Shown: positions 1 through 64,000 of the stretch, piece after piece
How positions within the stretch are numbered: the first letter of the stretch is position 1
Layout: each line of letters begins with the position of its first letter
Source of the DNA: Nocardiopsis sp. MG754419
GTDB lineage: Bacteria > Actinomycetota > Actinomycetes > Streptosporangiales > Streptosporangiaceae
Assembly (NCBI RefSeq): GCF_018207095.1
Contig: NZ_QOCZ01000024.1
Location: forward strand, 1-64,000
Length of the DNA: 64,000 nucleotides
Direction of reading: 5' to 3'
The notes under the pieces: generated by a model
The model's input: the letters and a program-made list of their open reading frames with translations, nothing else
Database searches by the model: none
What the model was told of the DNA's origin: nothing
Program-made: the position numbers and the translations under genes

Positions 1-1
1 C

Positions 2-814
2 GCCTCGCCCGCGTCGGGGGCGACGGTGGTGGATCCGTCCGCGGAGTTCGAGGCGTTGGAGGCGGAGTACGACGCGCGGCTCGGTGTGTACGCGGTGGAC
101 ACCGGGTCCGGGGAGGAGGTGGCGTTCCAGGAGGGCGAACGGTTCGCCTACGCGTCCACGTTCAAGGCGTTGTTGGCGGGTGTGGTGCTGGCGGAGCACT
201 CGTTGTCGGAGATGGAGCGGGTGATCACGTTCGACGAGGACGTGCTGGTGCCGCACTCCCCCATCGTGGAGGAGCACCTGGACTCGGGGATGTCCTTGTT
301 GGAGCTGTGCGACGCGACGGTGCGGTTCAGTGACAACGCGGCGGCGAACCTGCTGTTGGAGGAGATCGGCGGCCCCGAGGGGTTCGGGGAGGCGCTGGCG
401 GAGGCGACCGGGGACGAGGTGACCCGGCCGGTGCGGTGGGAGACGGATCTGAACGAGGCCGCGCCCGGGGACGAGCGGGACACCAGTACGGCGGAGGCGC
501 TCACGGGGAGCCTGGAGGCGTTCACGTTGGGGGACGTGCTGCCGGAGGAGCGTCGTGAGGTGCTGGTGGATCTGTTGGTGCGCAACACCACGGGGGACGA
601 CCTGATCCGGGCGGGGGTTCCGGAGGGGTGGACCGTGGGCGACAAGACCGGTGCCGGGGGCCACGGGACGCGTAACGACATCGGGGTGCTCTGGCCGGAG
701 GAGGGTGATCCGATCGTGCTGGCGGTGCTGTCGAGTCGGGATGTGGAGGACGCGGAGTACGACGACGCGTTGATCGCGGAGGCCACGGAGATCGTGGTGG
801 AGGCCCTGGGCTGA
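2..814 (+). CDS. Class A beta-lactamase (5' end outside window)
   Basis: Serine beta-lactamase of class A that would hydrolyse beta-lactams outside the membrane. Seen: the active-site STFK tetrad about 45 residues into the readable part, SDN (in FSDNAAANLLL), an ExxLN omega-loop motif (WETDLNE) and KTG (DKTGAGGHG), in the right order and spacing, so the catalytic set is complete. The frame is open to the left edge, reading ASPASGAT before the internal GTG at 26; the true start and export signal lie outside the window. A strong hairpin with a T-rich tail follows the stop, so it appears to end its transcript. Confidence 0.9.
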   Translation, partial: ASPASGATVVDPSAEFEALEAEYDARLGVYAVDTGSGEEVAFQEGERFAYASTFKALLAGVVLAEHSLSEMERVITFDEDVLVPHSPIVEEHLDSGMSLLELCDATVRFSDNAAANLLLEEIGGPEGFGEALAEATGDEVTRPVRWETDLNEAAPGDERDTSTAEALTGSLEAFTLGDVLPEERREVLVDLLVRNTTGDDLIRAGVPEGWTVGDKTGAGGHGTRNDIGVLWPEEGDPIVLAVLSSRDVEDAEYDDALIAEATEIVVEALG

Positions 815-834
815 GTGCGGCCGGTGGAGCGTGC

Positions 835-881
835 GGGGGTTCTGGTCACTGTGGGACAGATCGACCGGAACCCCCTCTTTT
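835..881 (+). terminator. Intrinsic terminator of the beta-lactamase gene
   Basis: A 13-bp stem (835-847 with 863-875, one G-U pair) is followed directly by TCTTTT. It begins 21 nt after the beta-lactamase stop. It is one of few hairpins in the window with a real U-tract. Confidence 0.85.
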
Positions 882-1070
882 ACCCGGCTCCTTCCAGCCC
901 AAAGAGGCCTTTTGTCACTTTATGGCGGTAAAAGCAGGCTGAACCGGTCACATCACGGCCACAACCTGAGTACAACCCGTGGGTTCGGTCGCTGTGGAGG
1001 CCCGCCGTCCCTGATCCTTGATGGCGTGCGGTCCTGGGGAAGGGGCCGGCTGCGAGGAGAGGGGCGTCGG

Positions 1071-2018
1071 GTGTTGACCGCGGTGGCCGGGGTGATCGGT
1101 GCGCTGGTGATCGGCGCCTGGGTCGTGGTGGCCTGGGGGTCCCGGCGGCGCCAGCCGTGGTTGTGGACTCCGGTCGCGCTGCTCGCCGTCGTGCTGGTGG
1201 CCCTGGATCTTCCGGGCTGGTCGTTCCTACCCCTGCTCGCGTTGGTGGCGGGCTCGTTCGCGGAACTGGTGGTGGGGTCACGGGAGCATCCGACCATCCG
1301 TACCAAGTCGCCGGACGCCCCGTTGAGCACCGAGCGGTGGGCGGCCGCGGCCGCCGCCCCGTTCCGGGTGGCACTGGCCGAACCATGGGACGTGGTGGCC
1401 CGCCCCAACCTCCGTCGCCGGTACCGACGCATGCTGGAACGCCAGTGGTCGGTCGTCGACCGCGAATCGCTGCTGGCCGCGATCGAGGGACTCCTGGAGG
1501 AGCTGCACAACGGCCCGAGTCTGGACCTGGTCGTGGACCTGCGTTCGGGGACGGCGCGGTCGCGCCTGCCCGACGGCGGTGAGGACACCGGTGCGATGGT
1601 GCGGCTGTCCGAGGAACAGGTGGCGCGCCTGCGGTCGGTCACGGGTGTGGCCGAGGGCGACGAGACCGTGATGATCGGCGCCTACCAGTGGTGGAAGTCG
1701 GTGCACGCCATCCGCCTGGTGTGCGGCGGGGCGACGCTCGACTGGTTGAGCCCGGTGGAGACGCAGACGTCGTTGCGCCGGGTCGCGTCGGATCTGCAGC
1801 GACGGTACGCGTCGTGGGGACAGCTGTCGTCGGCCTTCCACGCCGGCTATCTCCTGTGGCCCGACAAGGGCGTGGAGGGCGACCACGGGGACGCGGACCG
1901 CGTGTGGACGGCGCTGGGTCTGTTGGACGAGGATCCCCGCAGCCCCTGGAACCTTCTGCCGTGGGACATGCCGTTGGAGCGGGTCCCGTTCGAGGGCGTG
2001 TCCTCGAACCAGGACTGA
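1071..2018 (+). CDS. Membrane-anchored protein of unknown function
   Basis: About 315 residues. Two hydrophobic segments at the N-terminus (residues about 3-20 and 30-48) precede a soluble, Arg- and Trp-rich domain of about 250 residues. I do not recognise the family. I chose GTG 1071 because GAGGAGA lies 10 nt upstream and the protein then begins with the first membrane segment; the open frame reaches 831, but that extension lies over the preceding terminator and is not protein-like. A TTGTCA/CAGGCT pair with a 17-nt spacer near 912-940 could be its promoter, leaving a leader of about 120 nt in which I see no known RNA. Confidence 0.6.
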   Translation: MLTAVAGVIGALVIGAWVVVAWGSRRRQPWLWTPVALLAVVLVALDLPGWSFLPLLALVAGSFAELVVGSREHPTIRTKSPDAPLSTERWAAAAAAPFRVALAEPWDVVARPNLRRRYRRMLERQWSVVDRESLLAAIEGLLEELHNGPSLDLVVDLRSGTARSRLPDGGEDTGAMVRLSEEQVARLRSVTGVAEGDETVMIGAYQWWKSVHAIRLVCGGATLDWLSPVETQTSLRRVASDLQRRYASWGQLSSAFHAGYLLWPDKGVEGDHGDADRVWTALGLLDEDPRSPWNLLPWDMPLERVPFEGVSSNQD

Positions 2019-2178
2019 GCGCCGGAACCGGGGACCGTGGACACACCGGCCTCCCCTGGTGGAGGTCGTCGTCCGTTCGATGCGTTGATCGCCGCGAACG
2101 GCTCCGGCCGCACCGGTCGGCCCGGAACGCTCCGGCGTGATCGCCGGGCTCCGGGCCGGACCTGATGCGGCCCGTGGT

Positions 2179-2199
2179 CGCGGCGCCGTGGGCGCCGCG
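2179..2199 (-). terminator. Hairpin after pyk
   Basis: A perfect 9-bp stem CGCGGCGCC/GGCGCCGCG with a 3-nt loop begins 2 nt after the pyruvate kinase stop. No U-tract. Confidence 0.6.
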
Positions 2200-2201
2200 T
2201 G

Positions 2202-3632
2202 TCAGTTGTTCAGGGCGACGGCGTCGCCGAGGCGGTGCACCCGCAGGGAGTTGGTGGAACCGGTGGTTCCGGGCGGGCTGCCGGCGACGATGACGACCTT
2301 GTCGCCCTTGTGGTGGTCGCCGAGCCGCAGGAGCTCGCTCTCCACCTGGCGGACCATGTCGTCGGTGTTGTCGACCCAGGGCACCAGGTTGCTCTCCACA
2401 CCCCAGGTGAGGGAGAGCAGGCCACGCGTGCTGCCCTCGGTGGTGAAGGCCAGCAGCGGGATGGGCGAGCGGTAGCGGGCCAGACGCCGGGCGGTCTCAC
2501 CGGACATGGTGAAGGCGACGAGGGCCTTGGCTCCGACGGTCGCGCCGATCTCGGCCGCGGCACGGGCGATGGCGCCGCCCGTGGTCTCGGGCACCCGGTT
2601 GAGGATGTGCGAGGCGCGCAGGGACTCCTGCTCGGCGGCACCGACGATGCGCGCCATGGTCTCGACGGTCTCGATGGGGTACTGACCGACGCTGGTCTCA
2701 CCGGAGAGCATGACGGCGTCGGCACCGTCGAGGACGGCGTTGGCGACGTCGGAGGTCTCGGCGCGGGTCGGCCGGGGCGCCCCGATCATCGACTCCAGCA
2801 TCTGGGTGGCGACGATGACCGGCTTGGCCTTGTCGCGGCAGCGCTCGATGGCGCGCTTCTGCACCATCGGGACGTTCTCCAGGGGCAGCTCGACGCCCAG
2901 GTCGCCGCGGGCGACCATGACACCGTCGAAGACCTCGATGATGTCCTGGAGACGTTCGACGGCCTGGGGCTTCTCGATCTTGGCGATGAGGGGGACGGTG
3001 ATGCCCTCCTCGTCCATGATGCGGTGGCACTCCTCGGCGTCGGCGGGGCTGCGCACGAAGGAGAGGGCGACCATGTCGACGCCCTGGTGCAGGGCCCAGC
3101 GCAGGTCCTTCTCGTCCTTGTCGGTGAGCGCCGGAACGCTCACGGCGACGCCGGGGAGGTTGAGTCCCTTGTGGTTGGAGACGGTGCCGCCGAAGATGGC
3201 GCGGGTGAGGACGTCGGTGCTGGTGGTCTTGGTGCACTCCAGCACGACGCGGCCGTCGTCGATGAGGACGCGGTCACCGGGGCGTACGTCTCCGGGGAGT
3301 CCCTTGTAGGTCGTGGAGACCCTGTTCTGGTCTCCGGGGACGTCCTCGATGGTGATGGTGAACTCGTCTCCGGCGGCGAGTTCGATGGGTCCGTCGGGGA
3401 AGGTGCCCACACGGATCTTGGGGCCCTGGAGGTCGGCGAGGACGCCGACGGCTCGGTTGGCCTCCTGCGCGGCCTGCCGGAGATTGGCCAGGCTCGCGTG
3501 GTGGTCGTCGTGGGTTCCGTGGCTGAGGTTGAGGCGAGCGACGTCCAGTCCGGCGTCCACGAGGCGCCGGAGGGTCTCCGGGCTCGAGGTGGCGGGTCCG
3601 AGGGTCGCAACGATCTTTGCTCGACGTGTCAC
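2202..3632 (-). CDS. pyk: Pyruvate kinase
   Basis: Converts phosphoenolpyruvate and ADP to pyruvate and ATP, the last step of glycolysis. Full length for the family (476 aa). Seen: N-terminal RRAKIVATLGPA, RLNLSHG, the K-containing catalytic segment IAKIEKPQAV, the metal-binding MVARGDLGVELP, and the signature KPVIVATQMLESM. Two GTG starts are possible (3641 and 3632). I prefer 3632: it gives the usual TRRAKIV start, no ribosome-binding site precedes either, and a -10 hexamer TAAAGT lies 7 nt upstream of 3632, as in a leaderless mRNA. A dre-like palindrome overlaps the expected -35 region (separate entry). Monocistronic between two hairpins. Confidence 0.95.
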   Translation of the reverse strand: MTRRAKIVATLGPATSSPETLRRLVDAGLDVARLNLSHGTHDDHHASLANLRQAAQEANRAVGVLADLQGPKIRVGTFPDGPIELAAGDEFTITIEDVPGDQNRVSTTYKGLPGDVRPGDRVLIDDGRVVLECTKTTSTDVLTRAIFGGTVSNHKGLNLPGVAVSVPALTDKDEKDLRWALHQGVDMVALSFVRSPADAEECHRIMDEEGITVPLIAKIEKPQAVERLQDIIEVFDGVMVARGDLGVELPLENVPMVQKRAIERCRDKAKPVIVATQMLESMIGAPRPTRAETSDVANAVLDGADAVMLSGETSVGQYPIETVETMARIVGAAEQESLRASHILNRVPETTGGAIARAAAEIGATVGAKALVAFTMSGETARRLARYRSPIPLLAFTTEGSTRGLLSLTWGVESNLVPWVDNTDDMVRQVESELLRLGDHHKGDKVVIVAGSPPGTTGSTNSLRVHRLGDAVALNN

Positions 3633-3639
3633 GCCTATC

Positions 3640-3676
3640 ACTTTAGAGCGTCCGAGGGATGGAGTGGTCTAAACCA
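3640..3676 (-). promoter_or_regulatory. pyk leaderless promoter with DasR-type (dre-like) palindrome
   Basis: The -10 TAAAGT occupies 3645-3640 on the minus strand, 7 nt before GTG 3632. TGGTCTAAACCA at 3665-3676 matches 11 of 12 bases of the dre core TGGTCTAGACCA recognised by the GntR-family regulator DasR in Streptomyces, with both TGGT/ACCA half-sites perfect. It covers about -33 to -44, where a repressor would block RNA polymerase. The -35 hexamer is poor. Confidence 0.6.
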
Positions 3677-3844
3677 GGTTGCGAATGGACGTATGCGAGG
3701 TGGAGCGGGAGCGAACCCGATCACCCTGAGTGACGGTTCTCGGGCGTTGTGGGGACGGCCGGGAGGGGGTGGACCGGTGCCGGGGAGGGGTGTGTCATGG
3801 TCCGGTCCGTGGGCGTTTCGTGGACGGGTGAAGGGTGTGCGGTG

Positions 3845-4546
3845 GTGGAGCGTGGCGTGGTGATGGCCGCTCTGGCGGACGAGGTGACGGCGTTGGAGGA
3901 GGTCCTGCTCGGGCTGTCCGAGGACGAGGTGGTGCGGCCGACGCGGTGCGCGCCGTGGGATGTGGCGGCGCTCTCGGTGCACACGGTGGGGGCGCTCCAC
4001 CAGGTGAGCGTGACACTGGACACGGGGGCGGCGGACGCCGCCGCCCGACCGGTGTCGGCACCCGGGTACTACTCGCCGCGGGTGCGTTTCTCCCCCGAGG
4101 TGAACGGTGCGCGTGTCCGTGACGCCGCGGAGCGGGCGGCGCGACGACCGGACGCGGCCGAGCCGGGTCGGGTACTGGGAGTGCTCTGGTCGGCTCTGAG
4201 AGAGCGCGTGGCGCGCGAGCCGGAGGATCGCACGCTGGTGACCCGGCATGGTGATCCGATGCTGCTGACGGACTTCCTGACGACGCGGGTGACCGAACTG
4301 GTCCTGCACGGACTGGATCTGGCGGACGCCCTGGAGCGGAGGCCGTGGGTGTCCGACCGCGGCCTGGACCTGGTGCGGGAACTGCTGTTCGGTGCGGCCG
4401 ACCGGGCGGCGGTGCGCGCGGTACTGCCGGACGTGGAGGGCGCGGGCGCGCTGGAGGCGGTGCGCGTGGTGACGGGTCGTGCGTCGCGCCGTGTGGAGCG
4501 TGAGGCGCTGGAGGCCGCGGGGGTCCGGGTCCTGACGCTGGGGTGA
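3845..4546 (+). CDS. DinB-fold, mycothiol-dependent maleylpyruvate isomerase-like protein
   Basis: About 233 aa. The N-terminal four-helix segment contains WDVAALSVHTVGALHQV and a later RVTELVLHGLDLADAL. Histidines in these places form the metal site of the DinB/MDMPI fold, used in actinobacteria by mycothiol-dependent enzymes. The C-terminal part is a smaller basic/acidic domain. The specific reaction cannot be told. Start GTG 3845 (or 3842) is preceded by GAAGGG at 3830; the ATG at 3863 is an alternative. It converges on the next gene and shares a long bidirectional hairpin with it. Confidence 0.65.
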   Translation: MERGVVMAALADEVTALEEVLLGLSEDEVVRPTRCAPWDVAALSVHTVGALHQVSVTLDTGAADAAARPVSAPGYYSPRVRFSPEVNGARVRDAAERAARRPDAAEPGRVLGVLWSALRERVAREPEDRTLVTRHGDPMLLTDFLTTRVTELVLHGLDLADALERRPWVSDRGLDLVRELLFGAADRAAVRAVLPDVEGAGALEAVRVVTGRASRRVEREALEAAGVRVLTLG

Positions 4547-4607
4547 GCGCCGTGCGTACGGCGGGTGCCCGCGGCCGGCGTGGGTGAGATCACCTCGGGA
4601 GTGCGGC

Positions 4608-4661
4608 CCGACCGTATCCACCGCGCCCCTTGGGTGTGCGGGGCGCGGTGGGTACGGTCGG
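4608..4661. terminator. Bidirectional hairpin terminator
   Basis: A 22-bp stem with one U-G pair joins 4608-4629 to 4640-4661 around a 10-nt loop. It sits between two convergent stops (4546 and 4663), so it can serve both strands. No U-tract. Confidence 0.8.
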
Positions 4662-4662
4662 A

Positions 4663-5565
4663 TCAGCGGAAACGGGGTGGCCGCGGCAGGTCGGGCACCA
4701 GACGGCCGTAGGCGCGCAGGACCCGCAGACGCTGGATGGTGCGCATGCCTTCGCGTTCGAGGGTGGCGGCGGTGTCCCAGTGGTCCCAGCAGGCGTCCCA
4801 GCCACCGTCGGGGCGCTGCTGCTCCTCGAAGGCGTCGAGATTGCGGGCGATCTCGTCCTCGGTGAAGAGCGGCCGGGCGATGTGGTGCGGGTGGCAGGCC
4901 AGGTCGAGTGGTGTGTGGACGTGGCCGGTGGCCCGCGGGTGGACGTCGATGACGGCGCGCATCATGGTGGAGAGCCGGCTCATCGCGGCCATGGCGCGAG
5001 GCCGGTCGGGCACGTGGCGCAGGAACGTGCAGATACCGATGGCCTCGTGCGGGTCGGTCCAGTGCAGTGCGTTGATGCGGGTCCAGCAGTAGGCGGTGGC
5101 CTGGTCGCGCCAGGGGTGCGTGATGTGGTTCTTGTGCAGCAGCCCGGCGATCATGGCGGTGACGTCGAGTCGGCTGGAGAAGTCCGTCGTCTTGAGGTAC
5201 CAGGGTGCGGCTTCGGTGTACCGGACGCTCGGCAGGACGGCGGGGACTCCGCCGTCGTCGTTGGCGGACCGGGACAGGAAGCGGCAGATGCCCTGTCCGA
5301 GGTCCTCGGGGATGGTGCCGAGCTCGTCGAGGTGACGCAGGGCGATCTCGGTGGCGACGGGTTGGCTGCCGTGGCCCCGGAGGTCGGGGTCGAGGCTGTT
5401 GCCGTAGCCGCCGTCGAGGTTGCGGTGGGCGGCGAGTGCTGCGCGGACGGGCTCGGGCGATCCGGACTGGAAGTGGAAGGCGAAGCGGTGCCGGTCGATG
5501 AGCCGGGCGCTGCGCATGATGAAGTGGTCGGCTGCGCGGTACGAATCCCAGGTCACAACGGTCAT
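4663..5565 (-). CDS. Alpha/alpha-toroid protein (prenyltransferase / terpenoid cyclase-like)
   Basis: About 300 aa. Two glycine-rich repeats, LDGGYGNSLDPDLRGHG near residue 50 and QRPDGGWDACWDHWD near residue 260, resemble the QW-type repeats of alpha/alpha toroid enzymes. Aromatic and His residues are abundant between them. The protein is too short for a squalene-hopene cyclase and I see no DxDD acid motif, so cyclase activity is not supported; it may be a stand-alone barrel of unknown role. ATG 5565 is chosen because the family-like MTVVTWDSYRAADHF begins there and -10 TACCGT lies 6 nt upstream (leaderless pattern). The longer frame to 5619 has no support. Confidence 0.55.
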   Translation of the reverse strand: MTVVTWDSYRAADHFIMRSARLIDRHRFAFHFQSGSPEPVRAALAAHRNLDGGYGNSLDPDLRGHGSQPVATEIALRHLDELGTIPEDLGQGICRFLSRSANDDGGVPAVLPSVRYTEAAPWYLKTTDFSSRLDVTAMIAGLLHKNHITHPWRDQATAYCWTRINALHWTDPHEAIGICTFLRHVPDRPRAMAAMSRLSTMMRAVIDVHPRATGHVHTPLDLACHPHHIARPLFTEDEIARNLDAFEEQQRPDGGWDACWDHWDTAATLEREGMRTIQRLRVLRAYGRLVPDLPRPPRFR

Positions 5566-5628
5566 GCTTCGACGGTAAGCGCGCCCGGCCCGGGGGTGAA
5601 GGGCGGGTGCGCGATCCATTCGCGATCT

Positions 5629-6012
5629 TTACGCCGGGTTCTCCGGGGGACGACGCCGTCGACGTGCGAGGAGGAACGCGGCTCCGGCCCAGGAGACGGC
5701 GACGCTGAGGGCGACGAGGAGTTGGGCGCCGAGGAGGTGTTCGGTGGGGTAGACGACCCCGGTGAGGTAGTGCTCGATGAACCCTCCTGGCGGGAGTCCG
5801 GCCTGGCCGGCGCGTTCGCGTCCCCAGTTCTCGACGTGGGTGAGGGGGCAGTCCCAACCGATGACGGTGATGCCGAGGCCGTAGAGGGCGCAGGCGAGGT
5901 GCGGCCAGAAGGCGCGGGGCCACTTCCAGGCGAGGTAGCCGCCGAGGGCGACGTAGACGAGGAAGGCCATGTGCAGGACCATGGCGCCCTCGCCGATCAG
6001 CCGGAAGATCAT
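5629..6012 (-). CDS. DUF2784 family membrane protein
   Basis: 127 aa, about four membrane segments. The motif CPLTHVENWGRERAG followed by FIEHYLTGVVYP is typical of DUF2784, a small integral membrane family of unknown function. Arg-rich C-terminus in the cytoplasm. ATG 6012 has -10 TAGGCT at 6024-6019, 6 nt before the start, so it is probably leaderless and independent of gltBD. Confidence 0.85.
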   Translation of the reverse strand: MIFRLIGEGAMVLHMAFLVYVALGGYLAWKWPRAFWPHLACALYGLGITVIGWDCPLTHVENWGRERAGQAGLPPGGFIEHYLTGVVYPTEHLLGAQLLVALSVAVSWAGAAFLLARRRRRPPENPA

Positions 6013-6227
6013 GGGTCGAGCCTAGGGCCTGTGCGTCGCACCACCCAGGGTGTTCTTCGGGGCGGTTCCGACGGACCGTGCCCGCCGGAACCGACGGAGG
6101 GCTCGTGGCTGGGATCGCCGGGAACGGGACGGCGCACCGCGGGTCCCGCAGGTCGCCGCCCCGCCGTGCGGGTGTGCGCACACCGGGCCTGGCACGACGG
6201 AGACCTCGCGGGCACACCTCCCGGACA

Positions 6228-6264
6228 CGCGTCGGGCGCGGGGAGGATCCCCGCGCCCGACGCG
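6228..6264 (-). terminator. gltBD terminator
   Basis: A perfect 16-bp GC stem (6228-6243 with 6249-6264) and 5-nt loop lie 30 nt beyond the gltD stop at 6295. No U-tract. The rest of 6013-6294 holds nothing I recognise. Confidence 0.75.
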
Positions 6265-6294
6265 CTGCGGTCCGTGTCCGGACGGATGCTCGAC

Positions 6295-7749
6295 CTACAC
6301 GAGCGGGCGCTCGGTGGGCGGGATGGCGACCGGGAGGGTGGTGTCCTCGGTGAGGTAGCGGTCCACGCCGGCGGCGGCGGAGCGCCCCTCGGCGATGGCC
6401 CACACGATGAGGGACTGGCCACGACCCATGTCGCCCGCGCAGAAGACGCCGTCGACGGTGGTGCGGTAGTCGCTGTCGCGGACGACGTTGCCGCGACCGT
6501 CGAGCTCGACGCCGAGCTCCTCGATCATGCCCTTCTTCTCCGGGCCGACGAAGCCCATCGCGAGGGTGACGAGGTCGGCGGGGATCTCGCGTTCGGTGCC
6601 CTCGACGGGCTCGAAACCGTTGGCTCCGCGCTTGACCTCGACGAGTCGGAGGGCGCGGACGTTGCCGTCCTCGTCCCCGACGAACTCGACGGTGTTCACG
6701 GAGTAGATCCGCTTGCCGCCCTCCTCGTGGGCGCTGGTGACCTTGTACAGCATCGGCATGGTGGGCCAGGGCTGGTGGTCGGGCCGGTTCACCGGAGGCT
6801 TGGGCATGATCTCCAGCTGGGTCACCGAGGCGGCGCCCTGCCGGTGGGCGGTGCCGACGCAGTCGGCGCCGGTGTCGCCGCCGCCGATGACGACGACGTG
6901 CTTGCCCTCGGCGTGGATGGGGGCGCGTTCGAGGTCGCCCTCCTGCACCCGGTTGGCCAGGGGCAGGTACTCCATGGCCTGGTAGATGCCCTTGAGCTCG
7001 CGCCCGGTGGCGGGCAGGTCGCGCCACTGGGTGGCGCCACCGGTGAGGACCACGGCGTCGTGGTCGGCCTTGAGTCGGTCGACGGTGATGTCGACGCCGA
7101 CCTCGACACCGGTGCGGAAGGCGGTGCCCTCGGCGCTCATCTGGGCGAGGCGGCGGTCGATGTGCCGCTTCTCCATCTTGAACTCGGGGATGCCGTAGCG
7201 GAGCAGCCCGCCGACGCGGTCGGCGCGCTCGTAGACGGTGACGTCGTGTCCGGCGCGGGTGAGCTGCTGCGCGGCGGCCAGACCGGCGGGGCCGGAGCCG
7301 ACGACGGCGACCTTCTTGCCGGTGCGGTGGGTGGGGGGCAGGGGCTTGACCCAGCCTTCCTCCCACGCGCGGTCGATGATGGAGACCTCGACGTTCTTGA
7401 TGGTGACGGCGGGCTGGTTGATGCCGAGCACGCAGGCCGATTCACAGGGCGCCGGGCAGAGGCGTCCGGTGAACTCGGGGAAGTTGTTGGTGGCGTGGAG
7501 TCGCTCGATCGCCTCGGCCCAGTCGTGGGTGTAGACGAGGTTGTTCCACTCCGGAATGAGGTTGCCGAGAGGGCAGCCGTTGTGGCAGAAGGGGATGCCG
7601 CAGTCCATGCAGCGTGAGGCCTGCTTGGTGACGGCCCCCCGGTCGAAGTCCTCGTGGACCTCGCGCCAGTCCTGGATACGCACGTCGACCGGACGGTGGG
7701 TGGGGAGCTCGCGCTCGGTGATCTTCAGGAAACCCTTGGGGTCTGCCAT
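6295..7749 (-). CDS. gltD: Glutamate synthase small (beta) subunit
   Basis: 484 aa. Transfers electrons from NADPH through FAD and 4Fe-4S clusters to the large subunit for glutamine plus 2-oxoglutarate to glutamate synthesis. Seen: N-terminal Cys clusters [17 protein letters not shown] and [12 protein letters not shown], the FAD motif [14 protein letters not shown] near residue 147, the NADPH motif [13 protein letters not shown] near residue 287, and C-terminal [22 protein letters not shown]. It lies 27 nt after gltB on the same strand and ends at a 16-bp hairpin, so the two form one transcript. Confidence 0.97.
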
Positions 7750-7776
7750 GGTTCTTCCTCCTTTCGTGGAACGGCT

Positions 7777-12333
<4,557 letters not shown>

Positions 12334-12527
12334 CTGCCCTCCTGTCGTCTTCAGTCGGCTTCGTGAAAAGCGCATTCGGGACGACATTGGCCCTGCTGCG
12401 TACGTGATGCTGTTGTGTCCGCCCGGGGGCGGGTCCCGTCGGTCGGGCGCCCTGGGCCACCTACCGTGTCGCGTCCACGTCCTCGTGTCGCCGGTGGTGA
12501 TCGGGTCGCCCGCCATGGGCAGGTTCT

Positions 12528-12574
12528 CTTATACACGCAGGTCCTGCCACGATGCGAATCGTAGGTCTAGACCA
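12528..12574 (-). promoter_or_regulatory. gltB upstream region: dre-like palindrome and candidate promoter
   Basis: AGGTCTAGACCA at 12563-12574 (TGGTCTAGACCT on the minus strand) matches 11 of 12 bases of the DasR dre core and contains the perfect GGTCTAGACC palindrome. Just downstream on the gltB strand, TTCGCA (12558-12553) and TATAAG (12533-12528) could form a weak promoter, though the spacing is long (about 19-20 nt). A start near 12521 would give a 5' leader of about 190 nt. The remaining part of the 12334-12916 gene-free stretch shows no other feature I recognise. Confidence 0.5.
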
Positions 12575-12916
12575 GAGGACGCCGCGGTGCGCCCTCGGTC
12601 TCCTGCGCGCCCGGTGGGTGGAAGGTGACGCCTGTCCCTCTCGGATGCGCGTCGTCGTCCGATGAGAGCCGGCCTAGCCCGTTGTTCCACACGGGACCCC
12701 CGCTAAACCTCACCCGGGAGATCGAACACCGACCCATGGCCGGACGTTCACCCGGCTTCTCGAAGCGCGCGGGGGCGTGACCTCAGATTACCCCGGGGTT
12801 AACGCCACACCCAAGGGGGGAGGAACACCCCCGGGGAGTGATATCTCCCTCATCGGTGACGAACCACCCTGACCTGCGTCACCGTTGTGGTGCGCACGCC
12901 ATGGGAAGATCGTCGG

Positions 12917-14674
12917 ATGGCAGGAGACCCGACTTCCCCCGGCCCGGACCCCGGCGCCCCAAGCGACCCCGCACGTGTACCGGGTGTCCCGGTTCTGGAC
13001 ACCTCGGCCACGCTCCCCTCCGGTTCGGGCCCTCCCCTGCCCGAGAGCGCGGAGACGTTCCTGCACGAGTACGGAGTGGACGCGCCCCGCCCCCGCCTCA
13101 TCCTGTCGTTGCTCTCCGACGGACGGTGGTGGAGCGCCAACGACCTGGTCCGCGCCGGCGGTGTGGCCCACAGTGTGGTGCGCTCCCTGCTGGGGGCGCT
13201 GGACGAGTCCGGGGAGACGGACCGGGACGGTGACCGGTACCGGTTGCTGCGTCCGGGCCACTACCGGGGAGCGACGACGGCGATGCTCGCCGACCCCGTG
13301 GCCCATCTGCTCAACGACCACCCACGGGCCGCGGCGGAGCTGGTGCGGGCCGTCGCCGAGGGCCCGGCCTCCGACCTGGACCTGGACCACGTGGCCGCGA
13401 GCGCCGAGACGGCTCTGCGTCGCGCCCTGTTCCTGGCCACGCGGTTCGAACTGACCGGACGCACCCTGGTGTGCGTGGGCGACCACGACCTGACGTCGGT
13501 GGCGCTGTCCCTGGTCCTGCCGGGGGCCAGGGTCGAGGTCGTGGACCTGGACGAACGGGTCCTGGAGCACATCGACGCGGTGGCCGAACGTCTGGGCCTC
13601 ACGATCGGCACGCACAGCGCCGACCTGCGGTTGGGTCTGCCGCAGGCGTTGCGCGAGCGCGCGGACGTGGTGTTCACCGACCCTCCCTACACCCCGGACG
13701 GCGTGGAGCTGTTCGTCCGGCGTGGGGTGGAGGCCCTGGTCGACCCCCGCAAGGGCCGCGTGCTGGTCGCCTACGGTGCGAGCGAGACGACGCCGAAGCT
13801 GGCCGCCGCCGTCCAGACCCGCCTGGTGCGCCTGGGGCTGCTCATGGAGGCGGTGTGGCCGGACTTCAACCGTTACCTGGGTGCGGAGTCGATCGGCGCC
13901 GCCAGTGACCTGTACGTGCTCCGACCGCTGTCGAAGACGCTCCCCTTCCCCGACGGTGAGAGCGCCCGGGTGTACAGCCAGGGGGTCAACGCCAAGGAGG
14001 CGCGCGGGCGGTCGGACGCCGCGCGGGCCTTGGCGGTGTTGGAGCGCGTGGCGGAGGACCGCGGTGCGGAGGCGGAGGGCTCCCCTGCGTTGGTGGGCGA
14101 CTGGCCGCGCGAGGTGTGCAGGGAGGTCCGGGTGCGACTGTCCACCTGGATGTCCTCCCCCACCGCCGTGGGCACGTGCGCCGCGATCGACCTCACCGGC
14201 GGGTGGGACCGGATCGCTCCGCGGGTGGCGTTGGCCACGACCGCCGACAGCGCGTACATGCTCGTGCCGTCGGCCTCGTCGTGGGTGCGTGACGAGGTGG
14301 GCCAGAAGGCGTTCCGGTCGATGGTGGAACCGGGGATGCGGGTGCGTTTCCTGCGCGGGTTCGGTGCCTCGGACCTGACGGCGATCCGGTTGGAGCGCAA
14401 CGCCGAACCCGGTGGGAGCAGCGGCCGCCTGCTCGCCCACGTACAGGGCCGGGCGCACGGGACGCTCACCACCACGCTGCGGACCGGGCTCGTCGAGGTG
14501 GCGGCCTGGCGTGAGCAGGCGATCAACAAACGCACGGCCCGGCACGCGGTGGCGTCGGCGCCGGCGTGGCTGCCCGGGCACAGCCTGTTGGACCTGCCCG
14601 AACATCGGTTCTCGGCGCTGCGTGCGCTGACCTCGGAACTGCTGGCGCGCGCGGAGGAACTGCGGTCCGGCTGA
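12917..14674 (+). CDS. BpsA-like branched-polyamine aminopropyltransferase family protein
   Basis: 585 aa. An N-terminal winged-helix-like part (residues about 50-120) precedes a Rossmann methyltransferase-type core: VCVGDHDLTSVAL, VEVVDLDERVLEH and FTDPPYT match the GDxDLTS, DLDxR and DPPYT motifs of the N4-bis(aminopropyl)spermidine synthase family, which uses decarboxylated S-adenosylmethionine. A C-terminal half of about 240 residues is unlike archaeal BpsA and unrecognised. Whether it aminopropylates or methylates cannot be told. ATG 12917 has GGGAAGA 7 nt upstream. Stands alone, ending at a hairpin shared with the opposite strand. Confidence 0.65.
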   Translation: MAGDPTSPGPDPGAPSDPARVPGVPVLDTSATLPSGSGPPLPESAETFLHEYGVDAPRPRLILSLLSDGRWWSANDLVRAGGVAHSVVRSLLGALDESGETDRDGDRYRLLRPGHYRGATTAMLADPVAHLLNDHPRAAAELVRAVAEGPASDLDLDHVAASAETALRRALFLATRFELTGRTLVCVGDHDLTSVALSLVLPGARVEVVDLDERVLEHIDAVAERLGLTIGTHSADLRLGLPQALRERADVVFTDPPYTPDGVELFVRRGVEALVDPRKGRVLVAYGASETTPKLAAAVQTRLVRLGLLMEAVWPDFNRYLGAESIGAASDLYVLRPLSKTLPFPDGESARVYSQGVNAKEARGRSDAARALAVLERVAEDRGAEAEGSPALVGDWPREVCREVRVRLSTWMSSPTAVGTCAAIDLTGGWDRIAPRVALATTADSAYMLVPSASSWVRDEVGQKAFRSMVEPGMRVRFLRGFGASDLTAIRLERNAEPGGSSGRLLAHVQGRAHGTLTTTLRTGLVEVAAWREQAINKRTARHAVASAPAWLPGHSLLDLPEHRFSALRALTSELLARAEELRSG

Positions 14675-14703
14675 GGACGGCCCCGGGACACGACACGGCG
14701 GGC

Positions 14704-14728
14704 CCCACGGAGAGACGCTCTCCGTGGG
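14704..14728. terminator. Bidirectional hairpin between convergent genes
   Basis: An 11-bp perfect stem CCCACGGAGAG/CTCTCCGTGGG with a 3-nt loop lies 29 nt after the BpsA-like stop. On the other strand it lies 19 nt after the TGA at 14750-14748, which argues that this TGA was the natural end of the facing gene. Confidence 0.8.
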
Positions 14729-14747
14729 CGCCACCGGGACCTCCGCC

Positions 14748-15760
14748 TCACCGGGCAGACCGGCACCGGGGAGTTCCTCGGTGCCCGGCTCCGTGCCGGG
14801 TTCGGTTCCGGGGTCGGCGCCCGGTTCGCCGCCGAGTTCCTCGGTGCCCTCCGTGCCCTCGGAGCCGGTGTCCTCGGAGTCGTCCGCGTACTCGAGCATG
14901 CGGCGGAAGAGGGGGTCGCGGAAGTTGGCCAGGGCCACGAGCGGGGTGGAGAGGGTCACGCGTTCCTCGACCGAGTCGGAGTCGGTGGGCTGTACCCAGA
15001 GCACGACGAGGTAGTGGCCGCTGACGACGGCGTCGGCGGCGCTGTAGCCGGAGCCGAGTCGGTCGAAGGGCTCGGTGCCCGAAGGCGGTAGGAGGAAGCC
15101 CGGGTCGACGACCTCCTCGGCCTCCTGGCCCTCCTCGGGGGCGGGGAGTTCCATGGCCTGGGCGACCGCGCGGCTGCCCTCGATGTCGGCCAGGTTGAAC
15201 ACGGCGGCCACACCGAAGTAGTCGTCGGCGACGTAGGTGGCGCGGCCGGCCTGGGTGCACTCGGCGTCGGCCAGGGCCGCGGTGACCTCCTCGCCCCACA
15301 CCGCGGTGGAGCAGTCCTCGGTCAGGTCCGACTCCTCCAGGGTGAAGTCGATGCTCTGGCTGGAGATCTCGGCGTTGCGGCGCTCGAACAGCTCACCCTC
15401 GTTGAGGGGGCGGTCGTCGACCTCGCGGGAGGCCAGGACCTCGTTCATGTTGCCGGCGTCGCGGACCTTGTAGACGACCGGTCGGCTCTCCTGCGCGTCC
15501 GCGTCGCCCCCCTCGTCCCCCGTGAGCTGCACGAACAGGACCACGCCCAGCGCGATCAGCGCCACCACCAGAGTCCCCACGAGGATGGTCAGCATCCGAC
15601 CGGAGCGCCGGGGCTCCTTCTTGCGTCGGCCGCCACCGCCACCGCCACCGCGTCGGCGTGTGCTCGCCCTGGAGGGGGTCTGTGTCTGCTGTTCGTCGGG
15701 CTCGCTGTTTTTCCTTCGGCGGCCCGGCCTGCCGGGCGTCGAGGGTTCAGAAGGGGACAC
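14748..15760 (-). CDS. Membrane-anchored extracytoplasmic protein; probable frameshift near its 3' end
   Basis: Begins at GTG 15760, with GGAAAGG 8 nt upstream. Layout: Arg/Lys-rich cytoplasmic N-terminus with a Gly run (residues 1-52), one membrane helix (MLTILVGTLVVALIALGVVL), then an outside domain with paired Cys (EDCSTAVWGEE, DAECTQAG) and GHYLVVLWVQP, then a Pro-Gly-Thr-Glu tail. It is a paralogue of the next gene. Oddity: the frame has no stop until 12788, running through the shared terminator and antisense to the whole BpsA-like gene. The coordinate 14748 is the TGA in the neighbouring frame just before the hairpin, so a 1-nt loss in the repetitive PGTE tail is likely. Function unknown. 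Confidence 0.55.
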
Positions 15761-15781
15761 CCAAAGGACCTTTCCGTGGGT

Positions 15782-15812
15782 GCGGGCCGGTCACACGAGG
15801 TGACCGGCCCGC
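15782..15812 (-). terminator. Hairpin between the two paralogues
   Basis: A perfect 13-bp stem GCGGGCCGGTCAC/GTGACCGGCCCGC with a 5-nt loop. It lies about 150 nt after the stop at 15964 and just ahead of the start at 15760, so the two paralogues are probably separate transcripts. Confidence 0.7.
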
Positions 15813-15963
15813 TTGCGCTCGGGATTCGAGGGGAGGGATCATCCGCCTCGGGCACGGCCTCGGCGGACGGGTCGATCTGTCCGAGATCCTATCGGGAGGT
15901 CCGACAGGGGCCGGACAGACCAGCGGATCCTTCCGCCGGGCGTGCCCTACGGGGCGGTGCGCC

Positions 15964-17151
15964 TCACTCCCCCTCGTCGCCCCGGTGGGCGACGACCTCG
16001 TCGTAGACGAAGCCGAAGGCGCTCATGGAGGCCACGTCCAGGGTGGCCAGGTCCGAGTCCTCACCGGGCGAGGAGCCGTCGGCCGCGGCCGACCAGAACA
16101 CGGCCAGGTAGTGACCCATGACCTGGGTACTGGCCTGGCTGTACCCGTCCTGCAGTCCCTCGACGTCGCCACCGGTCCGGCTCAGCAGGAAGCCGAGGTC
16201 GGTCTCGGCGTTGGTCGGGTCCAGGGCTCCGGCCACGTCGGTGGCGGCGTCGCTGTCGGACAGGTCGAACAGGGTGACCTGCGCGACGTGGTCCCCACCG
16301 CCGTCGGTGTACACACCGGAGGCAGCTCCGGTGCAGTCGGCGTCGATCAGGCTCTGTCCGAGTCCGTCGCCCCACACCAGCGAGGTGCAGGAGTCGGTGA
16401 TCTCGGAGTCGCGCAGCTCCAACTGCATGTCGCCCAGTTCGAGCTCCTCGACCGACCCGAAGACGGCCTCCTCCGTCATGGGTTCGGCATCGGCGGGTCG
16501 AGCGTCGATGGGCCCGAACACCTCGGGATCGTTCGCCTGGAAACGGTACTGCTCGGGTGTGAGCGTGCTGTGGCCGTCGGGCGGCGCCACGATGGAGTCC
16601 TCACCACCGCCGGAACCGCCTCCCCCGGAGAGGAGCTGGAAGGACAGCATTCCCAGGAGTGCCACGAGGGCGATACTGAAGGCGCCCAGGAGCACGCCCA
16701 GAACGGCGGTGCCGCGCTTGCGTTTGCTCTGTTCGGCGAGGGTGTACACGATCTGGTTGGGCCGGTCCCCCAGGACGGACACCTTCTTGATCGCGGACGC
16801 GGAGAACGCGGAGACACGGCCTACACCGCGCTTGTCCTTGCCCTTGCGTCGCCCGCCCCTGCGTGCGCCCGTGGACTCGGCGTTCGGGGCGTCGTCGTCC
16901 CGGTCGTCGTGGTCGTCGCCGTCGTACCCGTACTCGTCGTAGGAGTCGTGGTCGTCGTACTGGTCGGCGCCGGACCGGGTGTGGTGGTGTCCGTACTCGT
17001 CGGAGAAATCCTCCTCCGGGTCGTAACCCTGCTCGAACTCCTCGTCCTCACGACCGTAGTCGTCGACGTGGTCCCCGGTCTGGGTGCCGCCGGCGCGGCG
17101 GGAGCCGCCGCGCCGCTTCTTGCGTCCGAAACCGGACTCGGCTCTGCTCAC
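15964..17151 (-). CDS. Membrane-anchored extracytoplasmic protein (paralogue)
   Basis: About 395 aa. Acidic, Tyr/Asp/His-rich cytoplasmic stretch (EDEEFEQGYDPEEDF, HDSYDEYGYDGDDH), a basic segment, one membrane helix near residues 170-190 (TAVLGVLLGAFSIALVALLG), then an outside domain. DSCTSLVWGDGLGQ, DADCTGAASG and GHYLAVFWS align with EDCSTAVWGEE, DAECTQAG and GHYLVVLWV in the preceding paralogue, so both share a fold with two conserved Cys. Start is GTG 17151 (weak GAGAAAG) or TTG 17163. Function unknown; its position beside lgt and dsbA-like genes suggests an envelope role, as inference only. Confidence 0.65.
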   Translation of the reverse strand: MSRAESGFGRKKRRGGSRRAGGTQTGDHVDDYGREDEEFEQGYDPEEDFSDEYGHHHTRSGADQYDDHDSYDEYGYDGDDHDDRDDDAPNAESTGARRGGRRKGKDKRGVGRVSAFSASAIKKVSVLGDRPNQIVYTLAEQSKRKRGTAVLGVLLGAFSIALVALLGMLSFQLLSGGGGSGGGEDSIVAPPDGHSTLTPEQYRFQANDPEVFGPIDARPADAEPMTEEAVFGSVEELELGDMQLELRDSEITDSCTSLVWGDGLGQSLIDADCTGAASGVYTDGGGDHVAQVTLFDLSDSDAATDVAGALDPTNAETDLGFLLSRTGGDVEGLQDGYSQASTQVMGHYLAVFWSAAADGSSPGEDSDLATLDVASMSAFGFVYDEVVAHRGDEGE

Positions 17152-17253
17152 GGTCTTTCTCAATCGTCAACCCGTGGTCTGCTCGACTGGTGCGGGATAG
17201 GCCCGCGGCGCCGTCGGCCACGGGCCGACGCGCCGGAACTCGGCTTCCCCGCG

Positions 17254-18369
17254 CTACTCGGGCCTCGACCCGGAGTCGTCTCCCGCGCCTTTGGCGTCGT
17301 CCTCCGTCGGGCCCTCGCTACTAGATCGCTCAGGGCTCGGGTGGTATTCCGTTCCGGCTTCGTCGCTCACGTCACTGCCCTGGTCGAACACCGAGTCGTC
17401 GGTGTCGACGGCGCTGTAGACGGTGCCCTCCTCCTCGGTCTTGGCCCCGGTGGGCCCGAAGACCTGGGTTCCGGCGTCGTGGCCGTGCGGCAGGACGGCG
17501 GTGGAGAAGCGGTCGAGACGGCGTCCGGCCCACACGAAGTAGGCCAGGGCACCGGCGAACACGGCGATGGAGGTCCAGTTGTTCAGGCGCAGGCCGAAGA
17601 AGTCGTTGGCGGGGTCCACGCGCAGGTACTCGATCCAGAAACGGCCCACGCAGTAACCCATGACGTACAGGGCGAAGAGACGACCGCCCTGGAGCGAGCC
17701 CTCGAAGCGACGGCCCAGGTAGGCCAGCAGGATGGCCAGGCCCAGGCACCACAGGGATTCGTAGAGGAAGGTGGGGTGGTAGGTGGTCACGCCGGGCTCC
17801 ATGCCGGCGCGCAGGTACCCCTCGGGGGTGAGGTTGATCTCCACGGCCCAGGGCAGGTCGGTGGGGCGACCGAAGAGCTCCTGGTTGAAGTAGTTGCCCC
17901 AGCGGCCGATGGCCTGGGCGAGGGGGATGGTGGGGGCGATGGCGAAGGCGAGCTTGGACATCGAGAGCCCGCGCTTGCGGGCGACCAGCCACACACCGAC
18001 GGCGCCGAGCGGGATGGCGCCCCAGATCCCGAGACCGCCCTCCCAGATGAACAGGGCCCGGATGGGTTCCTTGCCGGGGCCGAAGTACAGCTGCGCGTCG
18101 CTGATGACGTGGTAGAGACGCCCGCCGACGAGACCGAGGATGACGGCCCAGACGGCCATGTCCATGATGGTGCCCGGCTCACCGCCCATGGCCTTCCACC
18201 GGCGCTCGCTCCAGTACACGGCGGCGATGACACCGGCGAGAATGCACAGCGCGTAGAAGTGGATCTCCAGGGGCCCGATCGGGATCGAGTTGACCTGGGG
18301 GCTGGGAATGGCCGCGAGGGCGCGGCCGTACTCGGCCGCGCCCTCGGAAGCTGTCGACGACAATGTCAC
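17254..18369 (-). CDS. lgt: Prolipoprotein diacylglyceryl transferase
   Basis: 371 aa integral membrane enzyme that adds diacylglycerol from phosphatidylglycerol to the lipobox Cys of prelipoproteins. Seen: about seven membrane segments, GRWGNYFNQELFGRPTDLPW (Lgt signature), TYHPTFLYESLW and GRFWIEYLRVD. An acidic cytoplasmic tail of about 80 residues follows the last helix, as often in actinobacteria. The start is GTG 18369 (VTLSSTASEG), not the longer frame into the dsbA-like gene; weak upstream GAGAG. It follows the DsbA-like gene by 49 nt and is probably cotranscribed. Confidence 0.95.
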   Translation of the reverse strand: MTLSSTASEGAAEYGRALAAIPSPQVNSIPIGPLEIHFYALCILAGVIAAVYWSERRWKAMGGEPGTIMDMAVWAVILGLVGGRLYHVISDAQLYFGPGKEPIRALFIWEGGLGIWGAIPLGAVGVWLVARKRGLSMSKLAFAIAPTIPLAQAIGRWGNYFNQELFGRPTDLPWAVEINLTPEGYLRAGMEPGVTTYHPTFLYESLWCLGLAILLAYLGRRFEGSLQGGRLFALYVMGYCVGRFWIEYLRVDPANDFFGLRLNNWTSIAVFAGALAYFVWAGRRLDRFSTAVLPHGHDAGTQVFGPTGAKTEEEGTVYSAVDTDDSVFDQGSDVSDEAGTEYHPSPERSSSEGPTEDDAKGAGDDSGSRPE

Positions 18370-18418
18370 TTCTCTGCTCTCGGGTCCGCCCCGCGTGCGG
18401 GGAGTCTCTTCAGGGGTT

Positions 18419-19396
18419 CTACTCCGCTTCACCCCCGTCGCCCATCGGCTCGGTGTCGACATCGCCCTCGCCGGCGGAGGCGATGGCCTCCGAGAGTCCG
18501 CGTGTGGTCATGGCCGCGTTGTTGTCGAGCAACTCGCCATTGATGTAGACGGCGGGTGTTCCGCGGAACATGTTGTCTCCGCTGTAGCGAGTGTAAGCCG
18601 TTCCCGTGGCGTCGATGATCTCGCCGGTGTAGGTCCCGTCGAGGAACGCGGGGTCGTGTCCGTTGGCCGCCCCCCAGCTGAGCAGATCGGTCAGGACCAT
18701 GGTCCCGAGCGTCTCCTCGCCGATCTCCTCGGTGGCGTCGGCGGTCAGCGCGGGCAGGAACTCCTCGGTGAACCGGGTGACGACCTCGGCCTCGGCGTCG
18801 AGCCGTTCGTCGAACTCGTCGGCGGCGGTGCCGTCGGCGTCGGTCTGGCGGAACCACTCCTTGAGTTCCTCGACGCTGAAGCCCTCACGGCCCTCGGTGG
18901 GCTGGTTCTCGAAGAGCAGGTCGTTGTACTCGACGAAGACGTCGTGGTCGGCGGCGGCCCGGGCGGCGGCGCCGGCGCGCAACGAGTTGCTGCTGATGGG
19001 CACCTCCTGCTGGGCGAAGATGCTCACCGGCCGGTAGTGGACGATGGCCTCACCGGAGGCGGCGCGTTCCTTGAGGAGGTCGCCGTTGAGGAGTTCGAAC
19101 TGGCGGCAGGCGGGGCACTGGTAGTCGGCGTAGACCTCGACGACGGGGGCGTTCACGCCCTCGTCGGCCATGACCACGCTGCCGCCCTCCTGGAGGGTCT
19201 GCGTGGCGAGGGGCCCCTCGTAGCCGTCGCCCTGGCCGGAGGTGAGGACGGCGTAGCCGATCCCGACGACCAGTAGGACCACGGCGGCGGCGATGCCGAC
19301 GACGAGGAGGGTCTTCTTCCGCTGGGCGGCCCGCTTCTCCTTCTCCCGCTGTTCCCTGAGCTTCTCACGGGAGCGCTTGCGCGCTTCACTCCCCAT
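18419..19396 (-). CDS. Membrane-anchored DsbA-family thiol-disulfide oxidoreductase
   Basis: 325 aa. A strongly charged cytoplasmic N-terminus (Arg/Lys/Glu heptads, residues 1-28) and one membrane helix (TLLVVGIAAAVVLLVVGIGY) anchor a thioredoxin-fold domain outside the cell. YADYQCPACRQFE gives the CxxC active site (CPAC), and GTPAVYINGELL the cis-Pro loop (TPAVYING). It would form or isomerise disulfides in exported proteins, such as the Cys-paired paralogues two genes away. SD-like GGGGAAA precedes ATG 19396. It follows the MauE-like gene by 57 nt; the pair is a plausible redox couple. Confidence 0.88.
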   Translation of the reverse strand: MGSEARKRSREKLREQREKEKRAAQRKKTLLVVGIAAAVVLLVVGIGYAVLTSGQGDGYEGPLATQTLQEGGSVVMADEGVNAPVVEVYADYQCPACRQFELLNGDLLKERAASGEAIVHYRPVSIFAQQEVPISSNSLRAGAAARAAADHDVFVEYNDLLFENQPTEGREGFSVEELKEWFRQTDADGTAADEFDERLDAEAEVVTRFTEEFLPALTADATEEIGEETLGTMVLTDLLSWGAANGHDPAFLDGTYTGEIIDATGTAYTRYSGDNMFRGTPAVYINGELLDNNAAMTTRGLSEAIASAGEGDVDTEPMGDGGEAE

Positions 19397-19453
19397 GCTT
19401 TCCCCTGTTTCTGACTTTTGGGTGGTCGATCGTGGTCGCGGTGTGCTCCGGGT

Positions 19454-19957
19454 TCACCGGTAGAGCCCGAGGACACGATCGAGGGCGAAGGGTGAACGGG
19501 GCCAGATCGCGAGGAACGCGCCCATCGCACCGAAGGCGATGTCGCGGGCGATGGAGACCCCGTACTTGGTCTCCTCCGGGTCGACCTGGCCGCCGCCGCC
19601 GAAACAGCCGCAGTCGATGGACAGGCCCCGGGCCATCGCGGAGATGATCCCGGCGATGAAGACGACCATGAGGATCGCGCCGACGGCCCCGGAGTAGCGG
19701 GTGGCCAAGCCGAGGAGGAGCAGGAGGGCCAGGGCGATCTCGAAGAGGGGAAGCGTGTAGCCGATGAGCCGGGCGATGTCGGTCGGGAAGAGGTCGTAGG
19801 CCTCCACCGCCTGGACCGACAGGGCCGGTGGGAACTTGGTGACGGCGGCGGTGATGAGGACCGCGGCCAGGCCCAGACGGCAGGCGAGACTGATCCAGGG
19901 TTGGACGGTCTCCCAGCGGGTGGTGGTCTGCCGGGTCGCGTCGGGTGTGTCCGTCAT
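19454..19957 (-). CDS. MauE/DoxX-type membrane protein
   Basis: 167 aa with four membrane segments. The motif DCGCFGGGG with adjacent Cys, and the four-helix layout, match MauE/DoxX-like proteins, which are thought to work with thioredoxin-fold partners in disulfide chemistry. The DsbA-like gene directly downstream fits. ATG 19957 follows GAAGG by 6 nt; a longer frame to 20035 has no good start signal. About 270 nt separate it from trpA; that stretch contains only the trpA terminator and presumably this gene's promoter. Confidence 0.8.
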   Translation of the reverse strand: MTDTPDATRQTTTRWETVQPWISLACRLGLAAVLITAAVTKFPPALSVQAVEAYDLFPTDIARLIGYTLPLFEIALALLLLLGLATRYSGAVGAILMVVFIAGIISAMARGLSIDCGCFGGGGQVDPEETKYGVSIARDIAFGAMGAFLAIWPRSPFALDRVLGLYR

Positions 19958-20230
19958 CTGGGGCCTTCGGGAGTGCGGTTCGGTCGGCCGCGACCATGGC
20001 GCGGGGTACGCGCTCCGTCGCTCTTCGTGTCGCATGAGATCCTACTGTGTGTAGTCACCGCCCGACACAGGGCCGCGGAATCCGGTGGACCGAGGAGGGC
20101 GACCGGACCGACCGGGACACTGCCATCACACCATCGAAACGTCCGGCCGGGGCGGATTCGGACGTTCTCCCACCCCCTTCTCACCCGATTCTCACCCTCT
20201 TTACCCCGCCTTTGACCGGGCACGTACGAA

Positions 20231-20263
20231 CGGTGGGCCGCACCGTGAGGGTGCGGCCCACCG
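20231..20263 (-). terminator. trpA terminator
   Basis: A perfect 14-bp stem (20231-20244 with 20250-20263) and 5-nt loop lie 77 nt beyond the trpA stop, closing the trpC-B-A transcript. No U-tract. Confidence 0.75.
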
Positions 20264-20340
20264 CAAGGGTCGGGTGTCCCCGGACCAGGGCCGAAGGAAC
20301 CGTGCGGGCACCGGCGAAGGCACCGGCCCGACGCGGCCCA

Positions 20341-21152
20341 CTACCGGGAGCGGACGCCCCCGGAGAGTTCCTCGGCGAAGGAGCGGACGGCGATGAGGCC
20401 GGTCTCCAGGTCGGGTGCGTCCAGGATCCGCTGGCAGAAACCGGCGCCCACGATCACCCCGTCGACGTAGGCGGCGACCTCGGCGGCCTGGGCCGCGGTG
20501 GAGATGCCCAGGCCCACACAGATCGGCAGCCCGGAGTCCCGGGTGACCTCGCGGGTCCGACGGACCAGGGTCTCGGCGGTGTCGGCGACCTGGGTGCGGG
20601 TGCCGGTGACGCCCATGAGCGAGGCGGCGTAGACGAAACCGCTGGAGGCCTCGGTGGTCAGGGCCAGACGCCGGTCGGAGGAGGACGGCGCGACCAGGAA
20701 GATCCGGTCGAGTCCGGCCTGCTCGGAGGCGGCGTACCACTCGTCGGCCTCCTCGGGGATGAGGTCGGGCGTGATGACCCCGGCCCCGCCCGCCTTGGCC
20801 AGTTCGGTGGCGAAGCGCTCCACCCCGTAGCGCTCGATCGGGTTCCAGTAGGACATGACCAACGCCGCGGCACCGGTGGCGGCGGTGGCCTCCACGACCC
20901 GGAACACGTCATCGGTGGTGGTGCCCGCGGCCAGCGCACGGTCGGCGGCGCGCTGGATGGTGGGTCCGTCCATCATGGGGTCGGAGTAGGGCAGACCGAC
21001 CTCGATGACGTCGCAGCCGCCCTCCACCATGGCCTGGACGACCCTGATGGAGGAGTCCACGTCGGGGAACCCGGCCGGGAGGTAGCCGATGAGCGCGGCG
21101 CGACCGGCCTCACGGGCCTGGGCCAGCTTGCTCTGCAGTGTGGTGGTCGGCA

Positions 21153-21153
<1 letters not shown>
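20341..21153 (-). CDS. trpA: Tryptophan synthase alpha chain
   Basis: 270 aa TIM barrel that cleaves indole-3-glycerol phosphate to indole, channelled to TrpB. Seen: LIGYLPAGFPD, the catalytic Glu and Asp in DVIEVGLPYSDPMMDGPTIQ, APSSSDRR and a C-terminal GVIVGAGF. ATG 21153 overlaps the trpB stop in TGATG, so its translation is coupled to trpB. The longer frame to 21666 only reads antisense into trpB. Confidence 0.97.
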
Positions 21154-22370
<1,217 letters not shown>

Positions 22371-22454
22371 GGGAAGTTCTCCTGGAAGCGGGCCGACCGC
22401 GGCCCACCTCCGCCGACGTCTGCGCCGCGGAGGGGCCGCGCGTCGACCGGTGTG

Positions 22455-22475
22455 CGCCGCCCGGCCCGGGCGGCG
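22455..22475 (-). promoter_or_regulatory. GC-rich hairpin in the trpC-trpB leader
   Basis: An 8-bp stem CGCCGCCC/GGGCGGCG with a 5-nt loop, 60 nt after the stop of the Trp-codon mini-ORF and 85 nt before trpB. Two further small hairpins (CGGACG/CGTCCG and GCGGG/CCCGC) lie between. It could be an attenuator terminator, but it lacks a U-tract. Confidence 0.4.
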
Positions 22476-22534
22476 GGGTGGTCAGAGGTCAACGCGGCGG
22501 CGGGAACCCGCGGACGGGTGCGTCCGTGGGCTCC

Positions 22535-22600
22535 CTAGAGCCATCGCCATCTGCGGTGGAGCGTGTGCGCGGACCGCTCCGTGCGCCTGGTCGTCGCCAT
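22535..22600 (-). CDS. Putative 21-aa leader peptide with two Trp codons
   Basis: ATG 22600, 18 nt after the trpC stop, preceded by GGGGAA with about 10 nt spacing. It encodes 21 residues ending HRRWRWL-stop, so two TGG codons separated by one Arg codon (CGA) lie just before TAG. Trp is rare overall, so this is the pattern of a tryptophan-sensing leader peptide. Hairpins follow within 10-80 nt. Streptomyces carries a small gene (trpX/trpM) at this place; the product here is shorter and I cannot confirm homology. Confidence 0.5.
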   Translation of the reverse strand: MATTRRTERSAHTLHRRWRWL

Positions 22601-22617
22601 CGTCGGTGGTTCCCCGC

Positions 22618-23424
22618 TCAGTTCCGGTCGCGCAGGGCGGGGTGCGCCCCGGCGGTGACCAGGTCGGCGACGGCCTCACGCGGGTTGCGTCCGCGTACCA
22701 GGCTCTCGCCGACCAGGACCGCCCCGGCTCCGGCTCCGGCGTAGGCCAGCAGGTCGTGCGGGCCTCGGACTCCGGACTCGGCGATCCTGACGCGGTCGGC
22801 GGGGATGAGCGGGGCGAGCCGGGCGAAGGTGTCCCGGTCGACCTCGAGGGTCTTGAGGTTGCGCGCGTTGACGCCGATCACGGTGGCGCCGGCGTCGAGC
22901 GCACGGGCGACCTCCTCCTCGTCGTGGACCTCGACGAGGGGGGTCAGTCCCAGGGAGCGGGCGCGCTCGACCAGGGAGACCAGGGCCTCCTGGGGCAGGG
23001 CCGCGACGATGAGCAGGATCGCGGAGGCTCCGAAGACACGGGCCTCCCACAGCTGGTAGGAGCTGACGACGAAGTCCTTGCGCAGCAGGGGGGTGTCCAC
23101 CGCGGCGTGGACGGCCTGGAGGTCCTGGAGGCTGCCGTTGAACCGGCGCTTCTCGGTGAGGACGCTGATCCAGGTGGCGCCGCCGGCCTCGTAGTCACGG
23201 GCCAGGTCGGCCGGGTCGTCGATGGTCGCGAGCGGCCCCTTGGAGGGGCTGGCGCGCTTGACCTCGGCGATCACGTGGACACCCGGGCGGCGCAGCGCGG
23301 CTTCGGCGTCCGCGGGAACGGGCACCGACTCGGCCTTGGCCTTGAGGCGGTCCAGCGGGAGCTCCTCCTGCCGCTGCGCCAGGTCGGCGCGTACTCCGTC
23401 GAGGATCTCGTCGAGCACGCTCAC
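22618..23424 (-). CDS. trpC: Indole-3-glycerol phosphate synthase
   Basis: 268 aa TIM barrel that closes CdRP to indole-3-glycerol phosphate. Seen: [13 protein letters not shown] (catalytic Lys), [45 protein letters not shown] and [15 protein letters not shown] 23424 is chosen because it gives the usual [18 protein letters not shown] start and has GAGGGAG 9 nt upstream; the frame open to 23577 is not conserved-looking. First gene of trpC-(mini-ORF)-trpB-trpA. Confidence 0.95.
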
Positions 23425-23593
23425 CAGTTCTCGCTCCCTCGTGAAAGTCGTCGCACGGTGACCGGTTCCGGCTCCTGGGGCGCGGATCGGCTCGGCGGGC
23501 TCGGACGCCACGCCGTCACACCGTGTGGTGGTCATCGTATCCACCCTCGACGGTGCGGGGGTCGTCGCCCCCGACACGTCGGCGGTTCGCTGG

Positions 23594-24097
23594 TCACCAG
23601 GTGGGCAGGAGCGGGGTGCCCGGGGCCAGGAAGGAGAACCAGGGCAGGTTGCGCAGGACCCAGAAGGAGGCGAAGACGCCGAGGATGGACCAGGCGAGCC
23701 AGGGCCGGACCACGTAGCCCGTTCTTCGCACGGGCGTGGTGCGGAAGGAGCGGGTCAGCCAGGACGCGTAGGCGTGCACGAGGAAGGGCAGGCACAGAAC
23801 CAGCAGGAGGTTCATGCTCGCCGCGCCGACCACGTCCAGGTGGGTGAGCGCGGCCAGGGCACGGGTGGTGCCGCACCCGGGGCAGAACGTTCCGGTGAGC
23901 GCCAGCCAGGGGCAGGTGGGATACGGGCTGCCGGGATCGTTGGGGTCGGCGGTGTGGAGGATGGCGGCGCCGACCAGCCCCAGGACGCCGAGGGCGATCG
24001 GCCAGGTGCCGGGATGGACGCGCGCGCCGAGGGCACCGACCCGGTCGGCCAGGGTGGGGCGGACGGGTGTCGGGGCGGGGAGGTCGTCGTGCTGCAC
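23594..24097 (-). CDS. DUF2752 family membrane protein
   Basis: 167 aa, three to four membrane segments. [21 protein letters not shown] is the family hallmark (CPGCGxTRA, with an upstream CPW). Function unknown; often found next to the trp region and CD225-like proteins in actinomycetes. GTG 24097 has -10 TAGGCT (24110-24105) 7 nt upstream, so it is likely leaderless. Followed by trpC after 169 nt in which I see nothing. Confidence 0.88.
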
Positions 24098-24141
24098 GGT
24101 GTCGAGCCTATCGAGGGGTGTCCTCACCCCGGAAACGGACG

Positions 24142-24191
24142 AGGGCCGGTGCGGCGGCCGCCCTCACTGTGGCGACCGCCGCACCGGCCCT
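24142..24191. terminator. Terminator hairpin after the CD225-like gene
   Basis: A perfect 16-bp stem AGGGCCGGTGCGGCGG/CCGCCGCACCGGCCCT (24142-24157 with 24176-24191) and 18-nt loop lie 26 nt past the stop at 24218. It separates this gene from the DUF2752 gene. Confidence 0.8.
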
Positions 24192-24217
24192 GTGCCACGA
24201 ACCCGTGGCGCTCGACC

Positions 24218-24622
24218 TTAGGGGTAGGCCGTCGGGCTGTTCATGGCGACGACCATCATGATGATGATGAACGCGAAGTAGGCGACCCACAGACCCAGAC
24301 CCACCAGGCTGATGATGCCGGTGATCTTGGCGGTGTTGGACGAGGACTCGGCGCCCGCGTAGTCGCCCATCTGCCACTTGCTGTTCACCTGAAGGGCGAA
24401 GATGAGGCCGATGATGCCCGCGACGGTGCAGGTGAAGATACCGACGATGTTCATCCACAGGTACGTCTTGGGCGGCTCGGCGCCGGCCGGGGGCTGGCCG
24501 CCGAAACCGGGCTGGCCGCCACTGGGAGGCCCGTAGCCGCCGGGGGGCGGACCGTAGCCGCCGGTGCCGTAACCACCGGAAGGCGGGCCGGGGTTGCCGG
24601 GGGGCGGAGGACCATAGCTCAT
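24218..24622 (-). CDS. CD225/dispanin-type small membrane protein
   Basis: 134 aa. A Pro/Gly/Tyr-rich N-terminus (GYGPPPGGYGPPSGG, residues 1-50) precedes two membrane helices around FALQVNSKWQMGDYAGAESSSNTAK, whose VNSKWxxGDYxGA motif is that of CD225/dispanin proteins. Members are small membrane-associated proteins, role in bacteria unknown. SD-like GGAAAG precedes ATG 24622. The 272 nt between this gene and the next upstream gene show a weak hairpin at 24873-24892 only. Confidence 0.8.
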   Translation of the reverse strand: MSYGPPPPGNPGPPSGGYGTGGYGPPPGGYGPPSGGQPGFGGQPPAGAEPPKTYLWMNIVGIFTCTVAGIIGLIFALQVNSKWQMGDYAGAESSSNTAKITGIISLVGLGLWVAYFAFIIIMMVVAMNSPTAYP

Positions 24623-24894
24623 GAGTGGAGTGTCTTTCCGGAAGAGGACAAGGGGTTTCGCGCGGCGTCGCCTGGGCGCACGCCGCTCCCAACGGGGGAC
24701 AGGGTCGGGGCCGACCGCGCAACACGGGCCGCCGGATTCGCATCATGCCAGATCGGCGAGACAGCGCCGAACGGTTTCGAACGCGGCGGTCGGGGCCGGT
24801 GCTGAGAATGTACCCGCCCCGTGGGACCTGCGTCTATTTTCCGTTACTCATCCGTTGTGAGCTGCGGTTTCTCCGACCCCGGCCCTGGTCGGGA

Positions 24895-25182
24895 CTAGTT
24901 GCCGGCCGTGGTCGCGGTCTTACGTTCCGCTTCCCACTCTTCACGCGAGGGCGGCACCGGGCGGGGCTCCTTGCGACCCAGGCCGGCCTTCTTCATCACA
25001 CCGGCGACGACGGCGAGCACGACGCTGGCGACCAGGCTGACGATGGTCCACGTCACCAGGTCGCCACCGGCGATGATGGCGACGGCGGCCACGGTCCAGG
25101 CCACGATCCAGGAGACGGTGAGGAACCAGGCCGAGACGGTGTTGCCGTGGTCGTCGTGTTCTTCGTGGTGCGCGTCGGCCAT
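24895..25182 (-). CDS. HGxxPAAW-like small membrane protein
   Basis: 95 aa, two membrane helices. The N-terminus DDHGNTVSAWF is a variant of the HGxxPAAW motif that names a small actinobacterial family beside trp genes. A basic, Glu-rich tail follows. Its ATG shares one base with the preceding stop (TGATG), so translation is coupled. Function unknown. Confidence 0.75.
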   Translation of the reverse strand: MADAHHEEHDDHGNTVSAWFLTVSWIVAWTVAAVAIIAGGDLVTWTIVSLVASVVLAVVAGVMKKAGLGRKEPRPVPPSREEWEAERKTATTAGN

Positions 25183-25904
25183 CAGTGGTTCTCCTTCGGT
25201 TCGGCCGGCCGGTCGGCCGGCGGTGCGGGTTCGCTGCCGTCACCGGGTTCGGCTCGGTCCGCCCGTGCGACAGGGGCGGGCGTGCCGTCGCCCGGGACGT
25301 CGAGTGTGGGGTCGTCACCGGCGTCCAGCGATTTCCACAGGTCGGCGGGTGTCTCCGCCTGGTGCGGACGCGGTGCGGCGTCCCGATCGTACCGGTTGCC
25401 CATACCGGGCCAGGCGGGGGCGCGCACAACGGCGGCGACACCGCTGAGAACGAGCAGGACCGCCCCGGCGGCTCCCATCAGGGGGCCCAGCACGTGGATG
25501 TCGGGGGTGCCCACGACCTCACCGGTGCCGGCGGTCTCGCCCGTCAGACCGGCGACGGCCCCGGTGAGCGTGTCCGGCCGGGTGGCCGACCACAGGGCGG
25601 AGAGCGCGAAGACGCCACAGGCCGCGACGAGACCGCCCACGACACGGCGCGGCCAGGAGCGCGCGGCGTACAGTCCGGCGATACCGGCGAGCCCGGCCCA
25701 GCCCAGTCCGCTGAGGGCCCCGGTGAGGTCGCCGCCGGTGATCTCGACGGGAACGGGCGCCGTGGGCCCGGGCGCGCCCAACAGGCCGGTCACCCACACA
25801 CGACCGGACGCGGCCAGCATGAGGGCCGCGCCAGCGGCCATGGCCAGCATCGCGATCCCGTACTCACGGCGCACACGGGGGGATCGGGATGAGGCGGAGG
25901 TCAC
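25182..25904 (-). CDS. Trp-region conserved membrane protein (TIGR02234 family)
   Basis: 240 aa, four membrane helices in the first 165 residues, then an acidic Pro-rich cytoplasmic tail. Layout and position match the Trp-biosynthesis-associated membrane protein family found between trpE and trpC in actinomycetes. GTG 25904 overlaps the hisI stop by 4 nt (GTGA), so it is coupled to hisI here. trpE, usual for this position as I recall it, is absent. Confidence 0.85.
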
Positions 25905-26245
25905 AGCAGCCGTCCGGCGTCGAAGCAGGTGTGGTCACCGGTGTGGCAGGCCGCCCCGGTCTGGTCGACCCGCAGCAGGAGGGTGTCGCCGTCGCAGTCC
26001 AGTGCGACGGACACCACATGCTGGGTGTGGCCCGAGGTGGCGCCCTTGACCCAGTACTCGCCTCTACTGCGGGACCAGTAGGTGGCCTCACGGGTGGTGA
26101 GGGTGCGGTGCAGGGCCTCGTCGTCCATCCAGGCGAGCATGAGGACGTCGCCGGTGTCGTGCTGCTGCACGACCGCCGGGACGAGTCCGTCCGGGGTCCG
26201 CTTCAGGCGTGCGGCGATGTCCGGGTCGAGGTTGGTGACGCTCAT
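25901..26245 (-). CDS. hisI: Phosphoribosyl-AMP cyclohydrolase
   Basis: 114 aa. Opens the adenine ring of phosphoribosyl-AMP in histidine synthesis. Seen: [35 protein letters not shown] and the zinc Cys set in LDCDGDT and [13 protein letters not shown] 26245 has -10 TAACCT (26257-26252) 6 nt upstream and no SD, a leaderless pattern. It is separate from the his operon and heads the trp-associated membrane protein genes. Confidence 0.96.
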
Positions 26246-26376
26246 GCACCCAGGTTATGACCGCTCGGTGAGCGGTGTTCACCGGGTACCGGGCAACGGA
26301 GTGACGGTGACAGGTTCTAGAGTGCGAGCGTGCACGACGCCGTCGCGTGCCACCGACGACCTGGAGAGTTCCCACC

Positions 26377-27375
26377 GTGACCGCCGACTCCCTGGCCGCC
26401 GATCTGGCGGGCAAGCCCGACGCCCTGTCCGCGCTCGCGCGCAGGTTCCCCCGCTGGGATCCCTACGCGGCGCTGCCGGCCCTCCTGGACGAGGAGCCCG
26501 CGGCGGTGCGGTTCCTGGCGCTGGGTCCGGCGCGACGGGCGTGCGAGGTGGCCGCGACACGGCTGCGTCGCGCGGGGATCGGGGCGAGCGCGGACCCGTC
26601 CACCTCCGCGGAGGCGCCACCGGCCGGCGCCGAGACGCTCGTGGTGGCGGTGACCCTGGGCGACGGCCAGCGGGAGCTGTGCACGGTCCTGGACAGGTAC
26701 GTGGGGCGGTCCCCGGTGGTGGTGCTGGCCCCGGACGCCGACGCGGTCGTGGCGCGCTACGCCGATCTGCTGGTGCCGTTGCACACGGGTGAGGTGCGGA
26801 CGGGGACCGGGTGCCGCGCCTATCAGCACGCTCTGGCCCTGCTGTTGCTGCTGGGGCATCGTCTGGGCGCGCCGGTGGGCGGTAGCGGCAACTTCCCGGG
26901 GCTGCTGTTGCGGGTCGCCCACGCGGTCGGGTCGTTGCTGGAACGGGCTCCCCAGTGGGTGCCCGAGACCGCGCGGGTGCTGGACTCCCCCACCGGCGTG
27001 CACCTGGTGGCCCCGGCCGAGCGCACGGCGTCCGCCGCCCAGGGTGTCCAGGTCCTGCGTCGCGGGCCGGTCCGGCCGGCCTACGAGGCGGAGACCGGCG
27101 AGTGGTCGCACACCGACCGGCACCTGGCGGCGGTGACGGACTACAAGGCGCTGCTGTTCGCCGGATCCTCCTACGACCAACGGTTCGCCGAGCACCTGGG
27201 GCAACTGCGGGGCACGTTCGTGGCGGTGGGGTCCACCCCCGACCGTGAGCGGGTGCCCGGGGCGGCGGCGACCCTGCGTTATCCGGGTGACACCGACCCG
27301 GACGTGAGTCTGCTGACCGAACCGGTGGTGGCGGAACTGCTGGCCGCCCACTGGTGGGCGCACGCCGGCGACTGA
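26377..27375 (+). CDS. SIS-domain-like protein
   Basis: 332 aa. The region VVVLAPDADAVVARYADLLVPLHTGEVRTG followed by a hydrophobic helix resembles the second half of a sugar isomerase (SIS) domain, but the usual Ser-rich phosphosugar loop is degenerate. No enzymatic role can be assigned. GTG 26377 has GGAGAG about 8 nt upstream; TAGAGT at 26318 may be its -10. Divergent from hisI; ends at a long hairpin. Confidence 0.5.
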   Translation: MTADSLAADLAGKPDALSALARRFPRWDPYAALPALLDEEPAAVRFLALGPARRACEVAATRLRRAGIGASADPSTSAEAPPAGAETLVVAVTLGDGQRELCTVLDRYVGRSPVVVLAPDADAVVARYADLLVPLHTGEVRTGTGCRAYQHALALLLLLGHRLGAPVGGSGNFPGLLLRVAHAVGSLLERAPQWVPETARVLDSPTGVHLVAPAERTASAAQGVQVLRRGPVRPAYEAETGEWSHTDRHLAAVTDYKALLFAGSSYDQRFAEHLGQLRGTFVAVGSTPDRERVPGAAATLRYPGDTDPDVSLLTEPVVAELLAAHWWAHAGD

Positions 27376-27382
27376 ACCGGGG

Positions 27383-27414
27383 CGCCGCTCCTCCCCACGT
27401 GGGGAGGAGCGGCG
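27383..27414. terminator. Bidirectional hairpin
   Basis: A perfect 14-bp stem CGCCGCTCCTCCCC/GGGGAGGAGCGGCG with ACGT loop between the convergent stops at 27375 and 27458. Confidence 0.85.
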
Positions 27415-27457
27415 ACGGTCCGCACCGTGGCGTCCCGGTACCGGGACCGGTGGGCCT

Positions 27458-29308
27458 TCAGGCGGAGGAACGGACCCAGGAGGCGTAGAGGTCGGCGTAC
27501 ACACCCGGCCGGTCGACCAGCTCGTCGTGGGAACCGCTCTGGACGATGCGGCCGTCGTCGAAGACCAGGACCCGGTCGGCCGCCTCGGCCGTGGACAGCC
27601 GGTGGGCGATGGCCACGGAGGTACGGCCGCGGGTGAGCCGGTCCAGGGCGCGCTGGATGCGCGTCTCGGTGTGCGGGTCCACGGCCGAGGTGGCCTCGTC
27701 GAGCACGAGCAGGTCCGGGTCGGCGACGTAGGCGCGCACCAGGGCGACGAGCTGGCGCTCCCCCGCGGACAGGGACTCCCCTCGCTGACCGACCGGTGTG
27801 TCCAGACCATGGGCGAGACTGCCCAGCCAGTCGGCCAGACCCAGTTCGGTGACCGCGGCCTCCAGTTCGGCGTCGGTGCTCTCGGGGCGGGCGAAACGGA
27901 TGTTGTCGCCCAGGGAGCTGTCGAACAGGAAACCCTCCTGCGGCACCATCACGACGCGGCTGCGCAGCGAGGAGAAGGCGACCTCGCGCAGGTCGACGCC
28001 GTCCAGGCGCACCGTCCCGGTGTCGGGGTCCATCAGCCGGGTCAACAGCTTGACGAACGTGGTCTTGCCCGAACCGGTCTCGCCGACGACGGCGATCCGG
28101 GTGCCGGGGGTGATCCGCACGCCGACGTCGTCCAGGACCACGGGGCCGTCCGGGTAGGAGTAGGTGACGTGGTCGAAGTCGACGCGGACGGGACCGCGCG
28201 GCAGGACGCTGCCGGCCTCTCCGGGGTCGGAGATGTCGGGGACGGTGTCCAGGACGCCCAGGACCCGGCGCCAACCGGCGATGGCGTTCTGGGCCTCGTT
28301 GAAGATCTCGGTGGCCATCATCATGGGCTGGACGAACAGCGTCATGAGGAACAGGAAGGCGATGAGCTGCCCTGCGGTGAGGCCGCCGCCCACACCCAGC
28401 CAGACACCGACCAGGACGACCGCGGCGTTGGCGACGGCCGCGACGATCTCGGCGAAGGGCGACACGGCCATGGACAGGCGCTGGGCCTTGACCTGCGCCC
28501 TGCGCGTGGCCAGGACGGTGGTGTCGATGCGACCGGCGGTGCGCTCCTCGGTGCCGTGGGCGCGGATGACGGCCGCGCCCATGACGGTCTCGCCGATGGC
28601 GCCGAGCATGTCGCCGGTGCGCTCACGGACCTTCAGGTACGCCTTGGACAGGAGTCTCTGCAACCAGCGCACACCGAACAGCAACGGCAGGAAGCAGATC
28701 CACACCACGAGGGTGAGCTGCCAGGAGTAGAACGCCATGAGGGTGGTGGCGACCAGCAGTTGGCCGGTGCTGACCAACAGCAGCAGGCCGCCCCACTGCA
28801 TGAAGTGGCTGATCTGGTCGACGTCGCCGGTGACCCGGGAGACCAGGGCGCCCTTGCGTTCGCTGTTCTGGGTGAGCACGGACAGGTCGTGCACGTGCCG
28901 GAAGGCCTTGCGACGCAGGGTGGCCAGCCCGGACTCGGTCGCCCGGTACAGGCGCAGGTTCATCAGGTACGAGCAGAACATGGTGACGACCAGCAGCGCG
29001 GCGCAGCCGGTGACCATACGGGTGACGAAGCCCAGATCGGGCCCGCCGTCACCGCTGAAGCCGTTGTCGATGATCTGCTGGACGGCGATGGGCACGACGA
29101 CCTTGCCGGCGGTGGCCACCATGGCGAAGATCAGGGTGATCCACAGGCCCTTGGCGAACTCCGGGGACAGACGGAGGCCGCGCTTGATGGTGCCGAGCGC
29201 GCCGTCCTCACTGCGGTGCAGGGACGGGGACCCCTGGCCCGAGGGGCGCGGCCCGTCGGTACCCCGGTCCGACCTGTCGTCGGCGCGGGTCCGGGTGGGT
29301 GCGCTCAT
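27458..29308 (-). CDS. ABC exporter half-transporter, consensus NBD
   Basis: 616 aa. Six membrane helices (residues about 50-340) fused to an ATPase domain. Walker A GETGSGKTTF, signature LSAGERQ and Walker B LLVLDEATSAVD with the catalytic Glu. ATG 29308 overlaps the stop of the upstream ABC gene by 4 nt (ATGA), so the two are made together and probably form a heterodimeric multidrug- or lipid-type exporter. Substrate unknown. Confidence 0.92.
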   Translation of the reverse strand: MSAPTRTRADDRSDRGTDGPRPSGQGSPSLHRSEDGALGTIKRGLRLSPEFAKGLWITLIFAMVATAGKVVVPIAVQQIIDNGFSGDGGPDLGFVTRMVTGCAALLVVTMFCSYLMNLRLYRATESGLATLRRKAFRHVHDLSVLTQNSERKGALVSRVTGDVDQISHFMQWGGLLLLVSTGQLLVATTLMAFYSWQLTLVVWICFLPLLFGVRWLQRLLSKAYLKVRERTGDMLGAIGETVMGAAVIRAHGTEERTAGRIDTTVLATRRAQVKAQRLSMAVSPFAEIVAAVANAAVVLVGVWLGVGGGLTAGQLIAFLFLMTLFVQPMMMATEIFNEAQNAIAGWRRVLGVLDTVPDISDPGEAGSVLPRGPVRVDFDHVTYSYPDGPVVLDDVGVRITPGTRIAVVGETGSGKTTFVKLLTRLMDPDTGTVRLDGVDLREVAFSSLRSRVVMVPQEGFLFDSSLGDNIRFARPESTDAELEAAVTELGLADWLGSLAHGLDTPVGQRGESLSAGERQLVALVRAYVADPDLLVLDEATSAVDPHTETRIQRALDRLTRGRTSVAIAHRLSTAEAADRVLVFDDGRIVQSGSHDELVDRPGVYADLYASWVRSSA

Positions 29309-31308
29309 CGGGTGGTCTCCTCACTGGAGTCGGTGTCCTGTGCACGGCGGTGGGGTTCGGCGGGCCCCGGCTCCTCGGGCACCGGTGTGCGCTCGGCCTC
29401 GTTCTCCGCGGAGGCGCGCTCGTAGGCGGTGACGAGCCGGTTGTACCCCGGCGAGGTGGTGAGCAGCGCGTCGTGGGTGCCGCGGGCCAGGATGCGTCCG
29501 CCCTCCATGTACAGGACCTCGTCGGCGAGTTCGATGGTGGCTCGGCGGTAGGCGACCACGAGCACGGTGGCGGCGTCGTCGCGTTCGCGCAGCCCGGCGA
29601 GGATCTGCGCCTCGATCTGCGGGTCGACCGCCGAGGTGGCGTCGTCCATGATGAGCAGGCGCGGACGGCGGACCACCGCGCGGGCCAGGGCCAGACGTTG
29701 GCGCTGGCCGCCGGAGAGCGTGGTGCCCTTCTCACCGAGGCGGGCGTCGATGCCGCCGTGGAGTTCTCGAATGAATCCGTCGGCGCGGGCCAGACGCAGC
29801 GCGGCCCAGACCTGGTCGTCGTCGATGTCGGCGCCCAGGGTGATGTTGTCGCGGACGGTGTCCTCGAACACGAAGGTCCCCTGGGGGACGAGCGCGGCGG
29901 TGCGGGGCACCTGGTCGCGGGCGAGGTCGCGCAGGTCCACGCCGTCGTAGGTGACGGTTCCGCCGTCGGGGTCGACCAGGCGCATGAGGACGGTGGTGAG
30001 GGTGGACTTGCCCGACCCGGTGGGGCCGACGACGGCGACGGTGCGGCCGGGGGCGATGTCGAGGTCGACGCCGTTGAGCACGGTGGTGCGGCGTTCGTGG
30101 GCGTCACCGCCGTCCATGAGGTCACGGCCGTCGGTGTCGTAGGCGTCGGCGTAGGAGAAGGTGACGTCGTGGGCGCGGAGGGCCAGGCCCCGGGGTGAGG
30201 GGTCCAGAACACGGTCGCCGTAGACCATGGCGCCGTCGGAGCGTAGGACGGACTGGACCCGGTCCCAGCCGACGACGCTGCGCGGCAGGTCGCCCAGGAG
30301 CCAGCCGAAGGAACGGATGGGCAGTGCCAGCAGGGTGAAGAGGAAGGCGATCTGGACGAGGTCGCCGGGCTCGATGGCGCCGGTGGACAGTCGCCACATG
30401 CCCAGGAGCAGGACGGCCAGGACGCCGAAGTTGGGCAGGGCCTCCATGAAGGGGTCGAACATGGAGCGCAGCCGACCGACCTGGATGAGGGCGTCGCGCA
30501 GACGGTGCGCGGCGTCGGTGAAGCGTTCGGTCTCGGTGTCCTCCCGCCCGAGGGTCTTGACGACCAGGGCGCCGTCGAAGGACTCGTGGGCGACCCCGCT
30601 GACCTCGGCGCGCAGCGCCTGGGCACGGGAGGCCATCGGCGAGACGCGTCGCTGGAAGGCGACGTTGGCCGCCGCCAGCACGGGGAAGACGACGAACGCG
30701 ACCATGGCCAGCACGGGGTCGGTGGCGACCATGGCTCCGGCGGCGATGAGCAGCATGAACACGCTGCCGACGACCATGGGAAGGGGCGCCAGGGGCTGCC
30801 AGGCGGCCTCGACGTCGGCGTTGGCGTTGGAGAGCAACTGTCCGGTGGGGTGGCGGTGGTGCCACGACAGGGGCAGTTCGAGGTACTTGCGGGCGACGGA
30901 ACGTCGGTAGCGGGCCTGCATGCGGAACTGCATGAGTCCGGCCAGCAGACGACGCACGGCCAGACCGATCGCCTTGCCGAGGCCGACCGCCAGGAGCAGG
31001 CCCGCGGCGGCGATGAGCACAGCCGTGGTGGTCTCACCGGAAGCGAAGGCCGGAAGGATGGTGTGGTCGGTGATGTGGCCGAGCACGGAGGCCGAGGCGA
31101 CGGTGACGGCGGCGTGCAGCATGGCGCCGCCGACGGCGGTGAGGAAGATCCAGGGTTCGGTGCGGGCGGCGACCCACAGGACCCGGAGTCCGCGGGTGAA
31201 GACCCGCTTGTAACCGGCCCGTGTACTGGGGTCGGGGTCGGACGTCCTCTCCGGTTCCGGCGCGTCCTCCCGTTCCTCCGGTCTCGACGTCGTCGTGCCC
31301 TGCGCCAT
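29305..31308 (-). CDS. ABC exporter half-transporter, degenerate NBD
   Basis: 667 aa. Charged N-terminal tail of about 50 residues, six membrane helices, then an ATPase domain with Walker A GPTGSGKSTL, canonical signature LSGGQRQR, and Walker B LLIMDDATSAVD: Asp replaces the catalytic Glu. Loss of Glu in one partner is the hallmark of asymmetric heterodimeric exporters. ATG 31308 is chosen because membrane-domain homology starts soon after; the frame extends to 31773 without support. First gene of the pair. Confidence 0.92.
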   Translation of the reverse strand: MAQGTTTSRPEEREDAPEPERTSDPDPSTRAGYKRVFTRGLRVLWVAARTEPWIFLTAVGGAMLHAAVTVASASVLGHITDHTILPAFASGETTTAVLIAAAGLLLAVGLGKAIGLAVRRLLAGLMQFRMQARYRRSVARKYLELPLSWHHRHPTGQLLSNANADVEAAWQPLAPLPMVVGSVFMLLIAAGAMVATDPVLAMVAFVVFPVLAAANVAFQRRVSPMASRAQALRAEVSGVAHESFDGALVVKTLGREDTETERFTDAAHRLRDALIQVGRLRSMFDPFMEALPNFGVLAVLLLGMWRLSTGAIEPGDLVQIAFLFTLLALPIRSFGWLLGDLPRSVVGWDRVQSVLRSDGAMVYGDRVLDPSPRGLALRAHDVTFSYADAYDTDGRDLMDGGDAHERRTTVLNGVDLDIAPGRTVAVVGPTGSGKSTLTTVLMRLVDPDGGTVTYDGVDLRDLARDQVPRTAALVPQGTFVFEDTVRDNITLGADIDDDQVWAALRLARADGFIRELHGGIDARLGEKGTTLSGGQRQRLALARAVVRRPRLLIMDDATSAVDPQIEAQILAGLRERDDAATVLVVAYRRATIELADEVLYMEGGRILARGTHDALLTTSPGYNRLVTAYERASAENEAERTPVPEEPGPAEPHRRAQDTDSSEETTR

Positions 31309-31974
31309 GCGCCCCCACTTTCTGCTCCGCGACCGATGGACCGGTGTCTTGGCACCCCGACCGGCCCGGGCGTCGCCGGGGAGGTCGTGGGGTGTGCCGG
31401 GCCAACTTATCCAGCGACACCGACAGCTTCCACCGGATTGTTTCAGCGCGGGTCGCATTCGAGCTATTCCGTACAGAACGAACTTCCGTTCGTGTGCGGG
31501 ATGTGCAGGGCGAGCGGGATGATCGAGGACACCGGTGAACGGGCGAAGATCGGTGAGGCGGACCACCGTGGTCCACGGACCTCGGGGCCGGTTGTGGACA
31601 CCGCCCGCGGGGCCGGCCCACGCCGACCCGGGACGGTCCCGACGCGGCGTGGTCCGGGGTTCGGGCGGTGACGCGAGGAGGGCCCGGGAGCCCCTGTCGG
31701 GGATGCCCGGGCCCTGGTCGCGCGTGCGGGTCAGGGCACGGCGACGGCACCTGGAACCTGTGTGCGGAACCACAGGGGTTCAGCGGACACGCGGCTCCCC
31801 GCACCGTTGGGGTGTCGGTTCGGTCGACGGCGGGCCGCGCTCCCCGAAACCCGGGAAGGTGCCGCCGGTGTGATCGCGAGGAACGGTGCCTCCCGGCTCG
31901 GACATCGAACCCGCCTTGCCTCCGGGCGCCCGAACACGGGCCGAAGCGCGGCGGAGACCCCCGTGGAGCAGGGC
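31309..31974. other. 666-nt gene-free stretch upstream of the ABC exporter
   Basis: No credible gene. It contains an imperfect palindrome TTCCGTACAGAA at 31467-31478, followed by GAACG/CGTTC arms at about 31477-31492 with TTCCGT repeated, resembling a TetR-type operator array. The promoter of the ABC pair should lie here. A nested hairpin sits at 31679-31715 (separate entry). Confidence 0.4.
31679..31715. terminator. Nested hairpin
   Basis: Outer 10-bp stem AGGGCCCGGG/CCCGGGCCCT (31679-31688 with 31706-31715) encloses an inner CCCC/GGGG hairpin. It lies 260 nt beyond the peptidoglycan-binding gene and probably insulates it from the ABC pair. Confidence 0.6.
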
Positions 31975-32655
31975 CTAGTAGCGGCCGCGGACCCCCTGGG
32001 TACCGTCCGCCGTCTCGGAGGCGTCGACGTCCTCGGTGTCCCGGGCGGCACCCTCGTGCTCCTGGTGGGTGATGACGCCCTTGTAGGTCAGGCGGCCGAA
32101 CGCGCCGTCGGCCCCGATGCCGAGGGCGTCCTGGGCGTCGCGCACCGCCTCCTCGGTCGCCTCGTCGTAGACGCCGGAGACGTCGACCCCGGCGTCGTAC
32201 TTGGCGTTGACCAGGAGCTGCACGGCGATGACGGCGTAGCCCCGGTCGCCGCGCCGGTAGGAGTCCGCCTCGGACGGGAAGTGCAGGTTGCGGACCTTGA
32301 TCCAGGTCTGCGAGTCCAGGACGCCGTCGACGTCGATGCCCTCGCTCTCCTCGAAGGCGCGGACGGTCGCCTCCACATCGGGGGTGAACTCGGGGCCCGG
32401 GTTCGGCGTGACGTAGCCGAGGGCGTTGAGGAGGTGCTGGGCGGCCTCGACGTCGACGCTCGGTCCGGGACGGTCGACCGAGTAGACCGGCCAGGACCGG
32501 GCCTCGATCTGCTCCACGACCTCCGCCGGGGTGCGTTCGAGGTCGTCCGCGGAAGCGCTCGGAGCGAGAAGGACGGCACCGCCGAGGGAGACGATCCCGG
32601 CCGTGGCCAGGGCCGCGATCCGACGGGCGACTCCGCTGGTGAGGTACTCGGACAT
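31975..32655 (-). CDS. Secreted peptidoglycan-binding domain protein
   Basis: 226 aa. Sec-type signal peptide (RRIAALATAGIVSLGGAVLL, likely cut after APSASA), then two peptidoglycan-binding-1 repeats: VDVEAAQHLLNALGY...DGVLDSQTW and RGYAVIAVQLLVNAKY...DGAFGRLTY. No catalytic domain, so it binds wall or acts as an inhibitor/scaffold. Acidic C-terminal tail. GGGGAG lies about 11 nt before ATG 32655. It is separated from the his operon by a terminator and has its own promoter, which I cannot define. Confidence 0.85.
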   Translation of the reverse strand: MSEYLTSGVARRIAALATAGIVSLGGAVLLAPSASADDLERTPAEVVEQIEARSWPVYSVDRPGPSVDVEAAQHLLNALGYVTPNPGPEFTPDVEATVRAFEESEGIDVDGVLDSQTWIKVRNLHFPSEADSYRRGDRGYAVIAVQLLVNAKYDAGVDVSGVYDEATEEAVRDAQDALGIGADGAFGRLTYKGVITHQEHEGAARDTEDVDASETADGTQGVRGRY

Positions 32656-32761
32656 GATGGGTGGACACTCCCCGTGTCGTGTGGCTGAGACGGCAACATG
32701 CTCACACGGATCACAGGACTGTTAACTCAACGCCACACCATGATCACGATCGGTGTTGATC

Positions 32762-32795
32762 ACGTGCCCCGGGCCGCTCCCGGCCCGGGGCACGT
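32762..32795 (-). terminator. his operon terminator
   Basis: A perfect 14-bp stem ACGTGCCCCGGGCC/GGCCCGGGGCACGT with a 6-nt loop begins 14 nt after the hisF stop. No U-tract. Confidence 0.85.
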
Positions 32796-32809
32796 CGAGG
32801 TCCTCGGCG

Positions 32810-33583
32810 CTAACGCACCGCGTGGCCCGCCTCGCGCAGGCTCCGCTTCACGTCGGCGATGGTGAACTCCCCGAAGTGGAACACGGTCGCGGCCAGCACC
32901 GCGTCGGCGCCCGCCGCGACGGCCGGGGCGAAGTGCTCCACCGCGCCCGCGCCGCCCGAGGCGACCAACGGCACGTCCACGCGAGCGCGTACCGCCCGGA
33001 TCAGCTCCAGGTCGAAGCCGGCCTTGGTGCCGTCGGCGTCCATGGAGTTGAGCAGGATCTCCCCCGCTCCCAGGTCGGCGGCGCGCTCGCACCACTCCAG
33101 GGCGTCGATCCCGGTGCCCTTGCGCCCACCGTGGGTGGTGACCTCGAACCCGCTGGGGGTGGGCGCGTCACCGTCGCGGACCCGGCGAACGTCGGCGGAG
33201 AGCACCAACACCTGACGGCCGAACCGTTCGGCGATCTCCTCGATGAGCGCGGGCCGGGCGATCGCCGCGGTGTTGACGCCGACCTTGTCGGCACCGGCGC
33301 GCAGCAGGCGGTCCACGTCCTCGGTGGTGCGGACCCCACCCCCGACCGTCAGCGGGATGAACACCTGGTCGGCGGTGCGTCGCACCACGTCATAGGTGGT
33401 CTCGCGGTCACCGCTGGAGGCGGTCACGTCCAGGAAGGTGAGCTCGTCGGCGCCACCGCCGTCGTAGGTGCCCGCCAACTCCACGGGGTCACCGGCGTCC
33501 CGCAGGTTCTCGAAGTTGACGCCCTTGACCACCCGACCGGCGTCCACGTCCAGGCAGGGGATGACACGCACGGCCAGGCTCAC
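32810..33583 (-). CDS. hisF: Imidazole glycerol phosphate synthase cyclase subunit
   Basis: 257 aa TIM barrel. Uses ammonia from HisH to turn PRFAR into IGP and AICAR. Seen: [19 protein letters not shown] with the catalytic Asp, [39 protein letters not shown] (second Asp) and [14 protein letters not shown] 33583 overlaps the priA stop by 4 nt. Last gene of the operon. Confidence 0.97.
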
Positions 33584-34338
33584 CGGCGCTCACCCTTGAC
33601 CAGGGCCAGGGCGTCCTCCAGGGTGAAGGCGCCCTCGTACAGGGCGGTGCCCATGATGGCGCCCTCGACACCCTCGGGGACCAGGGTGGCGATGGCCTCC
33701 AGGTCGGCCAGGCTCGACACCCCGCCGCTGGCCACCACGGGCTTGTCGGTGCGTTCGCACACGGTGCGGAGCAGGTCCAGGTTGGGGCCCTTGAGGGTGC
33801 CGTCCTTGTTGACGTCGGTGACGACGTAGCGGGCGCAGCCCTCCGACTCCAGGCGCTCCAGGGTCGCGAGGAGGTCACCACCGTCTCGGGTCCAGCCCCG
33901 GGCGGCCAGGGTGGTGCCGCGCACGTCCAGCCCGATGGCGATCCGGTCGCCGTGCTCGGCGATGATCTTGGCGCACCACTCGGGGTTCTCCAGCGCTGCG
34001 GTGCCGATGTTCACCCGGGTGCAACCGGTGGAGAGCGCGGCGGCCAGCGACGCGTCGTCACGGATCCCGCCGGACATCTCGACCTTGATGTCGAGCCGGC
34101 CGACGATGTCGCCCAGCAGTTCGCGGTTGTGGCCGCGCCCGAAGGCGGCGTCCAGGTCCACCAGGTGGATCCACTCGGCGCCGGCGTTCTGCCATGCGGT
34201 GGCGGCCTCGAAGGGGTCGCCGTACTGGCCGCCGGAGCCCGCCTTGCCCTGGACCAGTTGGACGGCCTGGCCGCCCGCGACGTCCACGGCGGGCAGCAGT
34301 TCGAGTGCGGGGGTCGACGTGGTGTGCTCGCCGGTCAT
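33580..34338 (-). CDS. priA: PriA, bifunctional HisA/TrpF-type isomerase
   Basis: 252 aa TIM barrel. In actinobacteria this enzyme isomerises both ProFAR (His) and PRA (Trp), replacing TrpF, and no trpF is seen here. Seen: [47 protein letters not shown] (Trp conserved in PriA), [10 protein letters not shown] with catalytic Asp. Oddity: the Arg of the family motif AVRLVxG (Arg19 in the Mycobacterium enzyme) is Gln here, codon CAA, one base from CGA. ATG 34338 follows GAGAAGG. Confidence 0.93.
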
Positions 34339-34417
34339 ATCGCCTTCTCGTGCTCGGTTCGGTTCTGGGGTGGATGTGGGGTGCGCCGAAGGCGCGGACT
34401 CGCGGGGGGCGGGGTCG

Positions 34418-35071
34418 CTACAGCGTGGCGACCCAGTTGGCCAGGACGCGCGCCCCGGCGTCACCGGACTTCTCCGGGTGGAACTGGGTGGCGCTCAGTG
34501 GGCCGTTCTCGACGGCGGCCACGAAGGGTTCGCCGTGCTCGGACCAGGTGACCCTGGGCGCCCGGATGCGGTCGCTGGAGGCGACGAACTCCCAGTGGCG
34601 CACCGCGTAGGAGTGGACGAAGTAGAAGCGCTCCTCGGCTCCCACACCCGCGAACAGACGCGTGTCCTCGGGCGGGGTCACGGTGTTCCAGCCCATGTGC
34701 GGGACGACGGACGCCCGGAGGCGTTCGACGCTGCCGGGCCATTCACCGCAGCCCTCGGTGGCACTGTCCCGAGCATGGACGTCGGCCTGTTCGACGCCCC
34801 GCTCGAAGAGGACCTGCATGCCCACGCAGATCCCCAGGACGGGACGCCCACCGGCGACACGGCGACCGATGACGCGGTCCCCGCCGGCGGCTTTGAGGCT
34901 GGCCATGCAGGTGCTGAAGGCGCCGACCCCGGGGACGACCAGGCCGTCGGCCTCCAGTGCGACTCGGGGGTCGGAGGTGACGGTGACGTCGGCGCCGGTG
35001 CGCTCCATGGCGCGCTGGGCCGAACGCAGGTTGCCCGACCCGTAGTCGAAGACGACCACACGTGAGGACAT
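34418..35071 (-). CDS. hisH: Imidazole glycerol phosphate synthase glutaminase subunit
   Basis: 217 aa class I glutaminase giving ammonia to HisF. Seen: [29 protein letters not shown], nucleophile Cys in [23 protein letters not shown] and the His/Glu of [12 protein letters not shown] 35071 lies 16 nt after the small membrane protein gene, in the his operon. Confidence 0.96.
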
Positions 35072-35087
35072 CGGGTGTGTGCCTTTC

Positions 35088-35249
35088 TTAGAAGTAACCG
35101 AGCCGCAGCGCGCCGGAGGCGAGGGCGAGCACGACGCAGCCGGCCAGGGCGAGGGCGATCGGGCGGCTCTTCCCCCAGAACGCGTAGACGCCGCCCGCGA
35201 GGAAACCGCCCAGGACGATGAGGGACAGACCCCACAGATCGGTGTCCAT
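35088..35249 (-). CDS. Small two-helix membrane protein in the his operon
   Basis: 53 aa: [20 protein letters not shown] begins the first of two membrane helices, joined by a short basic loop (WGKSRP), and the protein ends LRLGYF. The ATG follows the hisB stop with no gap (TAG then ATG), and hisH begins 16 nt later, so it is fully embedded in the operon and translationally coupled. GC and codon use are like its neighbours. Function unknown; it may tether or tune the pathway, which is speculation. Confidence 0.75.
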
Positions 35250-35843
35250 CTACAGGACGCCCTTGGTGGAGGGCACCCCGCTGACGCGCGGGTCCTGCTC
35301 CGTGGCGAAGCGCAGCGCCCGGGCGAACGCCTTGAACTGGGCCTCGACGATGTGGTGCGCGTTGCGGCCGTAGGGCACGTGGATGTGCAGGGCGACCCTG
35401 GCCTGGGCGACGAAGGACTCGAAGATGTGCCGGGTCATCGTGGTGTCGTAGTCGCGCCCGATGACCGGGGCCATGCCCTCGGGCTCACTGTGCACCAGGT
35501 ACGGACGCCCGGACACGTCGACGGTCACCTCGGCCAGGGCCTCGTCGAGGGGCACCTTGGCGTCGGCGAAGCGGCGGATGCCGGCCCGGTCGCCGAGGGC
35601 CTCACGGAAGGCGGCGCCCAACGCCAGGGCGGTGTCCTCCATGGTGTGGTGCGAGTCGATGTGCAGGTCGCCCTCGGTGCGCACGGTCAGGTCGAACAGG
35701 CCGTGCTTGGCGAGCTGGTCCAGCATGTGGTCGTAGAAGCCCACACCCGTGGAGACGTCGGCGATGCCGGTGCCGTCCAGGTCGACCTCGACCAGGACCT
35801 TGGTTTCCTTGGTTGCGCGTTCGATGCGCCCGATACGGCTCAT
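35250..35843 (-). CDS. hisB: Imidazoleglycerol-phosphate dehydratase
   Basis: 197 aa, monofunctional (no phosphatase domain). Seen: [14 protein letters not shown], the metal-binding [16 protein letters not shown] and C-terminal [22 protein letters not shown] 35843 with GAGGA upstream; the longer frame reads into hisC antisense. Operon order hisD-C-B. Confidence 0.97.
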
Positions 35844-35899
35844 GGTCGTCCATCCTCGATGGTGCTGTGTCGGTGGTGCTGTGGGAGGGGCCGGGGCGT

Positions 35900-36982
35900 T
35901 CAGCCGCCGGTGACCCGAAGGAGGGTGTCCCGGAAGACCGCCATCTCCTCGGGGGTGCCGACGGTGACGCGCAGCCATCCGGGTGGGCCGACCTCCCGGA
36001 TGAGGACCTGGTGGTCGAGCATGTCCCGCCATACGCGGGTGCGGTCCTCGAACTCTCCGAACAGGACGAAGTTGGCGTCGGAGTCGGCGACCGCGAAGCC
36101 GTGCGCGCGCAGCCAGTCGACGAGGGCGTCGCGTTCGGCGCGCAGGTCGTCGACGGCGCCGAGGAGTTCGTCGGCGTGGGCCAGGGCGGTGACGGCCACC
36201 GCCTGGGTGACGGCGGACAGGTGGTAGGGCAGGCGGACCAGTTGCAGCGCGTCGACCACCGCGGTGTGCGCGGCGAGGTACCCCACCCGGGCGCCGGCCA
36301 GGGCGAAGGCCTTGGACATGGTGCGCGAGACGATGACCCGGGGGTGCTCCGCCAGCAGGGTCAGGGCGCTGGGGCTGCCCTCGCGACGGAACTCGGCGTA
36401 GGCCTCGTCCACGACGACCACACCGGGGGCGGCCCGCACGATGCGTTGGATGGCGTCGAGTTCGAGCGCGGTGCCGGTCGGGTTGTTGGGCGAGGTGAGG
36501 AAGATGACGCTGGGCTCGTGCTCGGCGACGGCGGTCAGGGCGGCGTCGACGTCGATACGGAAGTCGGCGTCGCGCGGCACCGACACCCACGCGGTCCCCG
36601 TGCCCCGGGAGATGATCGGGTGCATCGAGTAGGACGGCTCGAAGCCCATGGCGGTGCGGCCCGGCCCGCCGAAGGCCTGGAGCAGCTGCTGGAGGATCTC
36701 GTTGGAGCCGTTGGCCGCCCAGACGTTGGCGGCGGTCAGTCCGTGCTCCAGGTAGGCCGCCAGGTCCTCGCGCAGGCGGACCGCGTCACGGTCGGGGTAG
36801 CGGTTGAGCCCCAGCGCGGTGTCGGCGACCGCGGCGGCCAACGCCGCGGCCAGGGCGGGCGAGGGCGCGTGGGGGTTCTCGTTGGTGTTGAGGACCACCG
36901 GCACGTCCATCTGGGGTGCGCCGTAGGGTGAGCGCCCGCGCAGGTCGTCGCGGAGCGGCAGGTCGTTCAGGGTGAAGCTCAC
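35900..36982 (-). CDS. hisC: Histidinol-phosphate aminotransferase
   Basis: 360 aa fold-type I PLP enzyme. Seen: [63 protein letters not shown] and the PLP Lys in [20 protein letters not shown] 36982 gives the family start [19 protein letters not shown] 36991 is possible. SD is weak, so translation may depend on hisD coupling. Confidence 0.95.
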
Positions 36983-37088
36983 TGGTGTCACACTCGTCGT
37001 CGGTCGTGGGAGGGGCGGTTCGGCCGGTGGGACCGCTGTCGGTCGCGCCGCGGCCGGAACCGCCCGTCTCCGTCGGGTGTGTCGGCGT

Positions 37089-38396
37089 TCAGTTCCGGCC
37101 GGTGCCCCGGCCCACGCGGGCGGCGACGGCCTCGCCGTGCGCGGGCAGGTCCTCGGCCTCGGACAGGGTGATGACGTGGTGGGCGACGTCGGCCAGCGCG
37201 TCACGGTCGTAGGCGACGACGTGCACCCCGCGCAGGAAGGTCTGCACGCTCAGGCCACCGGTGTGGCAGGCGCACCCGCCCGTGGGCAGCACGTGGTTGG
37301 ACCCGGCGGCGTAGTCACCGAGGGAGACCGGGGAGTGGTCGCCCACGAAGATCGCGCCGGCGTTGCGCACCCGGTCGGCCCAGGCCGCGGCGTCGACGGT
37401 CATGATCTCCAGGTGCTCGGCGGCGTAGGCGTCGACCACGGCCAGCCCCTGTTCGAGGTCCTCGACCAGGACGATGCCGGACTGCGGACCGGAGAGGGCC
37501 TCGCGGACGCGTTCGCTGTGCCGGGTGGCGGCCACGCGCTCGGCCAGGCGTTCGGTGACCGCGTCGGCCAGGGCCTCGTCCGGGGTCACCAGGACGGAGG
37601 CCGCGACGACGTCGTGCTCGGCCTGGCTGATGAGGTCGGCGGCGACGTAGTCGGGGTCCGCGGTGTGGTCGGCCAGGATCGCGATCTCGGTGGGGCCGGC
37701 CTCGGCGTCGATGCCGATGACCCCCTTGAGCAGGCGCTTGGCGGCGGCGACCCAGATGTTGCCGGGGCCGGTGACCATGTCGACGCGGCGGCAGTCCTCG
37801 GTGCCGTGGGCGAACATCGCCACGGCCTGGGCGCCGCCGACCGCGTACACCTCGTCGACGCCCAGCAGGGCGCACGCGGCGAGGATGGTCGGGTGCGGCA
37901 GACCGCCGAAGTCCTTCTGCGGCGGTGAGGTGACCGCCAGCGAGGACACACCCGCCTCCTGGGCGGGGACGACGTTCATGATGACGCTGGAGGGGTAGAC
38001 GGCCCGACCGCCCGGCACGTAGAGACCGACCCGTTCGACCGGGATCCACTTCTCGGTGACGGTGCCGCCGGGGACCACCTGGGTGGTGTGGTCGGTACGA
38101 CGCTGGGCGCTGTGCACCTTGCGGGCGCGTCGGATCGACTCCTCCAGGGCGGCGCGCACGGCGGGGTCGAGGTCGGTCAGTGCGGTCTCGATGGCGTCCT
38201 TGGGGACGCGGATGTCGGTGATCCGTACACCGTCGAAGCGTGCGGCGAGTTCGATCAGTGCCTCGGTTCCGCGATGACGTACGTCCTCGACGATGGGGCG
38301 GACGCGTTCAGTGGCGTCGGCCACGTCGATTTCGGCGCGCGGAAGGGCGTCGCGCGGGTCGTCCTGGGAGCCTCGGAGGTCGATTCGACTGATCAC
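37089..38396 (-). CDS. hisD: Histidinol dehydrogenase
   Basis: 435 aa, two NAD-linked oxidations giving histidine, zinc-dependent. Seen: [42 protein letters not shown] and the catalytic/metal region [25 protein letters not shown] 38396 has -10 TAGACT (38408-38403) 6 nt upstream, so the his operon mRNA appears leaderless. GGAG overlaps that spacer but is too close to act as an SD. First gene of hisD-C-B-x-H-priA-F. Confidence 0.97.
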
Positions 38397-38552
38397 GGCT
38401 CCAGTCTAGGGGGCGTGGCCCGACCGATGGGCGGTCGCGTCCGAATGATGGACACCACACCCGCCCGACCGGCACCGACCCCGCAGGCGAGGACGTCGAG
38501 GGTCAAGTTCGGATAAAAACGCCGAACCACCCTCGAATAAGTGTCCCCTAAC

Positions 38553-38651
38553 TTTGGCACACCTTACCTAATCAACCTTGCGAAAGGCTTGCCTAACAAA
38601 TTCGGCGCCCCTTTCAGGTGTTTCCCAAATGCCTTTTACATGCGTTATCGT
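38553..38651 (+). promoter_or_regulatory. Tandem iron boxes and ferritin promoter
   Basis: Two 19-bp sites on the reverse strand resemble the IdeR/DmdR iron box TTAGGTTAGGCTAACCTAA: 38553-38571 (TTAGGTAAGGTGTGCCAAA reversed, 13 of 19) and 38578-38596 (TTAGGCAAGCCTTTCGCAA reversed, 12 of 19), starting 25 bp apart. Downstream, -10 TATCGT lies at 38646-38651, 6 nt before ATG 38658. Upstream placement suits activation by iron-loaded regulator, as known for mycobacterial ferritin. Confidence 0.6.
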
Positions 38652-38657
38652 AGGCTC

Positions 38658-39218
38658 ATGACTTCCAACAAGACCGGCGATAGCGGCCTTTCCAAGTTCC
38701 ACCGACTCCTGGTCGACCAGGTGCGGCACGAGTTCACCGCCTCGCATCAGTACGTGGCGATCGCCGCCTGGTTCGACGACCAGGACCTGCCGCAGCTGGC
38801 CAGGGTCTTCTACGAGCAGTCGCTCGAAGAGCGCGACCACGCGATGATGCTCGTGCGCTACCTGCTCGACAACGACGTGACGTTCGCCATCCCCGGGATC
38901 GACGAGATCGAGAACGATTTCGCCGTCACCCGTGACCTGGTCGCTCTGGCCCTGCGCCAGGAGCGTGAGGTGAGCGCCCAGTTCCAGCGTCTGGCCAAGG
39001 TGGCCCGCGACGAGGAGGACTACACGGGCGAGCAGTTCCTGCAGTGGTTCATCCAGGAGCAGGTCGAGGAGGTCGCCAAGATGTCCACCCTCCTCAACGT
39101 CGTCGACCGCGCCAACGGCAACCTGTTCGACGTGGAGACCTTCGTGGCCCGCGACATGCCCAGCGAGGACGACGGCGGGCAGGCAGCGCCCGGCACCGCC
39201 GGCCCCGCGGTCTCCTGA
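38658..39218 (+). CDS. Ferritin (non-haem iron storage)
   Basis: 186 aa. Oxidises and stores iron in a 24-mer shell. Four-helix ferritin domain with ferroxidase ligands visible: HEFTASHQYVAIAAWF, YEQSLEERDHAMML (ExxH) and FLQWFIQEQVEEVAKM; C-terminal acidic extension. ATG 38658 is chosen over the open frame from 38541 because that extension runs through the iron boxes and has AT-rich, non-coding codon use, and because the -10 lies 6 nt before this ATG. Followed by a 13-bp terminator. Confidence 0.93.
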   Translation: MTSNKTGDSGLSKFHRLLVDQVRHEFTASHQYVAIAAWFDDQDLPQLARVFYEQSLEERDHAMMLVRYLLDNDVTFAIPGIDEIENDFAVTRDLVALALRQEREVSAQFQRLAKVARDEEDYTGEQFLQWFIQEQVEEVAKMSTLLNVVDRANGNLFDVETFVARDMPSEDDGGQAAPGTAGPAVS

Positions 39219-39240
39219 CCATCGGAGCCTCGCCGGCCCT

Positions 39241-39269
39241 GCGCCCCGCCCGGAGTCCGGGCGGGGCGC
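39241..39269 (+). terminator. Ferritin terminator
   Basis: A perfect 13-bp stem GCGCCCCGCCCGG/CCGGGCGGGGCGC with a 3-nt loop, 22 nt past the ferritin stop. Confidence 0.85.
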
Positions 39270-39302
39270 CGTCGCGTGCGCTCACGGAGGCATACTGGGA
39301 GT

Positions 39303-40085
39303 ATGCCTGAGGCCCTGCCGATCTTCCCGCTGAACACGGTGTTGTTCCCCGGGATGACGATCCCCCTGCACGTCTTCGAACAGCGGTACCGGAGATTGGT
39401 CTCGGAGTTGCTCGGACCGACCATGGCCGGGGGCGAGGTCGGTGGACGCGAACGCGGGCCGGCCCGTTTCGGTGTCGTGTGGATCGAACTGGGACACGAG
39501 GTGGCGAGCGAGTCCGGCCAGGGCGCCGGTGGAGCCGACACCGGGGTGCCGCACACCGACGACCACGGTCGCCACCCCTCACTCCCCCTGGTGAGCCCCG
39601 TCGGCTGCACCGCCGTGGTGCGCGACGTACGCACCTACGAGGACGGTCGCTACGACCTCGTGGTGGAGGGCGGCACCCGGTTCCGGATCGTCGACCTGTC
39701 CGAGGTCGACGCGTCCTCGCCCGACGACTACTCCAGCGCCTCGGTGTCGTTGCTCCCCGAGGCCCTGGGACCGGACGCCGAGGAGCACGCCGAACGGGTG
39801 CACGACCTGTACGAGGTCTACCGGGGACGTCTGTCCCAGATCGGCATGGCGCCGGAGACCTCTCGCGATCTGCCCCGGGACCCGATCGCCCTGTCCCACG
39901 CGGTGGCCGCCTCGGTGGTACTGGACCCCGCGGAGAAACAGCGACTGTTGGAGGCGGAGGACGCCGCGACCCGGCTGGCCGTGGCCGCGCGCTTCCTACG
40001 CAGGGAGAACCGCATCGTGGCCACACCGACCCTGCCCAACCTTCCCGCGGGTCCCTTCCTCAACAACGGAGTCTCGTTCAACTAG
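39303..40085 (+). CDS. Lon N-terminal (substrate-binding) domain protein
   Basis: 260 aa. PIFPLNTVLFPGMTIPLHVFEQRYRRL is the start of a Lon substrate-binding (PUA-like) domain; GCTAVVRDVRTYEDGRYDLVVEGGTRFRI is its second half. No ATPase or protease domain follows, as in stand-alone actinobacterial members of unknown role. ATG 39303 is 6 nt downstream of CATACT, so it may be leaderless; the frame from 39276 adds nothing family-like. Confidence 0.88.
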   Translation: MPEALPIFPLNTVLFPGMTIPLHVFEQRYRRLVSELLGPTMAGGEVGGRERGPARFGVVWIELGHEVASESGQGAGGADTGVPHTDDHGRHPSLPLVSPVGCTAVVRDVRTYEDGRYDLVVEGGTRFRIVDLSEVDASSPDDYSSASVSLLPEALGPDAEEHAERVHDLYEVYRGRLSQIGMAPETSRDLPRDPIALSHAVAASVVLDPAEKQRLLEAEDAATRLAVAARFLRRENRIVATPTLPNLPAGPFLNNGVSFN

Positions 40086-40161
40086 CGTCCCAGTAGGACC
40101 CGGTGAAGAGGTGCACTAGCCTTCCCGGAAGCCATCGACCAGTGGAAAGCCCAGGTAACCC

Positions 40162-40647
40162 ATGAGTGGAAGAGCCACGCCGGCGACCGTGGCGGCCGGA
40201 CGGACGAAGACCACCTACACCCTGCATCCCTACGAGGTCGGGGAGGACGGCGACGGGCACTCCTACGGCACCGACGCCGCGGACGCGATCGGGGTGCCCC
40301 ATCACCAGGTGTTCAAGACACTGGTGGCCGAGGTGGACGGTGTGTTCACCGTGGGGGTGGTGCCGGTGAGCGGTGCGTTGGACCTCAAGGCGTTGGCCGC
40401 GGCGGTCGGCGGCAAGAAGGCGACCATGGCCGACCCGGCCCGGGCCGAGAAGATCACCGGCTACGTTCGTGGAGGGATCAGCCCGCTGGGTCAGCGCAAG
40501 CGCCTGCGCACGGTGATCGACTCCTCGGTGACGTCGTTGGGGTCGGTGTACGTGTCGGCGGGCCGGCGCGGGTTGCAGATGGAGCTGATGCCCGCCGACC
40601 TGATCCGCCTGACCGAGGCGACCACCGCCCCGATCGCGGCCGGCTGA
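40162..40647 (+). CDS. ybaK: Cys-tRNA(Pro)/aminoacyl-tRNA deacylase, YbaK/EbsC family
   Basis: 161 aa trans-editing enzyme that clears mischarged tRNA. Seen: GVPHHQVFKTLVAEVDG with the key Lys, VVPVSGALDLKALA, KITGYVRGGISPLGQRK. -10-like TAGCCT at about 40117 leaves a short leader; SD near CCCAGG is weak. Separate from the acyl-CoA synthetase by 126 nt. Confidence 0.92.
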   Translation: MSGRATPATVAAGRTKTTYTLHPYEVGEDGDGHSYGTDAADAIGVPHHQVFKTLVAEVDGVFTVGVVPVSGALDLKALAAAVGGKKATMADPARAEKITGYVRGGISPLGQRKRLRTVIDSSVTSLGSVYVSAGRRGLQMELMPADLIRLTEATTAPIAAG

Positions 40648-40773
40648 GGGATCTCCGTGGCACGGTGGGAGGGGACTCGCGCTCGCGTCCCGCGCGCCGT
40701 GGGGAACGATGGACCCCGGCGCCTACGCCTACGCGCTGTTGCCCGCCCTATTACCCAAAGGTAGCTTTGTGAC

Positions 40774-42642
40774 ATGGGCAACATCTCATCCCCCTATAGG
40801 TCCGTTCCCGACATGTTCGCCTCCCGCGTCGCCGCATCCGGTGAGCGGGAGGCGTTCAGTTATCCGGTCCCCTCCCTCGACGGTGGACCCGACATCTGGA
40901 AGGGCCTCACCTGGAACCAGACCCGTGACCGCGTGCGCGACCTGGCCCTGGGCCTGCACACCCTGGGACTGACCCCCCAGGCCCGCTGCGCGATCGCCTC
41001 CAGTACCCGCATCGAGTGGATCCTGGCCGACCTGGCCATCCTGTGCGCCGGCGGCGCCTCCACCACGATCTATCCCGGTTCCACCCCGCCCGACCACGCC
41101 TTCATCGTGTCGGACTCCGGCAGCATGGTCGCCTTCGCCGAGAACGACGAGCAGGTCGCCAAGCTGCTCGGGCAGCGCGCGTCCATGCCGGGCCTGTCCA
41201 AGGTCATCACCTTCGAGGGCGAGGCCGCCGGGGATGACGACTGGGTGATGAGCCTGGCCGAACTGGAGGCGCGGGGCGCCGCGTTGCACGCCGAGAATCC
41301 GGACCTGTTCGACACACTTGTCGCCGCCGTCCGACCCGATCACCTGGCCACCCTGGTCTACACCTCGGGGACCACCGGACGGCCCAAGGGCGTGCGCCTG
41401 GACCACGCCAACTGGCTGTACGAGGCGCAGGCGCTCGAGATGATGGGTGAGGAGATGCGCTCCCGGGGCCGGGAGATGCTCACCATCGACGACGTCCAGT
41501 ACCTGTGGCTGCCCCTGGCCCACTCCTACGGCAAGGTCATGCAGGTCACCCAGTTGCGACTGGGGTTCCGGACCGTGGTGGACGGGCGTGCGGACAGGAT
41601 CCTGGACAACCTCGCGGAGGTACGGCCGACGTTCATGGCGGCGGCGCCCCGCGTCTTCGAGAAGCTGTACAGCGCGATCGCCCTGCGGGCCGAGGAGGGC
41701 GGCGCGGCACAGCACCGCCTCTTCACGTGGGCCGCGGGTGTGGCCGAACGGGTGTCGCTGCTCCGTGAGCAGGGTCGGGAGCCGACGGGCGTACTGGCCG
41801 CCCAGCACCGTCTCGCCGACGGCCTGGTGTTCGCCGACCTGCGTGCGCGCTTCGGCGGCCGTCTGCGGTTCTTCGTCTCCGGCAGCGCGCCGCTGGCCCC
41901 GGAGATCGGCCGGTTCTTCCACGGCGCCGGGATCACCATCCTTGAGGGCTACGGCCTGACGGAGACCTCCGCGGGGGCCTTCCTCAACCGCCCCGGTGAC
42001 GTGCGCTTCGGGACGGTGGGGCTGCCGCTGCCCGGCACCGAGGTCAGGATCGCCGAGGACGGCGAGGTGCTGCTGCGGGGTCAGGCCGTCATGCGCGGCT
42101 ACCACAACCTGACCGGTGCCACCGAGGCCGTGCTCGACGAGGAGGGGTGGTTCGCCACCGGTGACATCGGCGCGTTGGAGAACGGCCGGCTGCGGATCAC
42201 CGACCGCAAGAGGGAGATCATCAAGACCTCCAGTGGCAAGTTCGTCGCGCCGCAGGGCATCGAGAGCCGTTTCAAGTCCCTGTGCCCGTACGCGAGCAAC
42301 CTGATCGTGCACGGCGACCGACGGCCCTACTGCGTGGGGTTGGTGGCCCTGGATCCGGAGTCCATCGGTGAGTGGGCCCGGGCCCACGGACTGGGAGCGC
42401 TCGGCTACGCCGCCCTGACCAGGGCGCCGAAGGTCCGTGCGATGGTCCAGGACGCCGTCGACGAACTCAACCGGGATCTGCCCCGGCACGAGACCGTCAA
42501 GAGGTTCGCGATCCTGCCGAGTCCACTGACCGTGGAGACCGGAGAGATCACCCCGAGTCTGAAGATGCGCCGCAGGGCGGTGGAGGAGAAGTACGCCGAA
42601 CTGCTCGACGCCATGTACGACCGGTCGGTCCAGCGACTGTGA
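40774..42642 (+). CDS. Long-chain acyl-CoA synthetase (AMP-forming)
   Basis: 622 aa. Activates fatty acids to acyl-CoA through acyl-AMP. Seen: YTSGTTGRPKGVRL (P-loop), YLWLPLAHSYGK, EGYGLTETSAGAF, WFATGDIG and RITDRKREIIKTSSGKFVAPQ. ATG 40774 has -10 TAGCTT (40762-40767) 6 nt upstream; an inverted repeat TACC-CAAA-GGTA (40752-40763) overlaps that -10 and may be an operator. Stop lies 3 nt from the convergent gene's stop, with no terminator between. Confidence 0.93.
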   Translation: MGNISSPYRSVPDMFASRVAASGEREAFSYPVPSLDGGPDIWKGLTWNQTRDRVRDLALGLHTLGLTPQARCAIASSTRIEWILADLAILCAGGASTTIYPGSTPPDHAFIVSDSGSMVAFAENDEQVAKLLGQRASMPGLSKVITFEGEAAGDDDWVMSLAELEARGAALHAENPDLFDTLVAAVRPDHLATLVYTSGTTGRPKGVRLDHANWLYEAQALEMMGEEMRSRGREMLTIDDVQYLWLPLAHSYGKVMQVTQLRLGFRTVVDGRADRILDNLAEVRPTFMAAAPRVFEKLYSAIALRAEEGGAAQHRLFTWAAGVAERVSLLREQGREPTGVLAAQHRLADGLVFADLRARFGGRLRFFVSGSAPLAPEIGRFFHGAGITILEGYGLTETSAGAFLNRPGDVRFGTVGLPLPGTEVRIAEDGEVLLRGQAVMRGYHNLTGATEAVLDEEGWFATGDIGALENGRLRITDRKREIIKTSSGKFVAPQGIESRFKSLCPYASNLIVHGDRRPYCVGLVALDPESIGEWARAHGLGALGYAALTRAPKVRAMVQDAVDELNRDLPRHETVKRFAILPSPLTVETGEITPSLKMRRRAVEEKYAELLDAMYDRSVQRL

Positions 42643-42645
42643 CCG

Positions 42646-43392
42646 TCAGGGACGACGTCTCTCGGCGTCGTCACGCTCCCCCTCGGGCGACGCCACGGGT
42701 GCCCCCCGGTCCGGCCCGGAGGTGGGGCGCTCCGGGTTCTCCGTCTCCGGGGCTTCGGGGAGCCCCCGCTCCGCCGTCCCCGCGCCGGGGGTCGGGTCCT
42801 CCGGGGCGTCGGCGGACGTGAGGTCGGGCCGTGGTTCCGGTTCGGGGACCCCGGGCTGGTCGGCGCGCAGCAGGCTGATGCCGTCCAGAAGCCCGTACTG
42901 CAGGACGTGGACGAAGGGCCACACGATGAGGAAGGCGAGGGCCTGGAGCTGGAGCGCGCCGGTGACGGTGTCGCCGGGCTCGGCAGCCAGGATCGCGTCG
43001 CGCGCCGGCCCGTCCAGCGCGAGCCCGACCCGCCAGACCAGCGTGGCGGCCGTGACCGCGCCGAGGAAGCCCGCCAGCAGGAGCGGCAGGCGCAGATCCT
43101 GCTCTCGTCGCGACGCCAGAGCGAACTGGATCATGTAGCAGGCGTACCCGGTGACCAGGCCGGCGACGGCGGTGATGAGCACGAAGTAGCCCTCACCCGC
43201 GAAGACGTCCTCCGAGGCGCCGGCGAAGACCTCGCCCTGCCCCAACGCGGTCAACTCGGGCCGCGGAGCCAGCCACCACCACAACGGGCCCAGGGCGGCT
43301 CCGAGCAGCGCCGGCGCCCCGAACACGGCCGCCGCCACGGCCAGACCGCGCCACACTCCCGACGCGCCCGTACGGCCCCCCGCTGTGTTCAC
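42646..43392 (-). CDS. Four-helix membrane protein, unknown function
   Basis: 248 aa. Four membrane helices in the first 175 residues (VFGAPALLGAALGPLWWWLA first), then a Pro/Glu-rich cytoplasmic tail of about 75 residues. A loop between helices 1 and 2 (LTALGQGEVFAGASEDVFAGEG) would face outside. Possibly DUF2567-like, not certain. GTG 43392 has AAGGGG 5 nt upstream; the extension to 43578 lies over the opposite gene. Confidence 0.6.
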   Translation of the reverse strand: MNTAGGRTGASGVWRGLAVAAAVFGAPALLGAALGPLWWWLAPRPELTALGQGEVFAGASEDVFAGEGYFVLITAVAGLVTGYACYMIQFALASRREQDLRLPLLLAGFLGAVTAATLVWRVGLALDGPARDAILAAEPGDTVTGALQLQALAFLIVWPFVHVLQYGLLDGISLLRADQPGVPEPEPRPDLTSADAPEDPTPGAGTAERGLPEAPETENPERPTSGPDRGAPVASPEGERDDAERRRP

Positions 43393-43464
43393 CCTGTCCC
43401 CTTCACTTCCCGCTCCCACCGAAAACCGGTGGCTACCGTTCACGGCCCGAAGGACAATACCCGC

Positions 43465-44001
43465 ATGTACGACAAGAGCGGTTCGGTGACCCCGCCCAAG
43501 CGTGTCGATCCTCCCATGGCAGCGGACGAGCGGACCATGCTGTCGTCCTGGTTGGAGTGGCACCGCGCCACCGTCCACGACAAGTGCGCCGGCCTGGACC
43601 CCGCCCTGTCCTCGGCCGCGCCCTTCGTGTCCTCACCGATGACCACGATCGGGGGGATCGTGTCGCATCTGCGCTGGGTGGAGGCGTTCTGGTTCGAGGT
43701 GGTCCTGCTCAACCAGCCGGACGTCGCACCGTACTCGGCCCAGGATCCCGACGGTGAGTTCCGGGTGGGTGCCGAGCGGCCCCTGGGGGAACTGCTCATC
43801 GAGTACGAGCGCCAGTGCGAGCGTTCCCGGGAGATCACCTCCCACCTGGACCTGGGCAACTTCTCCCGCCGGGTCCTGCGGGACGGCCGGGGGCGGACCA
43901 CGCTGCGTTGGGTGCTCACCCACATGATCGAGGAGACGGCCCGCCACAACGGCCACCTGGACCTGCTGAGGGAGTCGGCCGACGGCACCGTCGGCGCGTG
44001 A
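43465..44001 (+). CDS. DinB-like putative metal-dependent protein
   Basis: 178 aa. ADERTMLSSWLEWHRATVHDKCAGL, GGIVSHLRWVEAFWF and LTHMIEETARHNGHLDLLRE place the three histidines of the DinB fold. Members transfer thiol-linked groups or are uncharacterised; substrate cannot be told. ATG 43465 follows GAAGGA by 11 nt. Ends at the long shared hairpin with padR. Confidence 0.82.
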   Translation: MYDKSGSVTPPKRVDPPMAADERTMLSSWLEWHRATVHDKCAGLDPALSSAAPFVSSPMTTIGGIVSHLRWVEAFWFEVVLLNQPDVAPYSAQDPDGEFRVGAERPLGELLIEYERQCERSREITSHLDLGNFSRRVLRDGRGRTTLRWVLTHMIEETARHNGHLDLLRESADGTVGA

Positions 44002-44060
44002 GCGGTCCGACCGCGCGCGGGCCGCGCCACGGTGCTCGGCGGCTCCGGCCCGACGACACG

Positions 44061-44098
44061 AGGGCCCGGGACGGTGATGTGTCACCGTCCCGGGCCCT
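44061..44098. terminator. Bidirectional hairpin
   Basis: A perfect 17-bp stem (44061-44077 with 44082-44098) and TGTG loop between convergent stops at 44001 and 44114. Among the longest perfect stems in the window. Confidence 0.85.
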
Positions 44099-44113
44099 GG
44101 CGTCGGAACAGGG

Positions 44114-45010
44114 TCAGTCCCGCGTCTCCGAGTCGCCGTCAGCGTCGTCCTCGTCGTCCCGGGTCGGGACGTCCTCCTCGGCCAGGACGAGGTAGAGGTT
44201 GCGCCGGGTCTCGGACAGGAGGCGCTTGGCCCGCTCCACCTGTGCGGGACCGCCGGCCTGGGCGACCTGGGCCGCGGCCGCGGCGAGCTGGTAGGCCAAC
44301 GTACCGATCTCGTCGTAGTGCGAACGGGCGTCCGCGTAGGCGTCCGCGCCCGCCTCCCACGGCGGGGTGAGGTCGGCACCGTGTTCGTCGAGGTAGGCCA
44401 CACCGTCGTCGGTGAGTTTGTAGGGGCGGCGACGCCCCTCCCCCTCGACCTGCTCGATCAGGCCCTCGTCCTCCAGCTGCTGGAGCATCGGGTAGACCGA
44501 ACCCGAACTGGGTCGCCAGCCGCCGCCGCTGCGCTCGCGGCCCTCGCGGATGATCTCGTAGCCGCTGCGCTGTTCCTCGGCGAGGAGCAGGAGGATGCCG
44601 GTGCGCACGTCGCCGCGCTTGGCCCGGGGGCCGCCGCGCCGGCGGCCGTGGTGCCCACCACCGTGTCCACCCTCGTGACCGAAGAACCCGCCGAAGGGTC
44701 CACCGGGCCCGAAGGGGCCTCCCGGGCCCATGGGGCCGCCGGGTCCGAACGGCCCACCGGGTCCACCCGGTCCCCCTCCCCTGGGAGGGCGGGGTGGCAT
44801 GGGCGGACGGGGTGGCTCGGCACCTTCGGCGTGGTGCCGGTGGTGTTCCCAGGGCCCGCGGTGCCCACCGGGGCCGTCGTGTCGGTCACGCCGTTCCCGA
44901 CGTTCGGCGCGCTGTTCCTCTCGTCGTTCCCGGCGCTCCTCACGGGCGAAGGGGTGTCGGAACCGTCGTTCGTCCCAGGCCCAGGGGCCGGGAAGTGCCA
45001 TGGCGCTCAT
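44114..45010 (-). CDS. PadR-family transcriptional repressor
   Basis: 298 aa. A basic then Pro/Gly-rich low-complexity N-terminus of about 125 residues (GGPGGPGGPFGPGGP) precedes the winged helix: RGDVRTGILLLLAEEQRSGYEII, GWRPSSGSVYPMLQQLEDEGLI and KLTDDGVAYLDEHG. The C-terminal helix dimerises. The Gly/Pro extension is unusually long for PadR. ATG 45010 follows GGAG by 6 nt. Its promoter carries repeated operator-like TATCGCTAA elements, so it is probably autorepressed; no effector gene is adjacent. Confidence 0.9.
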   Translation of the reverse strand: MSAMALPGPWAWDERRFRHPFAREERRERREEQRAERRERRDRHDGPGGHRGPWEHHRHHAEGAEPPRPPMPPRPPRGGGPGGPGGPFGPGGPMGPGGPFGPGGPFGGFFGHEGGHGGGHHGRRRGGPRAKRGDVRTGILLLLAEEQRSGYEIIREGRERSGGGWRPSSGSVYPMLQQLEDEGLIEQVEGEGRRRPYKLTDDGVAYLDEHGADLTPPWEAGADAYADARSHYDEIGTLAYQLAAAAAQVAQAGGPAQVERAKRLLSETRRNLYLVLAEEDVPTRDDEDDADGDSETRD

Positions 45011-45020
45011 GGTGTTCTCC

Positions 45021-45092
45021 TTAGCGATATCCCAAGACAGTCCTTCACTGTCTCGATAGCTCAAAGATATATCGCTAACTATCGCTTGGCAA
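45021..45092 (-). promoter_or_regulatory. padR promoter with operator repeats
   Basis: On the minus strand TTGCCA (45092-45087), a 17-nt spacer and TATCTT (45069-45064) form a near-consensus promoter. The spacer holds GCGATAGTTAGCGATATA, and an inverted ATATCGCTAA (45030-45021) overlaps the SD; GCTATCGAGAC lies between. These TATCG-type arms are the usual PadR target, so one repressor could block both RNA polymerase and the start region. Confidence 0.7.
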
Positions 45093-45110
45093 GACGCGAG
45101 ACAGAAAGAG

Positions 45111-45140
45111 GCCCTCGTGTGCGCCACCGCACACGAGGGC
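45111..45140 (-). terminator. dnaE terminator
   Basis: A perfect 13-bp stem GCCCTCGTGTGCG/CGCACACGAGGGC with CCAC loop, followed on the minus strand by CTCTTTCTG. It begins 30 nt after the dnaE stop. Confidence 0.85.
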
Positions 45141-45170
45141 CCGGGCTCCGAGGAGCGGGATCGACCCGAC

Positions 45171-48100
45171 TCAGTAGTCGACCGAGTACGCCCCCAGCAG
45201 GCTCTTCACCTCACCGTTGAACTCGGGCGAGATCCGCACCGAGTAGTTCTCCAACGCGTAGATCCGCGAGCGCACCGGGTTGTCCACCCGGATCCGGACC
45301 GGGGTCCCGCCCTTGTGCGCGCTCAGCATCTGCCGCAGGTCGCCCACGAGTTCGGAGGAGAGTCGCTTCTCGTCCACCGTGAGCAGGACCGGGGGCTCCC
45401 CCTCGGTGATGTGCGAGATGTCCAGGATCGACATCTCCGAGGCGAACATCGAGAAGGTGCCGTCCCGGTCGTTGAGCCGCCCCTTGACCGTGACCGCGGT
45501 GTCCTCCAGCAGCGCCTCCACGTACAGCGGATACGTCTTGGGGAAGAACAGGACCTCCATGCTGGCGTCCAGGTCCTCCACCGTGGCGATGGCCCATTGG
45601 TTCCCCGCCTTGTTGGTGCGTTTGTCCACCTTGGAGATCAGCCCCGCGATCCGCACCTCCCCACGCTCCCGAGCGAGGTCACCGGCGACGATCTGCGCGA
45701 TCGAGGTGTCCCGGGAACGGGCCAGCACCCGCTCGGCTCCGGCCAGGGGGTGACTGGACACGTACAGGCCCAACATCTCCCGTTCGAAGGCCAGCTTGGT
45801 CTTGCGGTCCCACTCCTCGTCGCCCCACTGGATGTTGAGACCGATGGGGGTGGAGTCGCCGTCGTCGTCCCCGCCGCCGAACAGGTCGAACTGGCCGTGC
45901 GCCTCCTGCTTCTTGGAGCTGATCATGCCCTCGACCGCGGTCTCATGGTGGCGGTAGAGCTCACGACGGGGCTGTCCCAGCGAGTCGAACCCGCCCGCCT
46001 TGATCAACGACTCGATCACACGCTTGTTGCAGGCGGCCAGTTCGATCTTGGAGAGGAAGTCGGTGAAGGAGGTGTACTTGCTCTTCTCGGTCCGGGTCTT
46101 GACCACCGAGTTGACGACGTTGGCGCCCACGTTGCGCACCGCGCCCATCCCGAAGCGGATGTCCTTGCCGACGGGGGTGAAACGCAGACCCGACTCGTTG
46201 ACGTCGGGCGGCAGGACCTTGATCCCCTGGGTACGGCACTCGGCCAGGTAGACCGCCATCTTGTCCTTGTCGTCACTGACCGAGGTCAGCAGCGCGGCCA
46301 TGTACGCGGCCGGGTAGTTGGCCTTGAGGTAGGCGGTCCAGTACGCGACGAGGGCGTATCCGGCGGCGTGCGACTTGTTGAACGCGTACCCCGCGAACGG
46401 GAGCATGACGTCCCAGATCGCCTGCATGGACTCCCGGGAGAAGCCCTTCTCGATCATGCCGGCGGAGAACTTCTCGAACTCCTTCTCCAGCGCCTCCTTC
46501 TTCTTCTTACCCATGGCCCGACGCATCAGGTCCGCGCCGCCCAGGCTGTATCCGGCCAACTGCTGGGCGATGGCCATGATCTGCTCTTGGTAGACGATCA
46601 GGTGGTAGGTCTCACCGAGGATCGGGTCGAGGGCGTCCTTGAGCTCGGGATGGATCGCCGTGACGTCCTGGCGGCCGTTCGAGCGGTCCGCGTAGTCGTT
46701 GTGGGCGTTGGCGGCCATCGGACCGGGCCGGTAGAGGGAGAGGACGGCCGTGATGTCTCCGAACGCCTTGGGTTCCATCCGCTTGAGGAGGTTGCGCATC
46801 GCGCCGCCGTCCAGCTGGAAGACACCCAGGGTGTCACCCCTGGCCAGGAGCTTGTAGGTCTTCGGATCGTCCAGGGACAGCTTGCCGAGGTCGATGTCGA
46901 CGCCCTCGGCCTCCCTGATGCTCTTGACCGCGTCGTCCATGATCGTCAGGTTGCGCAGGCCCAGGAAGTCCATCTTGAGCAGGCCCATGTCCTCGCACTG
47001 AGGGTAGGGAAAGCCCGTGATCATGGCGCCGTCGGAGTCGCGCTTGTGCAGGGGGATGACGTCGAGCAACGGTTCCTTGGACAGGATGACGCCCGCGGCG
47101 TGCACACCGGTACCGCGGGTCAGGCCCTCGATACCGCGCGCGGTCTCCATCACCTTGTTGACCTGCGGGTCGTTGTCGATCAGGTTGCGCAGCTCGGTGG
47201 TCTCGCCGTAGCGCTCGTGCTCGGTGTTGTACACCGCGTCGAGCGGGATCTCGTTGCCTCCCACCGGCGCGGGGAAGGCCTTGGTGATCTGGTCGCCCGT
47301 GGAGTAGGGCATGCCCAGGATCCGCGTGGAGTCCTTGATCGCGGCCTTGGCCTTGATGGTGCCGAAGGTGAGGATCTGGGCCACCCGCTCCTCGCCGTAC
47401 AGGCGGGTGACGTACTCGATCATCTCGCCGCGCCGACGCTCGTCGAAGTCGAGGTCGACATCGGGCATGGACACACGTTCGGGGTTGAGGAACCGCTCGA
47501 ACAGCAGGCCGTGGGCCAGGGGATCGAGGTCGGTGATGCCCAGCATGTAGGCGATCATCGAACCCGCGGCCGAACCTCGACCCGGGCCCAGCGCGATGCC
47601 GTTCTCCCGGGCGTAGTTGCAGATGTCGGCGACCACGAGGAAGTAGGCCGGGAAACCCATCTCGTTGATGATGCCCAGCTCGTACTGGATCCGGGTGCGC
47701 GCCTCGTCGGTGGCCCCGTCCGGGTAGCGCACGGGGATACGGCGCTCCACCTCCTTGGCCAGCCAGGAGGCCTGGGTCTCCCCCTCGGGCACGGGGAAGA
47801 CCGGCATCAGGTCGCGGTGGGCGAACACCGAGTCATAGGCGTCGGGGGCGATCCGTTCCGCGATGAGCAGGGTGTTCTTGCAGCCCTGGGCCCACTCGTC
47901 GAAGTTGAGCAGTCCGCGCATCTCGTCGGCGGTCTTGAGGTAGTAGCCCGAGCCGTTGAAGCGGAACCGTGTCGGGTCGTCCAGGTTCTTGCCCACACCG
48001 ACGGCCAGGAGCGCGTCGTGCGCCGCGGCCTGGGACTCGTAGACGTAGTGGGAGTCGTTGGTCACCAACGGCGGGATGTCGAGCTCACGACCGACCTTGA

Positions 48101-48734
48101 GCAGACCGTCGCGGACCTCCTTCTCGATGGGCACGCCGTGGTCCATCAGCTCCAGGAACACGTTCTCCCTGCCGAAGATGTCCTGGAGCCCGGCGGCGTA
48201 CTCGATCGCCTCCTTCTCCTGCCCCAGACGCAGACGGGTCTGCACACCACCGGAGGGACACCCGGTGGAGACGATGATCCCCTCGTTGTACTGGGCCATC
48301 AGCTCCAGGTCCATCCGGGGCTTCATGTAGTAGCCCTCGGAGGAGGCCAGGGAGGACATCCGGAACAGGTTGCGCAGCCCCTGTTCGTTCTGCGCCAGCA
48401 TGGTCATGTGCAGGTAGCGGCCACCACCGGAGATGTCCTTGCCGCCCTCGGCCGAGGCGTCGTCGGAGGTGTTGGACCGGCCCCAGAACACCCGCTTCTT
48501 GTGGAACCGGGACTCGGGGGCCACGTAGGCCTCGATGCCGATGATGGGGGTGACGCCGCTGCCCTTGGACTGCTGGTAGAACTCGTAGGCACCGAACATG
48601 TTGCCGTGGTCGGTCATGGCCACGGCCGGCATCTCGAGCCGTGCCGCCTCTTTGAAGAGGGGCTTCAACTTCGCCGCCCCGTCGAGCATCGAGTACTCGG
48701 TGTGGACGTGCAGATGTGCGAAGGAGTCGGCCAT
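45171..48734 (-). CDS. dnaE: DNA polymerase III alpha subunit
   Basis: 1187 aa, the main replicative polymerase (DnaE1 type by length). N-terminal PHP domain (FAHLHVHTEYSMLDGAAKL; AVAMTDHGNMFGAYEF), polymerase core with catalytic Asp in MPDVDLDFDERRRGEMIEYV and GRGSAAGSMIAYMLGITDLDP, then helix-hairpin-helix and OB-fold (RIAGLISKVDKRTNKAGNQWAIATVED). Stand-alone; ATG 48734 has no strong SD. The 347 nt to the divergent neighbour contain no gene I can support. Confidence 0.98.
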   Translation of the reverse strand: MADSFAHLHVHTEYSMLDGAAKLKPLFKEAARLEMPAVAMTDHGNMFGAYEFYQQSKGSGVTPIIGIEAYVAPESRFHKKRVFWGRSNTSDDASAEGGKDISGGGRYLHMTMLAQNEQGLRNLFRMSSLASSEGYYMKPRMDLELMAQYNEGIIVSTGCPSGGVQTRLRLGQEKEAIEYAAGLQDIFGRENVFLELMDHGVPIEKEVRDGLLKVGRELDIPPLVTNDSHYVYESQAAAHDALLAVGVGKNLDDPTRFRFNGSGYYLKTADEMRGLLNFDEWAQGCKNTLLIAERIAPDAYDSVFAHRDLMPVFPVPEGETQASWLAKEVERRIPVRYPDGATDEARTRIQYELGIINEMGFPAYFLVVADICNYARENGIALGPGRGSAAGSMIAYMLGITDLDPLAHGLLFERFLNPERVSMPDVDLDFDERRRGEMIEYVTRLYGEERVAQILTFGTIKAKAAIKDSTRILGMPYSTGDQITKAFPAPVGGNEIPLDAVYNTEHERYGETTELRNLIDNDPQVNKVMETARGIEGLTRGTGVHAAGVILSKEPLLDVIPLHKRDSDGAMITGFPYPQCEDMGLLKMDFLGLRNLTIMDDAVKSIREAEGVDIDLGKLSLDDPKTYKLLARGDTLGVFQLDGGAMRNLLKRMEPKAFGDITAVLSLYRPGPMAANAHNDYADRSNGRQDVTAIHPELKDALDPILGETYHLIVYQEQIMAIAQQLAGYSLGGADLMRRAMGKKKKEALEKEFEKFSAGMIEKGFSRESMQAIWDVMLPFAGYAFNKSHAAGYALVAYWTAYLKANYPAAYMAALLTSVSDDKDKMAVYLAECRTQGIKVLPPDVNESGLRFTPVGKDIRFGMGAVRNVGANVVNSVVKTRTEKSKYTSFTDFLSKIELAACNKRVIESLIKAGGFDSLGQPRRELYRHHETAVEGMISSKKQEAHGQFDLFGGGDDDGDSTPIGLNIQWGDEEWDRKTKLAFEREMLGLYVSSHPLAGAERVLARSRDTSIAQIVAGDLARERGEVRIAGLISKVDKRTNKAGNQWAIATVEDLDASMEVLFFPKTYPLYVEALLEDTAVTVKGRLNDRDGTFSMFASEMSILDISHITEGEPPVLLTVDEKRLSSELVGDLRQMLSAHKGGTPVRIRVDNPVRSRIYALENYSVRISPEFNGEVKSLLGAYSVDY

Positions 48735-49081
48735 GACGCGAGTGCCCCCAGGCGGGTCGACGGACGGGTGGTCACTCCTGAGCCTACGACTTCCCCACGA
48801 CTCTCGGGCCCACCTGTGGACGACGGGGCGGGCCCCGCCGGGCGAGGCCCTGATCTCGGGAAGGGCGGATGTCGTGGGGTGGTGGGGTCGGTCTCCGACC
48901 GGATGAGGCGGCCGAGGTGGTCGACCTCGCGACGGACGTGGTCGCGGGCCGCGCGCACATCGTCGATCCGGAGGTGATCGGACACGGCCGCGTCACCTCG
49001 TGGTCCACCGGGGCTGCTAGCCTCCGGCCGGTCGGTGCGCCGCGTCCGCCGCCACGAGCCCCCGCTGAGAGGATCTCCCCC

Positions 49082-50383
49082 GTGTCCCACAGAACCCGCC
49101 GTGTGGCGTCCACCGCCACGCTCGTCCTGGCCGCCTCCGCGCTGGTGGCCGTCCCCGCCTCCGCGCTCGCGTCACCGTCGGTCCCCGAGCCCACCGGTCC
49201 GCACGAAGTACGTTTCGCCACGTTCAACACGGCCCTGGAACGCTCGGAGGAAGGGCTCCTGGCCGAGGAACTGGCCACGCCGGACAGCGAGCAGGCGCGC
49301 AACGTCGCCGAGATCATTCAGCACGTGCGCCCCGACGTCCTGCTCGTCAACGAGTTCGACCACGACGACGCCGGGCTCGGGTTGCGGCGTTTCCAGGACA
49401 ACTACCTGTCCGTGGCACAGAACGGCGCCGACGCCATCGAGTACCCGTACGTGTACTCGGCCCCGGTCAACACCGGCGTGGCCTCGGGTGTGGACCTCAA
49501 CGGCGACGGTGAGGCGGTGACCGAGCCGGGCGGCCCCGCCTACGCCGAGGACGCCTTCGGGTACGGGTTCTTCCCCGGCCAGTACGGGATGGCGGTGCTG
49601 TCCAAGTACCCGATCCTCACCGATCAGGCGCGGACCTTCCAGACCTTCCGTTGGGCGGACATGCCCGACGCGCTGCTGCCCACCGACCCCGAGACGGGCG
49701 AGTCCTACTACTCGGAGGAGGCCCTGGAGGTGCTGCGGCTGTCCTCCAAGAGCCACTGGGACCTGCCGATCGACACGGGTCGGGGACGGCCCGTGCACCT
49801 GCTGGCCAGTCATCCGACACCGCCGACCTTCGACGGTCCCGAGAAGCGCAACGTGGCCCGCAACCACGACGAGATCCGTTTCTGGGCCGACTACGTGACC
49901 CCGCGCGCCGGGGACTACATCCACGACGACGCGGGTGTGCGGGGCGGTCTGGCGCCGGGGGCGCGCTTCGTGATCGCCGGTGACCTCAACGCCGACCCCA
50001 ACGACGGTGACGGGCACCCGGAGGCGATGGCGCGCTTGTTGGAGCACCGGAGCATCGTGGACGTGCGCCCCTCCAGCCAGGGCGGGCGCGGCGCCGCCGA
50101 ACGTCAGGGCGGCGCCAACGAGCACCATGTCGGCGACCCCGAGCTCGACAGCGCCGACTTCGTCGACGAGCCGGGGCCGGGGAACCTGCGGGTGGACTAC
50201 GTGCTGCCGTCGCGTTCCCTGCCGGCCCGCGGTTCGGGCGTGTTCTGGCCGACCGTGGACGACCCGCTGTTCCGCCTGACCGGCGACCACCCGTTCCCCA
50301 GCTCCGATCACCGCCTGGTGTGGGTCGACGTGGTCTCGGCGGGGTCGGGCGCGACCGATCCGGTCGGCACCTCCGAGGACTGA
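49082..50383 (+). CDS. Secreted endonuclease/exonuclease/phosphatase-fold hydrolase
   Basis: 433 aa. Signal peptide (VASTATLVLAASALVAVPASALA) then a DNase I-like fold: VRFATFNTALER, DVLLVNEFDHDD (catalytic Glu), FVIAGDLNADPNDGDG, LRVDYVLPS and SSDHRLVWVDV (His). A long insertion (residues about 95-190) suits an extracellular phosphodiesterase or nuclease; substrate unknown. GTG 49082 follows GAGAGGA by 8 nt; TAGCCT at 49016 may be its -10. Confidence 0.88.
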   Translation: MSHRTRRVASTATLVLAASALVAVPASALASPSVPEPTGPHEVRFATFNTALERSEEGLLAEELATPDSEQARNVAEIIQHVRPDVLLVNEFDHDDAGLGLRRFQDNYLSVAQNGADAIEYPYVYSAPVNTGVASGVDLNGDGEAVTEPGGPAYAEDAFGYGFFPGQYGMAVLSKYPILTDQARTFQTFRWADMPDALLPTDPETGESYYSEEALEVLRLSSKSHWDLPIDTGRGRPVHLLASHPTPPTFDGPEKRNVARNHDEIRFWADYVTPRAGDYIHDDAGVRGGLAPGARFVIAGDLNADPNDGDGHPEAMARLLEHRSIVDVRPSSQGGRGAAERQGGANEHHVGDPELDSADFVDEPGPGNLRVDYVLPSRSLPARGSGVFWPTVDDPLFRLTGDHPFPSSDHRLVWVDVVSAGSGATDPVGTSED

Positions 50384-50427
50384 CGCGCGGGTCTCGGGGC
50401 CGGGAGCCGGTGGACGGGCGGTGGGGG

Positions 50428-50733
50428 TCAGCGTGTGCGCGCCGCCTCCTGCTGGGCGACGTCGAGTCCGGCGCTGATGACGCTGTCCATGATGGCGGCG
50501 AGTCGGTCCGGACCCAGGCGGGGCGCGTGCTCGACCATCCGCTCCACCAGCAGGCGCTCGCGCTCCCGGTCCCGCCCGGCGAAGTAGCCGACCGGTTTGA
50601 TCCGCTGCACCTCGGCGGCGACCAGGGCGCGGCGTTCCAGGAGCGCGGCGAGTTCGGCGTCCATCGCGTCGATCCGGCCGCGCAGGTGGGCGAGGTGTTC
50701 GTCGTTCTGCCGCGGGGTGTGGCGGTCGTGCAC
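50428..50733 (-). CDS. Chorismate mutase, AroQ type
   Basis: 101 aa all-helical enzyme turning chorismate to prephenate for Phe and Tyr. Seen: LRGRIDAMDAELAALLERR, AAEVQRIKPV and GRDREREWards the GRDRERERLL helix, all matching the AroQ active-site Arg/Lys/Glu pattern. GTG 50733 follows GGAAGGGA by 8 nt. It is preceded by a leader ORF, four complementary arms and a terminator (separate entries), suggesting attenuation. Confidence 0.9.
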   Translation of the reverse strand: MHDRHTPRQNDEHLAHLRGRIDAMDAELAALLERRALVAAEVQRIKPVGYFAGRDRERERLLVERMVEHAPRLGPDRLAAIMDSVISAGLDVAQQEAARTR

Positions 50734-50803
50734 GGTGGGGTCCCTTCCTCGGTGTGTACGGGTGCGCGGAGCGGCCGTACGTCCCCGAGGCTCGGGTGCG
50801 GGG

Positions 50804-50910
50804 CGTCGGCCGCCCGAAAAAGCGAAAGAGCACCGGGCGGTGCCCGAGTGCTCTGTTGCCGACGTTCCCCTGGTTCCGCCTACGTGGAAGCGGCCGACGG
50901 GTCCGTCGGC
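50804..50910 (-). promoter_or_regulatory. Four mutually complementary arms in the chorismate mutase leader
   Basis: On the minus strand: arm 1 GCCGACGG (50910-50903), arm 2 CCGTCGGC (50900-50893), arm 3 CGTCGGC (50864-50858), arm 4 GCCGACG (50810-50804). Arms 1:2 form a hairpin overlapping the end of the leader ORF; 1:3 is an alternative; 3:4 flank the terminator. The set can take exclusive structures, as attenuators do. No pairing that directly breaks the terminator stem is obvious. Confidence 0.5.
50826..50854 (-). terminator. U-tailed hairpin upstream of chorismate mutase
   Basis: AGAGCAC/GTGCTCT and inner GGGC/GCCC stems (50827-50854), followed on the minus strand by TTCGCTTTTT. It lies 93 nt before the chorismate mutase start and 142 nt after the thioesterase stop. 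It could be an attenuator of the former or simply the terminator of the latter. Confidence 0.75.
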
Positions 50911-50939
50911 TCGCTAAACACGCGATAGCGGTGGGTCAT
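50880..50939 (-). CDS. Putative 19-aa leader peptide upstream of chorismate mutase
   Basis: ATG 50939 encodes MTHRYRVFSEPTDPSAAST. Tyr and Phe are read from TAT and TTT, codons almost absent from the neighbouring genes, and are the end products of the pathway the next gene feeds. -10 TACCAT (50952-50947) lies 7 nt before the ATG, so the mRNA would begin at this ORF. Its end overlaps the first arm pair. Not proven to be translated. Confidence 0.5.
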   Translation of the reverse strand: MTHRYRVFSEPTDPSAAST

Positions 50940-50953
50940 GGCGTCGATGGTAC

Positions 50954-50967
50954 CCGTTCCGGAACGG
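50954..50967. promoter_or_regulatory. Perfect 14-bp palindrome in the leader promoter
   Basis: CCGTTCCGGAACGG, 1 nt upstream of -10 TACCAT and inside the -35/-10 spacer. Position suits a repressor operator. It could alternatively be a weak hairpin after the thioesterase gene. Confidence 0.45.
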
Positions 50968-50995
50968 TGGTGCCCGGTACGGGGTCTCCGGACGT

Positions 50996-51655
50996 CTATT
51001 CGGGGACCTCGACGCGGATCATGAGCGCGCTCGCCTCGGCGGTGACCTGGCCGTGGGCGCGGATCCGCCCGGCGACGAACACCTTGCGACCCTCGGTGCG
51101 TTCCACCCGGGCGGTGATCTCCAGGGGGGTGAAGAGCGGGGTCGGTCTGCGGTAGTCGACCTCGAGGTGGGCGGTCAGGCCGGGACTGGTCTCGATCGCC
51201 GAGACGCTGCCGACGGCCTGGTCGAGCATGGCGGCGATCCAACCGCCGTGCACCAGACCGGGAGGGCCCTGGTAGATGGTGTTGAGGGTCACCTCGGCGC
51301 TCACGCCCTCGTCCGTGCGCACGAGCGTGAGCGGCGGGGCGGCGGGGTTGGTGTCACCGGAGACGATGTTGGTGATGGTCCCGAGTTCGGTGGTGCCGTC
51401 GCCGGTCTCCCGGGTGACCATGGTGCCGATCTCGCGACGGGCGACGTTGAGCCGGTCGGTGAGGCCCTGGACGGTGGCCGCGGTCTCGGCCAGTGTGTCG
51501 TTGTCGACCTCGGTGTTGGCGACGGCGTCGATGAGGTCGTGCACGCGGGAGACCAGCGAGCGGAGTTCGTCCGGGATGTCGGCGCCCTCGACCAGGGGAA
51601 GGCCGAAGGCGCGGGGGTCGGGCGTCTCGGTGGTCGGCTGCGTATTGACCGTCAT
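50996..51655 (-). CDS. PaaI-type hotdog thioesterase
   Basis: 219 aa. N-terminal helical region of about 90 residues (SLVSRVHDLIDAVANTEVDND), then a hotdog domain with YQGPPGLVHGGWIAAMLDQAVG and VDYRRPTPLFTPLEI, typical of acyl-CoA thioesterases. Substrate unknown. ATG 51655 follows GAGGAACAC; the frame reaching 52135 only shadows the GNAT gene. Confidence 0.85.
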   Translation of the reverse strand: MTVNTQPTTETPDPRAFGLPLVEGADIPDELRSLVSRVHDLIDAVANTEVDNDTLAETAATVQGLTDRLNVARREIGTMVTRETGDGTTELGTITNIVSGDTNPAAPPLTLVRTDEGVSAEVTLNTIYQGPPGLVHGGWIAAMLDQAVGSVSAIETSPGLTAHLEVDYRRPTPLFTPLEITARVERTEGRKVFVAGRIRAHGQVTAEASALMIRVEVPE

Positions 51656-51807
51656 GTGTTCCTCGTCGGAGATCGTGTTCGTCGGCCCGGGGGCGAGGCC
51701 TGGCTCAACGTCGAAACCGAATCCTACTCGGTCGCAATCCGGCGAAGCGTGACGATACGGTGCGCTCCCCGTCACACGGACCGGAGACGGGGAACACCGC
51801 CGGCGTG

Positions 51808-52245
51808 TCAGTTCAGCTTGTGCTCCATGTGCCGGTGCGGGATACCGGCGTCGAGGAACTCCTCGCCGTGGGCGGAGTAGCCCAGCCGCTCGTAGAAGCC
51901 GAGCGCATGGGTCTGGGCGTGCAGCTCGACCTTCTCCAGGCCCAGCTCCGCGGCCAGCTCCTCGGCGGCGACCACCAGGGCGGCGCCGGTCCCCTTGCCC
52001 CGCCCCTCGGGCAGGACGGCCATACGGCCCAGGAGCCCCACGCCGTCCCCCTGGTCCACCAGCCGGACCGTGCCCACCGGCACACCCTCGTCCACGGCCA
52101 GGAGGAACGCGGCGGTGGTGTCGCGCTCGTCCCATTCCTCGGCGATGGGCACCTGCTGTTCGGCGACGAACACCGCGCCGCGGATGACGAAGACGGCCGC
52201 GCGGTCGCGTTCGTCGCGGACACGGCGGATCTGTGGCTTGCTCAT
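51808..52245 (-). CDS. GNAT-family N-acetyltransferase
   Basis: 145 aa. Acetyl-CoA-binding motif in LGRMAVLPEGRGKGTGAALVVAAEE, then ELHAQTHALGFYERLGY, near the ElaA/YjcF type (FVAEQQVPIAEEWDERD at the start). Target unknown. ATG 52245 has -10 TAGTCT (52257-52252) 6 nt upstream (leaderless) and is divergent from the araC gene across 62 nt, where both promoters must overlap. Confidence 0.9.
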   Translation of the reverse strand: MSKPQIRRVRDERDRAAVFVIRGAVFVAEQQVPIAEEWDERDTTAAFLLAVDEGVPVGTVRLVDQGDGVGLLGRMAVLPEGRGKGTGAALVVAAEELAAELGLEKVELHAQTHALGFYERLGYSAHGEEFLDAGIPHRHMEHKLN

Positions 52246-52307
52246 GGGCGCAGACTAACGGAACCCCGCACCGTCAGGGCTCCCCGCCCACGCCCTAACC
52301 TGGTGCT

Positions 52308-53180
52308 ATGGGCATGCCGAGCGAGGTCCATCCCACCGTCGAGGACCCCCGCGTGGAACGTGCGCGGTACTGGCGGTTCTCCGGGCTGCCCGCGACCGAG
52401 ATGCTGACCGCCCGGTTCGTCACCACGGCCTTCACACGGCACACCCACCCCACCTACACCATCGGCATGATCACCGGTGGGATCGAGGAGTACGCACACC
52501 CCGGCGGCCGTTCCCGAGTGGGACCGGGCGGTCTGGCCGTGGTCGCCCCCGGCGAGGTGCACACCGGTCACGCCGGCGTCCCCGAGGGCTGGGGGTACCG
52601 GGTCTTCTACCCCGCGCCCGAGGTGGTCGAGGAGATCGGCCGCGATCTGGGCATGCGAGGCACCCCGGGGTTCCGTGGATCGGCGTTCGACTCCCCGGAG
52701 GTGTCCCGGGTCCTGGTGACCGCGCACATGGCGGCCGAACGCGGAGAGAGGCTGACCGCGTCCTCCCTGGCCCGGCAGGGACTGGCCATGTTGCTGCGCG
52801 CGCACGGTCGCGAACGGGTCCCCGAGCCGATGGAGCTCAGCGCCCGCCCCGAGGTACTGCGGGCCCGGGACCTGCTGTCCCGGGATCTGGCGACCCCACC
52901 GACCCTGGAGGAACTGGCCGCCGCAGTGGGGCTGGGACCGTTCGCGCTCAACCGCGCCTTCCGCGCGCGCTACGGGTTACCGCCCCACGCGTATCTGAAC
53001 CAGCTGCGGGTGGACCGGGCCCGCGCCCTGCTGCTGACCGGGCGCCGGGTCGGTGAGGTCGCCGTGGAGGTGGGCTTCGCCGATCAGCCCCACCTGACCC
53101 GACACTTCCGCCGCCACCTGGGGGTGCCGCCCGGCGCCTACCAGCGCGACCTGGTCCTTCACGGCGAGCGGGGCGCCTGA
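52308..53180 (+). CDS. AraC-family transcriptional regulator
   Basis: 290 aa. N-terminal cupin sensing domain (HTHPTYTIGMITGGIEEY, GGLAVVAPGEVHTGHA), then two helix-turn-helix units: LEELAAAVGLGPFALNRAFRARYGLPPHAYL and VGEVAVEVGFADQPHLTRHFRRHLGVPPGAY. Leaderless pattern: -10 TAACCT (52296-52301) 6 nt before ATG 52308. AzlC/AzlD follow 102 nt later; regulators of this build often sit beside azlCD and probably control it. Confidence 0.93.
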   Translation: MGMPSEVHPTVEDPRVERARYWRFSGLPATEMLTARFVTTAFTRHTHPTYTIGMITGGIEEYAHPGGRSRVGPGGLAVVAPGEVHTGHAGVPEGWGYRVFYPAPEVVEEIGRDLGMRGTPGFRGSAFDSPEVSRVLVTAHMAAERGERLTASSLARQGLAMLLRAHGRERVPEPMELSARPEVLRARDLLSRDLATPPTLEELAAAVGLGPFALNRAFRARYGLPPHAYLNQLRVDRARALLLTGRRVGEVAVEVGFADQPHLTRHFRRHLGVPPGAYQRDLVLHGERGA

Positions 53181-53282
53181 GGACGGGGCCCGCCCGGGCG
53201 CGGTGCGGCGCGGCCGTCCGGGTCGGCGCGGGCGCAAGAACGTTCAAGACGGGCATCGGGAACCCGCCTAACATGGACCAAC

Positions 53283-54026
53283 GTGAAGATCCTGTCGCAA
53301 CTGCGCTCCCCTGCCGTCCGGGACAGCCTGGGCATCGGTGTCGCCGTGGGCGCCGCCGGCCTGGCGTTCGGCACGGCCGCGGTGGCAGCGGGGTTGTCCC
53401 CCGCTCAGTCCGTGTTCCTCAGTCTGTTCATGTTCACCGGCGCCTCCCAGTTCGCGCTGGTCGGCGTGATCGCCGGCGGCGGCAACCTCGTCGCCGGGGC
53501 GCTGGGCGCCCTGCTCCTCGGCGCTCGCAACACCCTGTACGGCCTGCGTCTGGCCGACGTCCTGGGTTGGCGCGGCGTCCGGCGGGCCCTGGCCGCCCAC
53601 GGGGTGATCGACGAGACCACCGCGGTGACCCTGGTCCAGCCCGACCGGGAGTCGGCCCGCACCGCGTTCGTCACCACCTACGTGGTGCTGGGGACGTTCT
53701 GGGTGGCCTCGACCCTGGTGGGCGCCCTGGCCACCGAGCGGGTGAGCGACGTGGGCGCGTTCGGCCTGGACGCGGTGGGCCCGGCGATCTTCCTGGGGCT
53801 GCTCTGGCCCCGGCTCCGCGACGAGGGCGGCCGGACCCGACTGACCGCCCTTCTCGGCGCGGGCATCGCCCTGACCACCACCCCCTTCCTGCCGCCCGGG
53901 GTACCGGTGCTGCTGGCGGCCGCGGCCGGGCTGATCGCCCTGTTCGGACCGGAGCCGGGGCACGCGCGTCCCGCGGAGCGGCGCCCGGACGCCGCGGAGG
54001 AGCGGAACGAGGAGGTGGGGTCGTGA
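53283..54026 (+). CDS. azlC: AzlC-family branched-chain amino acid exporter, large subunit
   Basis: 247 aa. Six to seven membrane helices; SLFMFTGASQFALVGVIAGGGN and LLGARNTLYGLRLADVLG match AzlC/BrnF. Works with AzlD to export branched-chain amino acids or analogues. GTG 53283 with -10 TAACAT 8 nt upstream (leaderless pattern). Its stop overlaps azlD. Confidence 0.92.
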   Translation: MKILSQLRSPAVRDSLGIGVAVGAAGLAFGTAAVAAGLSPAQSVFLSLFMFTGASQFALVGVIAGGGNLVAGALGALLLGARNTLYGLRLADVLGWRGVRRALAAHGVIDETTAVTLVQPDRESARTAFVTTYVVLGTFWVASTLVGALATERVSDVGAFGLDAVGPAIFLGLLWPRLRDEGGRTRLTALLGAGIALTTTPFLPPGVPVLLAAAAGLIALFGPEPGHARPAERRPDAAEERNEEVGS

Positions 54027-54337
54027 CCCTGTGGATCGCGCTGATCGCCACGGCGGCGGGGTGCTACCTGCTGAAGTACGCGGGGATGGCCGCCCCTCGA
54101 CGCCTGTTGGACAACCCCTGGCTGCGCCGGTTCGCCGTCGCCGTTCCCGTCGCCCTGCTCGCCGCCCTCATCACCGTGGAAGCGCTGCGCGGCGAGGGTC
54201 AGGCCCTGGCCTGGGACACCGCCCGCATGGCGGGGGTGGGCGCGGCGGTGCTCGCCCTGATGCTGCGGGCACCCTTCCTGGTCGTGGTGGTCGCCGCTGC
54301 CGCGACCACGGCCGCGCTGCGCGCCCTGGGACTGTGA
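54023..54337 (+). CDS. azlD: AzlD-family small subunit
   Basis: 104 aa, four membrane helices with the AzlD/BrnE feature LLKYAGMAAPRRLLDNPWLRR. GTG 54023 overlaps the azlC stop by 4 nt (GTGA) with GAGGAGG upstream, so it is coupled. Followed at once by a 10-bp hairpin. Confidence 0.9.
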   Translation: MTLWIALIATAAGCYLLKYAGMAAPRRLLDNPWLRRFAVAVPVALLAALITVEALRGEGQALAWDTARMAGVGAAVLALMLRAPFLVVVVAAAATTAALRALGL

Positions 54338-54363
54338 GCACCGATCCGACCGGGGATCGGTGC
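54338..54363 (+). terminator. azlCD terminator
   Basis: A perfect 10-bp stem GCACCGATCC/GGATCGGTGC and 6-nt loop starting at the azlD stop. No U-tract. Confidence 0.7.
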
Positions 54364-54493
54364 GGGTTGTGGTGAGTTGTCCACAGGCGGTCATCCCCAC
54401 CCTTGACCGACCCTGGGCGGCCTGCGAGAGTCGGCCGCATGCACGCGCGGGACACACCCTGCTCCCGGTGCGCCTTGAGAGGACCTTGCGACG

Positions 54494-56194
54494 ATGGAAG
54501 GACCCGCCTCCATGGCCCCTGACGCACAACGGACCCGACCCCCCACCGACACCGCCGCGCAGGCGGCCGTGGAGGTCCTGGCCGCCGCCGGGATCAGACG
54601 CTGCTACACCGTCCCCGGTGAGAGCTTCCTCGAACTGGCCGACGCGATCGACCACCATCCCGAGATGACGCTGGTGTCCACCCGGCACGAGGGCGGCGCC
54701 GCCTTCATGGCCGAGGCCGACGCCAAACTGACCGGGGTACCCGCCATCGCCGCCGCCACGCGCGGTCCGGGGGCGGCCAACCTCGCGGTGGGCGTGCACA
54801 CCGCCATGCAGGACTCCACCCCGATGATCGTGTTCCTCGGCCAGGCCGAGACCGACCAGCTGGGGCGCGAGGCCTTCCAGGAGGTGGACCTGACCGCCTT
54901 CTACGCCCCGATCACGAAGTGGTCCACGACCGTGCACCGCGCCGACCGTCTCCCGGAGATCACCGCGCGGGCGATCCGGATCGCCACCACCGGAAGGCCG
55001 GGTCCGGTCGCCATCGCGGTGCCGGGCGACCTGTTCGGCGAGCGGGCGGTCGCACCGTCGGTACCGCCGCCCCTCGCCGCTCCCCGGCCGCCCCTGGAGG
55101 TGACCGATCGGGATCGGTTGGCGACCTGGCTGACCCGGGCGGTACGGCCGGTGATCATCGCCGGTGGTGGGGCCCGGGACGCGCGCGAGGAACTGGTGCG
55201 GGTCGCCGAGCGCTACAGCGCGGGGGTGTACGCGGCCTGGCGACGCCAGGACGTGTTCCCCAACGACCACCCCCTGTACCTGGGCCACCTGGGGCTCGGC
55301 GCGCCCAGCGCGATCCTGGGTGCGTTGGCCGACGCCGACGCGGTCCTGGTGGTGGGGTGTCGGATGAGCGAGACCACCACCCAGGGGTACCGGCTGCCCG
55401 AGTCCGACGGGCGGACCCGGGTCGCGCAGATCGACATCGATCCCGCACAGGTGGGCGCGACCCGGCCGGTGTGGCTGGGCGCCGTGGCCGACGCCCGCAA
55501 GGCGCTGTCCGCCCTGTCCCGGGCTCCCGGGCATCCGCCCTACCGGGACTGGACCGCGGCCCGCCGACTCTGGGTGGAGAGCACCGAGCCGCCCGGGGAG
55601 GTCGAGTCGCACCGGGAGGACCGCATGCACCCGTGGTCGGTCATCGCCGGCATGCGTCAGGCCCTGCCCGAGGACAGCCTCATCACCAACGACGCGGGCA
55701 ACTTCGCCTCCTTCCTGCACCGGGGCTGGTGGTTCCGGCACCCTCGGACCCAGCTCGCCCCCACCAGCGGCGCCATGGGATACGCGGTCCCGGCGGCCGT
55801 GGCCGCCAAGATCGCCGCTCCGGAACGCACCGTGGTCGCGGTGGCCGGCGACGGGGGCGCCCTGATGACCGGCCAGGAGTTGGAGACCGCGGTGCGCATG
55901 CGCGCCGCGGTGACCGTGGTGGTGTTCCAGAACGGGCTGTACGGCACGATCGCGATGCACCAGGCCCGCGAGCTGGGACGCCTCGCGGGAACGCGGATCA
56001 GCGGCCCCCTGGACCTGGCCGGCTACGCCCGTTCCCTCGGGGCCCGCGGAGCCACCGTGCACACCCGCGAGGAACTGGAGAAGGTCCTGGCCGAGGCGAT
56101 CACCGCCGACCTGCCCACCCTCGTGGACGTGCGCACCGACCCGGAGGTGATCAGCCCGACCGCCACCATGTCGGACCTGCTCGGCTCCCAGTGA
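54494..56194 (+). CDS. Thiamine pyrophosphate-dependent enzyme (acetolactate synthase-like)
   Basis: 566 aa with the three-domain layout of POX/ALS enzymes. Catalytic Glu segment TVPGESFLELADAI, central domain, and TPP/metal motif AGDGGALMTGQELETAV ending in FQNGLYG. The reaction (acetolactate, glyoxylate or benzoylformate type) cannot be fixed. ATG 54494 (GAGAGGA, 10 nt) or ATG 54512 (GGAAGGA, 9 nt). Monocistronic by hairpins on both sides. Confidence 0.85.
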   Translation: MEGPASMAPDAQRTRPPTDTAAQAAVEVLAAAGIRRCYTVPGESFLELADAIDHHPEMTLVSTRHEGGAAFMAEADAKLTGVPAIAAATRGPGAANLAVGVHTAMQDSTPMIVFLGQAETDQLGREAFQEVDLTAFYAPITKWSTTVHRADRLPEITARAIRIATTGRPGPVAIAVPGDLFGERAVAPSVPPPLAAPRPPLEVTDRDRLATWLTRAVRPVIIAGGGARDAREELVRVAERYSAGVYAAWRRQDVFPNDHPLYLGHLGLGAPSAILGALADADAVLVVGCRMSETTTQGYRLPESDGRTRVAQIDIDPAQVGATRPVWLGAVADARKALSALSRAPGHPPYRDWTAARRLWVESTEPPGEVESHREDRMHPWSVIAGMRQALPEDSLITNDAGNFASFLHRGWWFRHPRTQLAPTSGAMGYAVPAAVAAKIAAPERTVVAVAGDGGALMTGQELETAVRMRAAVTVVVFQNGLYGTIAMHQARELGRLAGTRISGPLDLAGYARSLGARGATVHTREELEKVLAEAITADLPTLVDVRTDPEVISPTATMSDLLGSQ

Positions 56195-56203
56195 ACCCCG
56201 CCG

Positions 56204-56227
56204 GGCCGGGGGTCGAAGCCCCCGGCC
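56204..56227 (+). terminator. Terminator of the TPP enzyme gene
   Basis: Stem GGCCGGGGG/CCCCCGGCC with TCGAAG loop, 9 nt after the stop. Confidence 0.7.
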
Positions 56228-56470
56228 GGGTTCACGCACCCACGTCGACGCTCCGCTCCGGCCTGGGGTCCACCGTCCCTCGTCCGGACCGACCCGCGGT
56301 GGGTCCGCCTCCCCGGGGGTCCGCTTGCCGACGCACCCGCTCCCCCGGCGGAGTCCCCGCGTTCCCGGGGTCGAGGGATAGGGGTGAACGGCCGTGGCCA
56401 GGCCCGGTGACCGGCGCACGGAGTCGCACCCACCGGCCGGGACTCTCCGCTCGACGACGCCGTCCGGACG

Positions 56471-56502
56471 CGGCCCGGTCGCGAGACCCGAGGACCGGGC
56501 CG
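56471..56502 (-). terminator. Terminator of the lysR gene
   Basis: A perfect 10-bp stem CGGCCCGGTC/GACCGGGCCG with 12-nt loop, 37 nt after the lysR stop. The remaining part of 56195-56539 shows nothing I recognise. Confidence 0.65.
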
Positions 56503-56539
56503 TCGGACCGAGGGCGGTTCCCGGTCCCGGCGACGAGTG

Positions 56540-57448
56540 CTACGGCTCGGTGGGGTGGGCGGCGGCTTCGCGGAGCGCGCGGACGACGGCGCGGATGGCG
56601 GGCCGGCGGGAGGCGTCGGTGCGCCAGAAGACGTAGACCTGGCGGACCAGGGCGGGTTGGACCGGGACCACACGGACGCCCTCGGGCAGGGGACCACGCC
56701 CCAGGCGGGGCATGACGGCGGCGCCGATGCCGGCGGCGATGAGCGCCAGCTTGGTCTGGTGCTCCTCGACGTTGTGCACGACGTTCGGTTCGCCCCCGCG
56801 CTGTCGGATGATGTCGTGCAGCCAGTCGTCGCAGATGGACCCACGCCCCCAGCTGATCCACGGCAGGTCGAGGATCTCGTCGAGTTCGAGCAGCTCGCGG
56901 TGGGCGAGGGGATGGTCGGCGGGCAGGGCGATGTCGCCGACGTCGTCCATGAGGGGCGCCCGGGTCATTCCTTCGGGCAGGCGCAGGGGGCGACCGACCC
57001 AGTCCACGACCATGGCGAGGTCGGCCTCGCCGCGGACCATCGGGGGCACGCTCTCGTGGGGCTCCTCCTCGTAGAGCTCCACACGCAGTCCGGGATGGGC
57101 CTCGCGGAGGGCGGGCAGGGCCTGGGGCAGCAGTCCACGGACGGCGGTGGGTGTGGCGGACAGGCGCAGGTGCCCGGTGACGTCGTCGCGGTGGGCCTCC
57201 AGGTCGGCCTCGGCCTGCTGGACCAGGGACAGGATCCGGGAGGTGTGGTCGACGAGGAGTTCGGCCGCGTCGGTCAGGCGCACGCCGCGACCGTTGCGTT
57301 CGACCAGGGGCTGGCCCACCTCACGTTCGAGTTTGGTGAGCTGCTGGGAGACGGCGGAATTGGTGACGTGGAGCGCCTGGGAAGCGGCACTGAGGGATCC
57401 GTGCACCGCGATGGCGTGAAGGACACGGAGCCGGTCGACACTGAGCAT
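56540..57448 (-). CDS. LysR-family transcriptional regulator
   Basis: 302 aa. N-terminal winged HTH (LRVLHAIAVHGSLSAASQALHVTNSAVSQQLTKLEREVG) then a periplasmic-binding-like effector domain. -10 TAGTGT (57461-57456) 7 nt before ATG 57448, leaderless pattern. Divergent from the transporter gene over 73 nt that contain an inverted repeat CTTC-N8-GAAG, so it probably regulates that transporter. Confidence 0.93.
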   Translation of the reverse strand: MLSVDRLRVLHAIAVHGSLSAASQALHVTNSAVSQQLTKLEREVGQPLVERNGRGVRLTDAAELLVDHTSRILSLVQQAEADLEAHRDDVTGHLRLSATPTAVRGLLPQALPALREAHPGLRVELYEEEPHESVPPMVRGEADLAMVVDWVGRPLRLPEGMTRAPLMDDVGDIALPADHPLAHRELLELDEILDLPWISWGRGSICDDWLHDIIRQRGGEPNVVHNVEEHQTKLALIAAGIGAAVMPRLGRGPLPEGVRVVPVQPALVRQVYVFWRTDASRRPAIRAVVRALREAAAHPTEP

Positions 57449-57521
57449 GTAAGTAACACTAACTTCTGGGTTAAGAAGAATGAAGTGGACCTAAGAGGTT
57501 TGGTGAGGATAGAACCGTCCC

Positions 57522-58634
57522 ATGACCACTCCTCCGCCCCTCCCCGCCGCGGCACCCTCCACCCTCCGTCGCCTGCTGTCCGGATGGCGCGCGAAGTTCG
57601 TGCTGCTCGCCCTGGTCTGGGGGATGAGTTTCGTCCTCATCCGGATCGGGGCGGAGGTGCTCACGCCCGTCCAGCTCTCCCTGGGCCGCATGCTCACGGG
57701 GGCGCTCCCCCTGGTGGCGATCCTCTTCCTGCGCGGAGGCCGTCTTCCCTCCGATCCTCGCCTGTGGGGCCACCTGTTCGTGGCGGCGCTCCTGCTCAAC
57801 ACCGTCCCCTTCACCCTGTTCGGCTACGCGGGGCAGCTCATTCCGTCCGCGCTCATGGGGATCGTCAACGCCGCCACTCCCCTGTTCGGGGTGGTGTTCT
57901 CGATGCTGCTGCTGTCCGACGAACGCCCGGACCGCGACCGCGTGCTGGGGTTGGCCATCGGCTTCCTGGGGGTGCTCACCGTCTTCGGCGTGTGGAGTTC
58001 GCTGGACACGGTGGCGGTGGACGAGGGCGACTCGATGCTCGGCATGCTCCTGGTGGTGGGGGCGACCGCCTGCTACGGGATCGGCACGCCCTACCTGCGC
58101 CGCTTCGTGGCCGGGACCTCGCACGGCGCCCTGGAGCTGAGCGCGCTGCAGCTCCTGCTCGGCTCGCTGCCCCTGATGCTGCTCGTTCCGTGGTTCGGGG
58201 GTGTCCCCACCGGGTTGACCTGGGAGGCGGCCCTGGCCGTGGGCACCTTGGGTGCGCTCGGCACCGGCTTCGCCTACGTCCTTCAGTACGGGATCGTCCG
58301 CGGGGCCGGTGCGACCGTCGCCACCACGGTCACCTACGTGGTGCCGGTGGTGGCGGTGACCGCCGGGATCGTGCTCATGGGCGAGACCCTGAGCTGGAAC
58401 CAGCCGCTGGGCGCGCTGGTGATCATCGTGGGCGCGGCGCTGTGCCAGGGCGTGGTGCGCGTGCGCAGGCCCGGCCCCACCACCACGAGCCGGCACTCGG
58501 TGGGCCGGGACCCGCTCACCCCGGCCCCCACGGCCGAGGACTCCGCCGAGCGGGGCGTCTGCGGCACCGACACCACCGTGCGGGACCCCGCCGTCGAGGA
58601 CGTCGCGCTCCCGACGGCGCCTCCCCGGAAGTGA
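57522..58634 (+). CDS. EamA/DMT-superfamily metabolite exporter
   Basis: 370 aa, ten membrane helices in two EamA repeats (LLALVWGMSFVLIRIGAEVL; MLLVVGATACYGIGTPYLRR). Long Pro/Thr-rich cytoplasmic tail. Exports amino acids or small metabolites in related proteins; substrate unknown. Divergent lysR partner suggests inducible expression. TAGAAC lies 6 nt before the start, close to but not a consensus leaderless -10. Confidence 0.9.
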   Translation: MTTPPPLPAAAPSTLRRLLSGWRAKFVLLALVWGMSFVLIRIGAEVLTPVQLSLGRMLTGALPLVAILFLRGGRLPSDPRLWGHLFVAALLLNTVPFTLFGYAGQLIPSALMGIVNAATPLFGVVFSMLLLSDERPDRDRVLGLAIGFLGVLTVFGVWSSLDTVAVDEGDSMLGMLLVVGATACYGIGTPYLRRFVAGTSHGALELSALQLLLGSLPLMLLVPWFGGVPTGLTWEAALAVGTLGALGTGFAYVLQYGIVRGAGATVATTVTYVVPVVAVTAGIVLMGETLSWNQPLGALVIIVGAALCQGVVRVRRPGPTTTSRHSVGRDPLTPAPTAEDSAERGVCGTDTTVRDPAVEDVALPTAPPRK

Positions 58635-58677
58635 GGCTCCACCCGGCGGGAGCCGGCCGAGGGGTCCGGAGACGACG

Positions 58678-58712
58678 TCGGCCCGGGCCCGCACTGGGCG
58701 GGCCCGGGCCGA
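58678..58712. terminator. Bidirectional hairpin
   Basis: A perfect 15-bp stem TCGGCCCGGGCCCGC/GCGGGCCCGGGCCGA and 5-nt loop between convergent stops at 58634 and 58759. Confidence 0.85.
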
Positions 58713-58758
58713 GGCTCGCATCCGACCCGACCGGGTGGGCCGGATCGCGTCGGCGGCG

Positions 58759-59685
58759 CTACTCCTCGCGGAGCCTGTCCACCGCCACGACGAGGTCGTC
58801 AGGGTAGGGGCTGGAGAACTCCACCGGACGGTGCTCGGTCGGGTGGTCGAAGCCCAGCCGGACCGCGTGCAGCCACTGGCGGCGCACACCCAGCCGCTCG
58901 GCCAGGGTCGGGTCCGCCCCGTAGAGCATGTCCCCCACGCAAGGATGGCGCAGCGCGGACATGTGCACCCGGATCTGGTGGGTGCGCCCCGTCTCCAGCT
59001 TGATCTCCAGCAGGCTGGCGGCCCGGAAGGCCTCCTGGGTGTCGTAGTGGGTCACCGAGGGGCGACCGCCCGCGACCACGGCCCAACGACCGTCACCGGC
59101 GGGGTGCCGGTCGATCGGGGCGTCCACGGTCCCGCGCAGCGGGTCCGGGTGTCCCTGGACCAGCGTGTGGTAGCGCTTGTCCACGGTGCGTTCCTTGAAC
59201 GCCCGCTTGAGCACGCTGTAGGCGGTCTCGCTCTTGGCGACCACCATGAGGCCGGTGGTGTTGGCGTCCAGACGGTGCACGATGCCCTGGCGTTCGGCGG
59301 CACCGCTGGTGGCCAGCTGCACCCCGGAGGCCAACAGGCCTTCCAGAACACTGGGCCCGGTCCAGCCCACCGTGGGGTGGGCGACGACACCGATCGGCTT
59401 GTCGACCACGATGATGTCGGCGTCCTCGTGCACGATGCTCATGCCGGGGACGGGCTCGGCGCGCGGCACCGGGGCGGTGGGCGGCGGCGGGAGGGTGACC
59501 TCCAGCCAGGCTCCGGCCTGGACCCGGTCGGACTTGCCGGCCTCGGATCCGTCCAGAAGAACGCTCCCGTCGACGATGAGCTCGGCGGCCCGGGTGCGGG
59601 ACAGCCCGAACATCCGCGCGATCGCGGAATCGAGGCGGTCGCCCTCCAGTCCGTCGGGGACCGGCAGGCTCCTGGTGTCGCTCAT
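58759..59685 (-). CDS. rluD: RluA-family 23S rRNA pseudouridine synthase
   Basis: 308 aa. N-terminal S4 domain ([21 protein letters not shown]) and catalytic core with [20 protein letters not shown], where the Asp of HRLD is the nucleophile. [14 protein letters not shown] is the conserved end motif. ATG 59685 overlaps the lspA stop by 4 nt, the usual lspA-rluD pair. Confidence 0.95.
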
Positions 59686-60266
59686 GCGTCCTTGCTCCCC
59701 TCACCGTCGGCGTCCGGGTTCTCGGTGCCCTTGTCGGCCTTGGCGGTGTCCTCGTCGGCGGCCATCGTCCCGTCCAGGTTGAGGCCCTTGAAGGTCAGCG
59801 CGACCACCAGGCAGGCCCCGACCACCACACAGGAGTCGGCGATGTTGAAGACCGGCCAATTCGGCAGCCGGATGAAGTCGACGACGGCACCGTGCAGGGG
59901 CGCCGGGTCACGGAAGAAACGGTCGACGAGGTTGCCCGCCGCCCCGCCCATCATCAGGCCGAGAGTGACGCCCCACCACACGCTGCGCACACGCCATCCG
60001 ATGTAAGCGATCGCGAGGACGACGATGCTGGCGATGATGGTGAAGACCCAGGTGTAACCGGTGCCCAGCGAGAAGGCGGCACCGGTGTTGAACACCAGGG
60101 TGAACTGGAGGAAGCTGCCGATCACGTCGACGCTCTCACCGGGGTTGAAGGCCGCGAGCGCCCATTCCTTGGTGGCGAGGTCGACGGCGATCGCCACGAG
60201 CGCGACCAGCAGCAGGAGCAGGTACCTGCGCGGCCGCGCGGCGGTGTTGTCGTCGGTCGTGGTCAT
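59682..60266 (-). CDS. lspA: Lipoprotein signal peptidase (signal peptidase II)
   Basis: 194 aa aspartic membrane protease that removes signal peptides after Lgt has acted. Four membrane helices; catalytic Asp in [13 protein letters not shown] and [20 protein letters not shown] also conserved. Acidic C-terminal tail of about 35 residues. ATG 60266 follows GGGGACAGC; the longer frame lies in the traR-like gene. Confidence 0.96.
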
Positions 60267-60295
60267 GTTGCTGTCCCCGGAGGGCTCTACCTCAG

Positions 60296-60706
60296 TCAGC
60301 GACGCTCCTCGCGCTGTTTGCAGGTGACGCACAGGGTGGCCCTGGGGAAGGCCTGAAGGCGAGCCTTCCCGATGGCCTGGCCGCATGACTCACAGACCCC
60401 GTAGGTTCCCGCGTCCATCCGTTCGATCGCCCGTTCGCCTTCGGCGAGCAGGTCACGAGTATTGTAGGCCAACGCCAGATCGTGTTCGCGCTGGAAGGCC
60501 TTCGCCCCGGTGTCGGCGGGATCGTCCCCCGCGCCCTCGACGGGGTCGGTCAGCCGTTCGGCGACCTCGTCCTCGGTCTCCCGAATCTTCTCCCTCTGGG
60601 CCGCGATCTCGTTCTCCAACTGTCCGCGGACCTCGGCGAGCTCCTTGGGGGTCCACGGGTCCTCACCCGGTCGGACCGGTAGCCTCGCCGCTTCAGTGGC
60701 GTTCAT
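60296..60706 (-). CDS. TraR/DksA-type zinc-finger protein
   Basis: 136 aa. Coiled-coil N-terminal half (LAEVRGQLENEIAAQREKIRETEDEVAERL) and C-terminal C4 zinc finger GVCESCGQAIGKARLQAFPRATLCVTC. DksA-like proteins insert the coiled coil into the RNA polymerase secondary channel; here the tip acidic pair is not clearly canonical. ATG 60706 follows GAAGGGG. Promoter entry below. lspA starts 29 nt past its stop. Confidence 0.9.
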   Translation of the reverse strand: MNATEAARLPVRPGEDPWTPKELAEVRGQLENEIAAQREKIRETEDEVAERLTDPVEGAGDDPADTGAKAFQREHDLALAYNTRDLLAEGERAIERMDAGTYGVCESCGQAIGKARLQAFPRATLCVTCKQREERR

Positions 60707-60798
60707 CGCACTTCCCCTTCGCGCGCCTCACGGACCACTTCGCGCTCTTGGCGAACCGCGAAGCCGCCCCCCGGGCGATGCCGTGAGTGGTGCCGCGA

Positions 60799-60827
60799 AG
60801 CCTAGGCAATGACGTCCCACAAGGCAA
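60799..60827 (-). promoter_or_regulatory. Sigma-A type promoter of the DksA-like gene
   Basis: TTGCCT (60827-60822), 17-nt spacer, TAGGCT (60804-60799) on the minus strand; expected mRNA start about 85 nt before ATG 60706. Confidence 0.65.
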
Positions 60828-60995
60828 CGATCCGAGGCTCGAAGCGCACACACGGCGGGCACGGCCTCGGCGAGGGCGCCGCGTTCGGCCCGACCCGACA
60901 CCGTCATCGCAGGTGGCCACGCGTGTCGCTCGCCCCGGCGCCCACGCGTTCCCGTCGCCTCCCCGCGGGGCCCGACCGGAACGGTCGCACTCCGC

Positions 60996-61256
60996 TCACT
61001 CGGCGACGGCGAAGCCGCCGTAGTCCTCCGCGAGCAAGGCCAGGTGCGGTTCGTCGAAGGTCGCCGGGCCACCGTGCGGGCCGGTGAGCACCTCGATCAC
61101 CCAGTCGACGTCCTCGGCGTCGTCCTCCCCCGCGAGCATGTCGCGATGCACCCGGCACGGCTCGTAACCCTGTTCCAGGAGTTGCTCGGCCAACTCGTCG
61201 GCGTCCTCACGGTCCGCCAGGGTCACCAGCACCGCACCCCTCGTGCGCTCGACCAT
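60996..61256 (-). CDS. Small acidic protein of unknown function
   Basis: 86 aa, rich in Asp and Glu, with one Cys. The alternation LVTLADREDADELAEQLLEQGYEPCRVHRD suggests a small alpha/beta ferredoxin-like fold. Not recognised. ATG 61256 follows AAGGG by 8 nt; the frame extending to 61436 lies in the ileS T-box region and is unlikely. Divergent from ileS. Confidence 0.65.
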   Translation of the reverse strand: MVERTRGAVLVTLADREDADELAEQLLEQGYEPCRVHRDMLAGEDDAEDVDWVIEVLTGPHGGPATFDEPHLALLAEDYGGFAVAE

Positions 61257-61303
61257 CGCCGTACCCTTTCGCTCGATCAGCGGTACGCCTCGCCGTACTG
61301 CGT

Positions 61304-61634
61304 TATCCTGACTAGCGTGTCGATGGGGACGAGTAGCGCTGGCCCCGACCGGACAGGCACAGCCTAGAGGGGGCGTGCCGGTTCCAGCGACCCGGGGACG
61401 GTGCGAGCCCGGGGGTACGACCAGCGCGAAGATCACCCCGGAGCGGCCGGAAGAACAGGCGCCCCAGTCCGAGCGAACGGCGGAGCGCGCCCCAGTAGAG
61501 CCGGCGTTGACCCAATGAAGTGGGACCCGTCACCGGGCCGTGTCACGGCCCTGGTCACGGATCCAAGGAGGGTGGTACCGCGGGGCGCAGCACGCCTCGT
61601 CCCTCCGTCAGGAACACCCCTGATGGAGAAAGGT
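61304..61634 (+). ncRNA. Ile T-box leader of ileS (translational type)
   Basis: The T-box core GGGTGGTACCGCGG lies at 61570-61583. GGAGGG (61567-61572) can pair with CCCTCC (61601-61606) to form the antisequestrator; the alternative stem CTCCGTCAGG (61603-61612) with CCTGATGGAG (61619-61628) buries the SD GGAG. These share 61603-61606, so uncharged tRNA should free the SD. The likely specifier is ATC at 61432-61434 (Ile), beside a short helix as in the compact actinobacterial stem I. -10 TATCCT at 61304-61309. Confidence 0.9.
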
Positions 61635-61640
61635 ACGACG

Positions 61641-64000
61641 GTGACCGACGACCCCCGGCCCGAATCCCGCGCGCTGCCACAGCTGCCCGCTCAGATCGAC
61701 CTGCCCGCGACGGAGCGCGAGATCCTCGGCCGCTGGTCGAAGGAGAACGTCTTCCAGCGCTCCCTGGACCAGACCCGCGGCCAGGAGAACTGGGTCTTCT
61801 ACGAAGGCCCGCCCACCGCCAACGGCCAGCCCGGTGTCCACCACGTCGAGGCGCGCGCGTTCAAGGACGTCTTCCCGCGCTTTCGCACCATGCGCGGCTA
61901 CCACGTCGACCGGAAGGCCGGCTGGGACTGCCACGGCCTGCCCGTCGAGGTGGCCGTGGAGAAGGAACTCGGCCTGAGCGGCAAGAAGGCCATCGAGGAG
62001 TTCGGCATCGCCGAGTTCAACGATCGTTGCCGTGAGTCCGTGCTGCGCAACGTCGACGCGTTCACCGCCATGACCGAGCGCATGGGCTACTGGGTGAACA
62101 TGGACGACGCCTACCGCACCATGGACCCGCAGTACGTGGAGTCCGTGTGGTGGGCGCTCCAGCGGATCTGGAACAAGGGCCTGCTGGTCCGGGACTACCG
62201 GATCAGCCCCTACTGCCCGCGCTGCGGCACCACCCTGTCCGACCACGAGCTGGCCCAGGGGTACGAGACCGTCACCGACCCGTCGGTGTACGTGCGGTTC
62301 CCGGTCACCTCGGGCCCGCTGGCCTCCCCCGAGCACCCGACCTCGCTACTGGTGTGGACGACCACCCCGTGGACCCTGGTGTCCAACACCGCGGTGGCCG
62401 TGCACCCCGACGTGAAGTACGTGGTCGCCACCAACGGCGACGAGCGCCTGGTCCTCGCCGAGCCGCTGTTCGAGAAGGTCCTCGGTGAGGGCTGGGAACT
62501 CACCGGTGAGAGCTTCGAGGGCAACGAGATGGAGCGCTGGACCTACCAGCGTCCCTTCGATCTCGTGCCGTTCGACGAACCCGCGCACTTCGTGGTGCTC
62601 GCCGACTACGTCACCGTCGAGGACGGCACCGGTCTGGTCCACCAGTCGCCCGCCTTCGGTGCCGACGACATGCTCGTGTGCCGCGCCTACGGGCTGCCCG
62701 TGGTCAACCCGGTGCGCCCCGACGGCACCTTCGAGGCCGGTCTGCCGCTGGTGGGCGGTGCGTTCTTCAAGGAGGCCGACGCGACCCTCGTGGCCGACCT
62801 CAAGGACCGCGGGCTGCTGTTCCGTCACCTGAACTACGAGCACTCCTACCCGCACTGCTGGCGCTGCCACACCGCGCTCCTCTACTACGCCGTGCCGTCC
62901 TGGTACATCCGGACCACCCAGGTCAAGGACGAGCTCATCGCCCAGAACGACGTCACCCACTGGGTGCCGGAGAACGTCAAGGAGGGGCGCTTCGGCGAGT
63001 GGCTGCGCGGCAACGTCGACTGGGCCCTGTCCCGTAACCGGTACTGGGGCACCCCGTTGCCGATCTGGGAGTTCCCGGACGGCCGACAGATCTGCGTGGG
63101 CTCCCTGGCCGAACTCGGCGAGCTCAGTGGCCAGGACCTGTCGAACCTGGACCCGCACCGCCCCTACGTCGACGACATCGTCATCCCCGACCCGGACGCC
63201 GACCCGTCCCTGCCGGAGGAGGAGCGGGTCGCACGTCGCGTGCCCGAGGTGATCGACGCCTGGTTCGACTCGGGGTCGATGCCGTTCGCGCAGTGGGGCG
63301 CCCCGCACCACGCCGAGGAGACCTTCCAGGAGAACTTCCCGGCCCAGTACATCTCCGAGGCCATCGACCAGACCCGCGGCTGGTTCTACTCGCTGCTGGC
63401 CGTCAGCACCCTGGTGTTCGGCCGCAACTCGTTCGAGAACGTGGTCGTGCTCGGCCACATCCTCGCCGAGGACGGCCGGAAGATGAGCAAGCACCTGGGC
63501 AACGTCATGGAGCCGATCCCGGTGATGGACCGCCACGGCGCCGACGCGCTGCGCTGGTTCATGCTGGCGAGCGGTTCCCCGTGGACGGCGCGCCGGGTCG
63601 GCCACACGGCCCTGGAGGAGATCGTCCGCAAGGTGCTGCTGACCTACTACAGCACCACGTCGTTCTTCACCCTGTACGCCAACACCGGCACCGGCTGGGA
63701 CCACTCGCGTCTGGCGGAGGCGCCCGCCCCGCAGGACCGTCCGCTGCTGGACCGGTGGCTGTTGTCGGAGCTCAACGAGGTCGTCCGCGACGTCACCGAG
63801 TCGATGAACACCTTCGACACCACCGGCGCGGGTCGCCGCCTGACCGCGTTCGTCGACGACGTGTCCAACTGGTACGTGCGCCGCTCCCGCCGCCGGTTCT
63901 GGGGCGGGGCCGACACTCCCGAGGGCGCGGCGGCGTTCGCGACGCTGTTCGAGGCGCTGGAGACCGTCACGCTGCTGATGGCACCGATCGTGCCCTTCCT
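61641..64000 (+). CDS. ileS: Isoleucyl-tRNA synthetase (3' end outside window)
   Basis: Frame runs through the window end; about 786 residues are visible of roughly 1050. Charges tRNA-Ile. Seen: HIGH-type segment YEGPPTANGQPGVHHVEAR, WDCHGLPVE, editing domain (LLVWTTTPWTLVSNTAVAVHP), YPHCWRCHTALLYY, DQTRGWFYSLL and the KMSKH loop in DGRKMSKHLGNVM. GTG 61641 with GGAGAAAGG upstream. Controlled by the T-box directly before it, whose specifier reads Ile. Confidence 0.97.
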   Translation, partial: MTDDPRPESRALPQLPAQIDLPATEREILGRWSKENVFQRSLDQTRGQENWVFYEGPPTANGQPGVHHVEARAFKDVFPRFRTMRGYHVDRKAGWDCHGLPVEVAVEKELGLSGKKAIEEFGIAEFNDRCRESVLRNVDAFTAMTERMGYWVNMDDAYRTMDPQYVESVWWALQRIWNKGLLVRDYRISPYCPRCGTTLSDHELAQGYETVTDPSVYVRFPVTSGPLASPEHPTSLLVWTTTPWTLVSNTAVAVHPDVKYVVATNGDERLVLAEPLFEKVLGEGWELTGESFEGNEMERWTYQRPFDLVPFDEPAHFVVLADYVTVEDGTGLVHQSPAFGADDMLVCRAYGLPVVNPVRPDGTFEAGLPLVGGAFFKEADATLVADLKDRGLLFRHLNYEHSYPHCWRCHTALLYYAVPSWYIRTTQVKDELIAQNDVTHWVPENVKEGRFGEWLRGNVDWALSRNRYWGTPLPIWEFPDGRQICVGSLAELGELSGQDLSNLDPHRPYVDDIVIPDPDADPSLPEEERVARRVPEVIDAWFDSGSMPFAQWGAPHHAEETFQENFPAQYISEAIDQTRGWFYSLLAVSTLVFGRNSFENVVVLGHILAEDGRKMSKHLGNVMEPIPVMDRHGADALRWFMLASGSPWTARRVGHTALEEIVRKVLLTYYSTTSFFTLYANTGTGWDHSRLAEAPAPQDRPLLDRWLLSELNEVVRDVTESMNTFDTTGAGRRLTAFVDDVSNWYVRRSRRRFWGGADTPEGAAAFATLFEALETVTLLMAPIVPF

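Follow-up and report, generated by a model that had tools for sequence, protein, structure and literature searches.

A missing stop codon beside a terminator-like hairpin leaves a Nocardiopsis membrane protein gene open for 990 codons, possibly through a small deletion between short repeats

In the 64,000 nucleotides of DNA analysed here from the soil bacterium Nocardiopsis sp. MG754419 (contig NZ_QOCZ01000024.1, positions 1 to 64,000; hereafter the window), a gene for a membrane-anchored protein (14720-15760, minus strand; 347 codons up to the point at which its relatives end) lacks a stop codon. As the first-pass annotation had stated, its frame runs from GTG 15760 without any in-frame stop in the ORF listing and ends only at 12788, i.e., after 990 codons. 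Judging from alignments with related genomes, the lesion appears to be a gap of approximately 35-45 nt that falls on the stop codon, with a short direct repeat at its edges. It seems to represent either a deletion or a mis-join in a draft assembly of 474 contigs. The reading that we favour, with a probability of roughly 0.55, is that this DNA was deleted between the short repeats in the organism.

The protein comprises a basic N-terminus, one likely transmembrane helix (approx. residues 53-81, suggested by a hydrophobic run in the sequence and by a low-confidence structure model), an outer domain and a PGTE-rich tail. The model of the 347-aa protein as a whole is too poor for use (mean pLDDT 39, four sequences in the alignment). 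Residues 1-299 match no Pfam family, the match to NCBIfam SCO2400_fam lies far below the cut-off (18.9 of 55 bits), and one scan of viral_contigs gave no relative of the protein. Matches to it are found in all 40 genomes of the Nocardiopsis set compared, its own included. The named relatives from the protein search (Nocardiopsis sp. JB363, N. listeri, and N. alkaliphila) appear below as genomes G036, G017, and G005 and are not independent of them. Three related proteins (L003, L004, and L005) are 78-80% identical to the 347-codon protein and co-linear with it over the full length, and in a four-way alignment the window remains in register with them through the last residue: the C-terminus GLPGEAEVPVAPTE is aligned with GLPGEEEIPVPPAE, GLPGEAEVPAVPGQ, and GLPGE-EGTALPGE, at which the three relatives stop. 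Furthermore, in 38 of 38 relatives (L006-L043, one per genome, with G020 left out), an in-frame stop occurs 23-75 codons past the equivalent of residue 292; the 347 codons of the window would correspond to 55.

These alignments bear directly on the explanation offered by the first-pass annotation, namely, that a single nucleotide was lost in the PGTE-coding tail (about 14762-14860) and that the true stop is a TGA (14750-14748, minus strand) in the adjacent frame. Such a TGA is indeed present in that frame and, as had been noticed, lies 19 nt ahead of the hairpin, the 11-bp core of which occupies 14728-14704. However, it consists of out-of-frame bases of GGT GAG (GG[TGA]G), the codons of Gly337-Glu338, and is not a lost stop. 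Because these two residues are invariant in the four-way alignment and the matching sequence continues past the TGA, in the current frame and not in the adjacent one, a 1-nt frameshift in the tail is ruled out by the alignment, and we give this reading practically no credence. The annotation was therefore right that a stop is missing beside the hairpin but wrong about which one. Among the outcomes that it had allowed for, the likely ones are an indel or an error of assembly, whereas a long antisense extension finds no parallel: the comparison of C-termini that it had proposed revealed the long frame in none of the 38 relatives, all of which stop at the end of the tail.

In the relatives, the last codon is followed by the stop, a spacer and the hairpin, in that order. 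In the window, neither stop nor spacer is present, and the hairpin is also missing its outer 5' arm. At the site of the lost stop (14717-14719, minus strand), the alignments show TAG or TGA in close relatives but AGC (Ser) in the window, and this codon already lies inside the hairpin. Pairwise DNA alignments place a single long gap at the stop; it measures 45 nt in the comparisons with G018 and G017 and 35 nt in that with G036, and shorter gaps occur at other places in the tail. For G005 and G002, the gap is not cleanly placed. The gene ends with CCCGCGGAG-TAG in both G018 and G036, and CCCACGGAG is found in the 5' arm of their hairpins. The two copies, 36 and 26 nt apart, respectively, are identical at 8 of 9 nt. 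The window has a single CCCACGGAG (14720-14728, minus strand), which serves both as the 5' hairpin arm and as the final three codons (Pro-Thr-Glu). Thus, the comparison with these two genomes reveals near-identical repeats flanking the missing DNA and one remaining copy, and deletion of 45 or 35 nt between the repeats would convert their layout into that of the window. The gene end in G017 (CCCGGGCAG) gives a weaker repeat, and no direct repeat is seen in G002 or G005.

In slipped mispairing between short direct repeats, the intervening DNA is lost together with one repeat copy, and a single copy is left at the junction. The window junction, with its one remaining copy, does not differ in kind from such events; what goes beyond the usual repeat deletion is the consequence, i.e., a stop lost beside a terminator. 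We infer that the last three codons of the gene formed one copy of a 9-nt imperfect repeat, whose second copy was part of the 5' arm of a terminator shared with the convergent neighbour. A deletion between the two copies would have taken out the native stop and spacer together with the outer 5' arm, joining the end of the coding sequence directly to the hairpin, and the rest of the 990-aa frame would be open by accident.

The convergent terminator-like hairpin itself (14696-14736) has a predicted folding energy of -35.2 kcal/mol (z -5.66). It consists of the 11-bp core (14704-14728) and six outer pairs involving the coding bases CGGTGG, has no U-run and is absent from the list produced by a terminator scan based on T-runs. 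The core is 17-21 bp long in G018, G017, and G036 vs. 11 bp in the window, in which CGGTGG now pairs with what remains of the outer 3' arm, so that the fold is still strong. A strong hairpin (score of 11 or more) is present in 27 of the 38 relatives and in every one of the 27 begins 4-60 nt past the stop. The best hairpins of the other 11 are weaker, and two of them (in L035 and L043) begin ahead of the stop. The 3' arm in the window contains one more G than in G018, G017, and G036, which could hint at locally poor sequence.

This extra G, in the same arm, is among the observations that fit the main competing explanation, in which two ends were wrongly joined in the draft assembly over the short repeat, at a GC-rich hairpin, and a stop and spacer are present in the actual genome. 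We consider this a serious contender, at somewhat below even odds. The draft is fragmented into 474 contigs, the gap coincides precisely with a strong hairpin and has a short overlap, and the lost-stop state occurs in none of the 38 relatives. However, 9 nt is little overlap for an assembler to act on, and four other hairpins with stems of 14-22 bp are present among the nine convergent gaps examined in the window. Moreover, a search of the genome for a second, uncollapsed copy of the region found none, and the exact longer-arm form GGGCCCACGGAGAG, the one form searched, is absent; a looser search returned 17 one-mismatch and no exact matches (control, 28). Gene ends elsewhere also mostly agree with those in relatives. 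When the window and approx. 360 kb more of the same genome (G000) were compared with stretches of G017 and G002 matched to contigs C147, C2, C114, and C358, ORF ends fell within 12 aa of expectation in 141 of 148 and 144 of 150 cases, respectively, and the 990-aa frame (+643 aa) was the only extension longer than 100 aa. Other extensions exceeding 20 aa were +30, +52, and +86 with G017 queries and +41 and +87 with G002 queries, and one ORF was 32 aa short. In the reverse tests, 152 of 157 (G017) and 154 of 161 (G002) ends were as expected. The extensions found there (159 and 220 aa in G017; 107 and 253 aa in G002; query ORFs of 81-197 aa) and one G002 ORF that is 859 aa short are, on overall judgement, probably spurious or poorly matched ORFs. 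It should be noted that ORFs with less than 60% identity, or with ends that differed between the two relatives, were excluded and that the composition filter was leaky, passing many antisense ORFs (rows with internal stops); the test is thus weak evidence against a systematic assembly fault.

Whichever of the two accounts of the lesion is correct, the length of the frame calls for little explanation. The extension (12788-14719, minus strand) runs into the convergent neighbour, a BpsA-like gene (12887-14674, plus strand; Pfam BpsA_C, PF01861, residues 156-336, E 4.4e-35) that occupies the same position in the six relatives compared. Beyond 14674, the frame is in exact antisense codon register with this gene and can be stopped only by TTA, CTA, or TCA codons within it; as none occurs among its 596 codons, the last 1.9 kb is open. 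Genes free of these codons are common in the window (22 of 35, with boundaries set by hand and including 32813-33760, whose mis-set start takes in an in-frame stop). At the rate observed in the window (15 in 14,322 codons), the probability of finding none in 595 codons is 0.54. By contrast with this register, just two and one of the 35 genes are open throughout in the other two antisense phases, and falling into the open phase would itself be approximately a one-in-three chance. Among 12 nearly complete orthologues of the BpsA-like gene (two partial ones excluded), three lack TTA, CTA, and TCA and nine have 1-4 of them. The openness of the 990-codon frame is therefore not beyond chance, and it is the missing stop, rather than the length of the extension, that is exceptional. 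These findings also weigh on the idea that the window encodes a genuine 990-aa fusion or a long overlapping antisense gene. An open frame of 990 codons is what such a protein would require, but its openness is expected, it is shared by none of the 38 relatives, a strong hairpin lies in between, and the extension (12791-14746) matches no Pfam family. No support for a conserved long protein was found in this analysis, and we regard a long fusion protein as effectively ruled out, with only a marginally better standing than the frameshift.

Should the deletion be genuine, any transcript that ends at the hairpin (approx. 14696) would lack a stop codon, and ribosomes would run to its 3' end, approximately eight codons past the old end of the gene. 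Bacteria free ribosomes on stop-less mRNAs by tmRNA-SmpB (PMC6881298, PMC8012679), and genes for tmRNA (tag ANSKRTEFALAA) and SmpB are present in the genome. Such transcripts should thus be tmRNA-SmpB substrates, and the protein would be tagged upon rescue, whereas read-through transcripts could yield products of up to 990 aa. The lack of a U-run is not by itself an argument against termination at this site, since a class of transcript ends with U-run-less hairpins is described for Streptomyces clavuligerus and is compared there with I-shaped terminators and also with Rho-dependent ends (PMC8269248). Like the I-shaped (U-tract-less) terminators of GC-rich bacteria, the window has a strong GC hairpin without a U-run after the gene end. 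Unlike them, its putative terminator uses the last codons of the gene as the 5' arm, with no stop ahead.

Genes naturally read from nonstop mRNAs are known: arfA in E. coli and brfA in B. subtilis (PMC6881298, PMC8012679). As described in these papers, termination (brfA), or termination or RNase III cleavage at a stem-loop (arfA), shortens the message, which lacks a stop because the hairpin lies inside the frame, upstream of any in-frame stop. The window is similar in that its hairpin (14736-14696) is inside the frame and the next in-frame stop is at 12788, provided that termination occurs at this hairpin. However, arfA and brfA encode rescue factors of 71-72 codons that are regulated by this arrangement, whereas here it is found in one genome only and in a gene for a 347-codon membrane protein. 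Taking the sharing of the arrangement among orthologues as our own criterion, the two cases also differ: all 38 orthologues stop at the end of the tail, with the strong hairpin after the stop in 27 of 27. The window protein, a membrane-anchored protein of 347 aa with no Pfam family for residues 1-299, is not a ribosome-rescue factor. It is doubtful, although conceivable, that the deletion is both real and fixed in the species, such that the protein is made only from nonstop mRNAs and tmRNA tagging determines both its level and its C-terminus. In that event, the last codons of the gene would double as the 5' arm of the terminator, and a gene other than that of a rescue factor would be a newly born analogue of arfA and brfA.

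A real lesion would offer a natural experiment on the loss of a chromosomal stop codon directly ahead of a terminator and on the origin of new nonstop-mRNA genes. Should the lesion instead prove an assembly error, it would be a reminder to check draft genomes wherever a gene ends beside a strong hairpin. In either case, one small lesion in GC-rich DNA can produce a very long "overlapping antisense gene", which can mislead automatic annotation. The window contains a further very long antisense frame, longer than the 990-aa one: it covers 1570 aa (7654-12366, plus strand) opposite 7777-12516, antisense to a conserved gene of 1518 codons (7777-12333), and is probably not a gene.

Several further observations concern the protein family. 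The P/G/T/E-rich part past residue 292 ranges from 23 to 75 codons across the 38 relatives, whereas the preceding part aligns well, and it appears from the sequences to be a fast-evolving repeat tail. The orthologue in G009 (L042) is distributed over more than one frame, and that in G029 (L043) has a small, separate N-terminal piece; these are perhaps sequencing errors of those genomes. In G020, only a short N-terminal part of the orthologue is present, at the end of a contig, and the stronger match in that genome is a paralogue. In the window, a paralogue (15964-17163, minus strand), likewise without a Pfam family, is located directly upstream of the gene and adjoins lgt (17254-18462); it is 34% identical over residues 50-277. 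A second, weaker match lies near the first one in all 40 genomes of the genus set.

Follow-up and report, generated by a model that had tools for sequence, protein, structure and literature searches.

The question raised by this locus is whether the short open reading frame (ORF) in front of a chorismate mutase gene of Nocardiopsis sp. MG754419 is the leader of a regulatory switch and, if it is, what the switch reads and in which direction it acts. Chorismate mutase commits chorismate to phenylalanine and tyrosine and sets the share of chorismate that goes to these two amino acids versus tryptophan. The initial annotation, made on the 64,000-nucleotide stretch of DNA that we call the window, had proposed a Tyr/Phe-sensing attenuator. 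In light of its conservation in about 20 actinomycete groups, the leader is very probably a real and previously undescribed control switch for phenylalanine and tyrosine synthesis. We think it probable that the leader attenuates transcription of the chorismate mutase gene in a translation-dependent way, according to the supply of charged Phe-tRNA and also, in most lineages, of Tyr-tRNA. The transcript would be leaderless and begin at the leader ATG, the position of the first ribosome while polymerase makes the arms would leave arm A1 paired with A2, paired with A3, or masked, and the state of A1 would decide whether the terminator forms ahead of chorismate mutase. In this scheme we infer the transcription start, the translation of the leader, the termination event and the Phe/Tyr signal.

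The observation underlying the proposal was real. On the minus strand, a -10-like box, the leader ORF, the arms, a terminator, a 5' untranslated region (UTR) and the chorismate mutase gene follow one another from 5' to 3', and all of these elements recur in 34 Nocardiopsis loci. The -10-like hexamer TACCAT (positions 50947 to 50952 of the window) ends 7 nucleotides before the leader ATG, the leaderless spacing that had been described, and a leaderless transcript start is predicted at about 50939. The leader ORF itself (50880 to 50939), encoding the 19-codon peptide MTHRYRVFSEPTDPSAAST, has Tyr5 as TAT and Phe8 as TTT, and the peptide is conserved in the 34 Nocardiopsis loci and in other genera. 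Codons 3 and 4 contain CCGC (50928 to 50931), the 5' strand of a pairing, P0, whose 3' strand, GCGG (50876 to 50879), lies directly after the leader stop. Codons 7 and 8, GTGTTT (X1; 50916 to 50921), are the predicted antiterminator strand and can pair with GAGCAC in the 5' arm of the terminator. Arm A1, GCCGACG (50904 to 50910), can form a hairpin with A2, CGTCGGC (50893 to 50899), or a long-range pairing with A3, CGTCGGC (50858 to 50864), and A3, which lies 3 nucleotides 5' of the terminator stem, has A4 as a further possible partner. The intrinsic terminator, AGAGCACTCGGGCACCGCCCGGTGCTCT then TTCGCTTTTT (50816 to 50854), was located by a pattern scan that gave two overlapping matches versus 0.3 expected; its hairpin, with a T-rich tail, is separated from the leader ORF by 25 nucleotides. 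The chorismate mutase gene, encoding an AroQ type II enzyme (PF01817), occupies 50428 to 50733 and has a GTG start. Folding of the 215-nucleotide region was better than that of 200 shuffles (z = -4.5), and only one of the three leaderless-type short ORFs in the whole window, the one before chorismate mutase, carries the leader motif. Just 5' of the -10 box there is a perfect 14-bp palindrome, CCGTTCCGGAACGG (50954 to 50967), which is absent from the other Nocardiopsis loci read and is perhaps chance or a strain-specific operator.

The initial annotation had counted four arms with mutually exclusive pairings. The arms are present and conserved; the fourth, A4 (GGCGGCCGACGCC, containing GCCGACG; 50802 to 50814), lies after the U-tract and so cannot itself be the terminator 3' arm, and a fifth, A5 (ACGTACGGCCGC; 50771 to 50782), follows it in the 5' UTR. 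A4 is complementary to A3 and A2 and partly complementary to A5. Both arms (50771 to 50814) are conserved across Nocardiopsis, and the ability of A4 to pair with A2, A3 or A5 suggests a second step on the read-through transcript.

An alignment of relatives had been put forward as a check on the proposal, and in it the ORF and arms proved to be conserved. A chorismate mutase orthologue is present in 34 of 40 Nocardiopsis genomes, counting that of the window, and all 34 loci have the leader, the terminator, the same order, and the arms GCCGACG, CGTCGGC, CGTCGGC and GCCGACG, with single changes in A4 in a few. A1, A2 and A3 are invariant in this alignment, though paired drift would be possible, as is expected where arms exchange partners. 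Searching the Nocardiopsis genomes with a covariance model gave a single match to the element in each. One Nocardiopsis genome without a chorismate mutase match (G015) holds a degenerate leader (L072:1501-1635) that has no -10 box, carries TTC and stands directly before an endonuclease gene. This remnant is a natural deletion, and it suggests that retention of the leader depends on retention of the gene.

Outside the genus, a search of genome contigs with a single protein as the query returned no relatives, whereas an alignment query returned 66. Within the family, both the covariance model and the protein search turned up leaders ahead of standalone chorismate mutases. The unit lies upstream of standalone chorismate mutases and of fusions to a DAHP-synthase-like domain in many genera, with arms that have changed and been matched again; in the fusions, a PF00793 fragment is followed by PF01817, and the leader precedes the whole fusion gene. 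Loci were found in Streptosporangium, Planomonospora, Planobispora, Planotetraspora, Microbispora, Microtetraspora, Sphaerisporangium, Sphaerimonospora, Nonomuraea, Actinoallomurus, Actinomadura, Haloactinopolyspora, Jiangella and one Acidothermales metagenome-assembled genome. Of the 66 loci, 56 scored at E <= 0.1, and several of the remaining loci are on truncated contigs. One covariance model, R2, behaves almost as a sequence model because its automatic structure has only six pairs. We collected 110 distinct leaders, part of them by a motif scan that demanded Phe-x-x-Pro and a -10 box 5 to 9 nucleotides upstream. A TANNNT box lies 5 to 7 nucleotides before the start in all 110, a count conditioned by the scan, which allowed 5 to 9 nucleotides. 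All 110 also have a terminator-like hairpin (median, -21.75 kcal/mol). Comparison of the loci thus supports the conservation of the leader, the arms, the terminator and their linkage to the gene. At one standalone chorismate mutase (L096), the leader has lost its ORF but still has arm A3 and a terminator-like hairpin. In Jiangella, Haloactinopolyspora and relatives (L158 to L160 and L163 to L167), the leader MRTYLAFIEPARVAGRVEA precedes proteins that end in a chorismate mutase domain, with a T-poor terminator tail; the Jiangella proteins have a shorter N-terminal DAHP-synthase-like part or have lost it. One further candidate leader, L076, was rejected as chance.

Pairing was examined in 60 leaders, anchored by hand and compared with whole-strand shuffles, in which shared ancestry remains, so that the results are counts and not probabilities. 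For A1:A3, none of 2,000 shuffles reached the observed value, while within the other genera 212 of 2,000 did; most of the support thus comes from how Nocardiopsis differs from the other genera. A compensatory example is seen in L083 and L086, where A1 ends in CUUCGGG and A3 is CCCGAAG, versus CUCCGGG and CCCGGAG elsewhere. The A1:A2 pairing was likewise reached by 0 of 2,000 shuffles over the whole set of 60, without support within the other genera. P0, in which codons 2 to 5 pair with bases just past the stop, was reached by 0 of 2,000 outside Nocardiopsis. For codons 7 and 8 and the terminator 5' arm, the evidence of pairing is suggestive (29 of 2,000). For A2:A3, the antiterminator of a trp-type attenuator, the shuffle test gave no covariation support among the 60 leaders. 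The arms therefore do not fit a trp-type scheme, in which pairings 1:2 and 2:3 are exclusive and share arm 2, since A1:A3 is supported and A2:A3 is not; the shared arm is A1.

This arrangement bears directly on the sign of regulation. In RNA ending before the terminator 3' arm and free of ribosomes, A1:A3 was favored in 51 of 60 leaders, usually with codons 7 and 8 on the terminator arm. When a ribosome footprint was masked, the terminator arm was most free with the ribosome on codons 4 to 8 (A site at codons 4 to 7), whereas a ribosome at the stop, or none at all, left it most sequestered; this held in Nocardiopsis and in the other genera and for two footprint sizes. With the hairpin complete, the terminator prevails at equilibrium in every ribosome state, which makes full-length equilibrium folding with ribosome masks uninformative. 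Since the aromatic codons are on the predicted antiterminator strand or next to it, simple folding predicts that a ribosome stalled there would favor termination. Taken literally, the masked folding would be the inverse of trp attenuation, as predicted by a simple footprint model with sterics and kinetics outside it.

The strongest rival takes this prediction at its word. In it, an untranslated or fully translated leader would form A1:A3, with codons 7 and 8 on the terminator 5' arm, and give read-through, and a ribosome held on codons 4 to 8 would cover the antiterminator strand and cause termination; the holding signal might be a shortage of Phe- or Tyr-tRNA or a nascent-peptide arrest with the end product. 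The ribosome-free preference for A1:A3 before the terminator 3' arm exists speaks for this reading, as does the sequestration of the terminator arm, lowest with the A site at codons 4 to 7 and highest at the stop or without a ribosome. In an energy test, moreover, codons 7 and 8 paired better with their own terminator arm than with swapped ones in 5,000 of 5,000 permutations, although the test became weak when the leaders were collapsed to 21 types (259 of 2,000). For a biosynthetic enzyme, termination on a shortage of Phe or Tyr would be senseless, unless it is excess that causes the arrest, and the conserved residues past Phe8 mostly follow from the RNA arms, so that little is left over for a peptide that senses. 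The model also ignores that a ribosome at the stop, which masks A2, sits between A1 and A3 with, from the coordinates, about 0 to 9 nucleotides of slack. A1:A3 may be impossible there, in which case the replete state would terminate, as in the classical scheme. We consider this inverse reading unlikely overall. Its specific form, a widespread actinomycete attenuator with aromatic codons on the antiterminator strand, in which excess end product would halt the ribosome through the nascent peptide and give termination as feedback repression, seems to us more doubtful still.

A second caution against the literal inverse reading is that A1:A2 can form first during transcription. For the preferred attenuator, with slightly better than even confidence, we would expect shortage to give read-through; the inverse sign keeps a smaller share of our expectation, and neither sign the small rest. 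This expectation draws on physiology and on the precedent of aroR in Corynebacterium glutamicum, and our own folding does not support it. With the arms in this order, experiment can address the sign of regulation directly.

The identity of the signal was judged from the leader peptides. Phe8 is present in 110 of 110 leaders and is TTT in 107, in a scan conditioned on Phe. Tyr stands at codon 5 in 62 of 110 (Phe or Tyr in 58%), and Phe or Tyr stands at codon 6 in 52 of 110 (47%). Thus, of the two residues first proposed to be sensed, Phe is invariant and Tyr is common without being required. After Phe8, aromatic codons account for only 6 of 1,247 in the 110 leaders, and nearly all leaders carry only one to three Phe/Tyr codons. 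TAT and TTT are indeed rare nearby, as had been noted; eight nearby genes have 3 TAT versus 82 TAC and 1 TTT versus 99 TTC. The further argument that rare codons are the sensing signal is confounded, as Phe8 is mostly TTT but Phe6 is the common TTC in 37 of 37 leaders. Tyr5 is TAT in 56 of 62 and Tyr6 is TAC in 10 of 15. Codon choice is therefore specific to position, and RNA pairing probably fixes the rare TTT and TAT; the rare codons probably mirror RNA constraints at those positions and not a general preference for slow codons. Pairing with the terminator arm explains TTT at codon 8, the strongest of the rare-codon signals, at least as well, which counts against an attenuator. The preference for Phe/Tyr at codons 5 and 6, which are largely unpaired, is the argument for Phe/Tyr sensing. 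The R-Y-R of the window peptide brought to mind a macrolide-type arrest motif (+x+), which was rejected because relatives lack it.

If RNA constraint dominates, the arms might be a ligand-binding riboswitch or a protein-binding element, with the ORF a by-product of the RNA sequence. Most of the peptide conservation does coincide with paired arms, and the ilvB and leuA leaders of Streptomyces coelicolor, when their codons were changed, are reported not to behave as classical attenuators (PMC1262725). A purely RNA-based element would not explain why the frame, start, length (mostly 16 to 23 codons) and stop of the ORF persist as the arms change, why unpaired codons 5 and 6 prefer Phe/Tyr through different codons, or why Trp is added in the leaders of DAHP synthase genes, and it has no Rfam match; we regard it as improbable. 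The initial annotation had noted that the terminator could belong to the thioesterase gene, which is directly upstream on the same strand in 34 of 34 Nocardiopsis loci. The remaining alternative, that the terminator serves the thioesterase transcript and the ORF is incidental, is hardly credible, since no thioesterase was detected at the loci of other genera, where the upstream gene changes while leader, arms and terminator persist, and since the genome that has lost chorismate mutase has only a decayed leader (L072); the terminator goes with chorismate mutase.

Known systems offer functional parallels to the attenuator that we favor. The pheL leader of Escherichia coli has a run of Phe codons; the leader described here differs in its one to three Phe/Tyr codons, its leaderless-type ORF and its use of A1:A2 and A1:A3 instead of 1:2 and 2:3. 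The two are alike in that a leader with Phe codons stands ahead of a chorismate mutase, pheL preceding pheA (chorismate mutase-prephenate dehydratase; PMC11802643). The same source describes the aroR leader (Neshat et al. 2014), which carries Phe-Tyr-Phe upstream of aroF in a DAHP synthase operon of C. glutamicum, where Phe limitation raises expression and Tyr has no effect. By this description, aroR is also an actinobacterial Phe/Tyr leader that controls a gene of the aromatic pathway, and its Phe-only response recalls the invariant Phe8 and variable Tyr5; it differs in its gene (DAHP synthase rather than chorismate mutase), order and peptide. The leaderless trpL, leuL and ilvL leaders of Streptomyces (PMC8079986, PMC1262725) similarly combine a short leaderless ORF with a terminator in a high-GC actinomycete, but none of those listed precedes a chorismate mutase, and the list of attenuators for Streptomyces lividans has no chorismate mutase leader (PMC8079986). 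In the genomes covered by their actinobacterial survey, Seliverstov et al. reported no conserved RNA element at Phe/Tyr genes (PMC1262725). The ilvB1 attenuator of Mycobacterium tuberculosis (PMC13236596), which has experimental support, shares regulatory codons and competition between antiterminator and terminator in an actinobacterium; its codons are branched-chain ones, and a classical sign was proposed. The chorismate mutase leader thus resembles aroR and pheL functionally, and structurally it fails the trp-type test of a shared arm 2. A T-box or other known RNA family was rejected, as Rfam gave no gathering-score match in the window and permissive E-values yielded only chance-level microRNA and small RNA matches. 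A full-text search of freely available papers found no description of this leader.

Related leaders stand before DAHP synthase genes. In L162 (G319, reverse strand), the leader VTRSYRWFRQPAAEPVTSP, built like those of chorismate mutase, precedes an AroG-type DAHP synthase and has gained a Trp codon beside the conserved Phe. The window's own genome has a second leader type, MQRNFWRFYGYRPISPVACKALR (MQRNFWRFYGY...), before an AroF-type DAHP synthase, again with Trp. The addition of Trp in DAHP synthase leaders indicates that leader composition tracks the products of the downstream gene. A leader found in about 20 genera and refitted to fused chorismate mutases and, with Trp added, to DAHP synthase would show a general layer of control over aromatic synthesis in antibiotic-producing actinomycetes. 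The AroF-type leader was seen in L234 (G000:C418, about 203 nucleotides upstream of the match at 3542-4564 on the minus strand) and in L161 and L075, two loci rejected as leaders of the chorismate mutase type for this reason. Its aromatic residues are Phe, Trp, Phe, Tyr and Tyr, and from its sequence it is likely an attenuator that reads all three aromatic amino acids. It also has a leaderless-type TATAGT box and a GC-rich terminator.
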